64,000 nt of DNA from NCBI GenBank assembly GCA_021234155.1, contig JAJEKV010000031.1:799614-863613 (forward strand), read 5' to 3'. Positions 1-64,000 of this stretch are shown piece by piece; position 1 is the stretch's first letter; the number at the start of each line of letters is the position of its first letter. The notes under the pieces were generated by a model. The model was given only the letters and a program-made list of their open reading frames with translations, made no database searches and was not told the DNA's origin. A program made the position numbers and the translations under genes. Source of the stretch: Isoetes taiwanensis. Taxonomy: Eukaryota; Streptophyta; Lycopodiopsida; Isoetales; Isoetaceae.

Positions 1-905
1 TCTTGTGCAGCAAGTGAGAAAATTTGAGAGAGGACCTCTGCTACAATTGTGAAGAGCAATGGTGCCAATGGGCAACCTTGACAAATGCCACGACCAACCG
101 GAAAAAGAATCTTTGAAGGCTCTCCTTGAAAAAAAGAACAAAGCCAGAATGAGCGTAATAGTGGAGTCTCATTACATCGCCGGTGAAGTGTGCACCAAAG
201 CCAAGATGCAAGAGACACTTTTTCAAGAAAGTCCAATCAACACTGTCATAGGCTTTTGCAAAATCCAACTTCAAGTAAACAATGTCATGAGCCTGCAATC
301 TTGCCCAATAAATACCCTCATAGGTAGCCGCTACATTATTTAAAATACACCGTCGCGGCAGGAAACCTGACTGTGTAGAGGATATAGAATCAGCAAGAAT
401 GTCACGAAGCTTTTGAGCATAAGCTTTAGCAAAGATCTTGTAAACAGAAGACAACAAGGTAATGGGACGCCAATCAGAAATTGAAGAAGGCTCCTTACAC
501 TTGGGGATGAGGGAGATGCAGCCCGAATTAAGGAGCTTATCCAAATAAGTCGTTGTCTCTTGAAATCCAAAAAGCATTATAGACATCCTCACCAAGCCCG
601 GTACCAATACTTCTGAAAAAACTCCATAGGAATACCATCAATTCCAGGGCATTTGCCTTGCTTCAAAAGAGATGTAGCATCCGCCAAATCATTGAGAGTG
701 ATCTCAACTTCCAGACTAGCCTTTTGCTCTTCAGAGACAATAGGGTGAAACTTTGCAAGCAATGCCTCTTGAAAATCCTGCTGAAAGGGAAGACGACGGG
801 CCGCAAAGAAGCCAGAAAAATGATGATGCACAAAATTCTTGAGCTCGTCTGGGTCAGAAATAAGAGAACCATCAGGAACTTCGAGCGACATCAAGTCATA
901 AAACT
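1..905 (-). mobile_element. L1-type LINE, 5'-truncated, reverse transcriptase remnant
   Basis: Two overlapping minus-strand frames (about 905-589 and 607-41) encode consecutive parts of a plant L1-like reverse transcriptase. The upstream frame carries the linker with a PGIDGIPMEFF motif. The downstream frame carries DWRPITLLSSVYKIFAK, QSGFLPRR and LKLDFAKAYDSVDW, which contains the first catalytic Asp block. The two frames overlap near 600, so at least one frameshift is present and the copy is not functional. The YADD block and C-terminus lie beyond the window or are lost. The 5' junction is placed near 905, where the reading frame changes from the interrupted host-side gene (a VLDFNGVLGKF motif) to LINE sequence. 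Confidence 0.85.
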
Positions 906-3650
906 TGCCTAAAACCCCATTAAAATCCAGAACAAGGAGAATTTCAGTTAACCTCTTGGTTTTTCTTGGTTGAGGTTGTATTGGACTCGTTGAGCAGTCT
1001 GCATCTTGTCCAGGATCCGGGGTTTCTTTGTCAACTTCATCGCCTGCATCCGCATTTGGTTCATGTTCAGCACCAAAACTTTTTTCTGGTGAAGGACCCC
1101 GTGCAGAATGAATCTCAAGGGAATTAATTTTCGCCCCTAAAATAGATGCACTAGGAATCTCTTCGTGATGGCTTCTAATTGCAGTAGCATTTATCTCTCT
1201 AACATAATTGAAATGAGGAAGACCACAGAAAAATACAAAAAAAAAAAAATCATGTATGTGGCATCTGTACTTACTTGATACGACTGCATTCAGTTCACTA
1301 TCCAAATTTCGTTTTGGAGTCTCCACACCGTCAGCAGCTGGGATTGACTTAGGAGTATCAAATGGGGTAAATTCTAGGTACAACCGAGAGGTATCTTGCA
1401 GTCTCATAACTGATCGAGGCGTGGATAACTGTTGGATATTCTTGGTCTCAAATTTCTGCAATTCTGCAAACACTAAGTCAGTAGACCTGTGACAACATCA
1501 GTAAATATTAGTTAAGACACTTACTTGTGTCTATTGGTTCTTGTGGTACCACTCGAACACCAAAAGCTAAAAGCCATGTCTCAGTCATAATGTGGGCACA
1601 ACTGGGGCTGCAGCAGGTTCTAGAGTGTCTGCAAAACAAATTCAAAATCAATAGAGTTTTTAGACGAGGGTTAAAGATGATAATATTTACCTCAAATGGT
1701 GTGATAGACATGGAATGTGATACTGGTGACTGCATTCTGCTATCACAACTGGCAACATTTTACCCTCCCATTTCAGACAACGTCCACAAAATGAACAACC
1801 TTCATCAACCTCTTCTTCTGCCTTAGGAAGCATTGGAAGTGCAGGATCTAAAGGAGTGTCATGACCACTACGCTCAGAAAAAATCTCAAATCTTTGCATT
1901 TGAGGTTGCAGCTCCAGCAGTAAGTCTTCACATGCCTTTAGCTCAATTTCAGTTTCTGCTAGTTCCTTATTTAATTGATTCAGCCCAGGCAACACTGTAC
2001 CATTTAGCTCTTTATCCTTTAGTTCGCTTACAACCCGAACACCCTCTGCTGCTTTCGGGCTGCCATGATTGATTGCCATCTGTGCAAATCAGCTCTAATT
2101 TCTGATGCTTTATGCTCCATCAACTCAATCTTTCTTTTGATATCATTTTTCCTATCCTCGTTTGCTTGCAATCGTTGCTTGCATCTATCAAACCTAGCTG
2201 ATGTTGCAGCCAACCATTCCTTCACAAGTCTACCATAGTCTGCAAAACAAAATACTACGTATATGTCAGCCTCCTAACATAGTAAGCCACGTACTGATGG
2301 AAAACCACAATCATACACCACACAACACAAGGTAGTCTCTACACACCACCACATACCACACACCACACAACATACGCTGCACAGTACACACCAAACAACA
2401 CGCTGTGGTGGTAGCAAGGAGTGGTGGGACATTGTGCAGGGTGGTAAAGTGTGGTGGTGGTGGTGGTGTGTGTGGTGGTGGGGGGGTGGTGGTGGGGTTT
2501 GGTGGTGGTGGTGGTGGGGTGTGTGGTGGTGGTGGTGGAGTGTGGTGTGGGACATGGTGGAGTGTGGTGATGGGGTGTGGTGGTGGAGTGTGGGGTGGGG
2601 TGTGGTGTGGTGTGGTGGTGGTGGTGGAGTGTGGTGGTAGTGGATTGTGGTGTGGGACATGGTGGAGTCCGGTGGTGTGTGGTGGTGGTGGTGGAGTGTG
2701 GTAGTGGTGGTGGAGTGTGGTGGTGGGGTGTGGTGGAGGGGTGTGGTGTGGGACATGGTGGAGTGTGGCGGTGGGAGATAGTAGAGTGTAGTGGTGGGAG
2801 ATGGTGGGGTGTGGTGTGGGACATGGTGGATGCCAACAACTCACCGTCCACCGACCACACATACCTCATCTATCATTCTCGCATCCATTGCACGAAATGC
2901 CCCACAGATGGCATCATAGAGACACAACATGACAATACAGCCAGCATGATGCAAAATGGTAGTAGACATACCTGATTCTTGAAGTGGATTTGATGTTACC
3001 TTTTCTATGTTGATAGAAACAATCTAGGTCAAGCTTGAGATTTTTTTCTGTTGTAACACAACTAATAATTGAACATACCTGCAATGGCATGTTTTGGTCT
3101 CAGAACATTGCTCTGCTTTTCTATTTTGATTGTGAGTTCAGATTGAATGTGTGGTCTAGAGTAACCTGATTTGGTTTTTTCCCTATCATCTTCATCATCC
3201 CTGTCACTTTTACTATTTTCCTCCTCGTCGGGTTGGATTTGCCTATGCTTTCTCTTGGGTCTAGAAGAACCTGCCTCTCTGCTTTCTCATCGAGTTTTAT
3301 AATAATCCGAGAAGCTCTTCCAATTAACAGCCTCCCCCTTTATATGCAGATAATAAGCCACTACCCAGGTTCCAGGAGCCATTCCACCCCATGTATGTGG
3401 CTTCCCTGTAATTCTTTTGTAAATTTGCATGAACTCTTTGTATTGTTCATTGCTCAGATTCTTCAACCTATACAAGAAAACATATGCCTTAATTTTTCAG
3501 TTTGAACAAAACGTTTGGAGGAAAATACCTGTAGCCAGATTTATTTGGAACTCTGTCACCCCAAAGCTTCTTTAGATCTTCATGGGGCACAATCTCTTGT
3601 TTGAGGAGAGATTTCATCGTGTAACCAGTGGCGTTCAATTCTGACTCCAT
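905..3650 (-). pseudogene. WG/NW-domain, coiled-coil, RING-like protein, seven exons, cut by LINE
   Basis: The start ATG is at 3648-3650. Exons supported by GT/AG ends are 3529-3650, 3079-3467, about 2865-2971, 1691-2239, 1525-1628, 1275-1486 and about 905-1230. The N-terminal domain has LKKLWGDRV, then GYRLKN, GGMAPGTWVVAYYL and VNWKSFSDYYK; the same residues recur in the genes at 4333 and 13226. An acidic/basic linker follows, then a coiled coil (about 1850-2230), then a RING-H2-like finger CSFC...CSHQYHIPC...CCSPSC split over exons 4 and 5. The last exon ends with LLVLDFNGVLGKF, which resembles motif I of FCP1/NIF phosphatases, exactly where the LINE begins. Defects are an in-frame TGA near 3290, a frameshift near 2060 and the LINE insertion. 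Molecular function is unknown. The RING suggests a ubiquitin or SUMO ligase role, which is inference. Confidence 0.7.
2402..2830 (+). repeat. GTGG/TGG-rich minisatellite in an intron
   Basis: About 430 bp of imperfect GTGGTGG, GGGTGTGGTG and GGACATGGTGGAGTGTGG units. It lies in the intron between the third and fourth exons of the minus-strand WG/NW-coiled-coil gene. The Trp/Gly and His/Pro/Thr-rich frames through it are translation artefacts of the repeat. Long purine-skewed G-runs could form G-quadruplexes, which is inference. Confidence 0.95.
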
Positions 3651-3868
3651 TAGGGTTCAATCGGCAAGAAGCGGCAAAAGAAGAGAAGAAGAGGTGATTA
3701 TTTCTTAATTTAAAATGAGGGACGATGACGTGGCATAAAATTCAAAATAACCGACGCTCATTAATTCGCACTCCCGCAATCTCCGCTTCGGTGTGCACCA
3801 CCCGATTCTACCACAAAGGTGGTGCCAAAATGTGGCGTCAAAATGCGCATTTTTGATACACCACAGCG

Positions 3869-3879
3869 TGCTTTTACCC
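3869..3879 (-). repeat. Candidate transposon terminal inverted repeat (GGGTAAAAGCA)
   Basis: The reverse complement reads GGGTAAAAGCA, identical to the first 11 bases of both ends of the transposon at 12974-22219. It lies about 220 bp upstream of the ATG at 3650, as the 12974 end lies about 250 bp upstream of the homologous ATG at 13226. Both ends also share a nearby AATGCRCATTTT block. The opposite end is not visible and may be outside the window or destroyed by the LINE. Confidence 0.55.
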
Positions 3880-4332
3880 GTGTATCTGACAAACCAAATG
3901 CAGTGTCTAAGGTGCATAGCATTGTTTATTTCTTAAGAACCCCCAAATTTTTTTGCCCTGAAGCTTTCTCTCATTTCATCAAAGGTCTAGAATAGGGATT
4001 TTGTTCATGTTTGTGCTACAGGCAGGAACAAAGGAAAAGGCAAAAACCACCTTCTGTCTTTTCTTGTTAGAATTGGTGTTTCTTTCTTGTGGGATCTTAA
4101 GCTTCTATGTGATGTGGTCATCTCTCTAGACAGCTTGTTGAGTAATGCTGCGTCTTAATATTTTACATGCTGCTAAGTTCATCTTTCTAGGCAGGGAAAA
4201 TATAGGACTATAATAGCTTTTATGGACCAAAATCGTCTCTAGCCAATTGTTACAAAATCTTTAGATTCAATTCAAGCATTTCTTTAATTCTAGTCAATCT
4301 TTAAACTTTGTCTTAATATGTTTACAGATCTC

Positions 4333-4847
4333 ATGGAAGCAAAACCAAACGATGCAATTCCAAATTTGAGCAGCAAAGGTTTGATCTTTAAGGAGTTATA
4401 TAAATCAGAGGACAGGAATGTTGATGAGAATGACATGCGAAAGATGTGGGGTCCAAAGGTAAATGGTAAGTCTTGTTATAGGTTCAGATTATTGAAGGAA
4501 AACAATAAGGAAGAGTTTCTATCATTGTATACAAAAATACATGATCGTAAGAAGGTTTTAGGAGGGCAGGTGCCTCAAGCATTGGCAGTAGCATTTCTCT
4601 TACATTGCAATGGCCGTGAAATAAACTGGATGAGCTTCTACAAGCATGCAAAGTCAGCTGCAAAGAGTAGAGCACTTTCAAACAATGATGGCCTGGAAAA
4701 AGTTACAACAAATATTGTTCCTCAATTGACAATGTCTCCAATTGCGCCAGTGAATGTTGATAAGCCCACTTCACAAATCTATGTTAGCTCTAATGTGACA
4801 TGTAAGACCCAGGTGAATGATGCCAATTATGTAAAAAAAAATACCAG
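4333..4847 (+). pseudogene. WG/NW-domain exon (second copy), 5' part only
   Basis: An open exon begins just after a splice acceptor (gtttacag ending at 4327). It has ATG at 4333 and ends at a donor, CCAG|GTAC, at 4847. The encoded protein carries DMRKMWGPKV, KSCYRFRLLK, GGQVPQALAVAFLLHCNG and INWMSFYKHAK. This aligns column by column with the N-terminal domains at 3650 (minus) and 13226 (plus). A Ser/Thr/Val-rich stretch follows. No coiled coil or RING exon is seen downstream. Instead, 350 bp further on, a minus-strand transposase N-terminus faces it. The arrangement is what an internal deletion of the 12974-22219 type of element would leave. Function is unknown. Confidence 0.65.
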
Positions 4848-5129
4848 GTACTATTTGATTGCTGTTTTTTTTTTTTTTTTCTATAGTACATTCTTAGCTA
4901 AATCTAAAATCGTTATTGTATTCATAGTTAGAAGCATGTGGTTGTATATGTTTTAAGTCAAAGCTGAACTTGCAGTTAACTCATAGGTAAAAGCATGCAT
5001 TCGTGAGTTGCAGCTACAAGCTTAAGCACATGTTCTAGTCGTACAAACATATAAAATCTAACCAAACAACTTGCATTAATCAGAATTTATAAATTTTTTA
5101 CAATATAGAAAAAGGAAGGAAGGAATGAA

Positions 5130-5845
5130 CCTGTGTATCCTCCAAATAATGTGTGGCATGTTCTTGTTTAATACTCTTTGCTAGCCTTTTGTATCTCACA
5201 TTCTTGCATTCGGTGAAACCCTTGTATTTGCATCCCAAAATTCATGAACCAGCTCAATGACATCATCTGTAATCGAACCAATCCTCTTGGATCTTCTGTA
5301 AAAGACCCACCCAGCTTTATCAACATTCACTTGTTTGTGCTTATCTATTGCCATTGCAATATTTCTCGGATGGACTCCCAAAACTTTACCCAAGTTTCTC
5401 TTACTAATAGTCTTACTTATGCAACCACCATCTCCAATAGCCATTGCAAGTACGCTTTTTTTCGCTGCCATGAGTCTATGCTTGTAGAAGATTTTACGGA
5501 CTGAATGTTTCCTCTAATGTTACCAACCAACTGATTTTTCATCTCCATATTTCTGAATTCATCACCAAGAAACTCTCTAACTTCTTTATCTTTTATGAAT
5601 CCACTCAAAACTTCTCTTTTCTCTTCAGTGTCCATTTTAGATGTATTTCTAACAAATGAAAAGACTATATTAGCCACAATTTTACTCCTGCGAATGTTCC
5701 TTTGGCTGACACAACAAGAACTCTCTTGCAGAGTAGCTTGTCTTTCCTCTTTTCTTCGTTTTCGTTGCCTTCTCTTTTTTAAAGTCTCTTGCTCTGATCT
5801 CCTCTTCTTTTTTCCCTTTGAATTGTTCACATTTGCGTCTTCCAT
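5130..5845 (-). pseudogene. Transposase-like protein, N-terminal fragment (HTH + FWxxNTRVSPN)
   Basis: It starts at ATG 5845. A Lys/Arg-rich N-terminus (KKKRR, KKRRQRKRRK) is followed by a helix-rich region. After a frameshift near 5440-5500 come a helix-turn-helix-like segment (SKRNLGKVLGVHPRNIAMAI) and the motif VHEFWDANTRVSPNAR. A further frame change at 5225 gives a THYLEDTQ-like continuation ending at a possible splice donor near 5130. The FWxxNT(K/R)VSP motif recurs on the minus strand at about 21350-21400 in the large transposon. This marks both as the same transposase-like family, known from plants and invertebrates as repeat-associated uncharacterised proteins. The catalytic half is missing here. 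Confidence 0.65.
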
Positions 5846-5849
5846 TATT

Positions 5850-7160
5850 AGCTATGTTCATCAAAAGAAATGAGCTATGCTTACATGATAATTCTGGCCT
5901 TGTCATATGGCTTCATCATAGTGGTTCTAATATGATAACAAGAAGCTATTTGTTTGTGGTCTCAATCTGATAACAAAGAAGCGCGAATTTTTCTAATTTC
6001 TCTTCATAATTTCTCATGTTACTGGTCTGATACCAAAGACAAGATTGGATGTACTCGTAATTGAGTTTTTGTAAAACAAAATTTGAAAGAAGATTGAGTT
6101 TTTTTTGCCTTACTTGTTCAGGTACAGTTGCTGTGATGGTATCGATTTTTCATGCCTTCATTTATGTGATCCTTCCCTTCCCTGATACAAGCATGAGACT
6201 GTCTCCTGGCATTACCGAGTTCTTGGAAAAAAAAATTCAATCGAGTTTCTTGGAACGATTTTTTGAAAATTCCCTACGTAGCATACAGTGGTTGCCATAA
6301 GAACCAAATGAATTTAGTATAGGGATGACCTACTTTTCAAACTATTTTTGGGGGGACAGGGGGGACAACCTAAATGAGACACTATATTGTGCTTTCTTCC
6401 CTCATATTAGGATCATTATGCTTTAAAGAAGAAGCTGGAGGTGCCTTGGTTGCATGAGAATAGGAATGTTCCAAAGCAGCAACTTGATCAGATGCTTCCT
6501 TAGCAAGTCTAGTCACTTGGCAAGTCAGGCTTTCTTCCAATGCTCTCATGCAGGTATTAGAACTGGTAGATAGATTAGAGACATGGCGGAGTAAATCCTG
6601 CCTCTGCTTGCCCATATATCAACCATTAGATTCTCCAAAGTTATATGACAAGCATCAAACTCCAATTTAGTGCCCTCAATTGCTTTCTAAAGCTTTGCAT
6701 GCTCATCATTAATTTTGCTAGTGAGTGTTTCAAGGCCATTACGACACTTTGCAAATTCAGACCTCAATGCACATTTTAATTGTGCCATCTCCTCTTGCTG
6801 CATTTGCAAAGTAGCAGTAAGTGTCAAACTTATTCTCTAAGTCTTTTTGAAGCAAATTGACATAGAGAGGAAGACGGGCTAGATGAGGGACCTTGGGCAA
6901 ATCTTCAGAAATCAATGCCTCAGCAATTCGCTCCCCTTCATGAACCTGTGCATGTTGGAGGTATTCGTGGGCAATTTTCATTTACAACACTTGTAGTAGA
7001 TGCAATCTGCTACTCATCAGCACCACGTGTTGAATCTCCAATGCATGTTGGATGTTCCTCTGAGCTATCTATATCGTTAGCACCTGTAGAAGTTTGGTTG
7101 GACAACGCTTATCTCGTTGGGAGTAAAGATGCAATGCCTACCCAATGTCTACTATTTTAA
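5850..7160. other. Decayed region with a coiled-coil-like minus-strand ORF remnant
   Basis: Short minus-strand frames at 6382-6615 and 6757-6981 read as helical, Glu/Lys/Leu-rich protein (for example ALEESLTCQVTRLAKEASDQ) interrupted by stops. They could be parts of one retroelement or host coiled-coil protein, but I do not recognise it. No conserved enzyme motif is present. A segment of it is repeated in opposite orientation at 8535-8657. Confidence 0.35.
6402..6530 (-). repeat. Diverged inverted repeat, partner of 8535-8657
   Basis: The minus strand encodes LAKEASDQVAALEHSYSHAT followed by KAPPASSLKHNDPN. The plus strand at 8535-8657 encodes the closely similar LAKEMTGLVVAFEYSYSHAT, then KTPPVSSSSKHNDP. 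The pair therefore represents two copies of the same coding fragment in opposite orientation, 2 kb apart. Confidence 0.7.
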
Positions 7161-8530
7161 GTGAGTGTTTTTATTGAGATGTCGAGTGATGTCATCCTTG
7201 TAGCTGTCGAGTGACGTCACCCTTAGTAGCTGCTATCTTTCTTCGTGGATCTTAGAGGCTTGAAGGGATGGCGACGATCAGACTCTAGCTGCTTTGATTG
7301 AGGTATTGATGTGCGAGCAAAGGGGTTAACAGACACCAGAGAAGAGTTCCCTTGCTGCTGCAAAGGAATGGAATGAGCAATCGCCTCCAGAAGGCAAAAA
7401 ATGGATCAGAGTTACAGCAGCAATAACCTACCAAATCCCCCTCAGTATGAACTACTTTGGAAAGATCACAATACAAAGTTCTTTGGATCTTGCACCAAAG
7501 AACACTCTGATCCGAGTTTGGATGCTCCAAATATGAGCAAAAAGTTACTACCAGTGCAAGATCCTTTAGAGGGCCGAATTAACCAGATCTAAAACAGTGA
7601 GCATCTGTCAGAAGACCCTACAATCTATACGTCATTGGAAAGATCATAACGTAAGCTTTCCAACACTCCAAAAAACACTCCAATCTGGCTTTAGATGTTC
7701 CAAATATGCACAAAAAGGTAATACTAGTGCATGAACTTTTTCATAGGCGCTAGAGAGAGAAAATTATAGCGCCCATTATACATACTTGAGGTCCTAGATG
7801 AGCATCTTCAATTACTGAGCCCTCAGTAATCATCATGGCCCACTTATATTTTCTTCTTGCTTGTAGTATCATCATTATTGCAAAGGTTTTTTCTTTATCT
7901 AGTATCATGATTATTGCAAAGGTTTTTGATCATCTTCGACCCTTTTTGTTTGTGGTGACTGTGACGGATTTAGTTCTATTGCTATTAATGCCTTTTCCAT
8001 TATAAGTGGTGATCTATGACTCCGTTTTGAATGTAATTTGTTGCATTGAAAAAGCTCATTCTAGCATCTTTTGGATGTGTTTTCATTGGTAAGAAAAATA
8101 ATTTCTGGCTAGACAAAGGGTTCCTATCACTAGCACCATAATTTTTGTCAAAACTTGAGACTCAAGACTCAGATCTGTGCAAACATTGTTGCTTTTGTAA
8201 GCTCGTTCTAAGGTCTTTCCAATGATATAATAATGATCATGTTCAGTTAGAATCTTAGGGTAGAAACAATAGATGTACAAACTAGTCTCTTAGGGTTTTG
8301 ATTTTATTTGCTATGGGGTGGCAAGCTCAAAAACAAAGCCCAGCTCTGAAGAAGAATCAAACTGGATGTGTAAGTTAGAATTGGAAGAGTGCAAAGTTGG
8401 AATTTGATGCTTCTCATATAAATGTGGAGCATCTAGTGGTTGATATCGGCAAGCAACTGCAAGACTTCCTCTGACTTCATGTGTCAACGAGTTGTAATAC
8501 TTGCATGCTCGCATTGGAAGAAAGAATGAC
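7160..8530. other. Non-coding interval with a diverged tandem repeat
   Basis: No credible gene. About 7459-7566 and 7636-7740 are diverged copies of one unit (TGGAAAGATCAYAA..., CACTCYRATC..., ATGYTCCAAATATG). A related stretch occurs in reverse orientation near 8140-8240. Such repeats are common in LTRs, but no LTR boundaries could be fixed. Confidence 0.4.
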
Positions 8531-8534
8531 ATAT

Positions 8535-8657
8535 AAAGTGACAGGGCTTGCTAAGGAGATGACTGGTCTAGTTGTTGCTTTTGAATATTCCTATTCTCAT
8601 GCAACCAAGACACCTCCAGTCTCTTCCTCTTCCAAGCACAACGATCCTATAATATGA
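8535..8657 (+). repeat. Diverged inverted repeat, partner of 6402-6530
   Basis: This copy encodes SYSHATKTPPVSSSSKHNDP on the plus strand, matching the minus-strand fragment at 6402-6530. No longer ORF surrounds it. The sequence to its left (8310-8530) has a minus-strand frame without recognisable domains. Confidence 0.7.
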
Positions 8658-8659
8658 AA

Positions 8660-9780
8660 TCTATGCCTCCATGTAGCAAGTCTTGCATCTACCGTTGCTT
8701 AGAGCCGTGAAAAATACATTGATATGTATAATTGTCAGTGTAACTTGGTGATACGTGGTATGTCATAAGAAGCAGAAGGTATATACTTTGATGTTGGATA
8801 AATTAGCCATCATAATAATTATTGTTGTTACTGCTTCACACATGGTAGAAATATTGCATAGGGAAATTCATAGTGTCAAATTTGAGTAATAAAATGGCTA
8901 TCATATAGTGGGCAAAGAGATTAAAAGGGATATATTTGTATTTGAATTTTGACCTTATGAAGTCATGACAGTTAGCAAGATGCTAGAATTTCCAAAAGGT
9001 TTAGGACATTCAAAAGAATGGTGGTAAGGATGCATTGATTCGTGGCAAACTACATATTTTTATACCATCTCATGTAACATTTGCTGATACATTCATCATG
9101 TTGCGTCCACTCATTCTATTACTACTGGTTCCATTCCCCCTGTATACCCACGAGATGCAAAAGCACACATTCTACTCCTTCATCTCTCCACCACATCTTC
9201 ACATGCTCCAGGCATTTCCTCTCATAATGTTGCTAATGGTACATCTGCTACTGCTGCAGCTGCAGCTACTGCTGCTCATGGATCGTGGATGTTGTAGATG
9301 TAGAGAAAGTGAGGGTTGATTAGAAGGCCGAGGCTTACCACTGGAATTCCTAGTATGCCCCTAGTATGTGATCAATGGCCATTATCATGCAGCCTGGGAG
9401 CAACCTTTGTTAGCAGCAAAGCCTGGATACATATAATAATGGAAACCATTCCTTTTTTTTCCCGTATATTGCAAAGTGATAGTGCAAATATAGGTGTTAC
9501 ACTCGAGTACAAATGCTTGGAATGTTAATTCTTGCAGCGTGCATTCAGTGTAAATATGAAATATGGCAGATTGAACACCCTACCTTAAGCAGGCCACAGT
9601 CTTATTACCTTCTTATGTCTACCTTTACTTACATTTGCATCTTGCTGCCATGAGGTAGATAAGACTTGGCATCAGGTGAAGGCACCACATCGAAAATGGA
9701 TAATTAAGGTATATAACTGACAAGCAGAAGCTAACAAATTATTGGCAAAGAGATGGAGACACTACATTTTTTTCTATTCA
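8660..9780. other. Intergenic, nothing recognised
   Basis: AT-rich sequence with short frames only. The 94-codon plus-strand frame at 9035-9319 is Leu-rich and shows no family motif. I treat it as chance. Confidence 0.4.
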
Positions 9781-9789
9781 TACTTCACA

Positions 9790-10351
9790 TGGATCATATT
9801 ATAGGGAATAGAATAGAATAGAATAGAATAGAATAGAATAGTTTTTTTTAACGTCCACGGAGACCAATAGGTCATGGGACCCATACAATGGGCTAGTACA
9901 ATCATTACTACTAGGATTAAAAAACCCCTGCCTCGAAAGGTTTTCAAGGGAAAAACCTTTGCAGTAATGGTGATACTAGACAAGCAGAGATAATGACTAC
10001 TGAGGGCTCAGTAATTGCAGACGTTTATCTAGAACCTCAAGTATGTATAATGCCAAGTCATGCACAGATGGTGCTCTGAGAAGTTGTGGAAGCGTGGAAT
10101 GGAATGCTAGGGTCAAAAAATGATTCCGGACTATCTCAAAAGCAGGGCAACTCAGAAGAGTATGGTTTTCATCTTCAATAACCTCATGAATCGCAACAGC
10201 ACATAGTCTCGCTTCGCGGCAATTGCGCCGCTCCCATCTACCTGCCTCAATCCGTGACTTTGTGGGACCCCGCGGCGAATTGATGCAATAGCTACAAGCT
10301 TGTTCCTGGACAATGAAGCAAGCAAATGAGCTTGGGGCCCTGGTGCCAAGG
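9790..10351 (-). mobile_element. LINE 3' end: C-terminal zinc-finger region, 3' UTR and (TATTC)n tail
   Basis: The minus-strand frame 10350-9997 encodes a LINE C-terminus with GRWERRNCREARLC...EDENHTLLSCPAF, the Cys/His cluster typical of this LINE family. The same layout (GRWRRINREDRICMTC...EDE) occurs on plus at 57140-57220. Downstream is a 3' UTR with a stem-like AAGGTTTTTCCC...GGGGTTTTTTAATCC block (about 9900-9960) and then a (TATTC)n tail at 9808-9840. The upstream part is cut off at 10351 by the gypsy LTR. Confidence 0.75.
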
Positions 10352-10963
10352 TGTTGACCCTCAACCTGGCTTAGAGAGTCACACACAAGAAGCCAACTTG
10401 AATTTTCACTCAAGCTGGGGTTAGAACCTCCAGATCACTTAAGGTGATCAATCTACACAAGAGTTTTTCAAAGAAAAGCTCGATTCTGAGAGTTTTCATA
10501 CCTTTCCCAATTCTGGAATTTGGCCCCTTTACTCAAATCGATGCCAATCCCATATGCAGATTGATTTCCAAGGTCAGATGATTGTGACTTGTTCAGAAAA
10601 GTTGTAGGCGAGTAAGGGTAAAGATCTTGACCAAGTCTGAGTTTTAATTTGTAAGATATTCGATCTCAAAGTTGGGTCAAATTTTGGTCAATACCAGTCA
10701 AAGCTGAAAACAGAGCTCAGAGTTTTATAACTTGAGTTGTAGGATGAAATTTGAGGAAATTCCAAAACTAAGATGCTATATGAATTTCAAAGGTAAGGTG
10801 CATGCTGTCAAATAATGATTTGAATCACTAAAACTATTTTTTTGGCACTGTTTTATGGATATCAGTCTAAATTTGTATCAGACAGAATGCAAAAAATGGT
10901 AACTTGAGTTTGGAATGGAATTTTTTCGAAATTTTTGTGCACACAGATGCAAATAAGATGGGA
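10352..10963 (-). repeat. 3' LTR copy of gypsy element (shared segment)
   Basis: Starts with TG and is nearly identical to 28178-28789. The LTR probably continues beyond 10963, but the other copy is cut there, so the inner boundary and the polypurine tract could not be placed. Confidence 0.8.
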
Positions 10964-12010
10964 TATGAAGGTAATACAAGGTGAATAAGGGTCTTAGGAA
11001 CATAGATCAATCGATAATGTAGCTTAGGAGGTCAATAATAGTATCAAATCAATAATATCAGTCCAATCTTCTCAGATTAAACTGTGGAACACTCAGAGAC
11101 TTCAAGAACGTCTTCAGATCATGCTCAGCATGTATCAATGTCGAGGTTTGATGCGTCTGGGCCTTCAAAAAGTTGTGTGTCGATCACCCCAGTTATATTT
11201 TCAAATTTTTATGAATCCAGAATCTTAGGCTTCGATTATGGGTTTGTTGGGTAGCTAAGAGGCGGGAAGAGAAGATTCGGGAGGAATTTTAGGCAGAAAT
11301 TGAGGTCCTTGGCCGATTCGAAGAATTTTTCTAAGTTTAGGGTTCATGGAGGGAATCTCGCGAGCATCTTTCGAGTATATTTGGAGATTCCGGCCTTTTA
11401 AAAATTCAATTTTCAATGGTTTAAGTGGGAAAATAAATCTTTGGTAGGAATTTTTGAGGATGCCCTCCAAAAAGTTGGGAGCATATCTGGCCTTGCCACG
11501 TGGCATAGGGCATCCTTATGGTATCTAGAATGATACCTAGGTTATTCACCTAGGGTTTTGACATAGAATTTATTTTTCAAAGGCAAAGGCAAAAAATGGG
11601 ATGGGCATATGAAATAGAAATGAGTTTGTGATAGGATGACAGTAGAGTTTAGGAATCAAGGCAAAAATGAGAGAAGGCATGGAGAAATGTAAAGGGAAAT
11701 AATTTGGGGGCAAAAGATTCTAGTTTACCATGGGGTCTTCCAAACTCTTGCTTCCAATCTTCAAAAAGGTATCTTCCAAACTTCTTACCCAAAACCTTAT
11801 AAGCATCCTTTGACCTCAAATAGAGCATTTCTTATAAGATTTGACCTTGAAGATAAATATCCCTTGACCTTCACACCAATGTTGACTACCAAGTCTTCCT
11901 TTGACTTAGCCTTCCTAACTTTAACAAATAAACCAATCAATTAGTATGTTGCCCTTTGGGGGCAACATCTCATAAAACAAGAAAATGGCTGGTCCCCTCA
12001 GCCATAAAAT
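10964..12010. other. Probable remainder of the 3' LTR / gypsy 3' UTR
   Basis: No ORF of interest. It lies between the recognisable LTR segment and the tandemly repeated 3' UTR of the gypsy element. The short minus-strand frame at 11255-11506 has no family signature. Confidence 0.4.
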
Positions 12011-12089
12011 GTCTTCAATTTTGTCCCAAAGTGTCTAAGTGAGAATTATGGAAGAAAGAGGGTATATAGTGCAAGTGTTGATGAAATAG

Positions 12090-12680
12090 TGGTGAATATG
12101 GTAGTGAGTGGATGTAAGTGAATGACAAAGGTGAGAATGAGTTGTGAATATAGTAGGATGGTGATGAAAATAGAGTGTATGAGATGAAATGAGTGTATAA
12201 TTGTGGGGATCTCGCCAAAACAAGAAAATGTGTGAAAGGAAAAGGTAAAAGTGAGTGTAAATATGGTAAGATGGTGATGGAAATGGAGTGTGAGAGAGTG
12301 AAGTGGATGTGCGTAAATTGGGATCTCGCCAAAAACAAGAAAATGTGTGCTTCCCCTCGATCCTTAAAAATGCAACTCGCTATGATGGTGAAGCTGAATT
12401 GCGGAGTGCTTTCTTTTGGGAATGAGAACAAGAATAAGAAGTTTAAATGGATAGCGGGACCACTTATGGCGGATGAATAAAGATGGAAAAAAGGGTGCAC
12501 CTGTCATGGAAACATACAAACACATTAAACTTGATCCTTGCAACTCTGCTATGATGGTGAAGCTGAATTTGCAGAGTGCACATTTAGGGAAATAAAATGA
12601 AAGAGCATGGTTAAATGGAGGGCAAGACCACAATGAGACAGATGAATGAAAATGGAAAAAGGGTGCTCCTGCAAATGACT
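12090..12680. repeat. Diverged tandem repeats in gypsy 3' UTR
   Basis: Two tandem pairs are visible. In the first, GATCTCGCCAAAACAAGAAAATGTG-type units end at about 12231 and 12348. In the second, CTATGATGGTGAAGCTGAATT units start at about 12378 and 12550, each ending with GGAAAAAGGGTGCWCCTG. Tandem repeats between integrase and 3' LTR are an established trait of Tat-lineage elements. Confidence 0.75.
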
Positions 12681-12849
12681 CTTGGCAATTAATAAAAATC
12701 CCTGTTTTGAAGCTATTTGATGGCTCATCATTCATACTAGCTAATCTGCCAATATAAACTTAATGAAAGCATTAGTCCTAAATTTAAGACCAGTAAAATC
12801 TAATCCAACCTATCCAACCTATTATAACTTTAACTCTAACTTGTCTAGG

Positions 12850-12973
12850 TCAGAGCATGAAAAGAGACAAACATATATGCTGATCCCAATACCTTTTTAG
12901 GTGAATAGTGTTGATAGGATTTGGAAGTGGCATCCCTGAAGTCAATTCCTTCAGCCAATAAGAATTGGTGCCT
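12850..12973 (-). pseudogene. Gypsy integrase C-terminal segment, left of the nested transposon
   Basis: The minus-strand frame reads TNSYWLKELTSGMPLPNP, then NTIHLKRYW, the typical C-terminal end of plant gypsy integrases (G-x-Y-x-L, LP-N, HLK-Y). The frame is in phase with the integrase segment ending at 22220 once the intervening transposon and one GCCT copy are ignored. It is therefore the displaced end of the same ORF. Confidence 0.9.
12970..12973. repeat. Target-site duplication, left copy (GCCT)
   Basis: GCCT directly abuts the TIR at 12974. The same four bases directly follow the right TIR at 22220-22223. Confidence 0.85.
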
Positions 12974-12995
12974 GGGTAAAAGCATGAAAGGGTGT
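12974..12995 (+). repeat. Left terminal inverted repeat
   Basis: Perfect inverted match of 22 bp to 22198-22219. The first 11 bases are also found at 3869-3879 in reverse orientation. Confidence 0.92.
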
Positions 12996-13225
12996 CTATA
13001 AATGTAGCCCTTTTTGTACATATACATATGTACCGAATGCACATTTTTGGAATAACTGTCATCATGACCAGCTAGTAACTGCCATGATTAATGGCTATCC
13101 ACTACTCTGAACCCGCAATTATCGGATTTTGAAATTCTTTCCCAAATTCTTTCTTGGTTTGCCTCTCGTTCACTATCCCGCCCTTCCTTCTCTTTGAATT
13201 CGATCACTTAATTCTTCATCTAGCT

Positions 13226-14436
13226 ATGGCCCCAAAACGCCCCGATGATGAGTGCTTGCTCATCACCACAGCCAAAGCAAGATGCCGGTGCTTCCGGCGG
13301 GAATTTTACCTCAAGGAGTTTACGTTTGGGTTCCGAGGTGATCCAAGCCAAAGACCTCCGGATAAACATCGAGAGGCCCACATACCCAACCTAGAGATGG
13401 TTATGAACGAGGTATGGGGTGAAGCTCCAAAAAAGCAGACGAGGATTCAAGGAAGGGAGAATCCAGAACGCATGGAAAGATGATTTTTTAAATATTATGA
13501 ATTGGTTTATGGCAAGAAACAAAGTTACAAATCATTATATTTCAACCTATTTTGCCGAGCATTTGCTCTTCACTTGAAGGGACGGCTTGTTGATTGGATG
13601 GGCGTGGCTAGGACCGCCAAAGATCTTGCCAAAACCCTCATTTCGAGGCGTTCACAGGGACCCTACAACAGGTAAATCCTCAACTATCAAACAGGACATC
13701 GTATTGCAGCAGAATATTAGAGCCCTGGGTTATTCTAGATCAGATGTTGACACAATAAAGCAGTTACTTAAGCATGGGTTGGAGGAGAAAACTAACCTAT
13801 TGAATGAAGTAGAAGCACTGGAAGAAAAAAGGAGGGATGCATTGAAGGTCATCAGCCGGATTGAGGGTAGAAAGGATATGCTATCCGAAGATCTGCAGCA
13901 GATCTGCCAGAAAATAGATGAGACAAAACAGGAATTTGACAAATTGTCCCAGGATCCTGCTGGAAATCAAGTTATGTTCGGAGTGTTGAAGTACAAGTTG
14001 GAAGACTTGGTTATGAGTAGACATGATAAAGAACAGCACTCTTCTAAGCTAGAAATTGGTTTGCAGGAAGCAACTAAAGACATTGAAAGGCATGAAATCT
14101 CAATTGAACAAGCAAAGGAAAAACTTAATTGCATTGAATTGGTTCAGCAAAGGCATTCACAGATTTTGGATTTCATGGGGAGAGCAGGACCTATTGTTCT
14201 GCACCCGAGGCCCTACCCTGTAGGAGCTACTTCTATAGAGCAGTTCATCACATTCAGTTCATGTACCTGTTGTGGCCAAGGCTTTGGCAAAACTGGTTTG
14301 TTGCTGCTAGCTCCATGCAGAGATGCTTATTGCCTCTTCTGCTTGTGTTATCTGGTCCATGAAAGACAGAATTGCATAAAAGGTTGCATCTGGGATGAGG
14401 GCATTCGAATTCAGCTTGGTTTCCCTGCTGTGAAAG
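13226..14436 (+). pseudogene. Transposon ORF1: WG/NW domain, coiled coil, RING-like finger
   Basis: The chosen ATG (13226) begins MAPKRPDDE. The N-terminal domain contains NEVWGEAPKKQ, FFKYYELVYGKKQ and KGRLVDWMGVARTAK, matching the copies at 3650 (minus) and 4333 (plus). After a frame change near 13600-13700 comes a long coiled coil (about 13715-14160, heptad-rich, Glu/Lys/Leu). A cysteine cluster follows: CTCCGQGF, then APCRDAYCLFCLCYL, then CIKGC. A tail, GIRIQLGFPAV, matches FGVRVV after the RING of the 905-3650 gene. The exon ends at donor AAAG|GTATG (14436). An in-frame TGA at 13482 and the frame change indicate decay. The role in transposition is unknown; a ligase-like function is inference from the RING. 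Confidence 0.7.
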
Positions 14437-14499
14437 GTATGCATTGCTCTCAACTAATTTAAACTTATATTTCTCTTCATTCATATTTGTTATTGTAAT

Positions 14500-14960
14500 C
14501 TGCATAGTTCTACATGTATGGCTTTCAGTGCATTGCTATTCCTTGTACATGTATAACTTTTAGTGTACGTCTGTAAGCAGAGGTACATAGGCATATATTT
14601 GCTTGTTTATTGATGCTTTTATTTTTGAGCTTGGACTTTGCGGTTGTATCGGGTTGTACATGTCTCTAATGGAGTCTACATCTGCAAATAGATGTACATG
14701 CATTTATCTTTAGAGTGCATCTGTAGATGGATTCATAAGTATGTGCATTTTTTACATATATGTGCTTTTTTTTGGGCATAGATCTACATTCCCTAACTGG
14801 ATACCTGGGTACATCTGGGTACATCTGGGTACATTGAGGTACCTCTATGTACATTGAGGAACATGTACATGTACATTTGGCTATAGTTAAATGTAGTTAC
14901 GTACATTTGGTACATTTTATGTACATGAAATGTACATGCTTGGCGAAATGTATCGATATA
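14500..14960. repeat. GTACAT-rich cluster 1
   Basis: More than ten copies of GTACAT/ATGTAC, including a triple GGGTACATCT run near 14808-14835 and GTACATGTACAT near 14865. It lies downstream of the RING exon of ORF1, probably in intron or 3' UTR. Confidence 0.85.
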
Positions 14961-15269
14961 TTTCTCATTAGTTCTGTTTTCATGTTCTTTTATGTCTATT
15001 GAAATTTAGATCATTTGTTTGTTTGCGGATGAGGTCGTTCCTATCCCGTATGCTTTTAATGGTCGATGTTCTTGAGCCATCTCGCATCGACTCTCTTTAC
15101 GATTTTACGCGAGCATAATAAGGCATCGAATCAGACCCTCAACCTTCCAGCTCGTGATCACCAATGACATTTACAAAGTGCGGTAATAGAACCATCTCGC
15201 AGCGGTGCCTCCCTCGAACATGGCAAAGTGAAGTTGAGGAAATTGAGAGGATGGCACTTGAGAAAGCTA

Positions 15270-16920
15270 ATGCAGGTTGCGGTGCGAGCCTTCAATGATC
15301 GCTGCAACAAAAACTCTTTCATCACCAAGTGCTAAATTAGTAATTGGAGAAGCTAAGAAAGATTCTTACTGTCCCCTCAAAGATCATCTGCGGGTCCCGC
15401 CTCCGGACATTACGAGAAAGCTACAAAGGACACAGATCCAGATTTTAACCCGGAGATACCGGGGAAGAGGAAGTCGAGTTGGTAGTTGAGTCCACTCCAA
15501 AGAGGAGGCAAAAGAATCTTTGTGATGGCACTCCAAAAGGAAAAAAAGGCAAAATCTCCGGCAACAAAAAATGTCCTCCAGAAAAGAAAAAAATCCCCGT
15601 GCAAAAAAGCCACCACCACCTAGAAAGAGGTATGTCCAAGATGAACTAATTTTGTTAAACATCTCAGATTTATGGTAATTAACCACATTTTTTTTGTACA
15701 TAGGACACGATCCGCAGTAGTGAAGGAAGTCGATCCCGATCCTTCCGAAGTCTGAACCGGAAGAGGAAGAGGATCTACAAGCAAATATTGATGTGATAAC
15801 AAATAAGGTGCGGCAGTCCTCGAAGATGCTGGGCGGTGATGAATTTACAAGGTGAGTAATATACAATTGATTACAATAGATATATTCTTTTGCTAATCTT
15901 TGTTGTTTCCTTGTGCAGTTTAGTGAACCGACCGAAAAGGTTGGTTCCATTCACTCCTTATAGGGACCGTCCTCCTAAGCCCACCTTTTATCTTTCAAAG
16001 TGATGTTGACGAAGTTCTCACTGAAGTCGGACTTGACCTCTAAGATGGTAGATGTCTATGGGAGGTAGGCTAGCATTTCAACATATTTATGTTATTTCAT
16101 TCCCTAAGTCACTCATCTTATGTATTAATATGTAATCTGGATTTGTGTGCGTGGTACCTTTGTAGCGATCTTCCATCCGATTGGAAACACAAGTTTTTAC
16201 TTGCCGACCCGGACACCTTCCGAATTTTGTGAATTCCCTCAAGAACGAGGGGTCTGCACGAACACAAACATAAAGGAAGGGCTGGATGGCATTTTGATTG
16301 CAAGATGCCAATACATATTTGTTCCAATTACGCAAGGCCCAAATGTGGCATTGGCAATACTTGTGCTTGCTGGTCCACCGAAAAGCTCTTTTCCATCTAT
16401 AGCTAGCCCAAGTATCTGAATCCTCTCTCTCAAAAGGCTATGTACCCGATGCTAAAATGGTCCGTAGTAAGTATGAGTTTACGTTTTGTTTTATGATTTG
16501 ATTATTCTCATATTGCAATTTCTTATGCTTGATTTATTCTCACATTGCAATTTTGCGAGGTTTCATAAGCTTGTGATCAATAACATGATGCTCGGATCCA
16601 ACAGGCTTAAACCATGGTAGGAAGAACTTTGATGCTCCCGTGTTACGTCCCTAAAATGCGAGAAACTAGTACCGGCAACCCTTGCATGTACATTGTGGCT
16701 TACATGCACAAATTCATAGATCTTGCCGTGGTTGATGCACACCAAGCTCCATTTTTGTAAGTAGAACATGTTATTTTCCTATTAGTTATTTGTTGGTATA
16801 GTCCTCTAATACTTGTGCACTATCTCGGATGACACCCGGTTGGTTCAGCGATGCCTATGCCAAGTCAATGAGGGATCATCTAATGGAGGCATTAATTGTA
16901 GAAGGCTAGATGAATATACA
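15270..16920 (+). pseudogene. Ulp1-like cysteine protease gene of the transposon (decayed, intron-containing)
   Basis: A basic, Pro/Lys-rich region (about 15370-15640: KGKKGKISGNKKCPPEKKKI) is followed by an Asp/Glu-rich stretch (PEPEEEEDL). The C-terminal part then resembles Ulp1/SENP peptidases. It has YIFVPI followed by KWHWQYLCLL (His at about 16345-16350) and, one exon on, TSTGNPCMYIVAYMHKFID (Cys codon at 16684-16686). Spacing and hydrophobic pattern match the His-to-Cys block of C48 peptidases. The Asp/Gln residues are not certain because of frame changes. Such enzymes cut SUMO-like proteins. Ulp1 genes are known cargo of some plant transposons (for example KI-MULEs), but this element is not a MULE by its 4-bp duplication. 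Exon limits are approximate. Confidence 0.5.
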
Positions 16921-17299
16921 AGCGGTTGTTCCTACACGAGGGTAGATAGTCCCTTTGACTTGTTTGTAAATTACAGTTTTGTATGAGCCATGCTCCGAGC
17001 TTCTTTGTACTCAATAAGTAATGAAAAAATTAATTTATTTGTCTCACTTACACTGTGCAAATAACAATCGTGTAATTATCAATGTGTTTTCTCAATTGTG
17101 TGTCCGAAATGTAATTATAAATTGTGAATCTCAAGTGTTTTCTTGCGACAGTGAATCATCTAATTCAGGAGAAAGCTCATTATCTTTGACTTAAATTACG
17201 TGTTGGGCAAGAGTGTGCACAAGAATGAAAATATTAACTCAAGATACCAACAGATCCGGAAAGATGAGCTTCAATTTAATATAGGAAAGCAGGTTTTCT

Positions 17300-18495
17300 C
17301 TTGCGCAGGCGGGGTTAGCATCACTTGTTAGCATTTGTAAGAGAAGGGTTTGATGTTGCCATCCGGTCTTCACTCACTTCTAAAAATCTTCAACCAATTG
17401 TGGAACATATTTGTGATGCTTTTTCCATAAAGATGAAGTTTGTTTACGGCCGGGCGGTGTTTGGACTCACGCCACACAAACACCCTCTTGAACCTCAAAG
17501 GGTTGTTTGTGAAACCATTAAAGCGTGGTATGGAAAGAGTACCCGAGTACTATGGACATACGGTTACGATCGACGCATTTAAAGATACAAATCCACTTTG
17601 AATCTCAGAGGAAGCTACATATGTCCTTTCTCTTGGACACCGATATTAGGCGGTGACGGTTGCTTGTCATGGAGCTCATTCCATGGCTTAATGGATTCAA
17701 AATGGCGAAGATGGTATAGTTTATGTGAAAAAGCATCCAATGACTAATGCGGCCGGATGGCATATCGAGGCGGGTGGAACAGATTTTTGCCGGCAAACTA
17801 TGGCGCACAACTTGGGTGCTCTGGCGCCTAAATTTAGTCAATATACGGAGCAAGGAATGGAGAAAGCGCCATCATGTTATTGGCCTCTCGACTGCCCATT
17901 GTTGGTACGAGACTTTGGTGATGTACAAATTCAAATGTTATGAATATATGTATCAAAGTTTTTGTTCATTGCACTTGAGTACTCGTTCTTCTTGTCTTTC
18001 TTATTGGTACAATTATGAGTGTGTATACATAATTAAGTGATCTTCATTTGCTTTGTAGATGAATGGACTGAAACACAAAAGACTATTAAGAAACTAAGAG
18101 ATAGAGTTCTGCTTTGCACCCGAGGTAATACAAACCAACACAAGTTTGCAAAAGTACATAGGGTTGGGGACCGATTATCGCCTCTATACTTCTTTGTTCA
18201 CGAACTTTGGGAAAAGGTTGAGCAAATTGAAAATTATGAGGAACGAGCAACCATGAAAGGTATATTGGCACAAATCACTTGTTGCACAACCCTTGGGGAA
18301 GGCACGTGTCCCGGAAGATGCAGCGAGCCATGTAGGATGGAAAGGTTTGCCCGTGGCGTACGTGCTATAGAAACCGCATGGACTCTTGCTTTAGAGGATA
18401 TCTCTTCACCTCTCCTACGGGGTGGAAGACATGATGCAATAGTCATAAGATATCGGGCTCCTACCGACATTTTGAAGCTTGGTCATGAATTATGA
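17300..18495 (+). pseudogene. Transposon ORF of unknown function (several exons/frames)
   Basis: Three plus-strand blocks appear to belong to one protein. 17325-17582 has VEHICDAFSIKMKFVYGRAVFG. 17660-17935 has ACHGAHSM, then HPMTNAAGWHIEAGGTDFCR, then CPLLVRDFGD. 18058-18495 has TRGNTNQHKF, SPLYFFVHELWEKVEQI and CPGRCSEPCRMERFA. The last frame begins after a probable acceptor (tttgtag at about 18058) and ends at TGA 18493-18495. I do not recognise the family. A Cys cluster near 18310 (CPGRCSEPC) could bind metal. It lies between the Ulp1-like gene and the convergent transposase. Confidence 0.5.
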
Positions 18496-18674
18496 GCCAT
18501 GCTCATTTTTAGGTGTGTTGTATTTATGTCCACAATATAAATATATCAACCATTTGTACATGAAAACACGTCCATTTCTTATCTTTGCCATGAAACCATT
18601 TTTAATGTTTATGCAATTCAACTTTCTTGTGTTCAATTCTAATCAACTTACACTTAACAAATTTTTATAATATT

Positions 18675-18750
18675 TCGAATGTACAACGAGATGTACATAA
18701 GATGTACATTGTTGTACATCTTATGTACATTGATGTACATAATGCACTTC
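18675..18750. repeat. GTACAT cluster 2, between convergent genes
   Basis: Five GTACAT/ATGTAC motifs in 75 bp, partly arranged as an inverted pair around 18705-18725. It sits in the convergent 3' region between the plus-strand ORF (ends 18495) and the minus-strand transposase (ends near 18925). Confidence 0.8.
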
Positions 18751-18924
18751 TGGTAGTCCAGTTCTTCGGGTTCTTATAACAAAGTATTACAATATTTCGG
18801 GAAAGTACTACGAATCGACTTAGTCCATGTCATCTACAATTGCTTGGAAGTTGTGATAATAATGTCTCATGGACTTCATCCGGCAAGTGAAATCTTTGTG
18901 CTTGCCCCTTCAAATGTGTTTTAC

Positions 18925-21900
18925 TTTCTTGAATGGGATTGAATCCCAATCACCGGTTCTGCAGGTACCAAAACATTCTTAGTAGGAAGCGGTTTATACT
19001 TATTGTGGCGGCACGGGATTAGTTCATAATATTGTCCTTCAATGACACTAGTGCCAGCAGAGTATTCATTTCCATAGTCATCAATTGAATCTTCTTCCAA
19101 TGCATGCTTTTCCCTGGTGCACATGAGAACATAGTATGAAACACCTTCCACATTGTCTGGTGCTGCAAAAGACACAAATACATCTGAAAAGCTACAGTGT
19201 CATCTAAACCAAACCTCGTCCTCTGATACAAAACATCCACATCATTTTCAGCTTCAACACGAGAGGCAATATGATCTGTGGGCTCCAAACTTTTTAGAGA
19301 CCATTCTCCACAATGTTTAATGTTCTCACAATTCAACCAATTGAAGTTAATGCAAGCATCACAAAAGCACGAGAGTGGTCTGCATAGCAACTTTGTTGGA
19401 TCTGGCTGGTTTATAGTTGACACGTAATGTATCTGCTGAGTACCGGGTAAAGTCTTGCAATTGAATGCTTGCCTGTTCACATCTGTTTTTCCAACCTCCC
19501 AAAACACCCTTTCACAATCCGATTCCTTGGCCCTTAAAACCGCACAAGCGTTTACGCTATCATCCCGGCATGCCATTTTGTTTTCTCTGCTTAAAACAAG
19601 CCACAACTTTGCTATACCAGCCTTGCCATCATGTGTGCCTTTCCCATGGCCGGATCCAAAGAAATTCCATATCACTTTCGAATTTTATTTTCAACATGGT
19701 ATCTCAGATTCCATACCATGCCCGTCTTGATTTGAATTGAGATGCACAACCATCCCACCACACACATAATGAAGGTTTATGTGTCCACCACCATTATTCT
19801 TAAGCCACCCCAAATGCAATTTAAAACCATGTTGCACAAAATGAGTGTCATGCTTCCCGTCATCCGAAACATAGAAATGCACTTTTTTTTTAAGCTTATC
19901 TTCTATTTTCATCATTGAAATATGGACCAAAATACTAATTTGATCGGGATTCCAATGCTCTCGGATTGCACTTCCGTCCCCGTTTCAATGTGTAGTTTTT
20001 ACAAAGTCAACAACGGACAACACACTATTATCCGGGAGTTTCTCAACACATCTTTTAAACTGTTTGCTCTGCCGATTAATGTCTTTGTAAAGTTATGATC
20101 GTAAAACTTAGCAAGCTGATTTTTCATGTTCTTTAACAAAACAGATGCTTTGTCATTCTGATCAACTAATCTAAGCCTTCGATGTACCTTTTTGGATGGC
20201 TCATTGACATATGCATATACTTGCCGAGTCCACATTCACGAATTCCATCTTCCTCGTTTGGACATATGTCTAATTTCTTCACTCCACATTCATCACATTA
20301 AGCCTTTGATGCATTTTAGTTTATGCCATTCATCCGTCACATATTTCTCAAACCGTTGACCTCCACAAGATACTAACATTATCAAAAGTCTTCTTGTTTG
20401 CTTGACATACTCCATTGTTTTCTTTGGGATGCACGGAACCGCGGCGGCAAGTGCAATTAACATGTAGGGATCTCCTCATATCATTGAAGGCCTTTTACGT
20501 ACAGATCGCTTTGCTCATGTTTGACACAACAACATGTGTTTCTCTCCTTCAACTTCCTTATGCAATCGGGTTTCGATACTTCCCGAGCTGTCAAGGCGAA
20601 TTTTGGTATCGGGATTACGATATACAAACCGTTGATAAAGCTCGGTGCAATAACAAAAGCATTAAAGACCATGTTAGCAAAATGATGTCGACACCGATGC
20701 CAAAGAGTATTGAACTATACTATTGTACAATTAATGTATGTTCTATGTACATAAAATGTCCATCCAACGGTTCCAGCGATGCATTCTTGTACATCTAATG
20801 TACATCTAATGTACATCGGTACATCTAATGTACGATAACGAGTTCCCATTGAACATCCAATGTACATCCAATGTACATCTAATTAATGTTCCAATATTAG
20901 TACATCACATTAATGTTACAATATTAGTACAACTAATGTACATATGTCGATTTGTTTGGCTTCATTACACGAAAAGTACACTAAAATGTAAAATGATGTA
21001 ATTTTGATATTCAAGTACATGTAAATGCATTTTGCATGGACATGTAAGTGTTAATGGATGTACATCTAAAAGTACCTAATAGCACATCACCGCAAGATTT
21101 CTGCTACTATGTAAACAATGTATAAATGTAAACAATGTAAAATGCAATACATTTCATGAAAACCATGTGTATTCATTAACAGTGTCACTCGAACGGGGGA
21201 CTAGAATGTACGAAGAAAAGTCATGAAAGAATTTTGGAAGAAAACATAATCTCCAAAACTGAATTGATTCAATTACAAGAGCAAACACGTGAGATATCAA
21301 GGTATTGTATTGCTTGTGTTCTCCTCTTCATGACATCTCTAACCTTTGGTGAAACTTTGGTATTGTCAAGCCAAAATTCACGAACGACATTTGATTGAAT
21401 CATCGATTCTATTTGATCTTGGCATCCTTCCTACCAAAGCCCATACATTTGCTCCACTTAATGACATTATCTTCCTTCTTCTTGCAGCTTTGGATAAATT
21501 TCTTGGTCAGTATCTTTTTAGCAATTTTGAAGAAACATTCTTGTTTATATCTCCTTTTTTTCCAACAATCATTGATAATAGCGTGAATGTTTTGCGACCA
21601 ATTTATCTTTGCTATTAGCGGACTTTACTTCTTGAAGCCCATCTTTCAAGTTTACGATCATTGATTTCATAACAATAACCCGGAAGGATTTCCAATTACA
21701 GTTCGAAAACAGAAAAAAGCCTTGTCATCTTGCAACAAACGATCACAAAAACTAATCTTTGATCACGATCCGGCGTTTGCCGAAGAATCGAGGATGCAAT
21801 CCACCAACTCAACACGCTTCTTTATTTGTTTTGTGGCATAACACCGGCCAATGTTGGCATACTTGCGCTTAGAACCATCACTTCCATTGGAATTCTCACC

Positions 21901-21945
21901 CTCCATGAACAGATTGAAATTGATTTGTATTTCTTGTAGATTCAA
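18925..21945 (-). pseudogene. Transposase-like protein (SDD / WNFFGSGHGKG family), decayed
   Basis: The start is at 21945. The order of conserved blocks on the minus strand is: a basic N-terminus (KRKYANIGRCYATKQIKKR); an FWLDNTKVSP motif (about 21350-21400); a CCCVKHEQ Cys/His block (about 20500-20560); VVDF (about 20000); SILVHISM then VHFYVSDDGKHDTHFVQHGF (about 19850-19930); IWNFFGSGHGKGTHDG (about 19630-19675); and a C-terminal NVEGVSYYVLMC, then EGQYYELIP, domain (19175-18925). The block order matches a repeat-associated protein family of plants and invertebrates, seen also at 5130-5845. Acidic residues in VDF, SDD and the later blocks may form a DDE/D-type site, which is inference. At least five frame changes and a GTACAT-rich insertion break the ORF. 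Confidence 0.65.
20690..21180. repeat. GTACAT-rich cluster 3 inside the transposase gene
   Basis: Dense CTAATGTACAT and CCAATGTACAT units from 20740 to 20960 with satellites to 21180. The cluster separates the FWLDNTKVSP block from the Cys/His block of the transposase, so it occupies an intron or is an expansion within the gene. Confidence 0.85.
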
Positions 21946-22197
21946 TTGGCATGTGTTTGCTTCGAATTCGTTAGGTGTTTAGTCCCGTGAAAGGGGAATT
22001 TCGGAAGGGAGGGACGGATCCATTCGAATTGGTTCGGTGGTTCGGTGGTTAACCAAGAATTTCGGGGGGAATGTCAGGGATGATCTTGCAATCATTGCAT
22101 ATCTGACACAAAATGACAAACCATTGTATCTTGATGTACATCTAAAATGTACCCCAAAAAAGCACAAATTCGTCCTTCAATTCAGTACGATGTACGT

Positions 22198-22219
22198 ACA
22201 CCCTTTCATGCTTTTACCC
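22198..22219 (-). repeat. Right terminal inverted repeat
   Basis: Reverse complement of 12974-12995 without mismatch. GTACAT/GTACGTAC motifs lie just inside (22130-22200). Confidence 0.92.
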
Positions 22220-22223
22220 GCCT
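22220..22223. repeat. Target-site duplication, right copy (GCCT)
   Basis: Same four bases as 12970-12973. Both copies border integrase coding sequence on their outer sides. Confidence 0.85.
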
Positions 22224-23177
22224 GCAGGTTCCAACACCTCATAGGGGCCCTCCCAAAGATTTTCAAACTTACTAGCAGAATCTTCCCTTGATTTATTCCA
22301 CTTCAGAACTAATTCTCCAGCCTTGAAAGTACCTTGTATTTTATGAGCGGACTTTGAAAGCGACCAAATCCTTGGCTTTTTTAAGCAAATTAGCATTTTC
22401 GGCTTCCATTCTATATTCTTCTAAATGCAAAAGGGCATCCAGTCTTTCCTGCAAGGCATACTCAAAAGGCAAACACAACTTATGAGCTAACCTTAGAGAT
22501 GGAAGCTCAAGCTCTACTGGAAGCACAGCTTCAATGCCATAAACTAAGTTAAAAGGAGTATGAGTGGTTGCTGCTTTGATGGTGACTCTATAAGCCCATA
22601 AGGCATCCACCAATTTGACATGCCAATCCCTTTGATTATCATCCACTGTTTTCTGCAAAATACCCTTCAAAACTTTATTAGTAGCTTCTGCTTGGCCATT
22701 ACCTTGGGGATAGTAAGAGGAACTCTTGGTATGTTTGACTTTAAGAATGGTCAATAAATTAGCAATAACTTCATTCACAAAAGGGTACCTCTATCGAATG
22801 TAATTGTAGAGGAATACCAAACCGTGCAAATATACTCATGTAAGAACTTTCTTTGTTGTAATGACATTAGCCCTGCTTAAAGGAATTGCCTCTGCCCATT
22901 TGGTAAAATAATCTGTAGCTACAATAATGTCTTTGATGTTGCCCCGCGTAAGGGGGTTAATGGGACCAATATAATCTAACCCCCATATTTGAAAAGGTCC
23001 TGGGAAATTATGGGGTTTAGTGCACGGTGAGAAGGATCCTCTTGCCAAATATCGGCACTTGTGGCAAGACTTTATAGCAATATAACAATCTTTAAATATT
23101 GTAGGCCAATAATAACGACACGAGAATTTTCTTAGCGTAGTATCTCCAAAGAAAATGGCCTCCACATACTCCTTCAT
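22220..23177 (-). pseudogene. Gypsy integrase, main part
   Basis: Minus-strand frames 23177-22836 and 22778-22220 hold the integrase. A zinc-binding region (SCHKCRYLA), the first catalytic Asp (WGLDYIGPINP), the second Asp region (ATDYFTKWAEAIPL) and the Glu block (YYPQGNGQAEATNKVLKGIL) are in order. A chromo-like/C-terminal GPYEVLEPAG segment is broken by the nested transposon at 22219. There is a frame break between the two pieces near 22780-22840. Integrase would insert the cDNA copy into the genome. Confidence 0.9.
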
Positions 23178-23489
23178 GCATTTCTCTAATGATCAAAGCG
23201 ATTCCTCTTCATTGACACACCTCGGTAATAGTCCATCCCATTGACCTTACACAAAACATCATTAATCATTTTGAATTGTGCGCACTTTTCCTTAAATCTC
23301 CTTTGCTGGCTCGAGGTCAGTCCACGAAGGCATTTCCTTGAATTGTAAGAAATTCTTTATAGGTAGTCGCCAATCTTGTTGACTCTCGCTCTTCATTATC
23401 CGCTTTGTAAATAGGCTAAAGCATCCACAAAGTCAACAATTTCTACTACATCCTCATGATCAAAGAAAATGTAAAGGTAAATAAAGACT

Positions 23490-23745
23490 GGACTCTTCAC
23501 CGATGTAACTCTTTTATGGAAATATCAAAGGTTTGTAGCTTGCAAGCCCACCTTTGAATTTTTTTTTTAGAGGTAGCTTTACCAAATAACAAACCTGTTG
23601 GATTTTGCTTCATATAGACTTGAACCGGACTTCTCAATAGTAAATGACCTTTGTCCTGCGTCAATGAGGAACATGAGAGCAGCGACACTCTTCTCCATTC
23701 CGGTATATTTCTCTTCAGTTGAACTCCATTGTTTGCTAGCAAAAG
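23490..23745 (-). pseudogene. Gypsy RNase H (canonical position, after RT), remnant
   Basis: Minus-strand frame with YMKQNPTGLLFGKATSKKK and WACKLQTFDISIKEL, typical of the connection/RNase H region of plant gypsy pol (substrate-strand RNA removal). It is broken by frameshifts. The stretch 23180-23490 between it and integrase also has pol-like fragments in mixed frames. Confidence 0.6.
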
Positions 23746-23899
23746 CTATAGTGTGCTTGTCTGAGAATAGCTAGGCCTATGGCCTTTTAGTAATAGTAAT
23801 GTAGACTTCAAATGGCTTGTCCAAATCGGGTTTTTAAGAAGAGTTGCTTCACAAATGGACTTTATAAGCAACTCAAAAGATTCTTGACAATGCATGTGA

Positions 23900-24600
23900 C
23901 AGAACATACTTGCTCTCATTTGGAAATCCTGCCTATTCTTGTCGGCTTAGAAATAAGACTTATAATGTGAGCAAAATTAGGAATATACATCCTAAGAAAG
24001 CTAGTCATACCAATAAAACTTTTGACTGCTTCAAGTTTTTTGGGGGCACCGGTTTTTTGAGGGCTTCAACTTTTTTCTTATGCTACTTGTATGCCATTCT
24101 TTGGATACCTCATGTCCCAAAAGTTGGCCTTTGGATGCAAAGAAAATACATTTCTTTGGGTTAAGGTTGACTCGATTCCCCTGCACAAAGAACATATTTT
24201 TGCCAAGAATTCCAAATGATTAGTAGGATGAGATCCTAAACAAAGGTCATCCAAATAAACTCTCAATTCTTGAGGAGACATGGGCCTAAAAATAACATCC
24301 ATAGCCCTCTGGAAAGTAGCGAGGTGCATTCATTAGTCCAAAAGGCATTCTTTTCATTGCATAAGTTCCCCAAGGGGTAATAAAAGAGGTCTTGGGTTGG
24401 TCTTCTTCCTTAATGCCAATTTGATTAAACCACGAAAATCCATCTAGAAATGAGTATACCTCTCTCCTCGCTACTGAAGATATAAAATTTCTTCTAGAAA
24501 TGGCAAGGGTAACGATCCTTGATGGTGGCCTTGTTGAGGTCTCGATAATCAATACTGATCCTTAAGGCACCACTTTTTTCTCTGTGGTACAATGCAAGAC
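23900..24600 (-). pseudogene. Gypsy reverse transcriptase, frameshifted
   Basis: Minus-strand frame 24552-24286 has FLDGFSWFNQIGIKEEDQ and MKRMPFGLMNAP. After a frame change at about 24310, frame 24329-24078 has RAMDVIF and the catalytic VYLDDL (YxDD box). The N-terminal RT motif (DAGVIIEIINPEWVS) is at the end of the preceding ORF. At least two single-base frame changes separate the blocks. Confidence 0.88.
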
Positions 24601-26348
24601 ACCCATTCTGGATTAATAATTTCAATAATAACACCTGCATCTAGCATTTTATCCAACTCATCTTTAATCAGTCCCATTAATGAAGCATTAATTCTTCTCA
24701 GTTTTTGAAAAACAGGTTTACACCCTTCCTTAATCTTGATTTCAAATTGACATACCTCTGCTTTAATTCCAGTAAGCTCGGAATAATCCCAAGCAAACAC
24801 ATCCTTCCTTTCTTCAAAGAACATTTGTATATTCTCCTTATTTTGGTATTCAATTAGATCTCCCACAAACAGGGTTCTAGTTTTACCATTTTTTGTAATG
24901 GTAATCTCCTCAGTATCCTTTTCTTCTGATGCATTAATGGTTAGAATAGGACAAAGAGCTTTTACCTCACTTGCATCAAGGTCTTCCTCTGGAATAGCTC
25001 CTTCAGTTAGGTGTGCCATGAGAGTTTCCCTGCATAAGGTATCAGCTTCCACATTTTCTTCCCTTGGTATGTGAGTAATTTCCCATGAAGCAAAACTTGA
25101 AAGCACTCCCATCACTTGGTTTTTTAAAAGCTCCATGTCTGCATTTTTTGTTTGGTAATCCCCTGAAACTTGTCTACAAATTAATTGTGAGTCACCAAAA
25201 ATGTGAATGTTGGCAATGTCCATAGCTTTGGCTTCCTGAAGTCCTGCAATCAAAGCCTTATATTCTGCTACATTAGAGGTAATTTGGGGGAAGATCCTCC
25301 CTACTTTAGCTAAAAGTTTGTGAGAGGAATCTTTTATGATAGCAGCAGATGATGCAATATTTAGTTTTTTAGAAATACCTCCATCAAACCATAAGAATCC
25401 TGCTGGTCCTTGTTTGCTGGGAAGTGCACATTCCATGATGAGAGGAACTGTTTCACATTTCCTTGACCTTGCATTTTGTATTCTGTAAAATCCCAAAGGT
25501 TCTTCAATTAGCATTTCCTTAATAAAATTTACCTCTTCATTGGAGCCATAGGAGCCATCCTGATTATAGATTGTGGCAGTCTGAAAGCCATTGGAGATGG
25601 TACATCTCCCTTGAGACCAAATTGGTCTAGCATCCACAGTAGCTAACCACCTCTTTCCTAAAAGTAAATCATAAATATCAGACTCATCCCCTATGTCTTC
25701 AAAAGCCACCACAATAAAGTTGGCAGCTACAATTATACCCTCTGTATTAACAGGCACTTTAGTTACCACACCAATGGGAGTGATCTTAGCATTATAAAAG
25801 GATCTCAATAGTACATAAGCTTTCTTGTCCACCTCGAAACCACATTTCTTCATAACATGATATGGCATAATATTTAGGGGGGATCCCCCATCAAGTAACA
25901 CATTTGAAAAGGTATAACCTCCTAAAGTAGCTGAGCATATGAATGCACCAGGGTCTTCTTCATTCTGTGCTAGAACAAGGTTAGTGGCATCAGTAAAATT
26001 CACACAAGCATTTAATACCTCACCATTAGTTTGTTGAAGTACCCTTCTTCTGTAGCTAGGTGCAATCTTTAATAAGGTAAAAAGATCCACACTCACCTTG
26101 GAATTTTTGAGCAAAACATCAACCTCATCAAAGTCTTGATCTTTCTTACCATATTTTTGCTGAGGGGGTGGAGCTATGGGTTGAGCAGGCGGTTCCACTA
26201 CAGGTGGTGAAGGCCTGGCAGTGGGATGCCTACTTGGTTCAGCATGTACTTGAGCTTCATTCATGCTTCTAGTTTGCACCACCATAACTTCTTGGTTTAG
26301 GAACTTCAGAGCTTGAATAAATCTTATAGAGGTGCTTGGTTCAAGCAA
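24549..26348 (-). CDS. Gypsy pol N-terminal half: protease + extra RNase H + start of RT
   Basis: An uninterrupted 599-codon frame. Residues about 140-175 carry the retroviral-type aspartic protease active site LLDGGSPLNIMPYHV (DGGS in place of the usual DTG/DSG). Residues 318-440 are a complete RNase H fold: Asp322 in WFDGGISKK, Glu362 in AEYKALIAGL, Asp386 in FGDSQLI and Asp436 in NVEADTL give the four catalytic acids. Residues about 500-599 begin the reverse transcriptase (KIKEGCKPVFQKLRRI). An additional RNase H is an established feature of Tat-lineage gypsy elements. Here it sits between protease and RT, and the normal post-RT RNase H also exists. The C-terminus runs out of the true RT frame at about 24570, so the annotated stop reflects a frameshift. 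Confidence 0.9.
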   Translation of the reverse strand: MLEPSTSIRFIQALKFLNQEVMVVQTRSMNEAQVHAEPSRHPTARPSPPVVEPPAQPIAPPPQQKYGKKDQDFDEVDVLLKNSKVSVDLFTLLKIAPSYRRRVLQQTNGEVLNACVNFTDATNLVLAQNEEDPGAFICSATLGGYTFSNVLLDGGSPLNIMPYHVMKKCGFEVDKKAYVLLRSFYNAKITPIGVVTKVPVNTEGIIVAANFIVVAFEDIGDESDIYDLLLGKRWLATVDARPIWSQGRCTISNGFQTATIYNQDGSYGSNEEVNFIKEMLIEEPLGFYRIQNARSRKCETVPLIMECALPSKQGPAGFLWFDGGISKKLNIASSAAIIKDSSHKLLAKVGRIFPQITSNVAEYKALIAGLQEAKAMDIANIHIFGDSQLICRQVSGDYQTKNADMELLKNQVMGVLSSFASWEITHIPREENVEADTLCRETLMAHLTEGAIPEEDLDASEVKALCPILTINASEEKDTEEITITKNGKTRTLFVGDLIEYQNKENIQMFFEERKDVFAWDYSELTGIKAEVCQFEIKIKEGCKPVFQKLRRINASLMGLIKDELDKMLDAGVIIEIINPEWVSCIVPQRKKWCLKDQY

Positions 26349-26389
26349 ATCTCACGAGGAGGTTTAGACTCTTGGTCTCTTCTCTTTTT

Positions 26390-27240
26390 CCCTGCTTAGC
26401 AAAGTATTCCTTAACAACACACCTAGCATCAGTATGACCAACCTCTTTACAAAAAGAACAAACAGGACATTCCTTTCCAAAGTGGCCTTTTCTATTACAT
26501 TTGGGGCACACTTGCCAATAGCAAATTTCTGATGGGTGAGAATTCCTATTGCAATGAATACATTCGAGGGTAAGTTTTACATTGTTCTTGCAGCCTTGAG
26601 TTCAACCAATTGTTTGGTTATTTACGCTAGAGCTTCAAGAACTTTTGACAAATCGACTTCACCTCGCAACCCGAGAACTTGCTTCCTCATCTTTAGATTT
26701 CTTCTTTTCTTTCTCGTATGGCATAAATTGGAATAGAAGGGTGGTGATCATAATGTGCATCGCAAGAGCATCGGGATAAAACGGGTCATGATTGTGGTGA
26801 GGAACATAATGCTTGTCGAGCAAGGTAGAGAGACATCCTTGAGTTAGGTCGATGGTCTTGGCAAAGACTTTGTGTATGGAATCAAACCCTTCAAAGCAGC
26901 CTTGAATCTTGAGCAACTTCCTTTGGATATCTGGTCTTCTTTCCAAACCATTAATTAAAGCAGTGACTAAAAACAGAGTTGGGATAGTGACTTGTGCTTT
27001 TTGACACCTGCTCATAAATGTACTAAACCTCTCCTTGTACTGGTTCACACTCTCTCCTGCATGTATAGAGAAACCTTGCAATTCATTAACCAAATCCTTT
27101 GGAGCAGCTAACTTATCAAATCTATCCAGAAACTTCTTGACAAGTTCATCCCATGAAGTGGTGCCCATTAACTTTTCATAAGTTAACCAAGCACCAGCCT
27201 CACTTTCTTCTTTGAAACATTGTTCAAAATGCTTGTTTGT
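26390..27240 (-). pseudogene. Gypsy gag, capsid C-terminal part and zinc knuckles
   Basis: Frame 27240-26659 has WDELVKKFLDRF, LQGFSIHAGESVNQYKERF and ALINGLERRPDI, typical of plant gypsy capsid. After frame breaks, the region 26400-26560 on minus has three Cys-rich knuckles: CIHCNRNSHPSEIC, CPKCNRKGHFGKEC and CPVCSFCKEVGHTDARC. These bind genomic RNA. Gag assembles the cytoplasmic virus-like particle. Confidence 0.85.
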
Positions 27241-27880
27241 GAATCCTAAACATCAACATTAAAAATTAAATAAGGAAGGAGAAGGCAACGAACCGACCTG
27301 TTTAGGGCGGAACTGCCTGCGCGGCATCCGACCTGCAATCCGGCAGTATCCCTACCGACTGCCATCCATCCGACCTCGTGGCTAGTAGACTGCTATTCCG
27401 CCATCTCCATCGATCCTCCAGACCCAGCAACCAGGTGAACTCTGCTGCTTCTTGTTGTTTTTCGAATTTACTTATATCTTTAGGAAAGAGAATGGAAATG
27501 GAGTTTTCGATGGTTATGTAGACCTGGATATTCACAGAGCAGCGAGATTAAAGCTATGATTGTGGTTATGTATTTGGAATGAGCATCACTGAACTCTTCT
27601 AGTCATGTGAACGGAAATTACGTTATAACTGTGATTTCTTATCTGGTGGTTATGTTGCAAATCTGGAAATGCATTATTAGAACTTCTTGTATATCTAGTC
27701 ATGACGGTAATCATTGTGATGTATGTTCTGTGATGCAGACATGGATATGGATGAGCAAGGAATCGTAAAGGAAACTATTAACTGGACAAACTTCCTGGGC
27801 AGCCCATTCACGGTAAGATAAACTTGCCTGGCTGTATTTCCTTATTTTGCAAAGCTGTTACTCCAGGGTGAGAGACAGGA
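27240..27880 (+). other. Insertion in gag with exon-like structure
   Basis: Gag homology stops at about 27890 and resumes at about 27240. The sequence between is unrelated. On plus it shows a GC-richer stretch (27290-27435) ending in CCAG|GTGAAC, then an intron-like AT-rich stretch, then TGATGCAG|ACATGG at 27738. A short open segment MDMDEQGIVKETINWTNFLG ends at ACG|GTAAGA (27811). It looks like a piece of a host gene carried into gag. The gene is not recognised. Confidence 0.4.
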
Positions 27881-28136
27881 GGGTTAACAGATTACAGCCC
27901 TTCTTGAAGCCATAGTCTCTGTAATAATCCTCAAATATTCTCAAGAAGTTGTTAGCACTCATACTGGAATCAAAAGTAGGCAAAGGAATAGGGACATTCA
28001 ATTCAAATTGATATGGCATATTCTGAAGCAGGATACTTGAGAAACTTGAATGCAATGGCCTTTCTCTGCAATGATCTGATGCATCAATATCTTCTATTGG
28101 TTCTTGATCTCCTGGAAATTTTTGTTTTGGAGCCAT
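27881..28136 (-). pseudogene. Gypsy gag N-terminal segment
   Basis: Probable start MAPKQKFPGDQEP at 28136. Downstream are QFELNVPIPLPTF and NNFLRIFEDYYRDYGF, the N-terminal capsid helix pattern of plant gypsy gag. It lies about 40 bp inside the LTR copy ending at 28178, and is broken by the insertion to its left. Confidence 0.7.
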
Positions 28137-28177
28137 GAGTTCTGAGATCCAGGAATATCTCGGTAGGACCTCCAAGA

Positions 28178-28789
28178 TGTTGACCCTCAACCTGGCTTAG
28201 AGAGTCACACACAAGAAGCCAACTTGAATTTTCACTCAAGCTGGGGTTAGAACCTCCAGATCACTTAAGGTGATCAATCTACACAAGAGTTTTTCAAAGA
28301 AAAAGCTCAGTTACAGAGTTTTCATACCTTTCCCAATTGAGGAATTTGGCCCCTTTACTCAAATCGATGCCAATCCCATATGCAGATTGATTTCCAAGGT
28401 CAGATGACTGTGACTTGTTCAGAAAAGTTGTAGGCGAGTAAGGGTAAAGATCTTGACCAAGTCTGAGTTTTAATTTGTAAGATATTCGATCTCAAAGTTG
28501 GGTCAAATTTTGGTCAATACCAGTCAAAACTGAAAACAGAGCTCAGAGTTTTATAACTTGAGTTGTAGGATGAAATTTGAGGAAATTCCAAAACTAAGAT
28601 GCTATATGAATTTCAAAGGTAAGGTGCATGCTGTCAAATAATGATTTGAATCACTAAAACTATTTTTTTGGCACTGTTTTATGGATATCAGTCTAAATTT
28701 GTATCAGACAGAATGCAAAAAATGGTAACTTGAGTTTGGAATGGAATTTTTTCGAAATTTTTGTGCACACAGATGCAAATAAGATGGGA
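28178..28789 (-). repeat. 5' LTR copy of gypsy element (truncated)
   Basis: Same 612-bp segment as 10352-10963 with few differences (for example ACTGTG for ATTGTG at about 28405, AAAACTG for AAAGCTG). Similarity ends at 28789, while the left copy continues. A TGG triplet near the inner end (rc of 28172-28174) could begin a primer-binding site, but no tRNA match could be confirmed. Confidence 0.8.
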
Positions 28790-29550
28790 GATGGTGCAGA
28801 TGATCATATGCAGGGAAAAATAAGGGAATTCCTTACTGTAAAAATGTTTGTGATGCAGAAATACTAAAGGATCATGACAATAGACTTTTTGAATACTTGG
28901 CAATCAATTTTCATTTAAATGAAGTTTCATATTTTTCCTTGGTTCATTTTGCTTTCCTAATTTTGGGAAGCTTTGAAATATAGTTTTTGAAGTTCATCCT
29001 CAAGGCATAAATGTAGAGATCAAACATGGAAAACATTTGATGATAACTTGGAGCTAATATTTAAAGTAGCAATAAATATTTTTTATTGATAGAGAGGCTC
29101 ATGAACTACTAGAATCCCAACATTCAACTTGAAGAAGTTATTGATTTAAAATGTACCCATGGACCAGTAATGGTCTTAGGTACAGAAACTCTTTTTGATT
29201 TATCATAATCATGCCTTTTGCTCCTTTTTTTTTACTTTTTTTTTGCATGGATCTCGTATCCATACAAGCATTCATATATGATTTTTTCAATGACATACTA
29301 TTTCAATAAATTTCCTTTAAATTTAACAAAAGTAGACATCAATTGAAAGTCATTCGAAATTGTTAGTATAAGTTAAAGCTGAAACTTTAAATTACATGCC
29401 AACAAATATTTTTTATGCATAAAGCAATTAGTCAACTAAGTATATACCAAAATTGAAGTAAGAAACCATTTCCATGCAAAAGTTGTATAATATTAATTGA
29501 AACAGAGCTTTCTGGGAACTATTATTGGTCCACAGAATATAGAAAATAGT
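28790..29550. other. AT-rich intergenic sequence
   Basis: No supported gene. Short minus-strand frames have no recognisable family motif. Confidence 0.45.
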
Positions 29551-29559
29551 TTTGACCCC

Positions 29560-31200
29560 GCCATGTCTGGTGATCGACGGCCCCCGAAATTAACTTCGAG
29601 GGAACCGGGTTCGCCTAAGCTTAACACGGAAAATTCGCCAGCGAACTGGTGGGATTCGCCCAGCGAACCTCAAGGCCCCGACGCGTGGCGCATGGCGGGT
29701 AATACCCACCGGTTCGCCTGCCCGAACCCAAACCGGTTAGCCGTCGCGTATGCGATGTCGTTGGGTCTGCCGCCGAAGTTCAGCCAAGCCAACCCATCGG
29801 GGGGCCCATGTGCCAGGTCAGGCGCAGCATTTAATACCCCCACGGATTCAGACGAAGAGATTAATGCCCCTCTCGCCGTTCGCCCAAGCCAACCCACCGG
29901 GGACAAAAATCCACGTGAAACAATCTTTTCATTTTGTGCTCTCCTCCCCTCAGATTTTCCGATACAAACCCTTTCGATACAAAACCCTCTCGCGACAAAT
30001 GGAAATAAGTTCTCTAAATACTCCAACTTTGCCGTTTCTTGTTGGGGAAGAGCATATGGAAAACAAGAGCGAGGAGGACCGTTGCTGAAGGAAGAATCAA
30101 ACCCTGTTGTCGCTGTTGCATCCATGTATGAGCATGCCTGCAAAGCTTTGCATACGCGCTTGGACAACCCAGCTACGGATTAACATGCCGGTGTTCTTCC
30201 TCGATTTTCATCCATGATCCAGGCATTCTTGGTCCATCGAAATTGCCCAATGTTGCTCAGATTTGCAGATTCTTCCCAATTTTTGTGCCGAAAAAGGGGA
30301 TTTGATCCAACAGATTGATGCTCAAAAAGCAATCCGAGACATTAGCACGGCAGAATGGCAAGATTTGAAGAAGAAACATGTGTTCTGTTGTGATGAATCG
30401 AAGGAAGACAGGAATCTTGTTTTTGCCCAAATTCAAAAATGGAGCTCCAACGGCTCTGGAACTTTCCTCGAGCTCGAACCGGAGAAGACGAAGGAGGATT
30501 CTTTGTAACGTAATTTGTGCATAATAGAATACAAAGAACAGTGATCTATTTCTCAAAACCGTATCAAACTAGAACTGCACAATTCCGCCAATGATTTGTA
30601 ACAAATTTCCAATAGCCTTGCTACATAGAATGCCGGAAAGATGAAAATTGTTTACTTCTCATGCCCAAAACCACAGATATTTGATCAATTACACTATTTT
30701 CGTTAAAGTTTCTTCATTTGAATCCAATTGAGACCCAATTTAAATCCTCCCGTGTTTACAAGGAGCATTATCCGCTTTGTTTCTTTCTCGCTTTTCTTCA
30801 TGGCATGATCCGCCCCCGCCAAGCCATGCTTCGGTTCGCCCTGCTTAACCCGGCATGGTCCCCGCCATGCAAAACGCCTCATACCGACCTGCCCACACCG
30901 AGCCTGCCCGCCGACCGACGTTGGCGGTGGAGTTCGCCCAAGCGAACCCTAGGGTCAGCCGTCCCACACGCTTTGACTCCGCCGCAGACGCCCGATCCTC
31001 AAGCACCGACACTTAATCAGTGGTTTGGGTTCGCCTAAGCCGAACCCTAAAAGAATGCCACGCTTGGCGATCATACCACAACCGTCATGCCACGCCCGCG
31101 GGTTTGTTTGGGTGAATCCGGCGGGTTCGCCTGGGCGAATTTTTGGGGTTCGCCTGGGCGAACCCGCTTGGCATGTTGACTCAATTTCGGGAGCCAATAA
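29560..31200. repeat. GC-rich islands with TTCGCC...GGCGAA palindromes
   Basis: Two GC-rich blocks (29560-30180, 30780-31200) carry repeated GGTTCGCC-type motifs, including TTCGCCTGGGCGAA twice near 31126-31163, TTCGCCCAAGCGAA near 30933 and TTCGCCTAAGCC near 31028. The 228-codon plus-strand frame at 29497-30183 runs through the first block and is Pro/Ser/Asn-rich without domain signal. I consider it non-coding. A helical frame at 30263-30508 is unrecognised. Confidence 0.6.
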
Positions 31201-31239
31201 AGTGGGCGCTGTCATGTTTGACTTACTATATCTTCCTTC

Positions 31240-33590
31240 CTAGACTTTGGATTGGAACAAGGTTTTTTTTATTCATTCTTATCTCGCATAAGAAAATACA
31301 AAAAAAAAAAAAAATCCTTCTATCGAAACAGTTTTATATTATATAAATATGAAGCAAACTGGACTTGACTCCTCTTACTTCACCTAAACATAACTTTCAA
31401 TTTGGGGGGCATATACATTTTTAACTATTTTTTCTGTGCAATATGACTGCCACATATTAATGTGTAGAAGATGAATTTTATGTCATTGATTTTAGATAAG
31501 TTTTAAAGTGAATTGTACAAATGAACCATTTATAGTCCATCAAGGGACAACTCTAGTGTTAAAATTGATGCAAATTATCTTCTGTTTGTTCTCTCGGCCA
31601 AATTATGATAGTTTCTCCCTCTAAATTAGAGCATAACTACATTTCATTTGTATTATGGTGAGAAGAAAGTCTCTATCGGCACATTATAAAAGAAAAGAAC
31701 ACATTTGAACTGCAAATAGCATTTATAACTTAACTGCTGTAAGGTAATCTACGACATGCAAAGCACATCAGTATCCAAGCTTTTTTATCACAACGTCATC
31801 CTTCAATCCTTATTCTCAAAGACAAATATTGACTGGAATTTTGGCACAAAAGACTAAGTGGAAGCAAAATGGCAGCAGATCTATAAACATCTATCGGAAA
31901 CCTGTCAAGTCCAACCTTTAGTTTCAAGATGGCAAGGCAAAAAAGGGAGCCTTCTACTTCGGCTCTGCAGTGGTGAAATAGGGAATATGATCTTTGATTT
32001 TTAAAAGTAAAGAGGAAGTAGAAATTTTGTTAACCTTCATTTTTCTGCAAATTTCTGGCATATAAGAGGGGCACAGCTACGATTTTGCTGCCAAAGCTCC
32101 AAAAATTGTAAAGGATGCCAGACTGTGAGAAGAAAATATACGTGGCATAAAAACATGAGATTAGATTGTGGTGCGAAAATATTAGGGAGGGATACAGAAA
32201 GAAGAAAAATTACAAATTGCTTTATATCTGTAGAGAAAATTGATGCAACAATTTGCTTAATTTTCATAAAAGGTCACAACTTCGATGTAGATATACTAAC
32301 AGACATGTCACAAATGTACATATATATTGCCATTATTTTGTTTATGTTATGTCTTAATTTTGTTACGTCATAAAACTTACGCAATGTTGTAATCAACTAG
32401 CATGGATGTGTATGATAAAAGTGTCACAATTGTCATATAAAGATGTCAATTTATGGACAACGTATATGCCACGAAAGTCTACCAATTTAAATTATAAACG
32501 ATGCTAATTTGATGTAACATAAGATGAAATTTTACAATAATTTGGATATAAACTTGACTCAAATGCGACGTAAAATTGCCAGTAATATTGTCATTGTGTC
32601 GTGTTTGCATCATATCTATATGACACAATAAATGACACTCGTGCAACATCAAACCACGACACTTAGAGCGTCAATTTTTTATTTGTGAGGCTTGAAAAGA
32701 CACTTAGCGTCATTTTTCTAGAGACTAAAAACACTCTGTCTTGTTGTAGTGCTAGCTTGCGCTATATGCATGGAAATATCTTGGAACTCTTCGACAACAA
32801 GAACATAAACAAAGCAAAGACACAAGATCCTATGTGAAAAACGTTCTAGACAATGACAAGATGATCATTGAAATACCATTAGAAGCCGAGAACATAGCCA
32901 AAATACCAAACCATCATGATGTATAGCTTTGGGACTTTGGGAAGCTCAGCCAACCTACAACCAGGCCTTCCTAGCAGAAAAGTGCGCATCCAGTTTACAT
33001 TCCAAGCCATGTAGGAAAAGTGATGGCGTGAACCTCGTATGTGCATGCCCTCTCAACCCATGTCTGGCACTGGAAGACCTCTTACCCGAGGCAACCCATG
33101 CCTGCCTCGAGCAAAAGTGATGGCGTGAACCTCGTATGTGCATGCCTCTTATCCGAAGCAACCCATACCACCGAACTTGAAAGGCCAACCCTAGGGGATT
33201 CAAGTACATGATATGCCAAGACAACAAGACACATGCAAGTACTAAACCATGTCATGTGATGTTCAATACGACATTTACGACATGTGTCTATATAAGACAT
33301 CCCAGTCAAAGTAGCTAGCTTCATAATTATGTCACATTGATGGTGTGCTATTGCTTCACGCCATAATGTGGCTACATTCCCACAATTATTTAAATTAAGA
33401 ATACTTAGCTATAATTTTAATGTTTTCATATTAAAAAACCACTTCCGTAGCTATGAATTTATTGGCAGAAGTAATGTGGAGTCTCAAAATTACGCGTTTG
33501 CAGCATAGGATCTTATGTAACCCATGTCAATTGATAGCCCCCATCTCTAAGAGCAAGTCTATACACTTATCTTAGTTATCTACTTATTAA
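31240..33590. other. AT-rich non-coding interval
   Basis: No coding region I can support. A short direct duplication, GTGATGGCGTGAACCTCGTA, occurs at about 33019 and 33118. The remaining sequence is simple AT-rich DNA. Confidence 0.45.
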
Positions 33591-33671
33591 TTTTTTTTAA
33601 TATAACAATCAATACACAACTACCATTAACATTATTAACACAAACCGCATTTAACACATTTAAAATAAAAT

Positions 33672-33975
33672 CCCCCTTAAACCCCCTTTGGTTTGGGTGC
33701 ATATTCACACGAGGGGTTACTCCGGGCATCGAGAGCTGTCAGATGGGCATATTTGCCCTTTATTCCTTGATCTGGACCGTACATAGCGATCCTCATTTGT
33801 GGGGTATGCATGTACAAGTTTTTGTATACTGTATATTGAGATTTGCAAAATACTATAAGGTTTGAAAGAAATATACTTAATGGTGTTAATTTTGTACATG
33901 TATTGTAAATATTTTTTTGGGGCTCTTGCTGCCCTACGTAACCCCCCGTGTGAATATCTAGCATTATAACAGGGG
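33672..33975 (+). mobile_element. MITE copy 1 (CCCCCTTAAACCCCC type)
   Basis: Left end CCCCCTTAAACCCCCTTTGG followed by GTGCATATTCACACG. The right end has ACCCCCCGTGTGAATAT, then a divergent CTAGCATTATAACAGGGGG. The interior matches the reverse complement of the copy at 36465-36775, including GTGGGGTATGCATGTA and GCCCTTTATTCC. The flanking 80 bp on the left (33592-33671) also matches the flank right of copy 2, in inverted orientation. Confidence 0.75.
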
Positions 33976-34080
33976 GTTTTTTTTGTGATTTTATACGCTT
34001 TTTGGCATGGTTTTCATATGATTTCATGGGCGTATCGCACGATGCATACTAATCAGTACATCTAGAGTGCACCAAGTTTT
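33947..34080 (+). repeat. Inverted repeat, left arm (partner 39286-39418)
   Basis: Contains GAATATCTAGCATTATAACA, TTTTCATATGATTT and CTAGAGTGCA, all found in reverse complement at 39286-39418. The arms bracket about 5.2 kb. Confidence 0.65.
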
Positions 34081-34119
34081 TGCATGCAATTTGTGCAATT
34101 TTTGTTTCATCCTCCTCAA

Positions 34120-34330
34120 TGGTTAAGATCAGAGGGCTTACAAAGAAAGCCCTCTTTTAATTAAAAAAGATCCAAGGGCTTATAATGAAAGCCCTTTTCT
34201 CATCTAATTTGAGACAGCCGGAATTAGGGCACGGTTATTACAAAGAAAGCCCTCTTTTAATTAAAAAAGATCCAATGGCTTATAATGAAAGCCCTTTTCT
34301 TATGAAATTCGAGACAGGGCACGGTTAAGG
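34120..34330 (+). repeat. Direct repeat, two units of about 105 bp
   Basis: ACAAAGAAAGCCCTCTTTTA and GGCTTATAATGAAAGCCC occur twice, at about 34141/34240 and 34176/34275, each followed by GAGACAG...GGCACGGTTA. Confidence 0.9.
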
Positions 34331-34576
34331 TTTGTGGAATCGATGTGGTTTGTGGTATTTTTCTCTTGGTCGTATTCCGGGCTTCAAAGGCAGAGTGTAA
34401 TCAGTGCTGCTGATAAGGACCTGAATCAGGGATGTATGCTTGCATATTTACGGCCTTTTAGTGGAGCTTGCAGTCCCCAGTTTCTCCTTTTTCATGGACA
34501 AGTGCTTAATTTTTTATTGGCATCATGTCAAGCCATTGTATCTCTTGCATGTTGTTAGAAGTTTTGTTTACAAAGT

Positions 34577-34806
34577 GTGATTGCTTCAGGAAATGTATCA
34601 GGCCAAGAAATTGTCAACTATGAACATGGTTCGCCAGAGGATTCGCATAACACGGATCAAAGGGGTTTTGTTCCATCGAAGTTCCAACAAATTCTCGCAA
34701 ATAGTCCCCGCTCCATCTCCCGGCCGATTTGCAAAACAATTATCTTCGTTGACCGAGTCGCATGATCGCTTTGTTGATGCCGTTGCTCAACTTGGTGGTG
34801 CGAGAT
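34577..34806 (+). pseudogene. GARP/MYB-CC transcription-factor exon fragment
   Basis: The plus-strand frame ends ...SLTESHDRFVDAVAQLGGAR, then stops or splices at about 34806. HDRFVDAVAQLGG is the first helix signature of GARP (PHR1/MYB-CC) DNA-binding domains, normally preceded by RLRWT. Here TTCGTTGACC appears to have lost one base of the Trp codon, so RLRW is out of frame. The second half of the domain (helix 2-3, SHLQKYR) is not seen nearby. Upstream sequence (NYEHGSPEDSHN) is unrecognised. Likely a broken gene fragment. Confidence 0.6.
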
Positions 34807-35059
34807 AGTAAGTTGCTATCATTTGTAATCCACGCCTCCAACCCCCATGCATTCATTAAATCTTCAAGAAGGGTTCGAGATAAGCCATAAATTTTTAGAC
34901 GCGGCAAGTAGGTGGTCTTATATTGAACTCTTTTTTTTGAAAAAAATATGCTTCCTTTGAATAGCACTTTCCAATCTGGGTCACCTTTATCTCTCGCTTA
35001 GCATTGCCATGGGTGGCGATTATGCATAAAACCCGATGATCCATATTACTCCACGTAGA

Positions 35060-35610
35060 AGAAAAAAGGTAGAAGTTACCCACATAGTTTTTTTTCAAGT
35101 AGATATTGATGGCCGCTGGCGGAAGAATAATAATGGGTCTCTATGGTGACGTTATGCCCAGGACAGTAGAGAACTATAGAAGCCTTTGCACCTGAAGGAA
35201 AGGAAAAGGGAAAAATGGGAACAAGCAACATTACAAGGGAAGCATTTTCCATCGGATTATACCAGCTTTTATGATCCGTGGAGGAGATATTACTCATGGC
35301 AATGGTAAGGGTGGAGAATCTATATATGGCGACAAGTTTGAAGATGAAACTTCCGGACTAAAGCATTCTAGCCCTGGGACCATATCCATGGTGAATGATG
35401 GTCCCCAATTCTAATGGTTCTTAATTCTTATTACTACCGCCAAGGCCAACCCGCTACATGGTGAACATGTTGTGTTTGGCAAAGTTTTTGAGTGGGATGG
35501 ATGTTGTGTACATGGCGAGGGTTCTCAGTAGCTACAAAGTGGGCTACCAAGGAAGGTTGTGAAGATTGTTGATTCTCGGGCGAAATCCGTCAGCAAAGAA
35601 GTGGGAAGAG
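35060..35610 (+). pseudogene. Cyclophilin-type peptidyl-prolyl isomerase pseudogene
   Basis: In mixed plus-strand frames the sequence reads VFFQVDIDG, RIIMGLYGDVMPRTVENYRS, then [43 protein letters not shown], and finally HGEHVVFGKVF with KVVKIVDS. This is the full cyclophilin fold in order, including the FHR/IIP active-site strand. Several frameshifts and stops interrupt it, and no introns are visible over 500 bp. It is probably a retrocopy or captured cDNA of an ER/secreted-type cyclophilin (a VTH-x-VFF lead-in precedes the fold). The intact family catalyses proline cis-trans isomerisation. Confidence 0.85.
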
Positions 35611-35639
35611 TAAATCTGTAGCTAGGGAAACTAATCCCA

Positions 35640-36460
35640 AGTATTCCAAAGAATGATATCTTACTATTCATGACTCCCAGGTATGAGATGAGTTTTGCAA
35701 TATGCCGCTTGATTTCAGAGCTTTCTTGTAGCTGTACTTAAAGGTTAACGCTCCACAAATGATTACTTTATCATTGACATAATTGTTAAAGTCCTTTTGT
35801 GGAAAATGTATTTGAGTGTATGCAGCTATTGTGTTCAACATTGGCATTTGATGATGTAGAGATAGAAAACATTTTGAGCATGAGGAACATTGGCATTTTG
35901 TTTGGAGGTTCAGAAACTTGTACTAGCAATTTTGTTCGTTTGTACTTTTGACTAATTAGCTATTGTCTGGTGGTTAACTGATTGAGTGAATGGTTCTCGC
36001 ACTCCCTTATTTTGAGGAAGGAAGCAATGCTCAAAGAACCTTTGGAGGATATAATTTGTCATCAAGTCAGTTCTAGAGTATAGCATTATAATTGATCCAT
36101 CATATGAGCTCACGGCACCTGCCCTCTTGTATTAGCGGCGTGGAAATATTCCTTTTCTGGAGCTGGATTCTCTACCCTGCTATAAAATGCCCATCATTTG
36201 ATGTATCATATGAGCTCATTGCACCTGCTAGGTGCTTGAATCATGTTGTAAATGTGTTGAAGAGGTCCTAGGATACAAACCATGTTGTGTTGCATGTTCA
36301 AAACGATATGCCAACGACTTGGTTTATAATAAGCAACCAAGACCCAATTTTTTCTAAAATAAATACAATTCATTACATTCGGCCCTTTGCTTTGTTGAAG
36401 GCCCCGAAGAGGCCAAATTTTTTTTAGGTATAACACATTACACTCCACACTAAAAAATAA
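35640..36460. other. Non-coding interval
   Basis: No gene found. ATCATATGAGCTCA recurs at about 36098 and 36204, each followed by GCACCTGC, suggesting a short local duplication. Confidence 0.4.
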
Positions 36461-36464
36461 AATT

Positions 36465-36775
36465 CCCCCTTAAACCCCCTTTGGTTTGGGTGCATATTCA
36501 CACGGAGGGTGACATAGGGCAGCGAGAGCCCCTAAAATCATGTTATACATGTACAAAATCAACACCATATAGTACATTGCCTCAAATCTTATAGTATTTT
36601 GCAAACTGTGTGATACAGTATACCAAAACTTCTACATGCATACCCCACAAATGAGGATTTCTATGTACGGTCTAGATCGAGGAATAAAGGGCATATATGC
36701 TTATCTAACAGCTCTCGATGCCCGGAGTCACCCCCCGTGTGAATATGCACCCAAACCAAAGGGGGTTTAAGGGGG
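36465..36775 (-). mobile_element. MITE copy 2, 49-bp terminal inverted repeats
   Basis: Ends 36465-36513 and 36727-36775 are inverted copies (CCCCCTTAAACCCCCTTTGG and its complement). The body is the reverse complement of 33672-33975. Length is about 311 bp with no ORF, so it is non-autonomous. Confidence 0.88.
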
Positions 36776-36859
36776 ATTTTATTTTAAATGTGTTAAATGC
36801 AATGGTTTGTGTTAATAATGTTAATGGTAGTTGTATGTTGATTGTTATATTAAAAAAAA

Positions 36860-38085
36860 ATTTGGGCCCTTCGGGCCCTAACTAAAGCAAACATAGATAA
36901 ACTTTTTGGGCCTAAATATTAATTACTAAAAAGCACAATAATATCAAGACGAACAAATTATTTCCATTGCAAACAACTATGAGTACATTTTGTAATCTCA
37001 ATTCCCTGCATTGCATACCAAGAGCCACCCAAATATACGCAAACACATTGGTTACCGCTTATAAGTCAATGCAGACATACCAAAACCGAATAAAACCGCA
37101 TGATAACAAACGGATATAAACATAAGCATGCAAAGGCACTGCAAATGCAAAGCTTGACCCCAAAGAGACAAACACCAGGAAAGAAGCATTGCTTGAATCG
37201 AAAGTGTGATTACTGTGAACAAATATGACAATTGCAAACAAGCAGCATATCTGATAGTTCCAGGAATAGAATGAGGCCAACAAGATCAGGTTATGGATAG
37301 GCAAATACCTGAAAATAAACATAAGCAACGTAAAAAAAGTATCAAAAGATGCAGGATTGCCCAAAGTGACACTGTATTCACAATGCCAATAAGCACATAA
37401 GTTGGAAAAACATATTCAAAAACATGTTTGCCCACATCGCAACACTTCGATCAATATCGCATGTGTTTTGCAAATCGATTTATTATATGACCAATCGGAT
37501 TCGAATGGAAAAAGAGCATTGGAGCTCTTAATATTGATGTAAGCATACTGATATGAAGGCATTGTGCAGCCGCCAGGCTTGACAAGACAAGCCAAAAGGA
37601 ATTGGATAATGTCAACATTGCACCGCATATTGTTGTCCGCTAATGTAAAATTATGTAAGAAAAATGGAAACTTATCTAGAACTACAAACGTGCCGGGCAA
37701 GCAACATTGCTCGCATATATTCCCATTGTAAAAGCCTAGACCATGAGTTTTAGGAACGAGGTATCCGACCAAATGACTAAGCCGCCAAGCTCTTTACTTA
37801 GCCTAAATGTTTCGGTCAAAAAAATAATACATAAACAAAAAACACAACCCATAAGCCTCCCAAAGCCTTTGTATATCCTGAATCGAGGGCTTTATCAACT
37901 TCGTGAATTGAAATGATAGAGTTCACCTTGTTGCCACATTATCGACCTTTTAAAACACCCCAGCTAATGACTCCAGTCTCACGCTCCTCTTGCTTGACAA
38001 GCACCGACTTTTTCCTTTTCTTCAACTTTCGAATTTTTTTTCCACTGGAGAAACTAAGTTATTTGCAAGAAGTACACCATTCGCA
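36860..38085. other. Unresolved interval with an unrecognised minus-strand ORF
   Basis: The 118-codon minus-strand frame 37772-37416 (NICEQCCLPGTFVVLDKFP) has no motif I know. On minus from 38200 to 37950 a frame reads EDSPTYRDVCEGYTGVESED and then a Lys-rich stretch. This may be an exon of a captured gene, but without identification. Confidence 0.3.
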
Positions 38086-38881
38086 CCACCGACTTGAGCT
38101 TCAGAGGCCAGTGTTTTATCCTCACTTTCCACACCTGTATATCCTTCACAGACATCTCTGTAGGTAGGCGAATCTTCAGCCCCTGTGCAATCTTCAGCCG
38201 CATTTCATAACATTAACTGTGCATTACTTCGTACTCTGCAAAAATGCCAGATAAATATGAAGCTTCACTCTAAAACTTCTTTCTTGAGCGGGATGAGAAG
38301 CTATAGATCCTTGGTGAATCTCTTGGCAACATTTACCTTTTTTCCAATGAATCGACATAGCTAGTTGCATAGAGTTTTATAACAGATTGGTCACCTCCGC
38401 AGCTTGATCTGTGCATCTGTTTGCTAAGCAGAATATTAAAATGTAGTATAACATGGCAAGCAAAGTATTTGCCCTAATCCCAACCACCGGCTTGAGCTTC
38501 AGAGGCCAGTGTTTTATCCTCACTTTCCACGCCTGTATATCCTTCATAGACATCTCCGTAGGTAGGCGAATCTTCAGCCCCTGTGCAATCTTCAGCCCCA
38601 TTTCATAACATTAACTGTGCATTACTTCGTACTCTGCAAAAACGCCAAATAAATATGAAGCTTCACTATAAAACTTCTTTCTTGAGCAGGATGAGAAGCT
38701 ATAGATCCTTGGTGAATCTCTTGGCAACATTTACCTTTTTTTCCAATGAATCGACATAGCTAGCTGCATAGAGTTTTATAACAGATTGGTCACCTCCGCA
38801 GCTTGATCTGTGCATCTGTTTGCTAAGCAGAATATTAAAATGTAGTATAACATGGAAAGCAAAGTATTTGCCCTAATCCCA
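38086..38881. repeat. Tandem duplication, two units of 398 bp
   Basis: 38086-38483 and 38484-38881 are about 95% or more identical. Both start ACCACCG[AG]CTTGAGCTTCAGA and end TTTGCCCTAATCCC. The unit includes part of the unrecognised minus-strand exon-like sequence. Confidence 0.92.
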
Positions 38882-39285
38882 AAAAACCACACGATCCAGA
38901 AACCAGATGCTCCAAGCATATGTCTCCACATGGATCTTGCGAAGAAAATAAGCTGGAGGAATCGAACCTCCATTTAGCACCATCGTTACTGTGAAGACAA
39001 GATGTGGCCCCGAAAGCCTTGCCTGGAAGCCAGAACACTGAACTCCTACTTCAAAACTGGAAGCTGGCTTTCTAAAAATGAACAGATCCAGATTCCAGAG
39101 GCTTGATTAGAGGATATAAAGGAAATGGATGCAAGTGGTCTACGAGGCAAATGAAGAAATCAAGAATCGATGTTTCAAGTGGGCTTGAATCGATGTTAAC
39201 AAGTTGAACCCTAAAAAAACCCTAAAAGTAATGGGAGGATATCCACCACAGGATTTGCCCCCTTTTCTAAAATCAACGGCTAACA

Positions 39286-39418
39286 AAAGGATGCACTCTA
39301 GAAATACTATTTAGTACACCTGGATGAATACGGCCACCAAATCATATGAAAACCTTAGAGAAAACAGTACAAAAACAGAAAAAAAAACCCCTGTTATAAT
39401 GCTAGATATTCTTCCCTA
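39286..39418 (-). repeat. Inverted repeat, right arm (partner 33947-34080)
   Basis: Contains TGTTATAATGCTAGATATTC and AAATCATATGAAAA, complementary to the left arm. Confidence 0.65.
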
Positions 39419-39419
39419 A

Positions 39420-40265
39420 CATGTTATTTTTAAGCAACGCAAGTTCATAAATATATTCCTGCCTTGTAACCTCTTGTAATTGCACCGGCTTACTCTGTAG
39501 ATAATCTGTGCTCGATCCAAGCCCTTGTATACATCCAATTTTCCCTTTTTAACTTCTTATCTTGGTCTCTTTATTTACCATTAATTAACAATTCCTTAAC
39601 AAGAAGGAAAGGAACAGAGAAATTCTAATGATTTTGGACACAAATTGGTTTTTGAATTCTTGACCTGTGCAAGCGGCAGATATTGATCCTTCCAGATCCA
39701 GAGAATGACCTGCCTGCATATGCACGCCCAGCAACAGCTTAAGACCAAATTGACCTGCACCAAGCTCAATCGACCTATTCCAGGTCGTTTCGAAGTGTTT
39801 CCAACAGATCTAGTTCTAGCTGATGATTCTGTTGCAAGTTAAAATTGTTGCGGCGGCCCATAATTTCCAAGCTAAATCTAAGACCTACTCTAGGCCCTCT
39901 CATGATAATTACCGTATCAATAGCATCTCATGCTTGCTCCAGATAGGAAACCTCTCAATCAACAATTTTTTAACAAAAGTATGTATAAATCAATTATTGG
40001 CAACCTATGCAAACCTCAAATTGAATCCATGGAAATCAAAACCCACCTGAAGAAGAAGATCGATGCAGTCTCTAAGCTTAGCAACTAATCCCTCCAATGC
40101 AATCCACCCTCCTCAGCAGCTCAAAACTCCAAAAGCCCTCTCTTATAAAAACCTTTACGCTTCCAAAAAAAAGCTTTTTGAAATCTCGGTGCATACATCT
40201 CCATGTGTTTAATGGGCGAGCCTGGTCTGCGCCCCGCATAAGGGCCTGCAAGTGCCCATTTCCTC
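39420..40265. other. Non-coding interval
   Basis: No supported gene or repeat boundary. Frames here are short and without signature. Confidence 0.45.
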
Positions 40266-40458
40266 ACGTAATGTTAGGGGGGAGAATATTTCACTGCCAC
40301 GTGGCGTCGTCGTAGCCACAGAACTTCAGTTAATCCGTTATTAGCGAGCGTCAGAGGAGAGGAAGCCAACATCGGAGGAGAGGAAGCGAGCCACATCAGA
40401 TTATTTGTTTTAAGATGGGCTTGAAATATGGAGAAATATTCTCCCCCTAACTTTACGT
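40266..40458. mobile_element. Small MITE, ACGTAA.GTTAGGGGG inverted termini
   Basis: Left ACGTAATGTTAGGGGGGAGA and right (reverse complement) ACGTAAAGTTAGGGGGAGAA continue to AATATTTC, giving termini of about 27 bp around a 140-bp body. No ORF. Confidence 0.75.
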
Positions 40459-41135
40459 TGTACAAATATTGGCCGCTAACTGCCTAGGACCATCACAGGA
40501 CTTGGAAGAAGGTGTTCCAACAAAACTTCCTTGGAGGCTTAATCAATCCGTTCTTCCTCTAAGAGTTTGATCAATCTCTCGGCTGTTGTATGCGGAGAAC
40601 TTGGTTGAAAAACCGACTTATACCCTGCTACTAATTGACCCTAAGCCCAATTGCACTCGAAGGAAATAGAACAGAATCAGAAGGGCAACGTATCAATTGC
40701 CTAAATTATATAGGCAAGAAGATTGGGCATAAAGTGATTGCCCAATATTTCTCGGGATATCCCCCTCGGATCTCCAATGTACCTGAATTTGAAATTTGTC
40801 TCTCGAATTCGTTTGCGCTAAGCTCCAAACCCCCTCTAATTCAGCCATGCAAGCTTGATTAAGCGGGATTGGACTAGTTAAACAAATCCTCGGTTATGGG
40901 ACAAGGGAAGGTGGGAAGGGGGCTCCTTGACCCCCCTTGATGTTCTAGATTAATTTGAGATGGCCAAAAAAACCTTGACCATTGGATAGCCCATCTCAAT
41001 AAGCATGGCAATTGAATTGAAATGAATTGAAACTCGTTGAAATGAAGGTCCACTGGCCGCTAAAGTCTCTTATATGGAATCGAACCTTCCTGATCGTGTT
41101 TCCAAGCAAAAACATGCCGCTCTGCATAAGTAAAA

Positions 41136-42314
41136 ATGCCCAACCTTGCTACTATTCCACGTCTCCAAATGGTCCTTTGTGCTCCTCGGGACGTAGACGC
41201 CCCTTACCGCATCGAATCCGTTGGACCCAAAAGCGCCTTTGTTGCCGACTGGTAAGAAACTATTTCGTTTTGTATTCTTAAATCCTTCATAGCTCTTTTT
41301 GCTTTCAATGGAAAAGATAAAAAATGTTTGTAATATTTGTTCCTCAGGTCCTACCCTGCAATCCGGCGAGCAGTCTTGGCTTGTCTAGTTTCAGCAGTTT
41401 ATGCCTTGCAACGGGATAATGAAAAGAAAAACAAAGGTCAGCAATCTCAGCTGGCCGAACCTTGGTGGAAATCTTTTCATTATGACCTTCAAGATTTAAT
41501 ATGGAGCAAAAACGGACTTAGAATTAATGGTGCCCTTTTTCATTGGAGCAAGGATATTCCTAAACCTGTAAAAGCCCCTTTGGTAGTTATTGCATTTAGG
41601 GGTACGCAATCCCTAGCCAGTGATTATGCCATAATCTTGAAAATTTTCTATCAGAAGTTGCATAAGACAGAAAGATTCTCGGCTGCATATGCAGCTGTTA
41701 GAAAAGCTGTCTCATCTTATGGAGCAGAAAATATTTGTTTAGCAGGGCATTCATCAGGGGCTGCTTTAAGTTTATTTTCTGCCAGAATGATGGCTATGGA
41801 GGATGTTTATCTAGAAACACATGCATTTAATCCTCCATTTTCTTCCTTTCTGGCCCCTTTCCAATCCCTAATGTCTAGAAAAACTTATAGACGAATGAAA
41901 GCAGCTTATACTGCAATAAAGGCTGGACTTGTGGCTCTGCTCAAGAATGAAAGTGGAAGGAGAAAATCTGAAGAAGCTTTCCAAATGATAAGAAACTGGT
42001 ATCCTAATCTTTATGTGAATACAAAGGATCCAATCTGCAGTGGCTATGCTGAATATTTCTTAGGTCATAAAAAGGATACTAAAGGCAGGATTGCAAAGAT
42101 GGTGATGCATCATGAAACCATTACAGGAACTATATTTCAGAAGACAACAAATCCATACCATCTTATTCCTTCTGCCATGCTACATGTTTGCCAGAGTGCA
42201 GTCCCTCCCCCAGAGGCTCATTCTCTAGTACAGTGGTGGTATATAGAACTTCCTGTACAGACCCATGTAGCTACACTTACTAGTAGTCAGATCCATGTAG
42301 CTTACACTTACTAG
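41136..42314 (+). CDS. At4g10955-type class-3 lipase / alpha-beta hydrolase
   Basis: Two exons, 41136-41251 and 41348-42314. The intron is 96 bp with GTAAGA...CTCAG ends and joins in phase at DW|SYPAIRRAV. ATG 41136 was chosen as the first in frame. The protein has the family order: DW..P..RRAVLACLVSAVY; WWKSFHYDLQDLI; VVIAFRGTQS (oxyanion strand); ICLAGHSSGAALSLFSARMM (nucleophile elbow GHSSG, Ser at about 41755); HAFNPPFSSF; DPICSGYAEYF; and YHLIPSAML followed by HSLVQWWYIEL at the C-terminus. The open frame is intact with normal length for the family. These proteins are named GDSL esterase/lipase At4g10955-like in annotations, but the GxSxG elbow is of the class-3 lipase type. The substrate is unknown. 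Confidence 0.93.
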
Positions 42315-42319
42315 TAGTC

Positions 42320-42900
42320 AGGAATCCTTATAGCTTGGCTAATTCTTGGGGCAGTCCTGTTGATATTTTTGAATCTTTTCATCATCGGTTATACTGACAA
42401 TACAAACCAGTTTCTTGGGGCTCCTCTATTGCACAACAATAATTAATAATTGATTAAACATCTACACGAGGGATGCCTCTGTCCAGTTTGCCTCTTCCAA
42501 TTTGCTCAAATTTGTCTGATTGAGGCCAATATATGAAGTCTAGTGTGAGCTTAATAAGTATGTCATTACGATCTAAATGGAGCTTCCTGCACATTCATGA
42601 TCAGTTTAACCGTTAAGTAAGCTTGTATGGTACATGAGGGGGAAAGTTCCATGCTTAGAATGCAGTCTAACCAATATACGTCTAAAGTAAGATACATCTA
42701 AGTAAAGTAGAGTTCAATGTGCATAACCTTACTAAATTATATGAACCTTGTTTCTACTGACCCAAAACTGGAGCTTATGGCTAGTGTCTCAAAAATGCAA
42801 ATAGTGTACAAAATCATAGGTCTTGCTTTGGTACAAGAAGAAAATGTGATAACATTTCAAGCTAGCGGCAGTGACAACCAGGAAGAGACGACAACATAAC
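42320..42900. other. Lipase 3' flank
   Basis: Probable 3' UTR and intergenic sequence, AT-rich. No other gene supported. Confidence 0.5.
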
Positions 42901-43050
42901 AGGTACCTGTGGATGCGCGTGTAGAACTGCAGGGGTAGCCCTCTGTTTATGGCGGCCTGTTATTTCCCATATGACGAGAGCAACTTCTATCACACCCACT
43001 CGGATGTGGATAGGTTAGAGCCCTATGTCGATCTATATGATGACATACAG

Positions 43051-43128
43051 CAGCACAAGCAGTGGGGTAGTGTCACCAGCACAAGCAGTGGGGTAGTGTC
43101 ACCAGCACAAGCAGTGGGGTAGTGTCAC
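43051..43128 (+). repeat. Triplicated 27-bp unit in LINE endonuclease region
   Basis: Three consecutive copies of AGCACAAGCAGTGGGGTAGT with GTCACC spacers. This is probably replication slippage after insertion. Confidence 0.9.
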
Positions 43129-44133
43129 GCTCGTTGGAGACTTCAATGGACGCACTGGCACAGAACACCAATGAGAATTGACCTTTGGCAAATGATGTGT
43201 TGCAACTGAGCCCTTCAGAAGGAGCTTGGCCACGAGCATCAGCTAACATTCAGGTCTTACGCTATGGGAGGCAGTTGTTTTTGCTTTGCAGTATCTTTGA
43301 CCTAGAGATTTGCAATGGACTAGCACAGTGGTCATCCTCTTGCCAGCACACTTGCAGGCAGGAGAACCAAGGAGGCGGATCCGACGTGGTGGACAATGTA
43401 TTGGTGGTCGAGCAAGATATGCATCTCATCAAGCATTTTCGAGTGAGAACAGATGGTAGGGACGAGGAGGTGGACTCAGACCACCTGCCACTCTACTTGC
43501 ACCTGGCTTGGCAGGTTGCTCCAACCACCTGTACAACACCTCCTCGCATGCCCCAACTCAGATTGGACTATGAGCACGTTCATATTTATTCCCAAATGCT
43601 TACTGTGGACCTGGAAAGCATCTCACAGTGCTCAACGCTGGAGCGGCAGGCAGGCAGGCTCATTGACGTCCTCGGGGCTGCTGCAGAAAGATGTTTTGGG
43701 AGAAGCCGCCCCCAGCGAACCTCAGGAGCTAAAACCTTTCCGTGTAACCAGTGGTTTGATGCTGAGTGCAAGGAACGCAAACGCTGGCTCCGCCAAGTCA
43801 CAGATCCTGCTCTACGCTCGGACGTGGTCAGGCAATACAAGGCCAGATACACTGCGGCCCATCAACAGAAAATGTTCTTCCTCCTGGAACGTCATCCCAG
43901 GACCTTCTGATGAAAAGTGCTCAGGAGGTCAGTGCTGTCCACAGGAAACATCACTTCGGAGCAGTGGGAGCAATACCTACAACAGCTCTACAATCTTAAG
44001 GGTGCAGGGGCAGCATTACCCCGCAGCAGGCCGAGGGTGCAGGGGTAGTATTAACCCCGCAGCAGGGCCTGGTGGTGGAAATCACAGAGGCGGAGGTAGT
44101 GCAGGGGCTGCAGCAGGATTTCTACTTTGGTGA

Positions 44134-44890
44134 ACGGGCCAACATGAAGAAACATGTGCATGCTGGTTCAATGGATGTTGAAGACAATTCACAAGTGCAA
44201 GATGATTTGATGAAGATGGAAACCTGGGTGAAGAAAGAAGCTTCTAAATTTTGCAGCAGTGGGAAAAAGAAAACCAATGTCATTTCCTTGTCCTTGATGG
44301 AAGAGTTTACAGTCTGGAAAAGATATAAACAAGAGTTTCAAGCTTCATCTAAATTGACTATCATGCAAGAGAATCAAGAGAACGAGAGTAAAAAATTGCA
44401 GATTTTGGAGGATATGCAAAGGAGCCTTGCATCCTTCCTCAAAAGAATGAAGTGACTATAAGACTCTAAATAGTTTTTTTTGCATAATGTTCATTCACGT
44501 TACATGTGTGATCATATTCCTTTCATAAAGAATCTTAGTCTTATAGCATAATGTTTTTCATTACATTCATTCTTCTAGTCCAAAAGTTTTTTAAAATTGA
44601 AGCTTTATGTTTTGATGCTAGATCCGTTGTGGTAATGCTAATCCTAATATGTTGGCATGGTCATTGTGTTAGTGTTGTTAGTTCATAACATATTGGCAGG
44701 CGTGAAATTGTTATAAAACATGCACCAGTTCTAGGATGGACTGTGTTCTTGTTTAATATACAGCAAATGGAATTCAAGTTCTTGTCCTTATTGACGCCAC
44801 GTTCCAATTAGAGCACATTGGTGGTTGCATGTCCAAATTCTTTATAGTAAGAAGTGTTCTTTGAATGCTTATAAAATTTGAGTGACTGCT
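44134..44890 (+). other. Insertion within the LINE carrying a coiled-coil ORF
   Basis: LINE homology stops near 44130 and resumes near 44935. Between lies an open frame to 44455 encoding HAGSMDVEDNSQVQDDLMKM, then a Lys-rich helix ending DMQRSLASFLKRMK. It is helical and charged, with no recognised domain. It might be the C-terminus of a transposon- or trihelix-associated protein, which is inference. The rest is AT-rich. Confidence 0.4.
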
Positions 44891-47664
44891 CCAAAATGGT
44901 TAAGGATCTGATTCTATAATACATCTGAAGCAGCTACAGTGGTTCATAAGCCGTCTCACCAACTATCACATGACCATAGTCAGCTCGCTTTTTGCAAAAC
45001 TATTAGCTAGCATATTGGAGCAATAATTGACGGCATGGGCAGAGGAAATAAAGGTTCAAGCCCTTACACAAGCAAGGTTTAGGCTTCGACACTCCACCAT
45101 TGATCATATTTTTACCTTGTAGGCATTGATAAAAGATAGCAGAAGTCACCAGCAGGACTTGTATTGCTGCTTTATCGACTTTGCAAAAACTTTTGACACG
45201 ACTCCTAGAGAGAAGCTATGGGTGAGATTGATGCAGTTAGGAATCCCTTTGGAGTTGCAGAATGTTGTATACTAGTTGTACGAGACATGCTCAGCCCGAA
45301 TGACATTGTTAGGTCAACTTGTACATAGTAGTGTTGGGGTCCACCAAGGATGGCCACTCTCTCCAACATTGTTTGGCCTGTATATTGATCAGTTAGAGGG
45401 TTGGCTTGTTCAGCAAAGGGGCCGAGGGGCTCAGCTTTTGCATGATATTGTTCGACATCTCATCTATGCTGATAATATGGACCAATTAACTTACATCGAC
45501 CAACATGCAGTAGCATTTAGATGCCCTCCTAGATACTTTATGCCAGACCACTAGAATGCGCATGAATATAGCTAAGACTAAGTTGCTCCTCATCTCATTT
45601 TCACGTCAACCAAGGTCACCCTCCTTCACTTATCAAGGTCAAAATTTGGAGGTTGTACTCACCTACAAGTACTTGGGAGTGGAGTTCAATACAACCACAT
45701 TTTGGGACACTTCTATTCGGCAACAAGTGAAAGCTCTATATGCAATGTAGAATAGTTACAAAGCAAAGCCTCATGACTGGGCTCACCAATCACACTGGTG
45801 AAGCAAGTTCTTCTATACATGATGGAGGTGTGAGGATCGGTGGTATCACTTGCCACCCGCGACCTGGAGCGGGTCCAAAATGCTTTTTGGCCTAAGCATT
45901 TAGAGTCAATGCCACGATGCCATATGAGATGCTTCTACAGGAGACCATTTGCTTTTACAGTGGGCTGCGTTAGACGGTCACATCATATGCGTTCGAAAGG
46001 TGATCAGTATGGGCAACACTCGCCTCCCACACCTCGACTATGCCATGATAATGGGTCCACAATCCCTCAAGACCTGCTTGAAGGAGAAGCGAGTTAATTG
46101 GCTCTCCAGATGGAATGTGTAAAAGCACAGGTGCAAACAGCTAGAAACTGAGGAGGATCACAATTACCCAAGGCAGTATCTCGATGCATGCTTCCTTGAC
46201 AAGCTTTGGAATGCTAGAGCTTTGAAACAGGTAAAAACTGTACATTACAAAAGCCAGATCAATCCGCACTTGAGGTGGGTCCACAAGAGTACCTGTGGAC
46301 ACATTTACCTCTAAAGAAGTGCAGACTCATTGCATCCATTCACAATGGGTCCTCATTGTCTCCAAATTAGATAGGTAGGTGGATCCGAAAAGTGTGATAG
46401 GACAGACTATGTCAATGTTGCCAGCTGGAAGTTAGTGAGGACAAGTGCTAGACTCTTCAGCATTGTCCAGCATTTGGACCTATAAGGCACCCTATGTTGT
46501 GCTGATTTTGTCTGACCAGTCACTTTATGTGATGCTACACAAGGCTTCAGTGGGGACACTTAGATCAGATCTCTAGGATGTGATGGACCTAGTTGTGTCC
46601 TCCAACACTTTAATAATATGTACAACTGTACAGTTTGTCAACAGGCTTATTACAGCTAAGGATTTTCCCTCAAAAATCATTCGAGACGGGATTTTTTAAT
46701 CCTAGATAGTACTACGTCTCTTACGCTCTCTCTTTGTTTGGGTTCCATAAGCCCATTGGTCTTTATAAATGATGAAAACAAATTCAATTCAATTCAATTC
46801 AATTTAGCTTGATGTTTTTTTGAAATACTAAACCTGTCAAACAGTCTAACACTTCTATTTTAAATAAAAGTGTAAATTGTTCAATTCAATTCAAGTTAAA
46901 CTCCCAAGTACTTCGAAAGATTGTTGCACCTTCTATTTGAAATAAATCCTGAGTGAACTTTAGATATGTGTTCCATGAAAATGGAATTTAATTTCTTAGC
47001 ATTATCCTTTTGCTATGCTTTTGTTGAAGGTTGACAACAAAGTAATAGGTCTCTAGCCACCTATAATCTTTGGCTCCATCTTTGGAATTAGAGTGATACA
47101 TCCGGTGCTTAGTTTGTTGTCAAGCTTTATCTACTAGCACTATATACAAAAGCACTAATAAGCACCATACACAAAAGGTTGTATCCATTCCCAATATTGA
47201 TGGGAAAATTCTATTGAAATGTCATCCATACATGGGAATTTATTTTTGGACAAAGAGAAAACTGCCTCACACATATGTTGAACAGATAATGGCTGCCCGA
47301 GTTGTTTTCTTTTGAGTTGCAAATACTTTAGATACCACCTTTGAAGGAATCAACTCCTCAAAGCAATCCTGATAATTTATATCTTTCTTCTTAAAGAAAC
47401 ATTTAAAATGTCAAAAAACAACTTCAACTGTGTGGGTCTCGAGTGATGGATCCCTTCTCCATCTACAATGATGTTAATGTAGCTGAGCGCTTCCTTTGTC
47501 TTGTGGCTGCGAAAGGAAACATATGCATTTTCTTGATCTACGTCAACCCTATTTTTTACTTTAACCTGTTGAATTTTGAGCAGTTCTAGCCTCTTAATTT
47601 CCTCTAGAACTACCCTTTCCCATTCATCTGAACTAATACCATTGCTTCTAAGCTCAATCAATTC

Positions 47665-48273
47665 CAGGGATAGGTTCAATACTGTATACGTTTTATACGC
47701 AATACGTATTTTTCGTTTGATACGGCACAAATTTGACGTTTAATACGTCAAAAATACGGCTAAAAAAATTTCCGGCGTCGAAAACTTTCGCGTAAGCGAA
47801 AACAACTGTTTCGCTTACGCGAAGTCTGGTTCGCGTAAGCGAAACAGTATTTTTCGCTTACGCGAACCAGAAATAGTTTCGCGTAAGCGAAATGAACTGT
47901 TTCGCTTACGCGAAAACATCTTCGCGTAAGCGAAACAGTCAACTTCGCGTAAGCGAACGCGCCTCGAAATATATATAGAAAACTTCGCGTAAGCGAAAAC
48001 TTCTGCTTCGCTTACGCGAACCGCCCTTCGCGTAAGCGAAACGCAAAGAATGTTTACGCGAACAAAAAAAAGTTTCGCGTAAGCGAAAACTTAGACTTCG
48101 CTTACGCGAAAGAAAGTTCGCGTAAGCGAAACAGAAGGTTTCGCTTACGCGAAACTTTTTTTTTCCGGCCGGCGAGTATTAAATACAAAAAATACGTATT
48201 TTTCCCAAAAATACGTATTTTTGCACTTTATACGTCTGAAAAAATAGTTTCATACGTACAGAACCTATCCCTG
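47665..48273. mobile_element. hAT-type non-autonomous element full of TTCGC-GTAA-GCGAA units
   Basis: The termini CAGGGATAGGTTC (47665-47677) and its complement (48261-48273) are perfect 13-bp inverted repeats. They are flanked by ATCAATTC on both sides (47657-47664, 48274-48281). An 8-bp duplication and a CAGGG terminus are hallmarks of the hAT superfamily. Subterminal AATACGTATTTTT motifs occur near both ends (47704; 48193, 48211). The interior carries an array of palindromic units. There is no transposase ORF. Confidence 0.93.
47787..48155. repeat. Alternating array of 16 near-palindromic 14-mers
   Basis: Nine forward TTCGCGTAAGCGAA and seven reverse TTCGCTTACGCGAA units, one of them degenerate (TGTTTACGCGAA at about 48051). 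They are spaced mostly 20-24 bp apart. Orientation alternates almost strictly, except for three forward units in a row (about 47920-47996). Confidence 0.95.
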
Positions 48274-48641
48274 ATCAATTCTGCACATAATGAGTTCAGC
48301 AAAGCATTCCCTTCAGCTGCCTTGTTATGACCCCAAACCTTAACGAATATTGGTTATTGCCTCCAACCCTGCTAGCTGCAATCCAGATATGCTTACACTG
48401 ATCGCTAAAGTCTTCATAAGGAATCTAAACTACTAATCTAAGAAGAGAAAATTATCTGCAAGTTGTGATCTGAAATGGAGTATTCTAAGAGATTGTATCA
48501 AATAAGTTCAGGTTCACTTCTTGCAAGGCCTGACAACTTATATAACACATATCATGCCCAGCTCCTCTTTTCAAGTTTTTCGTGTGGCACGCATGACCAG
48601 CCCTTCCTTGTTATAGAGGTTTGTTGTTGCATGGCACGCAT

Positions 48642-49087
48642 TCTTTTTTTTGAAGGACGACAATCTATTATCAAGAAACATCAAGATACATACAAGGGAC
48701 CTGTGACATGGGACTCAAAACCTAGAGGACGAGATAGTCCACTAAGCAAAACCACCCATGCACAGTACATAATCATACTCCTTGTGCCACCTTGAGGCGT
48801 TTAATGGCCTCATCACAATCAACATGTTCTGCAACATCGAGATGATCATCAACAGACATCAAGTTATCATGCCACTGAATAGTACGAGGCAAGATAGCCT
48901 CGTGAGATGACATAACAGACTTCTTCCTCGCTGCCTTCTTCCAATTGACCTATTGCCATGACTCTTTAGCGCACTGAAGATTAGGACCATCAGCCATAAC
49001 AACCTCAGAAGCATGAGAAGCAGAAGCAACAACGGGGAGAGTGGTAGGAACTATAGCTGCAGTTGACGGTGCTAAGGACGACACCAT
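48642..49087 (-). mobile_element. 5'-truncated retroposon (LINE/SINE-like) with poly(A) and target duplication
   Basis: TGGCACGCAT lies on both sides, at about 48631-48640 (next to a T8 run, i.e. a minus-strand poly(A)) and at 49088-49097. The minus strand has a protein-like frame (MVSSLAPSTAAIVPTTLPVV, then a Lys-rich and acidic stretch ending DEAIKRLKVAQ) broken by a stop. It may be the N-terminus of a LINE ORF1. A third TGGCACGCATGACCAGCCC lies at about 48588. Confidence 0.6.
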
Positions 49088-49109
49088 TGGCACGCATGAC
49101 CAGCCCCTC

Positions 49110-49670
49110 TGGAGATTTTTCAAAGTTTTTTCTGTTGTGTTGATATTTCTTCTTTTATATTTTGTGGGTTTTTGTTGTCATCGGCATTGATTATAGGACG
49201 CACGCGAATAGCTTCACGACAAGAGTTCAAGCCATTCATACGTTGTGCTTATTAATAGAACTTATGGGTGCTTGCATTTATATTTCCAAGATTAGAAAAA
49301 TCAAGAGACATACCTATCTCCTCTTTGCTCAGTACCGGTTATTTGCTTCCTCGCTTGGGCGCTCCAGGCAATACCTCGAGAATAATAGCGATTGTTTCTC
49401 ATTAGGATTTTCTCTGAAAACTCGAAAGGGTGGGGCTTTTTATCCCAATGAAGAGCTATCGCCACTTTTCTCACCTTTGTCTTGTTCTATCATGATATTA
49501 TTATCATTTCTCTTTGTATGGGGTAGTTCGATATTGTGCCTATGGTTGACTGCCCCACTCACTTCACAAAATTATAAACCCAATGTATACTTGGACAGAT
49601 TATACAAAACAGGGGCAGCGGCAATAAGAATGCCAAAAGAAAAACACGACCCATGTTTTACATCCTAAGC
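49110..49670. other. Unrecognised 168-codon plus-strand frame
   Basis: Frame 49162-49668 is open and hydrophobic at its C-terminal half (LSFLFVWGSSILCLWLTAPL). I recognise no family and see no splice or promoter support. It may be chance or an old organelle/mobile fragment. Low value as a gene call. Confidence 0.2.
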
Positions 49671-49699
49671 AGTGAGGGCAACACCACAGAAAATGGCTA

Positions 49700-50731
49700 A
49701 TAATAAGGCACAGATCTGTATGGACTCACGACAGAAATGCTGAAATGTGTAGGGATAGGGATCATAGATCGGACAACAGGGATCTTTAACATGATAGCAC
49801 ATACAGGGATGCCAGAGAGATGGAAATACAACAGGGTAATACCACTGCACAAAGGGGGTAGCATCGAGGAGCCGGGGAATTATAGAACAATTATGGTTAG
49901 TTCCATATTTGCAAAACGGTTTGGCAGCCCTGGATCATGAGCTGAAGGACTGGGCAGAAACAAGCCAACTAAGGGCACAAAGGCAAGCGGGATTCATGCT
50001 GGATCATTCCACCACGATCACTTAGTGGTATTCAGAATATTAGTCGAACAGGCTAGGATTCGAAAAACGAAGATGATATTCGCTCGTAGATTTCAAAAAA
50101 GCATTTGATACAGTACCGAGAGAAAAGCTGATACAAGGATTAATAGGGTTAAAGGCACCAGAAGGGCTGGTTGAATTTATAGCCCGTCTATATCAGAGGG
50201 TATACACAAAAATGCAAGAGGAAGGCAACGCTATTGACTGTGATACAGGGGTAAAACAGGGCTGCCCTCTCTCACCCACACTATTTGGAATATACATAGA
50301 TGCATTGCAGGAATTTATTGCGGAAAAGCACGACAATGTAGATGCACCAAGCCTGGGAAACATTAAAGTACCAATAATGCTATACACAGACGATCTAAAT
50401 ATGATGGCCACCAAGAATAGAGGAATGCATCGGACGTTGACCATACTGGAGGAATTTTGTACTGAAACAGGGCTTACGGTTGAACTTCATCAAGACAAAG
50501 ATAGTGATGTTTGGAGTCAAGGGATGCCATAGGCCGTTCAGATATCTAGAATCAGAACTTGAAAAAGCAGTGGAGTACAAGTATTTAGGGTATGACACTC
50601 ATGGTACTGGGAAATGGTCAAAAGGGGTGGATTCGCAGTTCCAAGTGGTGATTGGTAGTTTCTATCTGATGAAAAATTACTGCAATAGGAGCAGGGTGAT
50701 CGACTGGGACATAGCAAATCATACCTACTAG
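49700..50731 (+). mobile_element. LINE RT fragment (YTDD)
   Basis: Plus-strand frames contain WKYNRVIPLHKGGSIEEPGN, RQAGFMLDHSTT, then VDFKKAFDTVPREKLI in broken frames (50085-50130). Next come KQGCPLSPTLFGIYIDALQ (50250-50310), MLYTDDLNMMA (50380-50410, YxDD box with Thr) and VEYKYLGYDTHG (50572-50608). It belongs to the same broad LINE type as 42901-46803. Similarity stops at 50731, where another repeat (ACTAGAAACGTGTGCCCGGC) begins. Confidence 0.85.
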
Positions 50732-51420
50732 AAACGTGTGCCCGGCGATGCCGGGCATTAGTCATGGACATGTGAAGGCATTTACGTTGTGGCGTGAACG
50801 TGCGCAATGCAATGTTTAGGTGCAATAGACAGATATAGATAGTGAACAAACTTACCTTTAAAGTGTACACATAATATGAAGTTCAAACAAAATCTCTACA
50901 CGCAAAAACAAAAAACTTGTTTGTGCAAATCGATGTTATATCCATCAGTCTCAATGGATCCACATCGGTAGGCACAATTGGAATGCATGATAGGAGCATT
51001 ATGTCAGTGTCACCAACATGGGTTCTAGTTACTATCTCCACCTCAATGACATGGCATCCCAGCTTTTGTATAATCAATCGTGTTCCATTGCACATGCCTT
51101 TCTTGAATGACATAGACCTTGACAACATGGCAATCATTCCCCCCTTTAGATTTAGCTCATGGGATGATACACCACTTGGAGTTTGTGCATTGTGAAACTC
51201 AATTAGATATAGACTTGCTTGCTAGCCATCTGTATCTATGGTTCGATCAGCACTAAAATAATATACATGTGGCGTTACATGCAGCGTTCCAGGCACGAAA
51301 ATCAAACCTCTTCCATTTATTTTAATAAAGAAGACTAGAAACGTGTGCCCGGCTATGCAGGCATCATTCCAGGACGTGTAAAATGTGTTGAGGGTGGTTG
51401 ATCGTGTCAGTGCAATAGAA
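50727..51420. repeat. Two copies of ACTAGAAACGTGTGCCCGGC-type repeat start
   Basis: ACTAGAAACGTGTGCCCGGC occurs at 50727 and 51334, both followed by (G/T)ATGC-GGCAT and loosely similar downstream sequence. The 5' ends look like those of a dispersed repeat family, but no terminal inverted repeat or duplication was found. Confidence 0.6.
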
Positions 51421-51739
51421 TGTTCTAGGTAGGAAGGAAAACTTAGGTTGTATCCCCCTCCTAAAATATGCTTAGTTGTTGGCTGAACAATTGCTAAGTA
51501 TATCAATAAAATGCCTTAAACAATAGGTCTTAAACATTCATATTTGGTCTACACCACAAATGCAAAATCTTGAAAGGACCCATGAATCATCCACAAATTT
51601 AATTATTGTAGATCAATCTCAGCAGATTTTCTACAATGGTGGACAGTGGGTAGCCGCACACATGCGAACTACCCACGAAAAATAAAGGGAAAATCCAATT
51701 ATATCATTTGGACCCCAAAAAATACAATGCTAATAGGTG

Positions 51740-51840
51740 AGTGGCTGATGTACCTGCCGAAAGCTTATCACCGGGATTAAAAAACCCCGCCCTTTCGGGT
51801 TTTCGAGGAAAAACCCTAGTGATAAGCCTTCGGCAAGGGG
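51740..51840. repeat. LINE-3'-end-like hairpin
   Basis: TGCCGAAAGCTTATCACC and GTGATAAGCCTTCGGCA form an imperfect hairpin (51754-51835). Its loop holds GGATTAAAAAACCCCGCCCT and TTTCGAGGAAAAACCCT, the reverse complement of the LINE 3' stem at 46670-46710 and 9900-9960. Confidence 0.7.
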
Positions 51841-52021
51841 CTTGGACAAACGTAAGGCATAGAAATCGCTCCCAAAAACCCCCGCATGGAGAAGTCGAAA
51901 TAGATGCCGCTCGCCCCTGTACCTGCACATCACCAACACAACAAACGAGACAACACAAACATACCAGAGGAGCATCACCCAGCGGGTGGAAGAAAAAACA
52001 TGATAACAGAAATTTGCACAA

Positions 52022-52560
52022 TACAAGGTACTGCTGAGAGAAGAGGAAGCGCCGATGAGGAACCGCGCCTAAAATAGCGAAACCCTAACCAGAAAGGGCA
52101 TGCGCCGCATGCACGCATGCAAGACATGCATGCTCGCCCCACTCTAGAATGTCGATCCGATGTCTCGGATCGATGCGATTCTAGAATGGGGCTCGCATGA
52201 AACCAACAAACCGCCCGAATACCAGAGAACTTCCTTATCAAACTAGAATCGAGGACGAAGGTCACAGGATGAAGGCTAAAGAAGAGCCGAGGCCGAGAAA
52301 GGACATGCCATAGCATGACAAAAACGCCAAATGGGCCAAACCAAGCAGGAAGAAGCCCCTCCCCTGCCTGGAAACAAATCAAAGAGAATAAGGTACTGCT
52401 GAGAGAAGAGGAAGCGTCGATGAGACGTTGATGCAGAACCGCGCCTAAAATAGCGAAACCCTAACCAGAAAGGGCATGCGCCGCATGCATGCATGCAAGA
52501 CATGCATGCTTGCCCCACTCTAGAATGTCGATCCGATGTCTCGGATCGATGCGATTGTAG
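52022..52560. repeat. Direct repeat, ~165-bp units 368 bp apart
   Basis: 52024-52190 and 52392-52560 share AAGGTACTGCTGAGAGAAGA, then GGGCATGCGCCGCATGCA and TCTAGAATGTCGATCCGATG, with minor changes. No gene recognised in or between. Confidence 0.9.
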
Positions 52561-53164
52561 ATCAAGGTGCAACCCAAAACTTATATGTGAGCGTATAAAC
52601 ATGCTCCAATATCGTGTCCCACATGCAAGAGTCAAGTCTATATTCCAAAAGAAACGCGGGAAGCTCGTATTCATCAAGTGCTTCATTTGAAAAACCTCCA
52701 ACCACAAACACCAATGTCTGTGATGCCTCTGGGCTTGAAGCAAGTACCCATGTATGCATACTTGGAGGGGTAGTAGTTGGAGGGGTTGCGTTGATGCGAC
52801 ATTAAGAATATTAAAACACATATAACCCATGAAGGAGCATGGAAGCAAGTGTTATCGCAAAAGCCAACAAAGCCTACGTGCATCATCTCTACGGCGAACG
52901 TGAACCACTACCCTTGTTCTAGGATTGCCAAGTGCCCGCCCTACAAAAGGTGCGTAGTGCTCCATGATCTATATTGGTTGAAGAAGGTTATAAATACCAA
53001 AAAAACACATTGTGACTTGAATTAGAGTTGTAAACATCCGTACCCCTACCTCCATCCATGTAAACCACATTTCCGGAAATAGAATGAAGCACTAAGAAGA
53101 AACTGGACGAAGAAATGGATGTTCACATGAATGTAAGAAGGAATAAAACATTTAATATTTTATT

Positions 53165-53990
53165 CCTTCTTACACATTTCACGTCATTGCACATCACCGG
53201 ACTGTTCCATTTTCTCCTGGATAAGCTCAAAACCATATCAATTTCATTTTATTCCCTATCCATGTAATCGAAATAGATGGCCTCCATTTGGGTGGGGTTA
53301 CATGTCATTCCAGTGATTGAGAAGTAATCATTTCTTCTCATGATAATTATGAAGCTTCAAATTGTGATGAAGCATATTGTAGCTTATAGTAAACTCTATT
53401 TAATAATAGTGATCAGAGCAATTACTTTAGTTTTGCAAGGTTCCCCTGTTTTTTATTGTTCTTTGCCAATGACAATTTCCTACATTTTATATAATATATC
53501 CAAAAATTATTATTTGACCTAAAGTAAACTTCTCTACTATCCATTTACAATTTTTCTTATGCATCTCCGCTAAAATTGCACATTTGCCCACCGTATGACT
53601 ATTAAGTTTACATTTTAAATTCTATTTTGGACTAATACATTGACATTAACATGCAAATTTCTACCATTCTTGCCTACTATAATCCCATAGAACAAAAAGT
53701 ACCCAGCATTATGGGGTACAATATGGGTACAATATGCAAGTTATATAATTGTTTCTTAAGAGTTTACTATAAGCTACAATATGCGTCATCACAATTTGAA
53801 GCTTCATAATTATCATGAGAAGAAATGATTACTTCTCAATCACTGGAATGACATGTAACCCCACCCAAATGGAGGCCATCTATTTCGATTACATGGATAG
53901 GGAATAAAATGAAATTGATATGGTTTTGAGCTTATCCAGGAGAAAATGGAACAGTCTGGTGATGTGCAATGACGTCAAATTTCGTGGGCA
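53165..53990. mobile_element. Foldback element with ~220-bp inverted arms
   Basis: 53170-53397 and 53760-53985 are inverted copies (for example CCATTTTCTCCTGGATAAGC against GCTTATCCAGGAGAAAATGG) around a 360-bp AT-rich core. There is no ORF in the arms. The outer ends near CACGTCATTGCACATCACC are diverged, and no target duplication could be fixed. Confidence 0.88.
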
Positions 53991-54029
53991 TATTTGAATA
54001 TGACATTTGACAAAGCAAAACTGTCCTAC
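53729..54029 (+). repeat. Segment repeated after the assembly gap (copy at 63706-64000)
   Basis: This 301-bp stretch, covering the right arm of the foldback element and about 40 bp of flank, recurs in the same order directly after the Ns, with small indels. Confidence 0.93.
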
Positions 54030-54473
54030 ATACAAAAAGTTAATGTACTTGATATGCCCTGTAATGCATGCCAAATTACAAAGCGAGATCAGTGTATGGA
54101 ATATAGTGAATATTGTGCAGGCTTTTCTATATACCGTAGACTCTATCAAGGGAAGAAATGGAATGAACCATGGATATTGTAAGCTCTAATGTAGACTCCA
54201 TAAGGAACCCACTAAGGTATTGCCTATCTTGCGAAAGAACAATTTACCTCCATCAAATTCTTTGCCCAAGCAAACATTTAAAGCCAATTCTGAGTCATCC
54301 ACATGAAAGTCTAAGAAAAAATGAAAATAATAACCCGATTAATAAAAAACAAGAACAATATAATAACATAGATGACAACCATCTTAATAGACAGCTCGTA
54401 ACAAGCAGAAAAACATGAACAATTTAACACACACAGATGAAAGCCATCTTAATGGACTGCTCCTTAGTAGGCA

Positions 54474-54950
54474 GAATCAACCTCATTACCAAATTCAAGA
54501 TCTTTCCCTATATTGTATTCTACAACAGATCCATGGTGGGTATCATGTATTGAACCACCAACGTTAAGAAATGGCACTGCATGCAGCAGGCAGAACTTGT
54601 TCAAAATAAGAAAACTAACCTGAAAAAAACATGTGACGTAAATGCAAAGAGGACAAAAACATACTTGAGCAAATGGGCCGATGAACTTCATCATAAGCAG
54701 ATCAAGCATGCCTTCCATACCAACGTCATCAAGCATAACCCCGTAGTTATTCATTGTCTTCGGTGTCATGACTTTTACTTTAGTTTCTTGAGCACATTAT
54801 TCGAAGTGCTCCACCTGAACAAATTAAAACTACCATAGTTATTATAAGAAAAAGCCAACATAATACTTATGAGCCAAGATACCTCATCCAGCACCATAGA
54901 ACAAAAGTATGGTTCCAGCATTTCAAAAGTGTATACACCAGGAGCATGTC
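54474..54950 (-). pseudogene. 2-oxoglutarate/Fe(II)-dependent oxygenase (P4H-like), truncated
   Basis: Three consecutive exons on minus have canonical borders: 54883-54950 (PGVYTFEMLEPYFCSMVLDE), 54665-54814 (VEHFE...PKTMNNYGVMLDDVGMEG followed by MLDLLMMKFIGP) and 54474-54576 (FLNVGGSIHDTHHGSVVEYN, then IGKDLEFGNEVDSAY and stop). The order matches plant proteins of the At3g18210 type. In that family the third block continues as GFHVDDAEVT..., providing the HxD iron ligands. Here His is replaced (NEVD) and a stop follows two codons later, so the catalytic core is lost. The exons upstream (55190-56000) may hold the N-terminal part, but I could not fix them. Confidence 0.8.
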
Positions 54951-56580
54951 CTGTCAATATTGAGCTTAAAGCATGTACATTGCCTTCTTTTATAGCTTCT
55001 TAAAAAGTTTGAACCAAAAAACCTTTTGCTGCAAGTGTTTGGAGCTCTTCATGTAAGGGCTGTGAGGAGTTTACTCACAGTTGTATTGGCACCATGAAAA
55101 TGTAGGATACAACAAAATCATCCTAGTTGAACCATCAAGAATTCAAAGAATGACATGGTTTTAGTGTATCTTAATCTTTTTGACAGATGTGACGGTCACA
55201 CACATTTGCAATTTTCAAAATGTTTATAATAACCAGGAACTCCACTGCCACAGTCCACAATGACATGTGTATCTTCCCTGGGGGTACTTGCCTCTGCTAT
55301 CGTGAAGGCTGAACTTGGAATCCACTTCTTTAAAAGCATTGAAGCCTAGGCAAGTCAAGTTCAGCCTATAGTTGCACATGTACAAATTAGTTAAAATTTG
55401 TACAAATATATGGCTCCAGCATCTACGTTGAACATATAGCAACGAAATAAAAGCCATGGGCATATTCTGATAACATTTTCTTTCCTGTGAAACATTATAA
55501 GACTCCTGAAAAATCTCATTGCAAGGAACCATTGTCCCATGTAAAACATCCTTTGTCATTTCATTGCAGCAAACTGGGCATCACCTATGCAAGCTGCGAA
55601 CATACAGTCAGTTATCTGCAATGAAAAATGGATAAGGAAAAATCGGAACTCTTAGCATTTAAGAAAAATTAAACTTGATTTACCTCACTGCAGTTCATTT
55701 TGATGATGTCCAGACCCTATAGAAATGAATAGCAAACGCAAAAGCTGATTTAGGAACGATGGTTCTATGCCAATTAGGCAAATAAAAAGCAAAGAAGTAA
55801 TACTGATTTCATGCTTCAGAACTAAATCTTGCCCTAATATTCTACATCATAACCTCTTCTGGCCTTTAAAAACTCCAGTAGCTCAGACTCAAGCTTGACT
55901 AAAGAGCTTTCAGTATGATATTTTCGATGGAAAATCCAAGAGGAAGTAGTGGTACCATTGAAAGAGCTCGATCGATTCAAGACATCCACGCTCTTCTCAG
56001 TCTCTCAGTGAAAGAGTATAAAAACGACAACAGATACTGGTAAAAGAAAACAGGAAAAATTGTGCACAGAATAGAAGAAAAAGGACTGACTCGAAATAGA
56101 AGAGCGAATACCCAGTTGAAAAACCGTGGAAACAGGCCAACTCAGAAGGAACCCCATTCGGCCCATATTGCAATAGAATGCAAAATCGAACATGTTTTTC
56201 TTCGGCCCAGAACCTGCCGGAACTGCCATAGCCAAACCTGCCGAAGCTGCCATAGCCAAACCTGTCGAAGCTGCCACAGCCAAGAAAAAAGAGATCCCAC
56301 TTCTTGAGCGAATAGAAGGTTTGAGATGCAGAAGCCATAGGCAAGTCCGGCGGTGAGGACGCTTTGCCAAGAAGATTCGAACTGAGGAATGCCAGAGGCA
56401 GAAGAGGAAAAAGAAAAAATTCGATGTTCAAATTCATGGCATTCAATTCCGGCAACCTGCGTCCCGCTAGGGGGAACGCAAAGTGGAAGGGAACGCCGCA
56501 TGCGGCGTAACATGCGGCGTTCCCTGGCACGGTACCCAACCCACTCCAAAAATAAAAAAGAAGATTCAGTACTTTGGTAG
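54951..56580. other. Possible 5' region of the oxygenase remnant
   Basis: Scattered minus-strand pieces (WIPSSAFTIAEASTPREDTH at about 55265-55330; HTESSLVKLESELLEFLKAR at about 55860-55930) could be upstream exons. The imperfect triple repeat GCCGAAGCTGCCATAGCCAA/ACCTG lies at 56215-56285. No certain gene model. Confidence 0.35.
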
Positions 56581-56584
56581 AAAA

Positions 56585-57756
56585 CACATAACTGTATGGG
56601 TCAAAGGCATGGGGGCCTGGGTTAGCAGAGGAAAAATGGAAAAAACACGAGGAAATCTTGAGACAATGACACAATCAGGAATTCAAGGTCAGATCAAACA
56701 CACCATTAACAACCATGATGTTCGAGACAGGAGAAAAACCAATGGAAGTAAGGGCATGGGAACTCTATTCGATACCTGCTGAAGGACAATATCGCAAACA
56801 ACCCAAACAAGCTATCGATCATAGCAATACAAGAGTCCACTAGACAACACCTCATTTCAGGGCAGGGATAGTTTAGGGAAATGGCACAATGGATGGGAGG
56901 CCTAGGTATGGAACTCGGCCATATACTGCAACATGGAAAATGAAAGGACAGATGGATGAAGGAAGCAACAGAAGCTTGGCTAAGAAAAAGAACAGGCCCG
57001 AAAACACAATGGCTGCTAGATGTGTTCAACCTGAACAAAGAAATAGGGCAGAGCTTGTATAAAAGTAGCAGAATAGGAAAGGCAATGAGGGACACGATAG
57101 CAAGATGCAGGATGGGGAGCCATGATCTAAAGATAGAAAAGGGGAGGTGGAGGAGAATAAATAGGGAGGATCGAATTTGCATGACTTGTGACATGGGGGC
57201 AATTGAAGATGAAAAACCACATGATGAGAGAATGTCAAGCGTACAGCGATATCAGGACTAAGTAAACAAGATCAAATGGGACAGCCGATAACGACAGTAA
57301 TGGCCCAGAGCAATACCTTCATAGATTTAGCAGATGCAATTAATGAGTTGTTAAAGAGACACCAACAGGGTTATGAAGAAAAAGGGATAACAATTTGATA
57401 GCACAATATTGTATATCAATGGATCCCGCAAAGTATGGCTCAAAGGTTACTATAACGAAGCTCATCTGCATGATCCAGATGTCAATAAAAGTGATGTGCT
57501 GGTAAAAAATAATCACCTGACAAACGGCTATAAGATCCTTTAGCATTGCAGCTAGTAGCCACCCTCATTGGGGATGGGCTCGCCAATGCTACATAAGTCC
57601 AATGACTTCAAGGCTGCAAGGGCATAAAAACGTATTCTATTCTATTCTATTCTATTCTATTCTATTCTATTCTATTCTATTCTATTCTATTCTATTCTAT
57701 TCTATTCTATTCTATTCTATTCTATTCTATTCTATTCTATTCTATTCTTTAACCTG
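56585..57756 (+). mobile_element. LINE C-terminal region, 3' UTR and long (TATTC)n tail
   Basis: Mixed plus-strand frames end with GRWRRINREDRICMTCDMGA, then IEDEKPH (57140-57220), the Cys/His cluster of this LINE type, and IDLADAINELLKRHQQGYEE (57320-57380). The 3' UTR leads into about 24 copies of TATTC (57632-57748). It may be the displaced 3' part of the LINE at 49700-50731, separated by later insertions. That is inference. Confidence 0.75.
57632..57748 (+). repeat. (TATTC)n microsatellite, LINE tail
   Basis: About 24 uninterrupted pentamers. The same pentamer forms the tail of the minus-strand LINE at 9808-9840. Confidence 0.97.
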
Positions 57757-57759
57757 TAG

Positions 57760-58490
57760 ACCTCTCAAATGTTGAATTGTTCTTGGTCATCACATCACAT
57801 TTTGTTTTATGATGCATTTATTCTTAACTAAATTTCTTAACTATCCTAGTAGTGCTAATTTAAAAAATCTAGTAGTGGTCCCGAATATAAATTTGTATTG
57901 AATCACACTAAAAATACATCATAATTTAAACATTTAACTTAACAACGTCTCAGCATCTCCAACACCCCCGCAGGTCTCTCAATAAACCAAAATATATGTG
58001 ATTCAAATAAGTTAAGTATAAACTTTTAGAGAGCATGTAAAAGGGGTTCGCCTTCTAACCAGAAATAGAAATTGTGAAATCATATTTCTTTTTTCAAGCT
58101 GAACCATCAGAGGACTATCATGACATTGAGCTGGAATATAGAAAGATATGTTTTGCAGCTGTGCGCTGAAAGGAGGCAACCATCGCCGGAGAGGGGCCCT
58201 GTTTTTGCCTGGCGATGGCAGATGATGGTGCATGTAAAAGGGTGAGCCTTTTTACAAGACGGTGATGGCACCTTCACTGCATGTGAACCAGCTCTTAGCA
58301 TACAGCAATTGTCTTCTTGTTATAATTAGGCCCAATACCAGATAATTAAATCATGCACGATTTGTAACTTATTAGTATTTTAAAGAGTTGCGGCAGCAGC
58401 GATGTCAACGATTAAACTAAGATTGATTGAACAATTCAACTATCTTTAAGCGATCAACTCAACACACCATATTGCCTTGCTGCAATTCTC
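57760..58490. other. Upstream region of the NLR gene
   Basis: No other gene. AAAGGGGTTCGCCTT and AAAGGGTGAGCCTTTTT are similar short segments at 58038 and 58237. It presumably contains the NLR promoter and 5' UTR; no element could be identified with confidence. Confidence 0.4.
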
Positions 58491-58496
58491 GCTGGC

Positions 58497-60233
58497 ATGG
58501 CAGCATCGACTTCAATCCACTCTGTAGAACATCAACTTGAGAACAAGAGCCTAAAAGAAAAGCTGAAGGCTCTTTATAAAGTAAGCAACGTATTTGCCAA
58601 AAAATCCTTTTCTATCATGATTTAATTGTTTGAGAACAAGGTGAAGTTAAAGCATTGTGAAATGTGAAATGGTGCAGCAAGGAGCGGGCGCTATAAACGT
58701 AGTAGATCCGAAGCTGATAGCCGACACGGCTGACATTATTAGTGACCTAAACAATGGGTTGCCTATAGCCAGCCAAATAATAGGCGTTGTTAGATTTCTT
58801 GCTAAAACTGTTTCAGCAAAATTTGAGACCTGTGACAAGCTCAAAGTGATTGAAATATATGCCAAAGAACTGGAAGAAAATATCCCAAAGCTTGCACCGG
58901 ATGGAGGAGATGGGCGAAACTGGGTTACCAATCTTTACGTTGAGGCTTACAAGTTTAACAATATTTCTGGGACGCAGTGTTTTTGTCCATTCAGTTTTAT
59001 GTGTTGCAGGCAGGAAGTAATTTGTGCTTTGCACATAGGGAAGGAGCTTGACTGCCTTGCAGAGAAACTGCTGAAGTTGAATATTGAAGTCCGTCAACGA
59101 CTGATAAACGCATCCTTAAAGGTGAAGTAGAAAATCAAGATGGTCAAAGGTTATTGGTTGATACACAATATTGTACTAGTCTTGAGAGTTTAGCTAGTGG
59201 CATCTTCGAAGGAAAGGAGGAAGTCTTGAAGTTTCTAAATATAGGTAAACCTGGAAGACGTGTAGTTTCCATCATTGGAATGGGTAAAACTACTATGATG
59301 AATGCCCTTCATCAACTCATTCTCGATAGCCTTAAGGGAACTGGGCTCACTATTGCTAAAGTGCACATTGGCAAAGAGCCAAATAAGTCACTTCAGGAGG
59401 TCCAACAAGAAATTGTAACTAAAATAGAGGGCGCAGAAGAAATATTCGATACCTCTGAACAAGGGCAAGCTAGGTTGAATGAATGCTTTAAGAAACTACA
59501 AGTTAAAGAGAGAACTTTATGCCTTTGTGTAGATAATGTCTGGACGTGTCAACAATTACGCACTCTATTCAGTGACCAGACAAAAAGCAATCTTCCATTC
59601 TCCAGCTATATAATTCTTACCACATGTTCGGATCAAGTTGTGGAATGTTTCAAGAGTTTATTCTCTAGCGCAGAAGAAGAATGTACGAAATGTGAGCTCT
59701 ATAAGCTGCCACTAGAGCAGGCTAAAGAAGTTTTTAGAGAAAAAGCCCAAGGGGAAGGTGAAAACTTAAGTGTTGAACTTGTGGATACCATAGTTCCACT
59801 TTGTGATGGCCTTCCTTTGGCGCTTCGTGTGTTTGCCAACTATTTTAAGATGTGTCCTGAAAATAAGGAGAGATGGCAAGATGTGGAAAAATGTATCAAG
59901 AAGGCACATGGATCACCCTCTAATGCATTCTCATATGCAGATATTGATGAAGAAGTAATACCTTCTCTAGAAGCGAGTGTTGATTTTCAAGAACCTGATG
60001 TTGTTGAAGCTTTTATAGATGCAGTGTTGTTTTGGCGTTACAAACCATTCGAGGAAGCAAGGTATGCTCTTTCTAGGAATGATAAATTTAAATATGCCCT
60101 GGATCGACTTCGTGCACATTCAATTGTTGAGGAGGGAGAATACGGAGAGCTAAAATGTCATGACTTATTTGTACCTATTGCTCGCAAAAAGGCACAAGAG
60201 AGAAGATGGATATACTTAACTGGCAATCAACAA
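58497..60233 (+). CDS. NB-ARC (NLR-type) resistance-like protein, partial or decayed
   Basis: Exon 1 is 58497-58580 (MAASTSIHSVEHQLENKSLK). Exon 2 begins at 58678 after GGTGCAG, with an N-terminal helical domain (ADTADIISDLNNGLPIASQI, CDKLKVIEIYAKELEENIPKL). A small intron at about 58932-58996 or a retained stretch follows. The NB-ARC domain is in frame from about 59121 to 60233: RRVVSIIGMGKTTMM (P-loop lacking the usual extra Gly residues), LCLCVDNVW (kinase-2), SYIILTTCSDQVVE (RNBS-B), CELYKLPLEQAKEVF (RNBS-C), LCDGLPLALRVF (GLPL), and LKCHDLFVPIARKKAQE (MHD-like, CHD). A +1 frame change near 59120 needs either an unrecognised intron or is a lesion. The exon ends at CAACAA|GTAAGCC, immediately before a (TC)n tract. 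No LRR exon is seen downstream. The family senses pathogens in the cytoplasm. Confidence 0.8.
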
Positions 60234-60238
60234 GTAAG

Positions 60239-60443
<205 letters not shown>

Positions 60444-60479
60444 TTGATAGTTTTTTTTATCTCTCGTTGACCCTTTTTA

Positions 60480-61078
60480 ATGCAAAAAGGTACTTAGGAA
60501 TTTGACATAAAAATGGTGTATTTGGTGTTTTTAAGCAATTCAGATCAAATTGCAAACTAGCACATAAGTTCAAGTTGTAGAACTTTCTTGCAAAAGGCAT
60601 TATTGATGAATTTATTAAGTTGAGTTGGCTATCCAAATGAAGAATGCTAGAACATATTTTTGTTCCTATAGACACAGGAGCCATAAATTGTGTATCCATA
60701 CAAATGAATTAGAGATGATTTCATAACATCTACAATCATACACAAGGGAAAGAAAGGAATAATTCCATCCCAACCATATATAAAAATAGAGCCCAATACA
60801 GTAGAGCAATACACCAGGAATAAAGAAGGAATGTTTTTGCAAAATTTGTCCATATCCTTAACATCCAAACATATAGTTTGTAAAGATGCCTTAGCCCATC
60901 ATTGTGCCAATGATATTGCCAAGCTCTAGCAAACGCCATTCTACATCTCTTTCATAGTTATGAGTAAGGGAACTATGACTTTTGTCTCTAGGAAAAAAAC
61001 ATTTTTTTAAGGACATGAAAGTTTATTAAGTAGGTAGGTAGGTAGGTAGGTAGGTAGGTAGGTAGGTAGCTAGCTAGC

Positions 61079-61173
<95 letters not shown>

Positions 61174-61430
61174 TTGTTTTAACATCATGCTACTAGGCGG
61201 CATCCAACTGGACATGTGGCCACACATCACACTACATTGCTTGGTTGGGCCCTGCCCCCAACTACTTTACATTGCATCTGTGGGATTTGAAGATACTATA
61301 AACATAGATAAGAGACTAAAAACCCAGTGGAGAAATTATCCACCAGAATAAAACCGCCCGCCACCTTACAACATATAGCATCTAGTTGAGTTATATATAA
61401 GTGTTAATCTGAAGATAGTGAACCCAAATA
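60480..61430. other. NLR 3' flank / intron, no LRR found
   Basis: No LxxLxLxx repeats in any frame. Contains the compound tetranucleotide repeat listed separately. LRR exons may be absent or further away. Confidence 0.45.
61030..61172 (+). repeat. Compound (GTAG)n(GCTA)n(GATA)n microsatellite
   Basis: About 10 GTAG units, 3 GCTA units and more than 20 GATA units in direct succession. Confidence 0.97.
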
Positions 61431-62560
61431 CAATTTTCGTCCTTTACTGATGAAGATATTTATGCTTTGACAATATGTTGCGTATGAGCAGTTGAACATC
61501 AGGAACTCTTTGCCCTTTAAAATGAAGAGGTTTCTTCTTTGCCAAATTGACCAAATGATCCATGGCGAAGACAAATGAAATGCCTTCTTTTCCAGATTGT
61601 CTTAGGAACTTGGGTACACTGCCATAAGTCCTGCTGACTATTCAAGTTGCAATTGAAAAGACTCTGAAGTGATAATCAAGCCGATCTAGCATGATGGCAC
61701 AAGAAGAAACAATGCTCAATTCTCATTCCTCTGAGCACATAAGGGGCATGTCGCAGACACCTGAGGACGAAATCTGTGAACCAAAATATTGATGCACATA
61801 CATCTATATATGATCTGCCATCACAAAATTGACAACTTGGAATGGAGTAACTTATCCCCGAATACATTTACAGACTGCTTTCTATTGATCACTAGTGCCA
61901 CCAAAGTCCACCTTCGTGAGGGGGACAACATCTCTACAACAAGAAGTATCATATACATAGAATTCACCAAATTCTAGGTGTTAACACATTCTCGTGAACC
62001 ATCCTAAAATGGAAAGCCACTACTTGTGGTATAGGAGAAAGGAAGGAGACGAGTTTTTGCTAAAAATTGGACGATTCCATCTCAAATGAAGAAACTTTGT
62101 CTAGAATTCTTTCAATATCAACAATCACATTTCATTATACCATGCAAAAATTGTAGGAACACCTGCTAGTCTCCAGCACTATTGTGTCAAAGGATGAATT
62201 GATGCTACCAAAGGCGCATCTATTTGGTTATTGCCCAAAGGGAACCACCAACAGCTAGCTCCAATGAAACTCTTTGCTATAGAGTGGAAATGGAAAAGCG
62301 TGTGCACGACATCTCATGCATCAAATAGCCCTTCGAGGAAAGGAGATGCACTAGGATAAGCAGACAACGTGTAGAAAAAAGCTCACGGGAGCAATGGCTT
62401 GATAGATGGAGAATCAAAGGAGATACAGAGCTGCAAAGGATGATACAGAAGCCGTGAGCTCCAAGATCCTCTAGATGAATTTAAAAATCAATACTCTGCT
62501 CTGTAGAAGAAAGGGGATCATCCTAAACCGCAAAATACACCATCAAACTTATCAAGAATC
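61430..62560 (-). mobile_element. L1-type LINE 3' remnant with zf-RVT-like block
   Basis: The minus-strand region 61880-61690 encodes a Cys/His block (CLRHAPYVLRGMRIEHCFFL followed by CHHARSA) resembling the C-terminal zf-RVT domain of plant L1 elements. Downstream on minus (61610-61480) is FLRQSGKEGISFVF, followed by NLAKKKPLHF. Upstream pieces (about 62000-62150) such as TKFLHLRWNRPIF are in broken frames. It is entirely decayed. Confidence 0.5.
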
Positions 62561-62925
62561 TTTTCCAATTTTTAACGGTGTTAACAACTAAAAATCCATC
62601 CTCTTGAGATCAAGAAATTGACCAGTGAAGTAGTAAGTAATAGCATGAGAGATCAAATTTTGAACACACTGCAAATGTGCATCATAATTGATAACAACTG
62701 GGACTCCAGCATGAGCAAAGGCATTAGAACACTCATGCGCCTCATAGAAACCATTCTCATGAGGAAGTTGAATGTCCATCTGGTCTTTCGTAGCTTGCAG
62801 CTCCTTTAAACGTGCTGAAGCCTCTTATTTACTATTCCCCATCATAATGTTTACTACTTCTACAACTCGAATAGACCGGTTATCGGATGTCGTGTCACAT
62901 TTCATCTAGTCACTAAAGCATATGC

Positions 62926-63369
62926 GTGAAACACGAGCAACCGTATCCACAGAGGTCCAAGGAACAGGACGAGACATATGGCCAGAGAAAAGGAAGAGGA
63001 AATAGGAGTAAACGAAGGAGAGAAAATGACAAAAGGCTGGCCATTGAAGAAGGCAAAAAGGAAGGAGAAGGCAAAAGACCTGCAGATGGAGAAGACGAAG
63101 AGGCCAGAACAAGCATAGGTAAAATAGAACACATAGTCATAGATTTGGTAGCAGAAAGCGATAGAAGTCTTTTCAAATCTAGTTTAAGGTTAGAAGACAT
63201 GAAGGCAAGAGGATTTGAATTAGATAGCAGTCCGAGCGGACCCATAGATGTAGAATTCCCTGCAGCTGATGAACCTAAAACAAGAGGAACAACGGAAGGC
63301 AAGGGCATACCAAGATTAGTTATGGAGCCAAAATGGAACTCTAAGTTTGGCATAGGAGCACATTATTAA
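62926..63369 (+). CDS. Unrecognised basic/acidic 147-codon ORF
   Basis: Open frame with a Lys/Arg/Glu-rich N-terminal half (GRGNRSKRRRENDKRLAIEE) and a C-terminal half with IEHIVIDLVAESDRSLFKSS and IPRLVMEPKWNSKFGIGAHY. The composition differs from the AT-rich surroundings. It could be an ORF1-like or host gene fragment. No domain recognised. Confidence 0.35.
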   Translation: MKHEQPYPQRSKEQDETYGQRKGRGNRSKRRRENDKRLAIEEGKKEGEGKRPADGEDEEARTSIGKIEHIVIDLVAESDRSLFKSSLRLEDMKARGFELDSSPSGPIDVEFPAADEPKTRGTTEGKGIPRLVMEPKWNSKFGIGAHY

Positions 63370-63695
63370 AGCTTTCCAATGCACCATAAAACGTTTGAAT
63401 CTGACATTCGAGGAGAGATATATGATAGAAACAACAAAGTCACTTCTCACATGGCACCAGGACGAGCGCCCCCTATCCCCTACTTGTCTTTGTCAAATTA
63501 TGTGATTTCAGTGATTCGGATCTTAAGAAAATGCCAGATCTATGATGGGTTCTTTCTAAAGGCACTAATGAGAAATGCCTATTAATTATAGTCACACCCA
63601 AATTGTTTCTCAAATGGATAGTGGAAAAACGCACTCTCACGCATCTCTCTTTGTATATGTGTGCGTGGGCAGGTGCAATTTTTGTTTACCTATAG

Positions 63696-63705
63696 NNNNN
63701 NNNNN
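63696..63705. other. Assembly gap (10 Ns)
   Basis: Ten N characters. The sequence on the right is a near-copy of 53729-54029. Confidence 1.
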
Positions 63706-64000
63706 ACAATATGCAAGTTATATAATTGTTTCTTAAGAGTTTACTATAAGCTACAATATGCGTCATCACAATTTGAAGCTTCATAATTATCATGAGAAGA
63801 AATGATTACTTCTCAATCACTGAATGACATGTAACCCCACCCAAATGGAGGCCATCTATTTCCGATTACATGGATAGGGAATAAAATGAAATTGATATGG
63901 TTTTGAGCTTATCCAGAGAAAATGGAACGACCGCGATGATGTAATGACGCCAAATGGGGCATATTTGAATATGACATTTGACAAAGCAAAACTGTCCTAC
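63706..64000 (+). repeat. Near-copy of 53729-54029 after the gap
   Basis: Same order of sequence including the foldback right arm and its 3' flank. It differs by single-base indels (CACTGAATG for CACTGGAATG, TTTCCGATT for TTTCGATT, CCAGAGAAA for CCAGGAGAAA) and a degraded stretch around 63927-63955. Confidence 0.95.

Follow-up and report, generated by a model that had tools for sequence, protein, structure and literature searches.

A high-copy DNA transposon of Isoetes taiwanensis, most probably Sola, with a predicted DDD transposase and convergent accessory genes

The stretch of Isoetes taiwanensis DNA analysed here (64,000 nucleotides of contig JAJEKV010000031.1, hereafter the window) carries a DNA transposon of 9,246 bp (12974-22219), bounded by perfect TIRs of 22 bp, that is a member of a high-copy family in this genome. 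Most probably it is a Sola element, with a DDD transposase that would move both the element and a set of MITEs, and with accessory genes that run convergent to the transposase gene (Table 1). No earlier description of this group of lycophyte DNA transposons was found in the open-licence literature.

Table 1. Features of the transposon and its immediate borders, in window coordinates.
Feature	Positions	Strand	Basis
Left target-site duplication GCCT	12970..12973	.	Read in sequence
Left TIR, 22 bp (GGGTAAAAGCATGAAAGGGTGT)	12974..12995	+	796 exact places in genome, control 0
Gene A, frame-broken: coiled-coil protein with Cys-rich end	13226..14440	+	Sequence reading, copy comparison
Probable gene A intron	14440..15000	+	Inferred: coding lost, GT after last codons
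Degenerate coding region, earlier read as Ulp1-like	15950..16960	+	No Pfam match
Gene B, frame-broken: NIF/FCP1-type phosphatase domain (PF03031) and unknown C-terminal part	17150..18495	+	Pfam
GTACAT array separating convergent genes	18680..18745	.	Sequence
Transposase main exon, frame-broken	18920..20670	-	Homology, conserved Asp codons
Probable transposase intron with GTACAT array	20670..21290	-	Boundaries approximate, inferred
Probable transposase N-terminal exon	21290..21930	-	Boundaries approximate; L018 frame, tblastx
Right TIR, 22 bp	22198..22219	-	Inverted identity with left TIR
Right target-site duplication GCCT	22220..22223	.	Read in sequence

The first-pass annotation had fixed the borders of the element to the base, and they stand: the two ends match inversely at 22 of 22 positions, and the sequences diverge just inside. 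A genome search with 12960-13480 gave 591 first-look candidates, 40 of which were scored; besides the window itself, all 39 matches begin within 9 bases of 12974 (positions 6-15 of the query). The exact 22-bp TIR occurs at 388 forward and 408 reverse places, the reversed control at 0 and 0. Both ends are present in 12 of 20 fetched copies, and in each of the 12 a 4-bp duplication, like the GCCT flanking the window element, could be read by eye. The duplications are TTCA, AAAT, AAGT, AGTG, TATA, ATTC, TTAT, ATGC, GGCA, TAAT, CCCT, and TTTT, all different, and therefore no fixed target is seen. In the other eight, the right end was absent from the fetched stretch with up to 5 mismatches allowed (one of these stretches, L011, is shorter, as the contig ends there). 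Among 100 listed TIR places, 25 inward pairs were found, 13 of them at 9.1-9.8 kb, 10 at 252-265 bp, and 2 longer. The short pairs are MITEs of about 260 bp with the ends of the family, and 9 of 10 have a 4-bp duplication.

The transposon was said to have dropped into a gypsy element, and uninterrupted gypsy copies bear this out. When the minus-strand flanks are joined over a single GCCT, they read ...FENLWEGPYEVLEPAG|TNSYWLKELTSGMPLPNPINTIHLKRYW, a join free of stops that looks like the C-terminus of an integrase; a Pfam search restricted to the adjacent ORF 22344-22790 found no integrase match. With 250 bp of joined flanks as the query for the empty site, 1240 candidates were obtained, and all of the 40 matches scored (93-98% identity) cross position 100/101 without interruption.

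The convergent minus-strand gene, at first called only transposase-like, is now supported by both conservation and homology. D222, D305, and D346 are invariant across 54 aligned relatives (hand-picked from 122 listed, omitting short pieces and the broken gene of the window), and by their pattern they are probably the catalytic triad of a DDD nuclease of RNase H type. Homologues come from moss, charophyte, conifer, and fish: 17 were found at E<=1e-3, a fish included, and a profile search gave 240 at E<=1e-5, with Ceratodon, Klebsormidium, Taxus, and Cryptomeria among the 120 listed. Prokaryotic and viral sequences gave 156 and 40 pattern matches, respectively, none of them confirmed by tblastn, and a PDB sequence search found no relative (best E 0.77, a ribosomal protein). 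In the window, the three Asp codons are retained in different frames (20006-20008, 19752-19754, and 19628-19630). The probable N-terminal exon is matched by a 260-aa stop-free stretch in copy L018 and, by tblastx, by parts upstream of intact relatives. Stop-free transposase frames reach 674 aa in the same genome, but the long open frames belong to lineages other than the window family, whose transposase sits apart on a long branch (1.03 changes per column, from 146 aa used and with many weak forks). For one of these lineages, L036/L039, the other end of the element was not found; no two of the 17 exact matches to the L036 TIR form an inward pair at short distance.

The transposon is probably of Sola type, as the first pass had thought compatible with the duplication, and it matches Sola by description in its 4-bp duplication and its D-D-D pattern. 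The duplication is seen in the window, in 12 of 12 large copies, in 9 of 10 MITEs, and in 10 of 10 copies of a sister family (see below); a 22-bp TIR and a 9,246-bp element also fall within the ranges for Sola. What differs is the presence of accessory genes for a coiled-coil protein and a NIF phosphatase, neither of which is known to have been described for Sola. Sola elements are reported to have a DDD transposase, 4-bp duplications, TIRs of 11-1124 bp, and lengths mostly of 2-9 kb, some exceeding 15 kb (PMC10741241). Seed-free plants are hosts in both cases, since Sola1 is reported from Physcomitrella and Sola from Azolla and Ceratopteris (PMC10741241, PMC9033089, PMC6786969, PMC6890710). 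The Sola2-Fanzor chimeras of dictyostelids are similar in having a 4-bp duplication, a short TIR, and a transposase beside a captured non-transposase gene, but there Fanzor is what was captured, rather than the NIF and orphan coiled-coil genes of the window element (PMC3627910).

Perhaps, though this is distinctly less probable, the transposon belongs to an unnamed superfamily or to Academ and shares with Sola merely the length of the duplication. Pfam (E<=1) recognised no family in three pieces of the window transposase nor in the intact relative L029 (631 aa), and Sola is defined by homology, whereas the assignment here rests on pattern and duplication length. Duplications of 4 bp are also found in Ginger, Academ, and Chapaev. 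Against this, an invariant D-D-D combined with a 4-bp duplication agrees with descriptions of Sola, and there are reports of Sola from moss and ferns.

About equally doubtful is the possibility that this is a large non-autonomous element that carries its genes as dead cargo and owes its spread to a different family's transposase. No open main exon of the transposase was present in the window or in the 20 fetched copies (12 complete), where the longest stop-free stretch is 272 aa, so the enzyme that moved the family may have come from another copy or another family. In addition, an identical TAG follows IYS in 17 of 17 aligned rows of the supposed Ulp1 region, away from the variable CG/CHG spots. 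On the other hand, the transposase core is open over the 272-aa stretch, found in copy L020, which includes two of the three Asp motifs, and the TIRs are exact at hundreds of places. Also, the differences between copies of the family concentrate at CG/CHG sites, so many of the frameshifts may be nanopore artefacts: the assembly of Isoetes taiwanensis was nanopore-based (PMC8566536), and nanopore errors occur at methylated C (PMC8486125). Deamination is insufficient as the sole cause, since C>T and G>A make up 1064 of 3074 substitutions near CG/CHG and are accompanied by 1196 small indels. Two pairs from other lineages give mixed evidence on artefacts. Near CG/CHG, L036/L039 differs by 45 transitions, 21 transversions, and 23 small indels, and away from such sites by 3, 2, and 7, respectively; in L032/L035 the clustering is far weaker, with 100 of 171 events close to CG/CHG. 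Such clustering calls for caution when decay or age is inferred from nanopore assemblies.

The remaining genes fared unevenly against their first descriptions. Gene A, which in copy L022 falls within 411 aa uninterrupted by stops, had been read as a RING/coiled-coil gene; no Pfam RING or coiled-coil model exceeds its cut-off in the window family, and a composite query found no homologue at E<=1e-3 among 4438 candidates, but a RING-H2-like finger does appear in the corresponding gene of the sister element (18.9 bits, vs. a zf-rbx1 cut-off of 31). The Ulp1-like protease is not supported. Ulp1 (C48) proteases, whose triad is His-Asp-Cys, carry a His-Trp pair, and at the place expected for that pair 15 of 17 sequences (the window and 16 copies, in one of the two longest readings) have ...GPNVALAIL...; the composite reading has no Pfam match at E<=10. 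The ORF that had been left without a name, gene B, can now be identified, as its start scores above the gathering cut-off of the NIF/FCP1-SCP phosphatases (PF03031, 21.8 bits): 29.6 bits in L027 and 24.6 in L023 as single-copy readings, 32.8 as a composite. Its first motif differs from that of these phosphatases (DLNSVL in L027, DLNYVL in the window), and its activity is putative. A PDB sequence search with the NIF reading gave 0 relatives at E<=1, and no NIF pieces were found within about 1.3 kb of the 12 transposase loci L029-L040 (best E 0.20).

Other assignments are much weaker. Ginger, whose transposase is a gypsy-like integrase and which was raised earlier on account of the 4-bp duplication, is very improbable: the intact 631-aa relative lacks an integrase (rve) domain, and the sole integrase-like reading belongs to the interrupted gypsy element, beyond the TIRs. 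The length of the duplication alone excludes MULE, hAT, CACTA, and PIF, as was argued at the outset; MULE duplications, for example, are 9-11 bp. An Ulp1-carrying Mutator-like element of the Kaonashi/Vandal type is thus refuted and has next to no probability, the transposase having no Pfam match and the Ulp1 match being missing as well, even though Ulp1 domains are known from plant MULEs (PMC13317346). CACTA and PIF-Harbinger have 3-bp duplications, vs. 4 bp here, with all four bases matching in 10 of 10 sister copies, and Kolobok and piggyBac require TTAA, yet it occurs in 0 of the 12 large copies with their 12 different duplications.

The sister family, one element of which ends at 3879 of the window, offers some insight into the accessory genes. 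Its TIR is found at 611 places with at most 1 mismatch (control 0), and its fetched copies have a 4-bp duplication in 10 of 10 cases (TTAA in 1), vs. chance agreement in 2 of 90 mismatched pairs. The sister element carries a coiled-coil gene with the RING-like finger and a NIF-like start. As judged from sequence, the coiled-coil and NIF module recurs there, at least in part, and therefore has probably been kept for a purpose. Most likely, the accessory genes would modulate host factors or silencing.

One conceivable route involves GTACAT/ATGTAC words, which number 65 (4.5 expected) and lie in the introns and in the gap between the genes, 20 of them in the 14474 bin within the probable gene A intron; the family's MITEs have them too. 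In Vandals, an element-encoded protein recognises short motifs in non-coding parts (PMC13317346). Kaonashi and Vandal MULEs with VANC genes are plant elements likewise bearing extra genes and are described in the same paper as non-TIR; they differ in their transposase as well, and the window element has no confirmed Ulp1 domain. It is a long shot, but the transposon might be equipped with a system that counters silencing or modulates the host and that has evolved convergently with VANC. In it, the orphan coiled-coil/Cys-rich protein and the NIF phosphatase would act through these words and free the family from the methylation hinted at by the CG/CHG differences.

According to the Sola reading, the minus-strand transposase, encoded from the right TIR inward, would bind the TIRs, cut at GGGT...ACCC, and join the ends to target DNA cut with a stagger of 4 bp, and the same enzyme would mobilise the MITEs, which have the ends in common with the element. 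An abundant group of lycophyte DNA transposons thus has exact ends, a duplication length, MITEs, and a transposase. A model of that transposase would help to annotate seed-free plants and gymnosperms, because a related one, P0002, has 12,209 first-look candidates in the Isoetes taiwanensis genome (76 scored) and the named relatives span from a charophyte alga to conifers. Through the accessory genes, which partly recur in the sister family, the carriage of host-type signalling genes by a DNA transposon becomes open to test.

The DNA transposon at 12974-22219 and its borders are real and exact. Its inverted ends agree perfectly over 22 bp, GCCT flanks it on each side, and an open frame is restored when the two flanks are joined. 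The best 40 of 1240 candidates for the uninterrupted gypsy site were scored, and all 40 run continuously across the join, at 93-98% identity, which bears out the first-pass annotation's proposal of an insertion into gypsy with empty copies matching the joined flanks. The exact ends occur at 796 places in the Isoetes genome, versus 0 for the reversed control. When the left 521 bases served as query, the best 40 of 591 candidates were scored, the window itself among them, and the other 39 begin no more than 9 bases from 12974. Twenty copies were fetched and read by eye. A 4-bp duplication accompanies all 12 that have both ends inside the fetched stretch; in the other 8, the right end was not found within that stretch. 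The search for further copies with the same ends and duplications, suggested at first pass, yielded both a common left border and consistent duplications. Some of those 8 copies, L014 and L016 for example, are broken up by foreign DNA (blastn). Another copy, L011, contains a copia-like retrotransposon, 708-3802 from its left TIR (gag/pol reading, by eye).

Of 100 places listed for the TIR, 50 combine into 25 inward pairs, of which 13 span 9.1-9.8 kb, 10 span 252-265 bp, and 2 are longer; the remaining 50 places have no partner within the list. The ten short pairs (L043-L052) are MITEs with the element's TIR, and one of them, L045, matches the window's element over 48 bp on the left and 43 bp on the right. 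Nine of the ten show a 4-bp duplication, the exception (L043) having no matching one, and two (L047 and L052) are MITEs in opposite orientation.

In the window, frameshifts disrupt the transposase gene, which lies on the minus strand. Its read-through composite matched 17 proteins, 1 of them from fish, and a profile of 15 relatives found 240 at E<=1e-5 (120 listed), with Ceratodon purpureus, Klebsormidium nitens, Taxus chinensis, and Cryptomeria japonica among the matches listed. Across 54 aligned relatives picked by length, aspartates D222, D305, and D346 (numbered as in the related transposase P0001) are invariant, the last within the motif HGKG..DG. The window gene keeps all three codons, but in different frames. 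The order of the aspartates suggests, at the level of sequence, an RNase H-type DDD enzyme. The window family, entered in a 34-row tree as 146 aa of copy L020, stands apart there on a long branch within the non-animal portion, many of whose forks have weak support. The related transposase P0002 gave 12,209 first-look candidates in the Isoetes genome, of which 76 were scored, with stop-free frames of up to 674 aa, the open ones belonging to lineages other than the window family. Since loci of these lineages (L029, L030, L033, L036, L037, and L039) have transposase frames of 583-640 aa without stops, active elements of those lineages possibly exist in the genome. The L036/L039 lineage, with open transposase, begins with GGGTCCAAGCACAATAGGGCGT, as judged from where the two copies cease to be alike, and this start has the same GGGT..AAGCA..A.AGGG frame as the TIRs.

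With its 4-base duplication, its DDD pattern, the length of its TIRs, and its overall size, the element fits the description of Sola in excerpts of PMC10741241; the compatibility with Sola noted at first pass stands. Excerpted reports place Sola in Physcomitrella, Azolla, and Ceratopteris. The duplication rules out MULE, CACTA, and PIF, as had been argued from the start, and also Kolobok and piggyBac. Ginger, the other option initially considered, is ruled out by the enzyme. As far as inferred, the mechanism is ordinary; the accessory genes, the host, and the abundance are unusual.

GTACAT and ATGTAC together occur 65 times in the element, versus 4.5 expected, and are densest in two probable introns and the gap between the convergent genes (14474-14974, 18474-18974, and 20474-21474). 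Three 340-base stretches, each with a MITE, hold 5-6 of these words apiece. A putative binding function is weakly favored: the words could be transposase binding sites, or perhaps, by analogy, targets of an element-encoded anti-silencing factor, such as excerpts of PMC13317346 describe for Vandal MULEs. They could also represent simple repeat growth.

For gene A, which encodes a coiled-coil, Cys-rich protein, the composite has no homologue at E<=1e-3 among 5.8 billion proteins, within the sensitivity of a word-based search. Gene B has a NIF-type phosphatase domain at its start, and this domain exceeds the Pfam cut-off in two single-copy readings. The region between the two genes has no Pfam match, leaving the Ulp1-like protease of the first-pass annotation without support from Pfam.

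Positions 1-3879 of the window appear to be the terminal part of a second, related element. Its TIR, at <=1 mismatch, occurs at 611 genome places (control 0), and 11 inward pairs of 9.5-10.6 kb were counted by eye among 100 listed places, others being longer. The ends of 10 of the 11 were fetched, and all 10 show a 4-bp duplication; chance agreement was 2 in 90 mismatched pairings. Because one transposase match (C823) is located some 3 kb inward from a sister TIR and another (C1036) some 3.6 kb to the left of the window, the sister, judged by match positions, very likely carries the same kind of transposase. Gene A and its sister counterpart are identical at 11 of 39 positions over a short N-terminal stretch (E 8e-6, single comparison). 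A Pfam search gave no match for the sister's NIF-like ORF.

Features of the sister element's end and gene A (window positions)
Feature	Position	Strand	Remarks
LINE-type reverse transcriptase	41-637		PF00078, 53 bits; directly after the sister's NIF-like start
Sister ORF with NIF-like start	589-1497		contains KRLTEILLVLDFNGVLGKF; likeness to NIF start by eye
Sister coiled-coil ORF	1687-2088	minus	coiled coil; RING-H2-like finger below cut-off
Long low-complexity stretch	2274-2975		CCACC/GGTGG-like; inside sister element; seen in ORF list
Sister TIR	3858-3879		ACACCACAGCGTGCTTTTACCC
Gene A	13226-14440		possible further exons; coiled-coil protein, Cys-rich end

Differences between copies were counted after aligning the window with 11 complete copies, excluding the internally deleted L020. 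At positions no more than 2 bases from CG or CHG, changes per site amount to 1.94, versus 0.36-0.40 elsewhere, and small indels to about 40 per kb and copy, versus 6 elsewhere; the differences concentrated there include many transversions as well as indels. The window is 97.0-97.8% identical to the 11 copies away from such sites and 77.6-83.7% near them, and the longest change-free runs extend over 103 and 96 columns, compared to about 24 expected under random placement. CG and CHG are the symmetric methylation contexts of plants. The assembly was built from R9.4.1 nanopore reads polished with short reads, according to excerpts of PMC8566536. Given the clustering of differences in methylation contexts and the nanopore origin of the assembly, many of the frameshifts seen across the high-copy family probably reflect miscalls at methylated cytosines. 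That explanation is not proven, because a pair from another lineage, L032/L035, shows much weaker clustering at CG/CHG. If it is true, then the broken frames count for little as evidence that the family has died.
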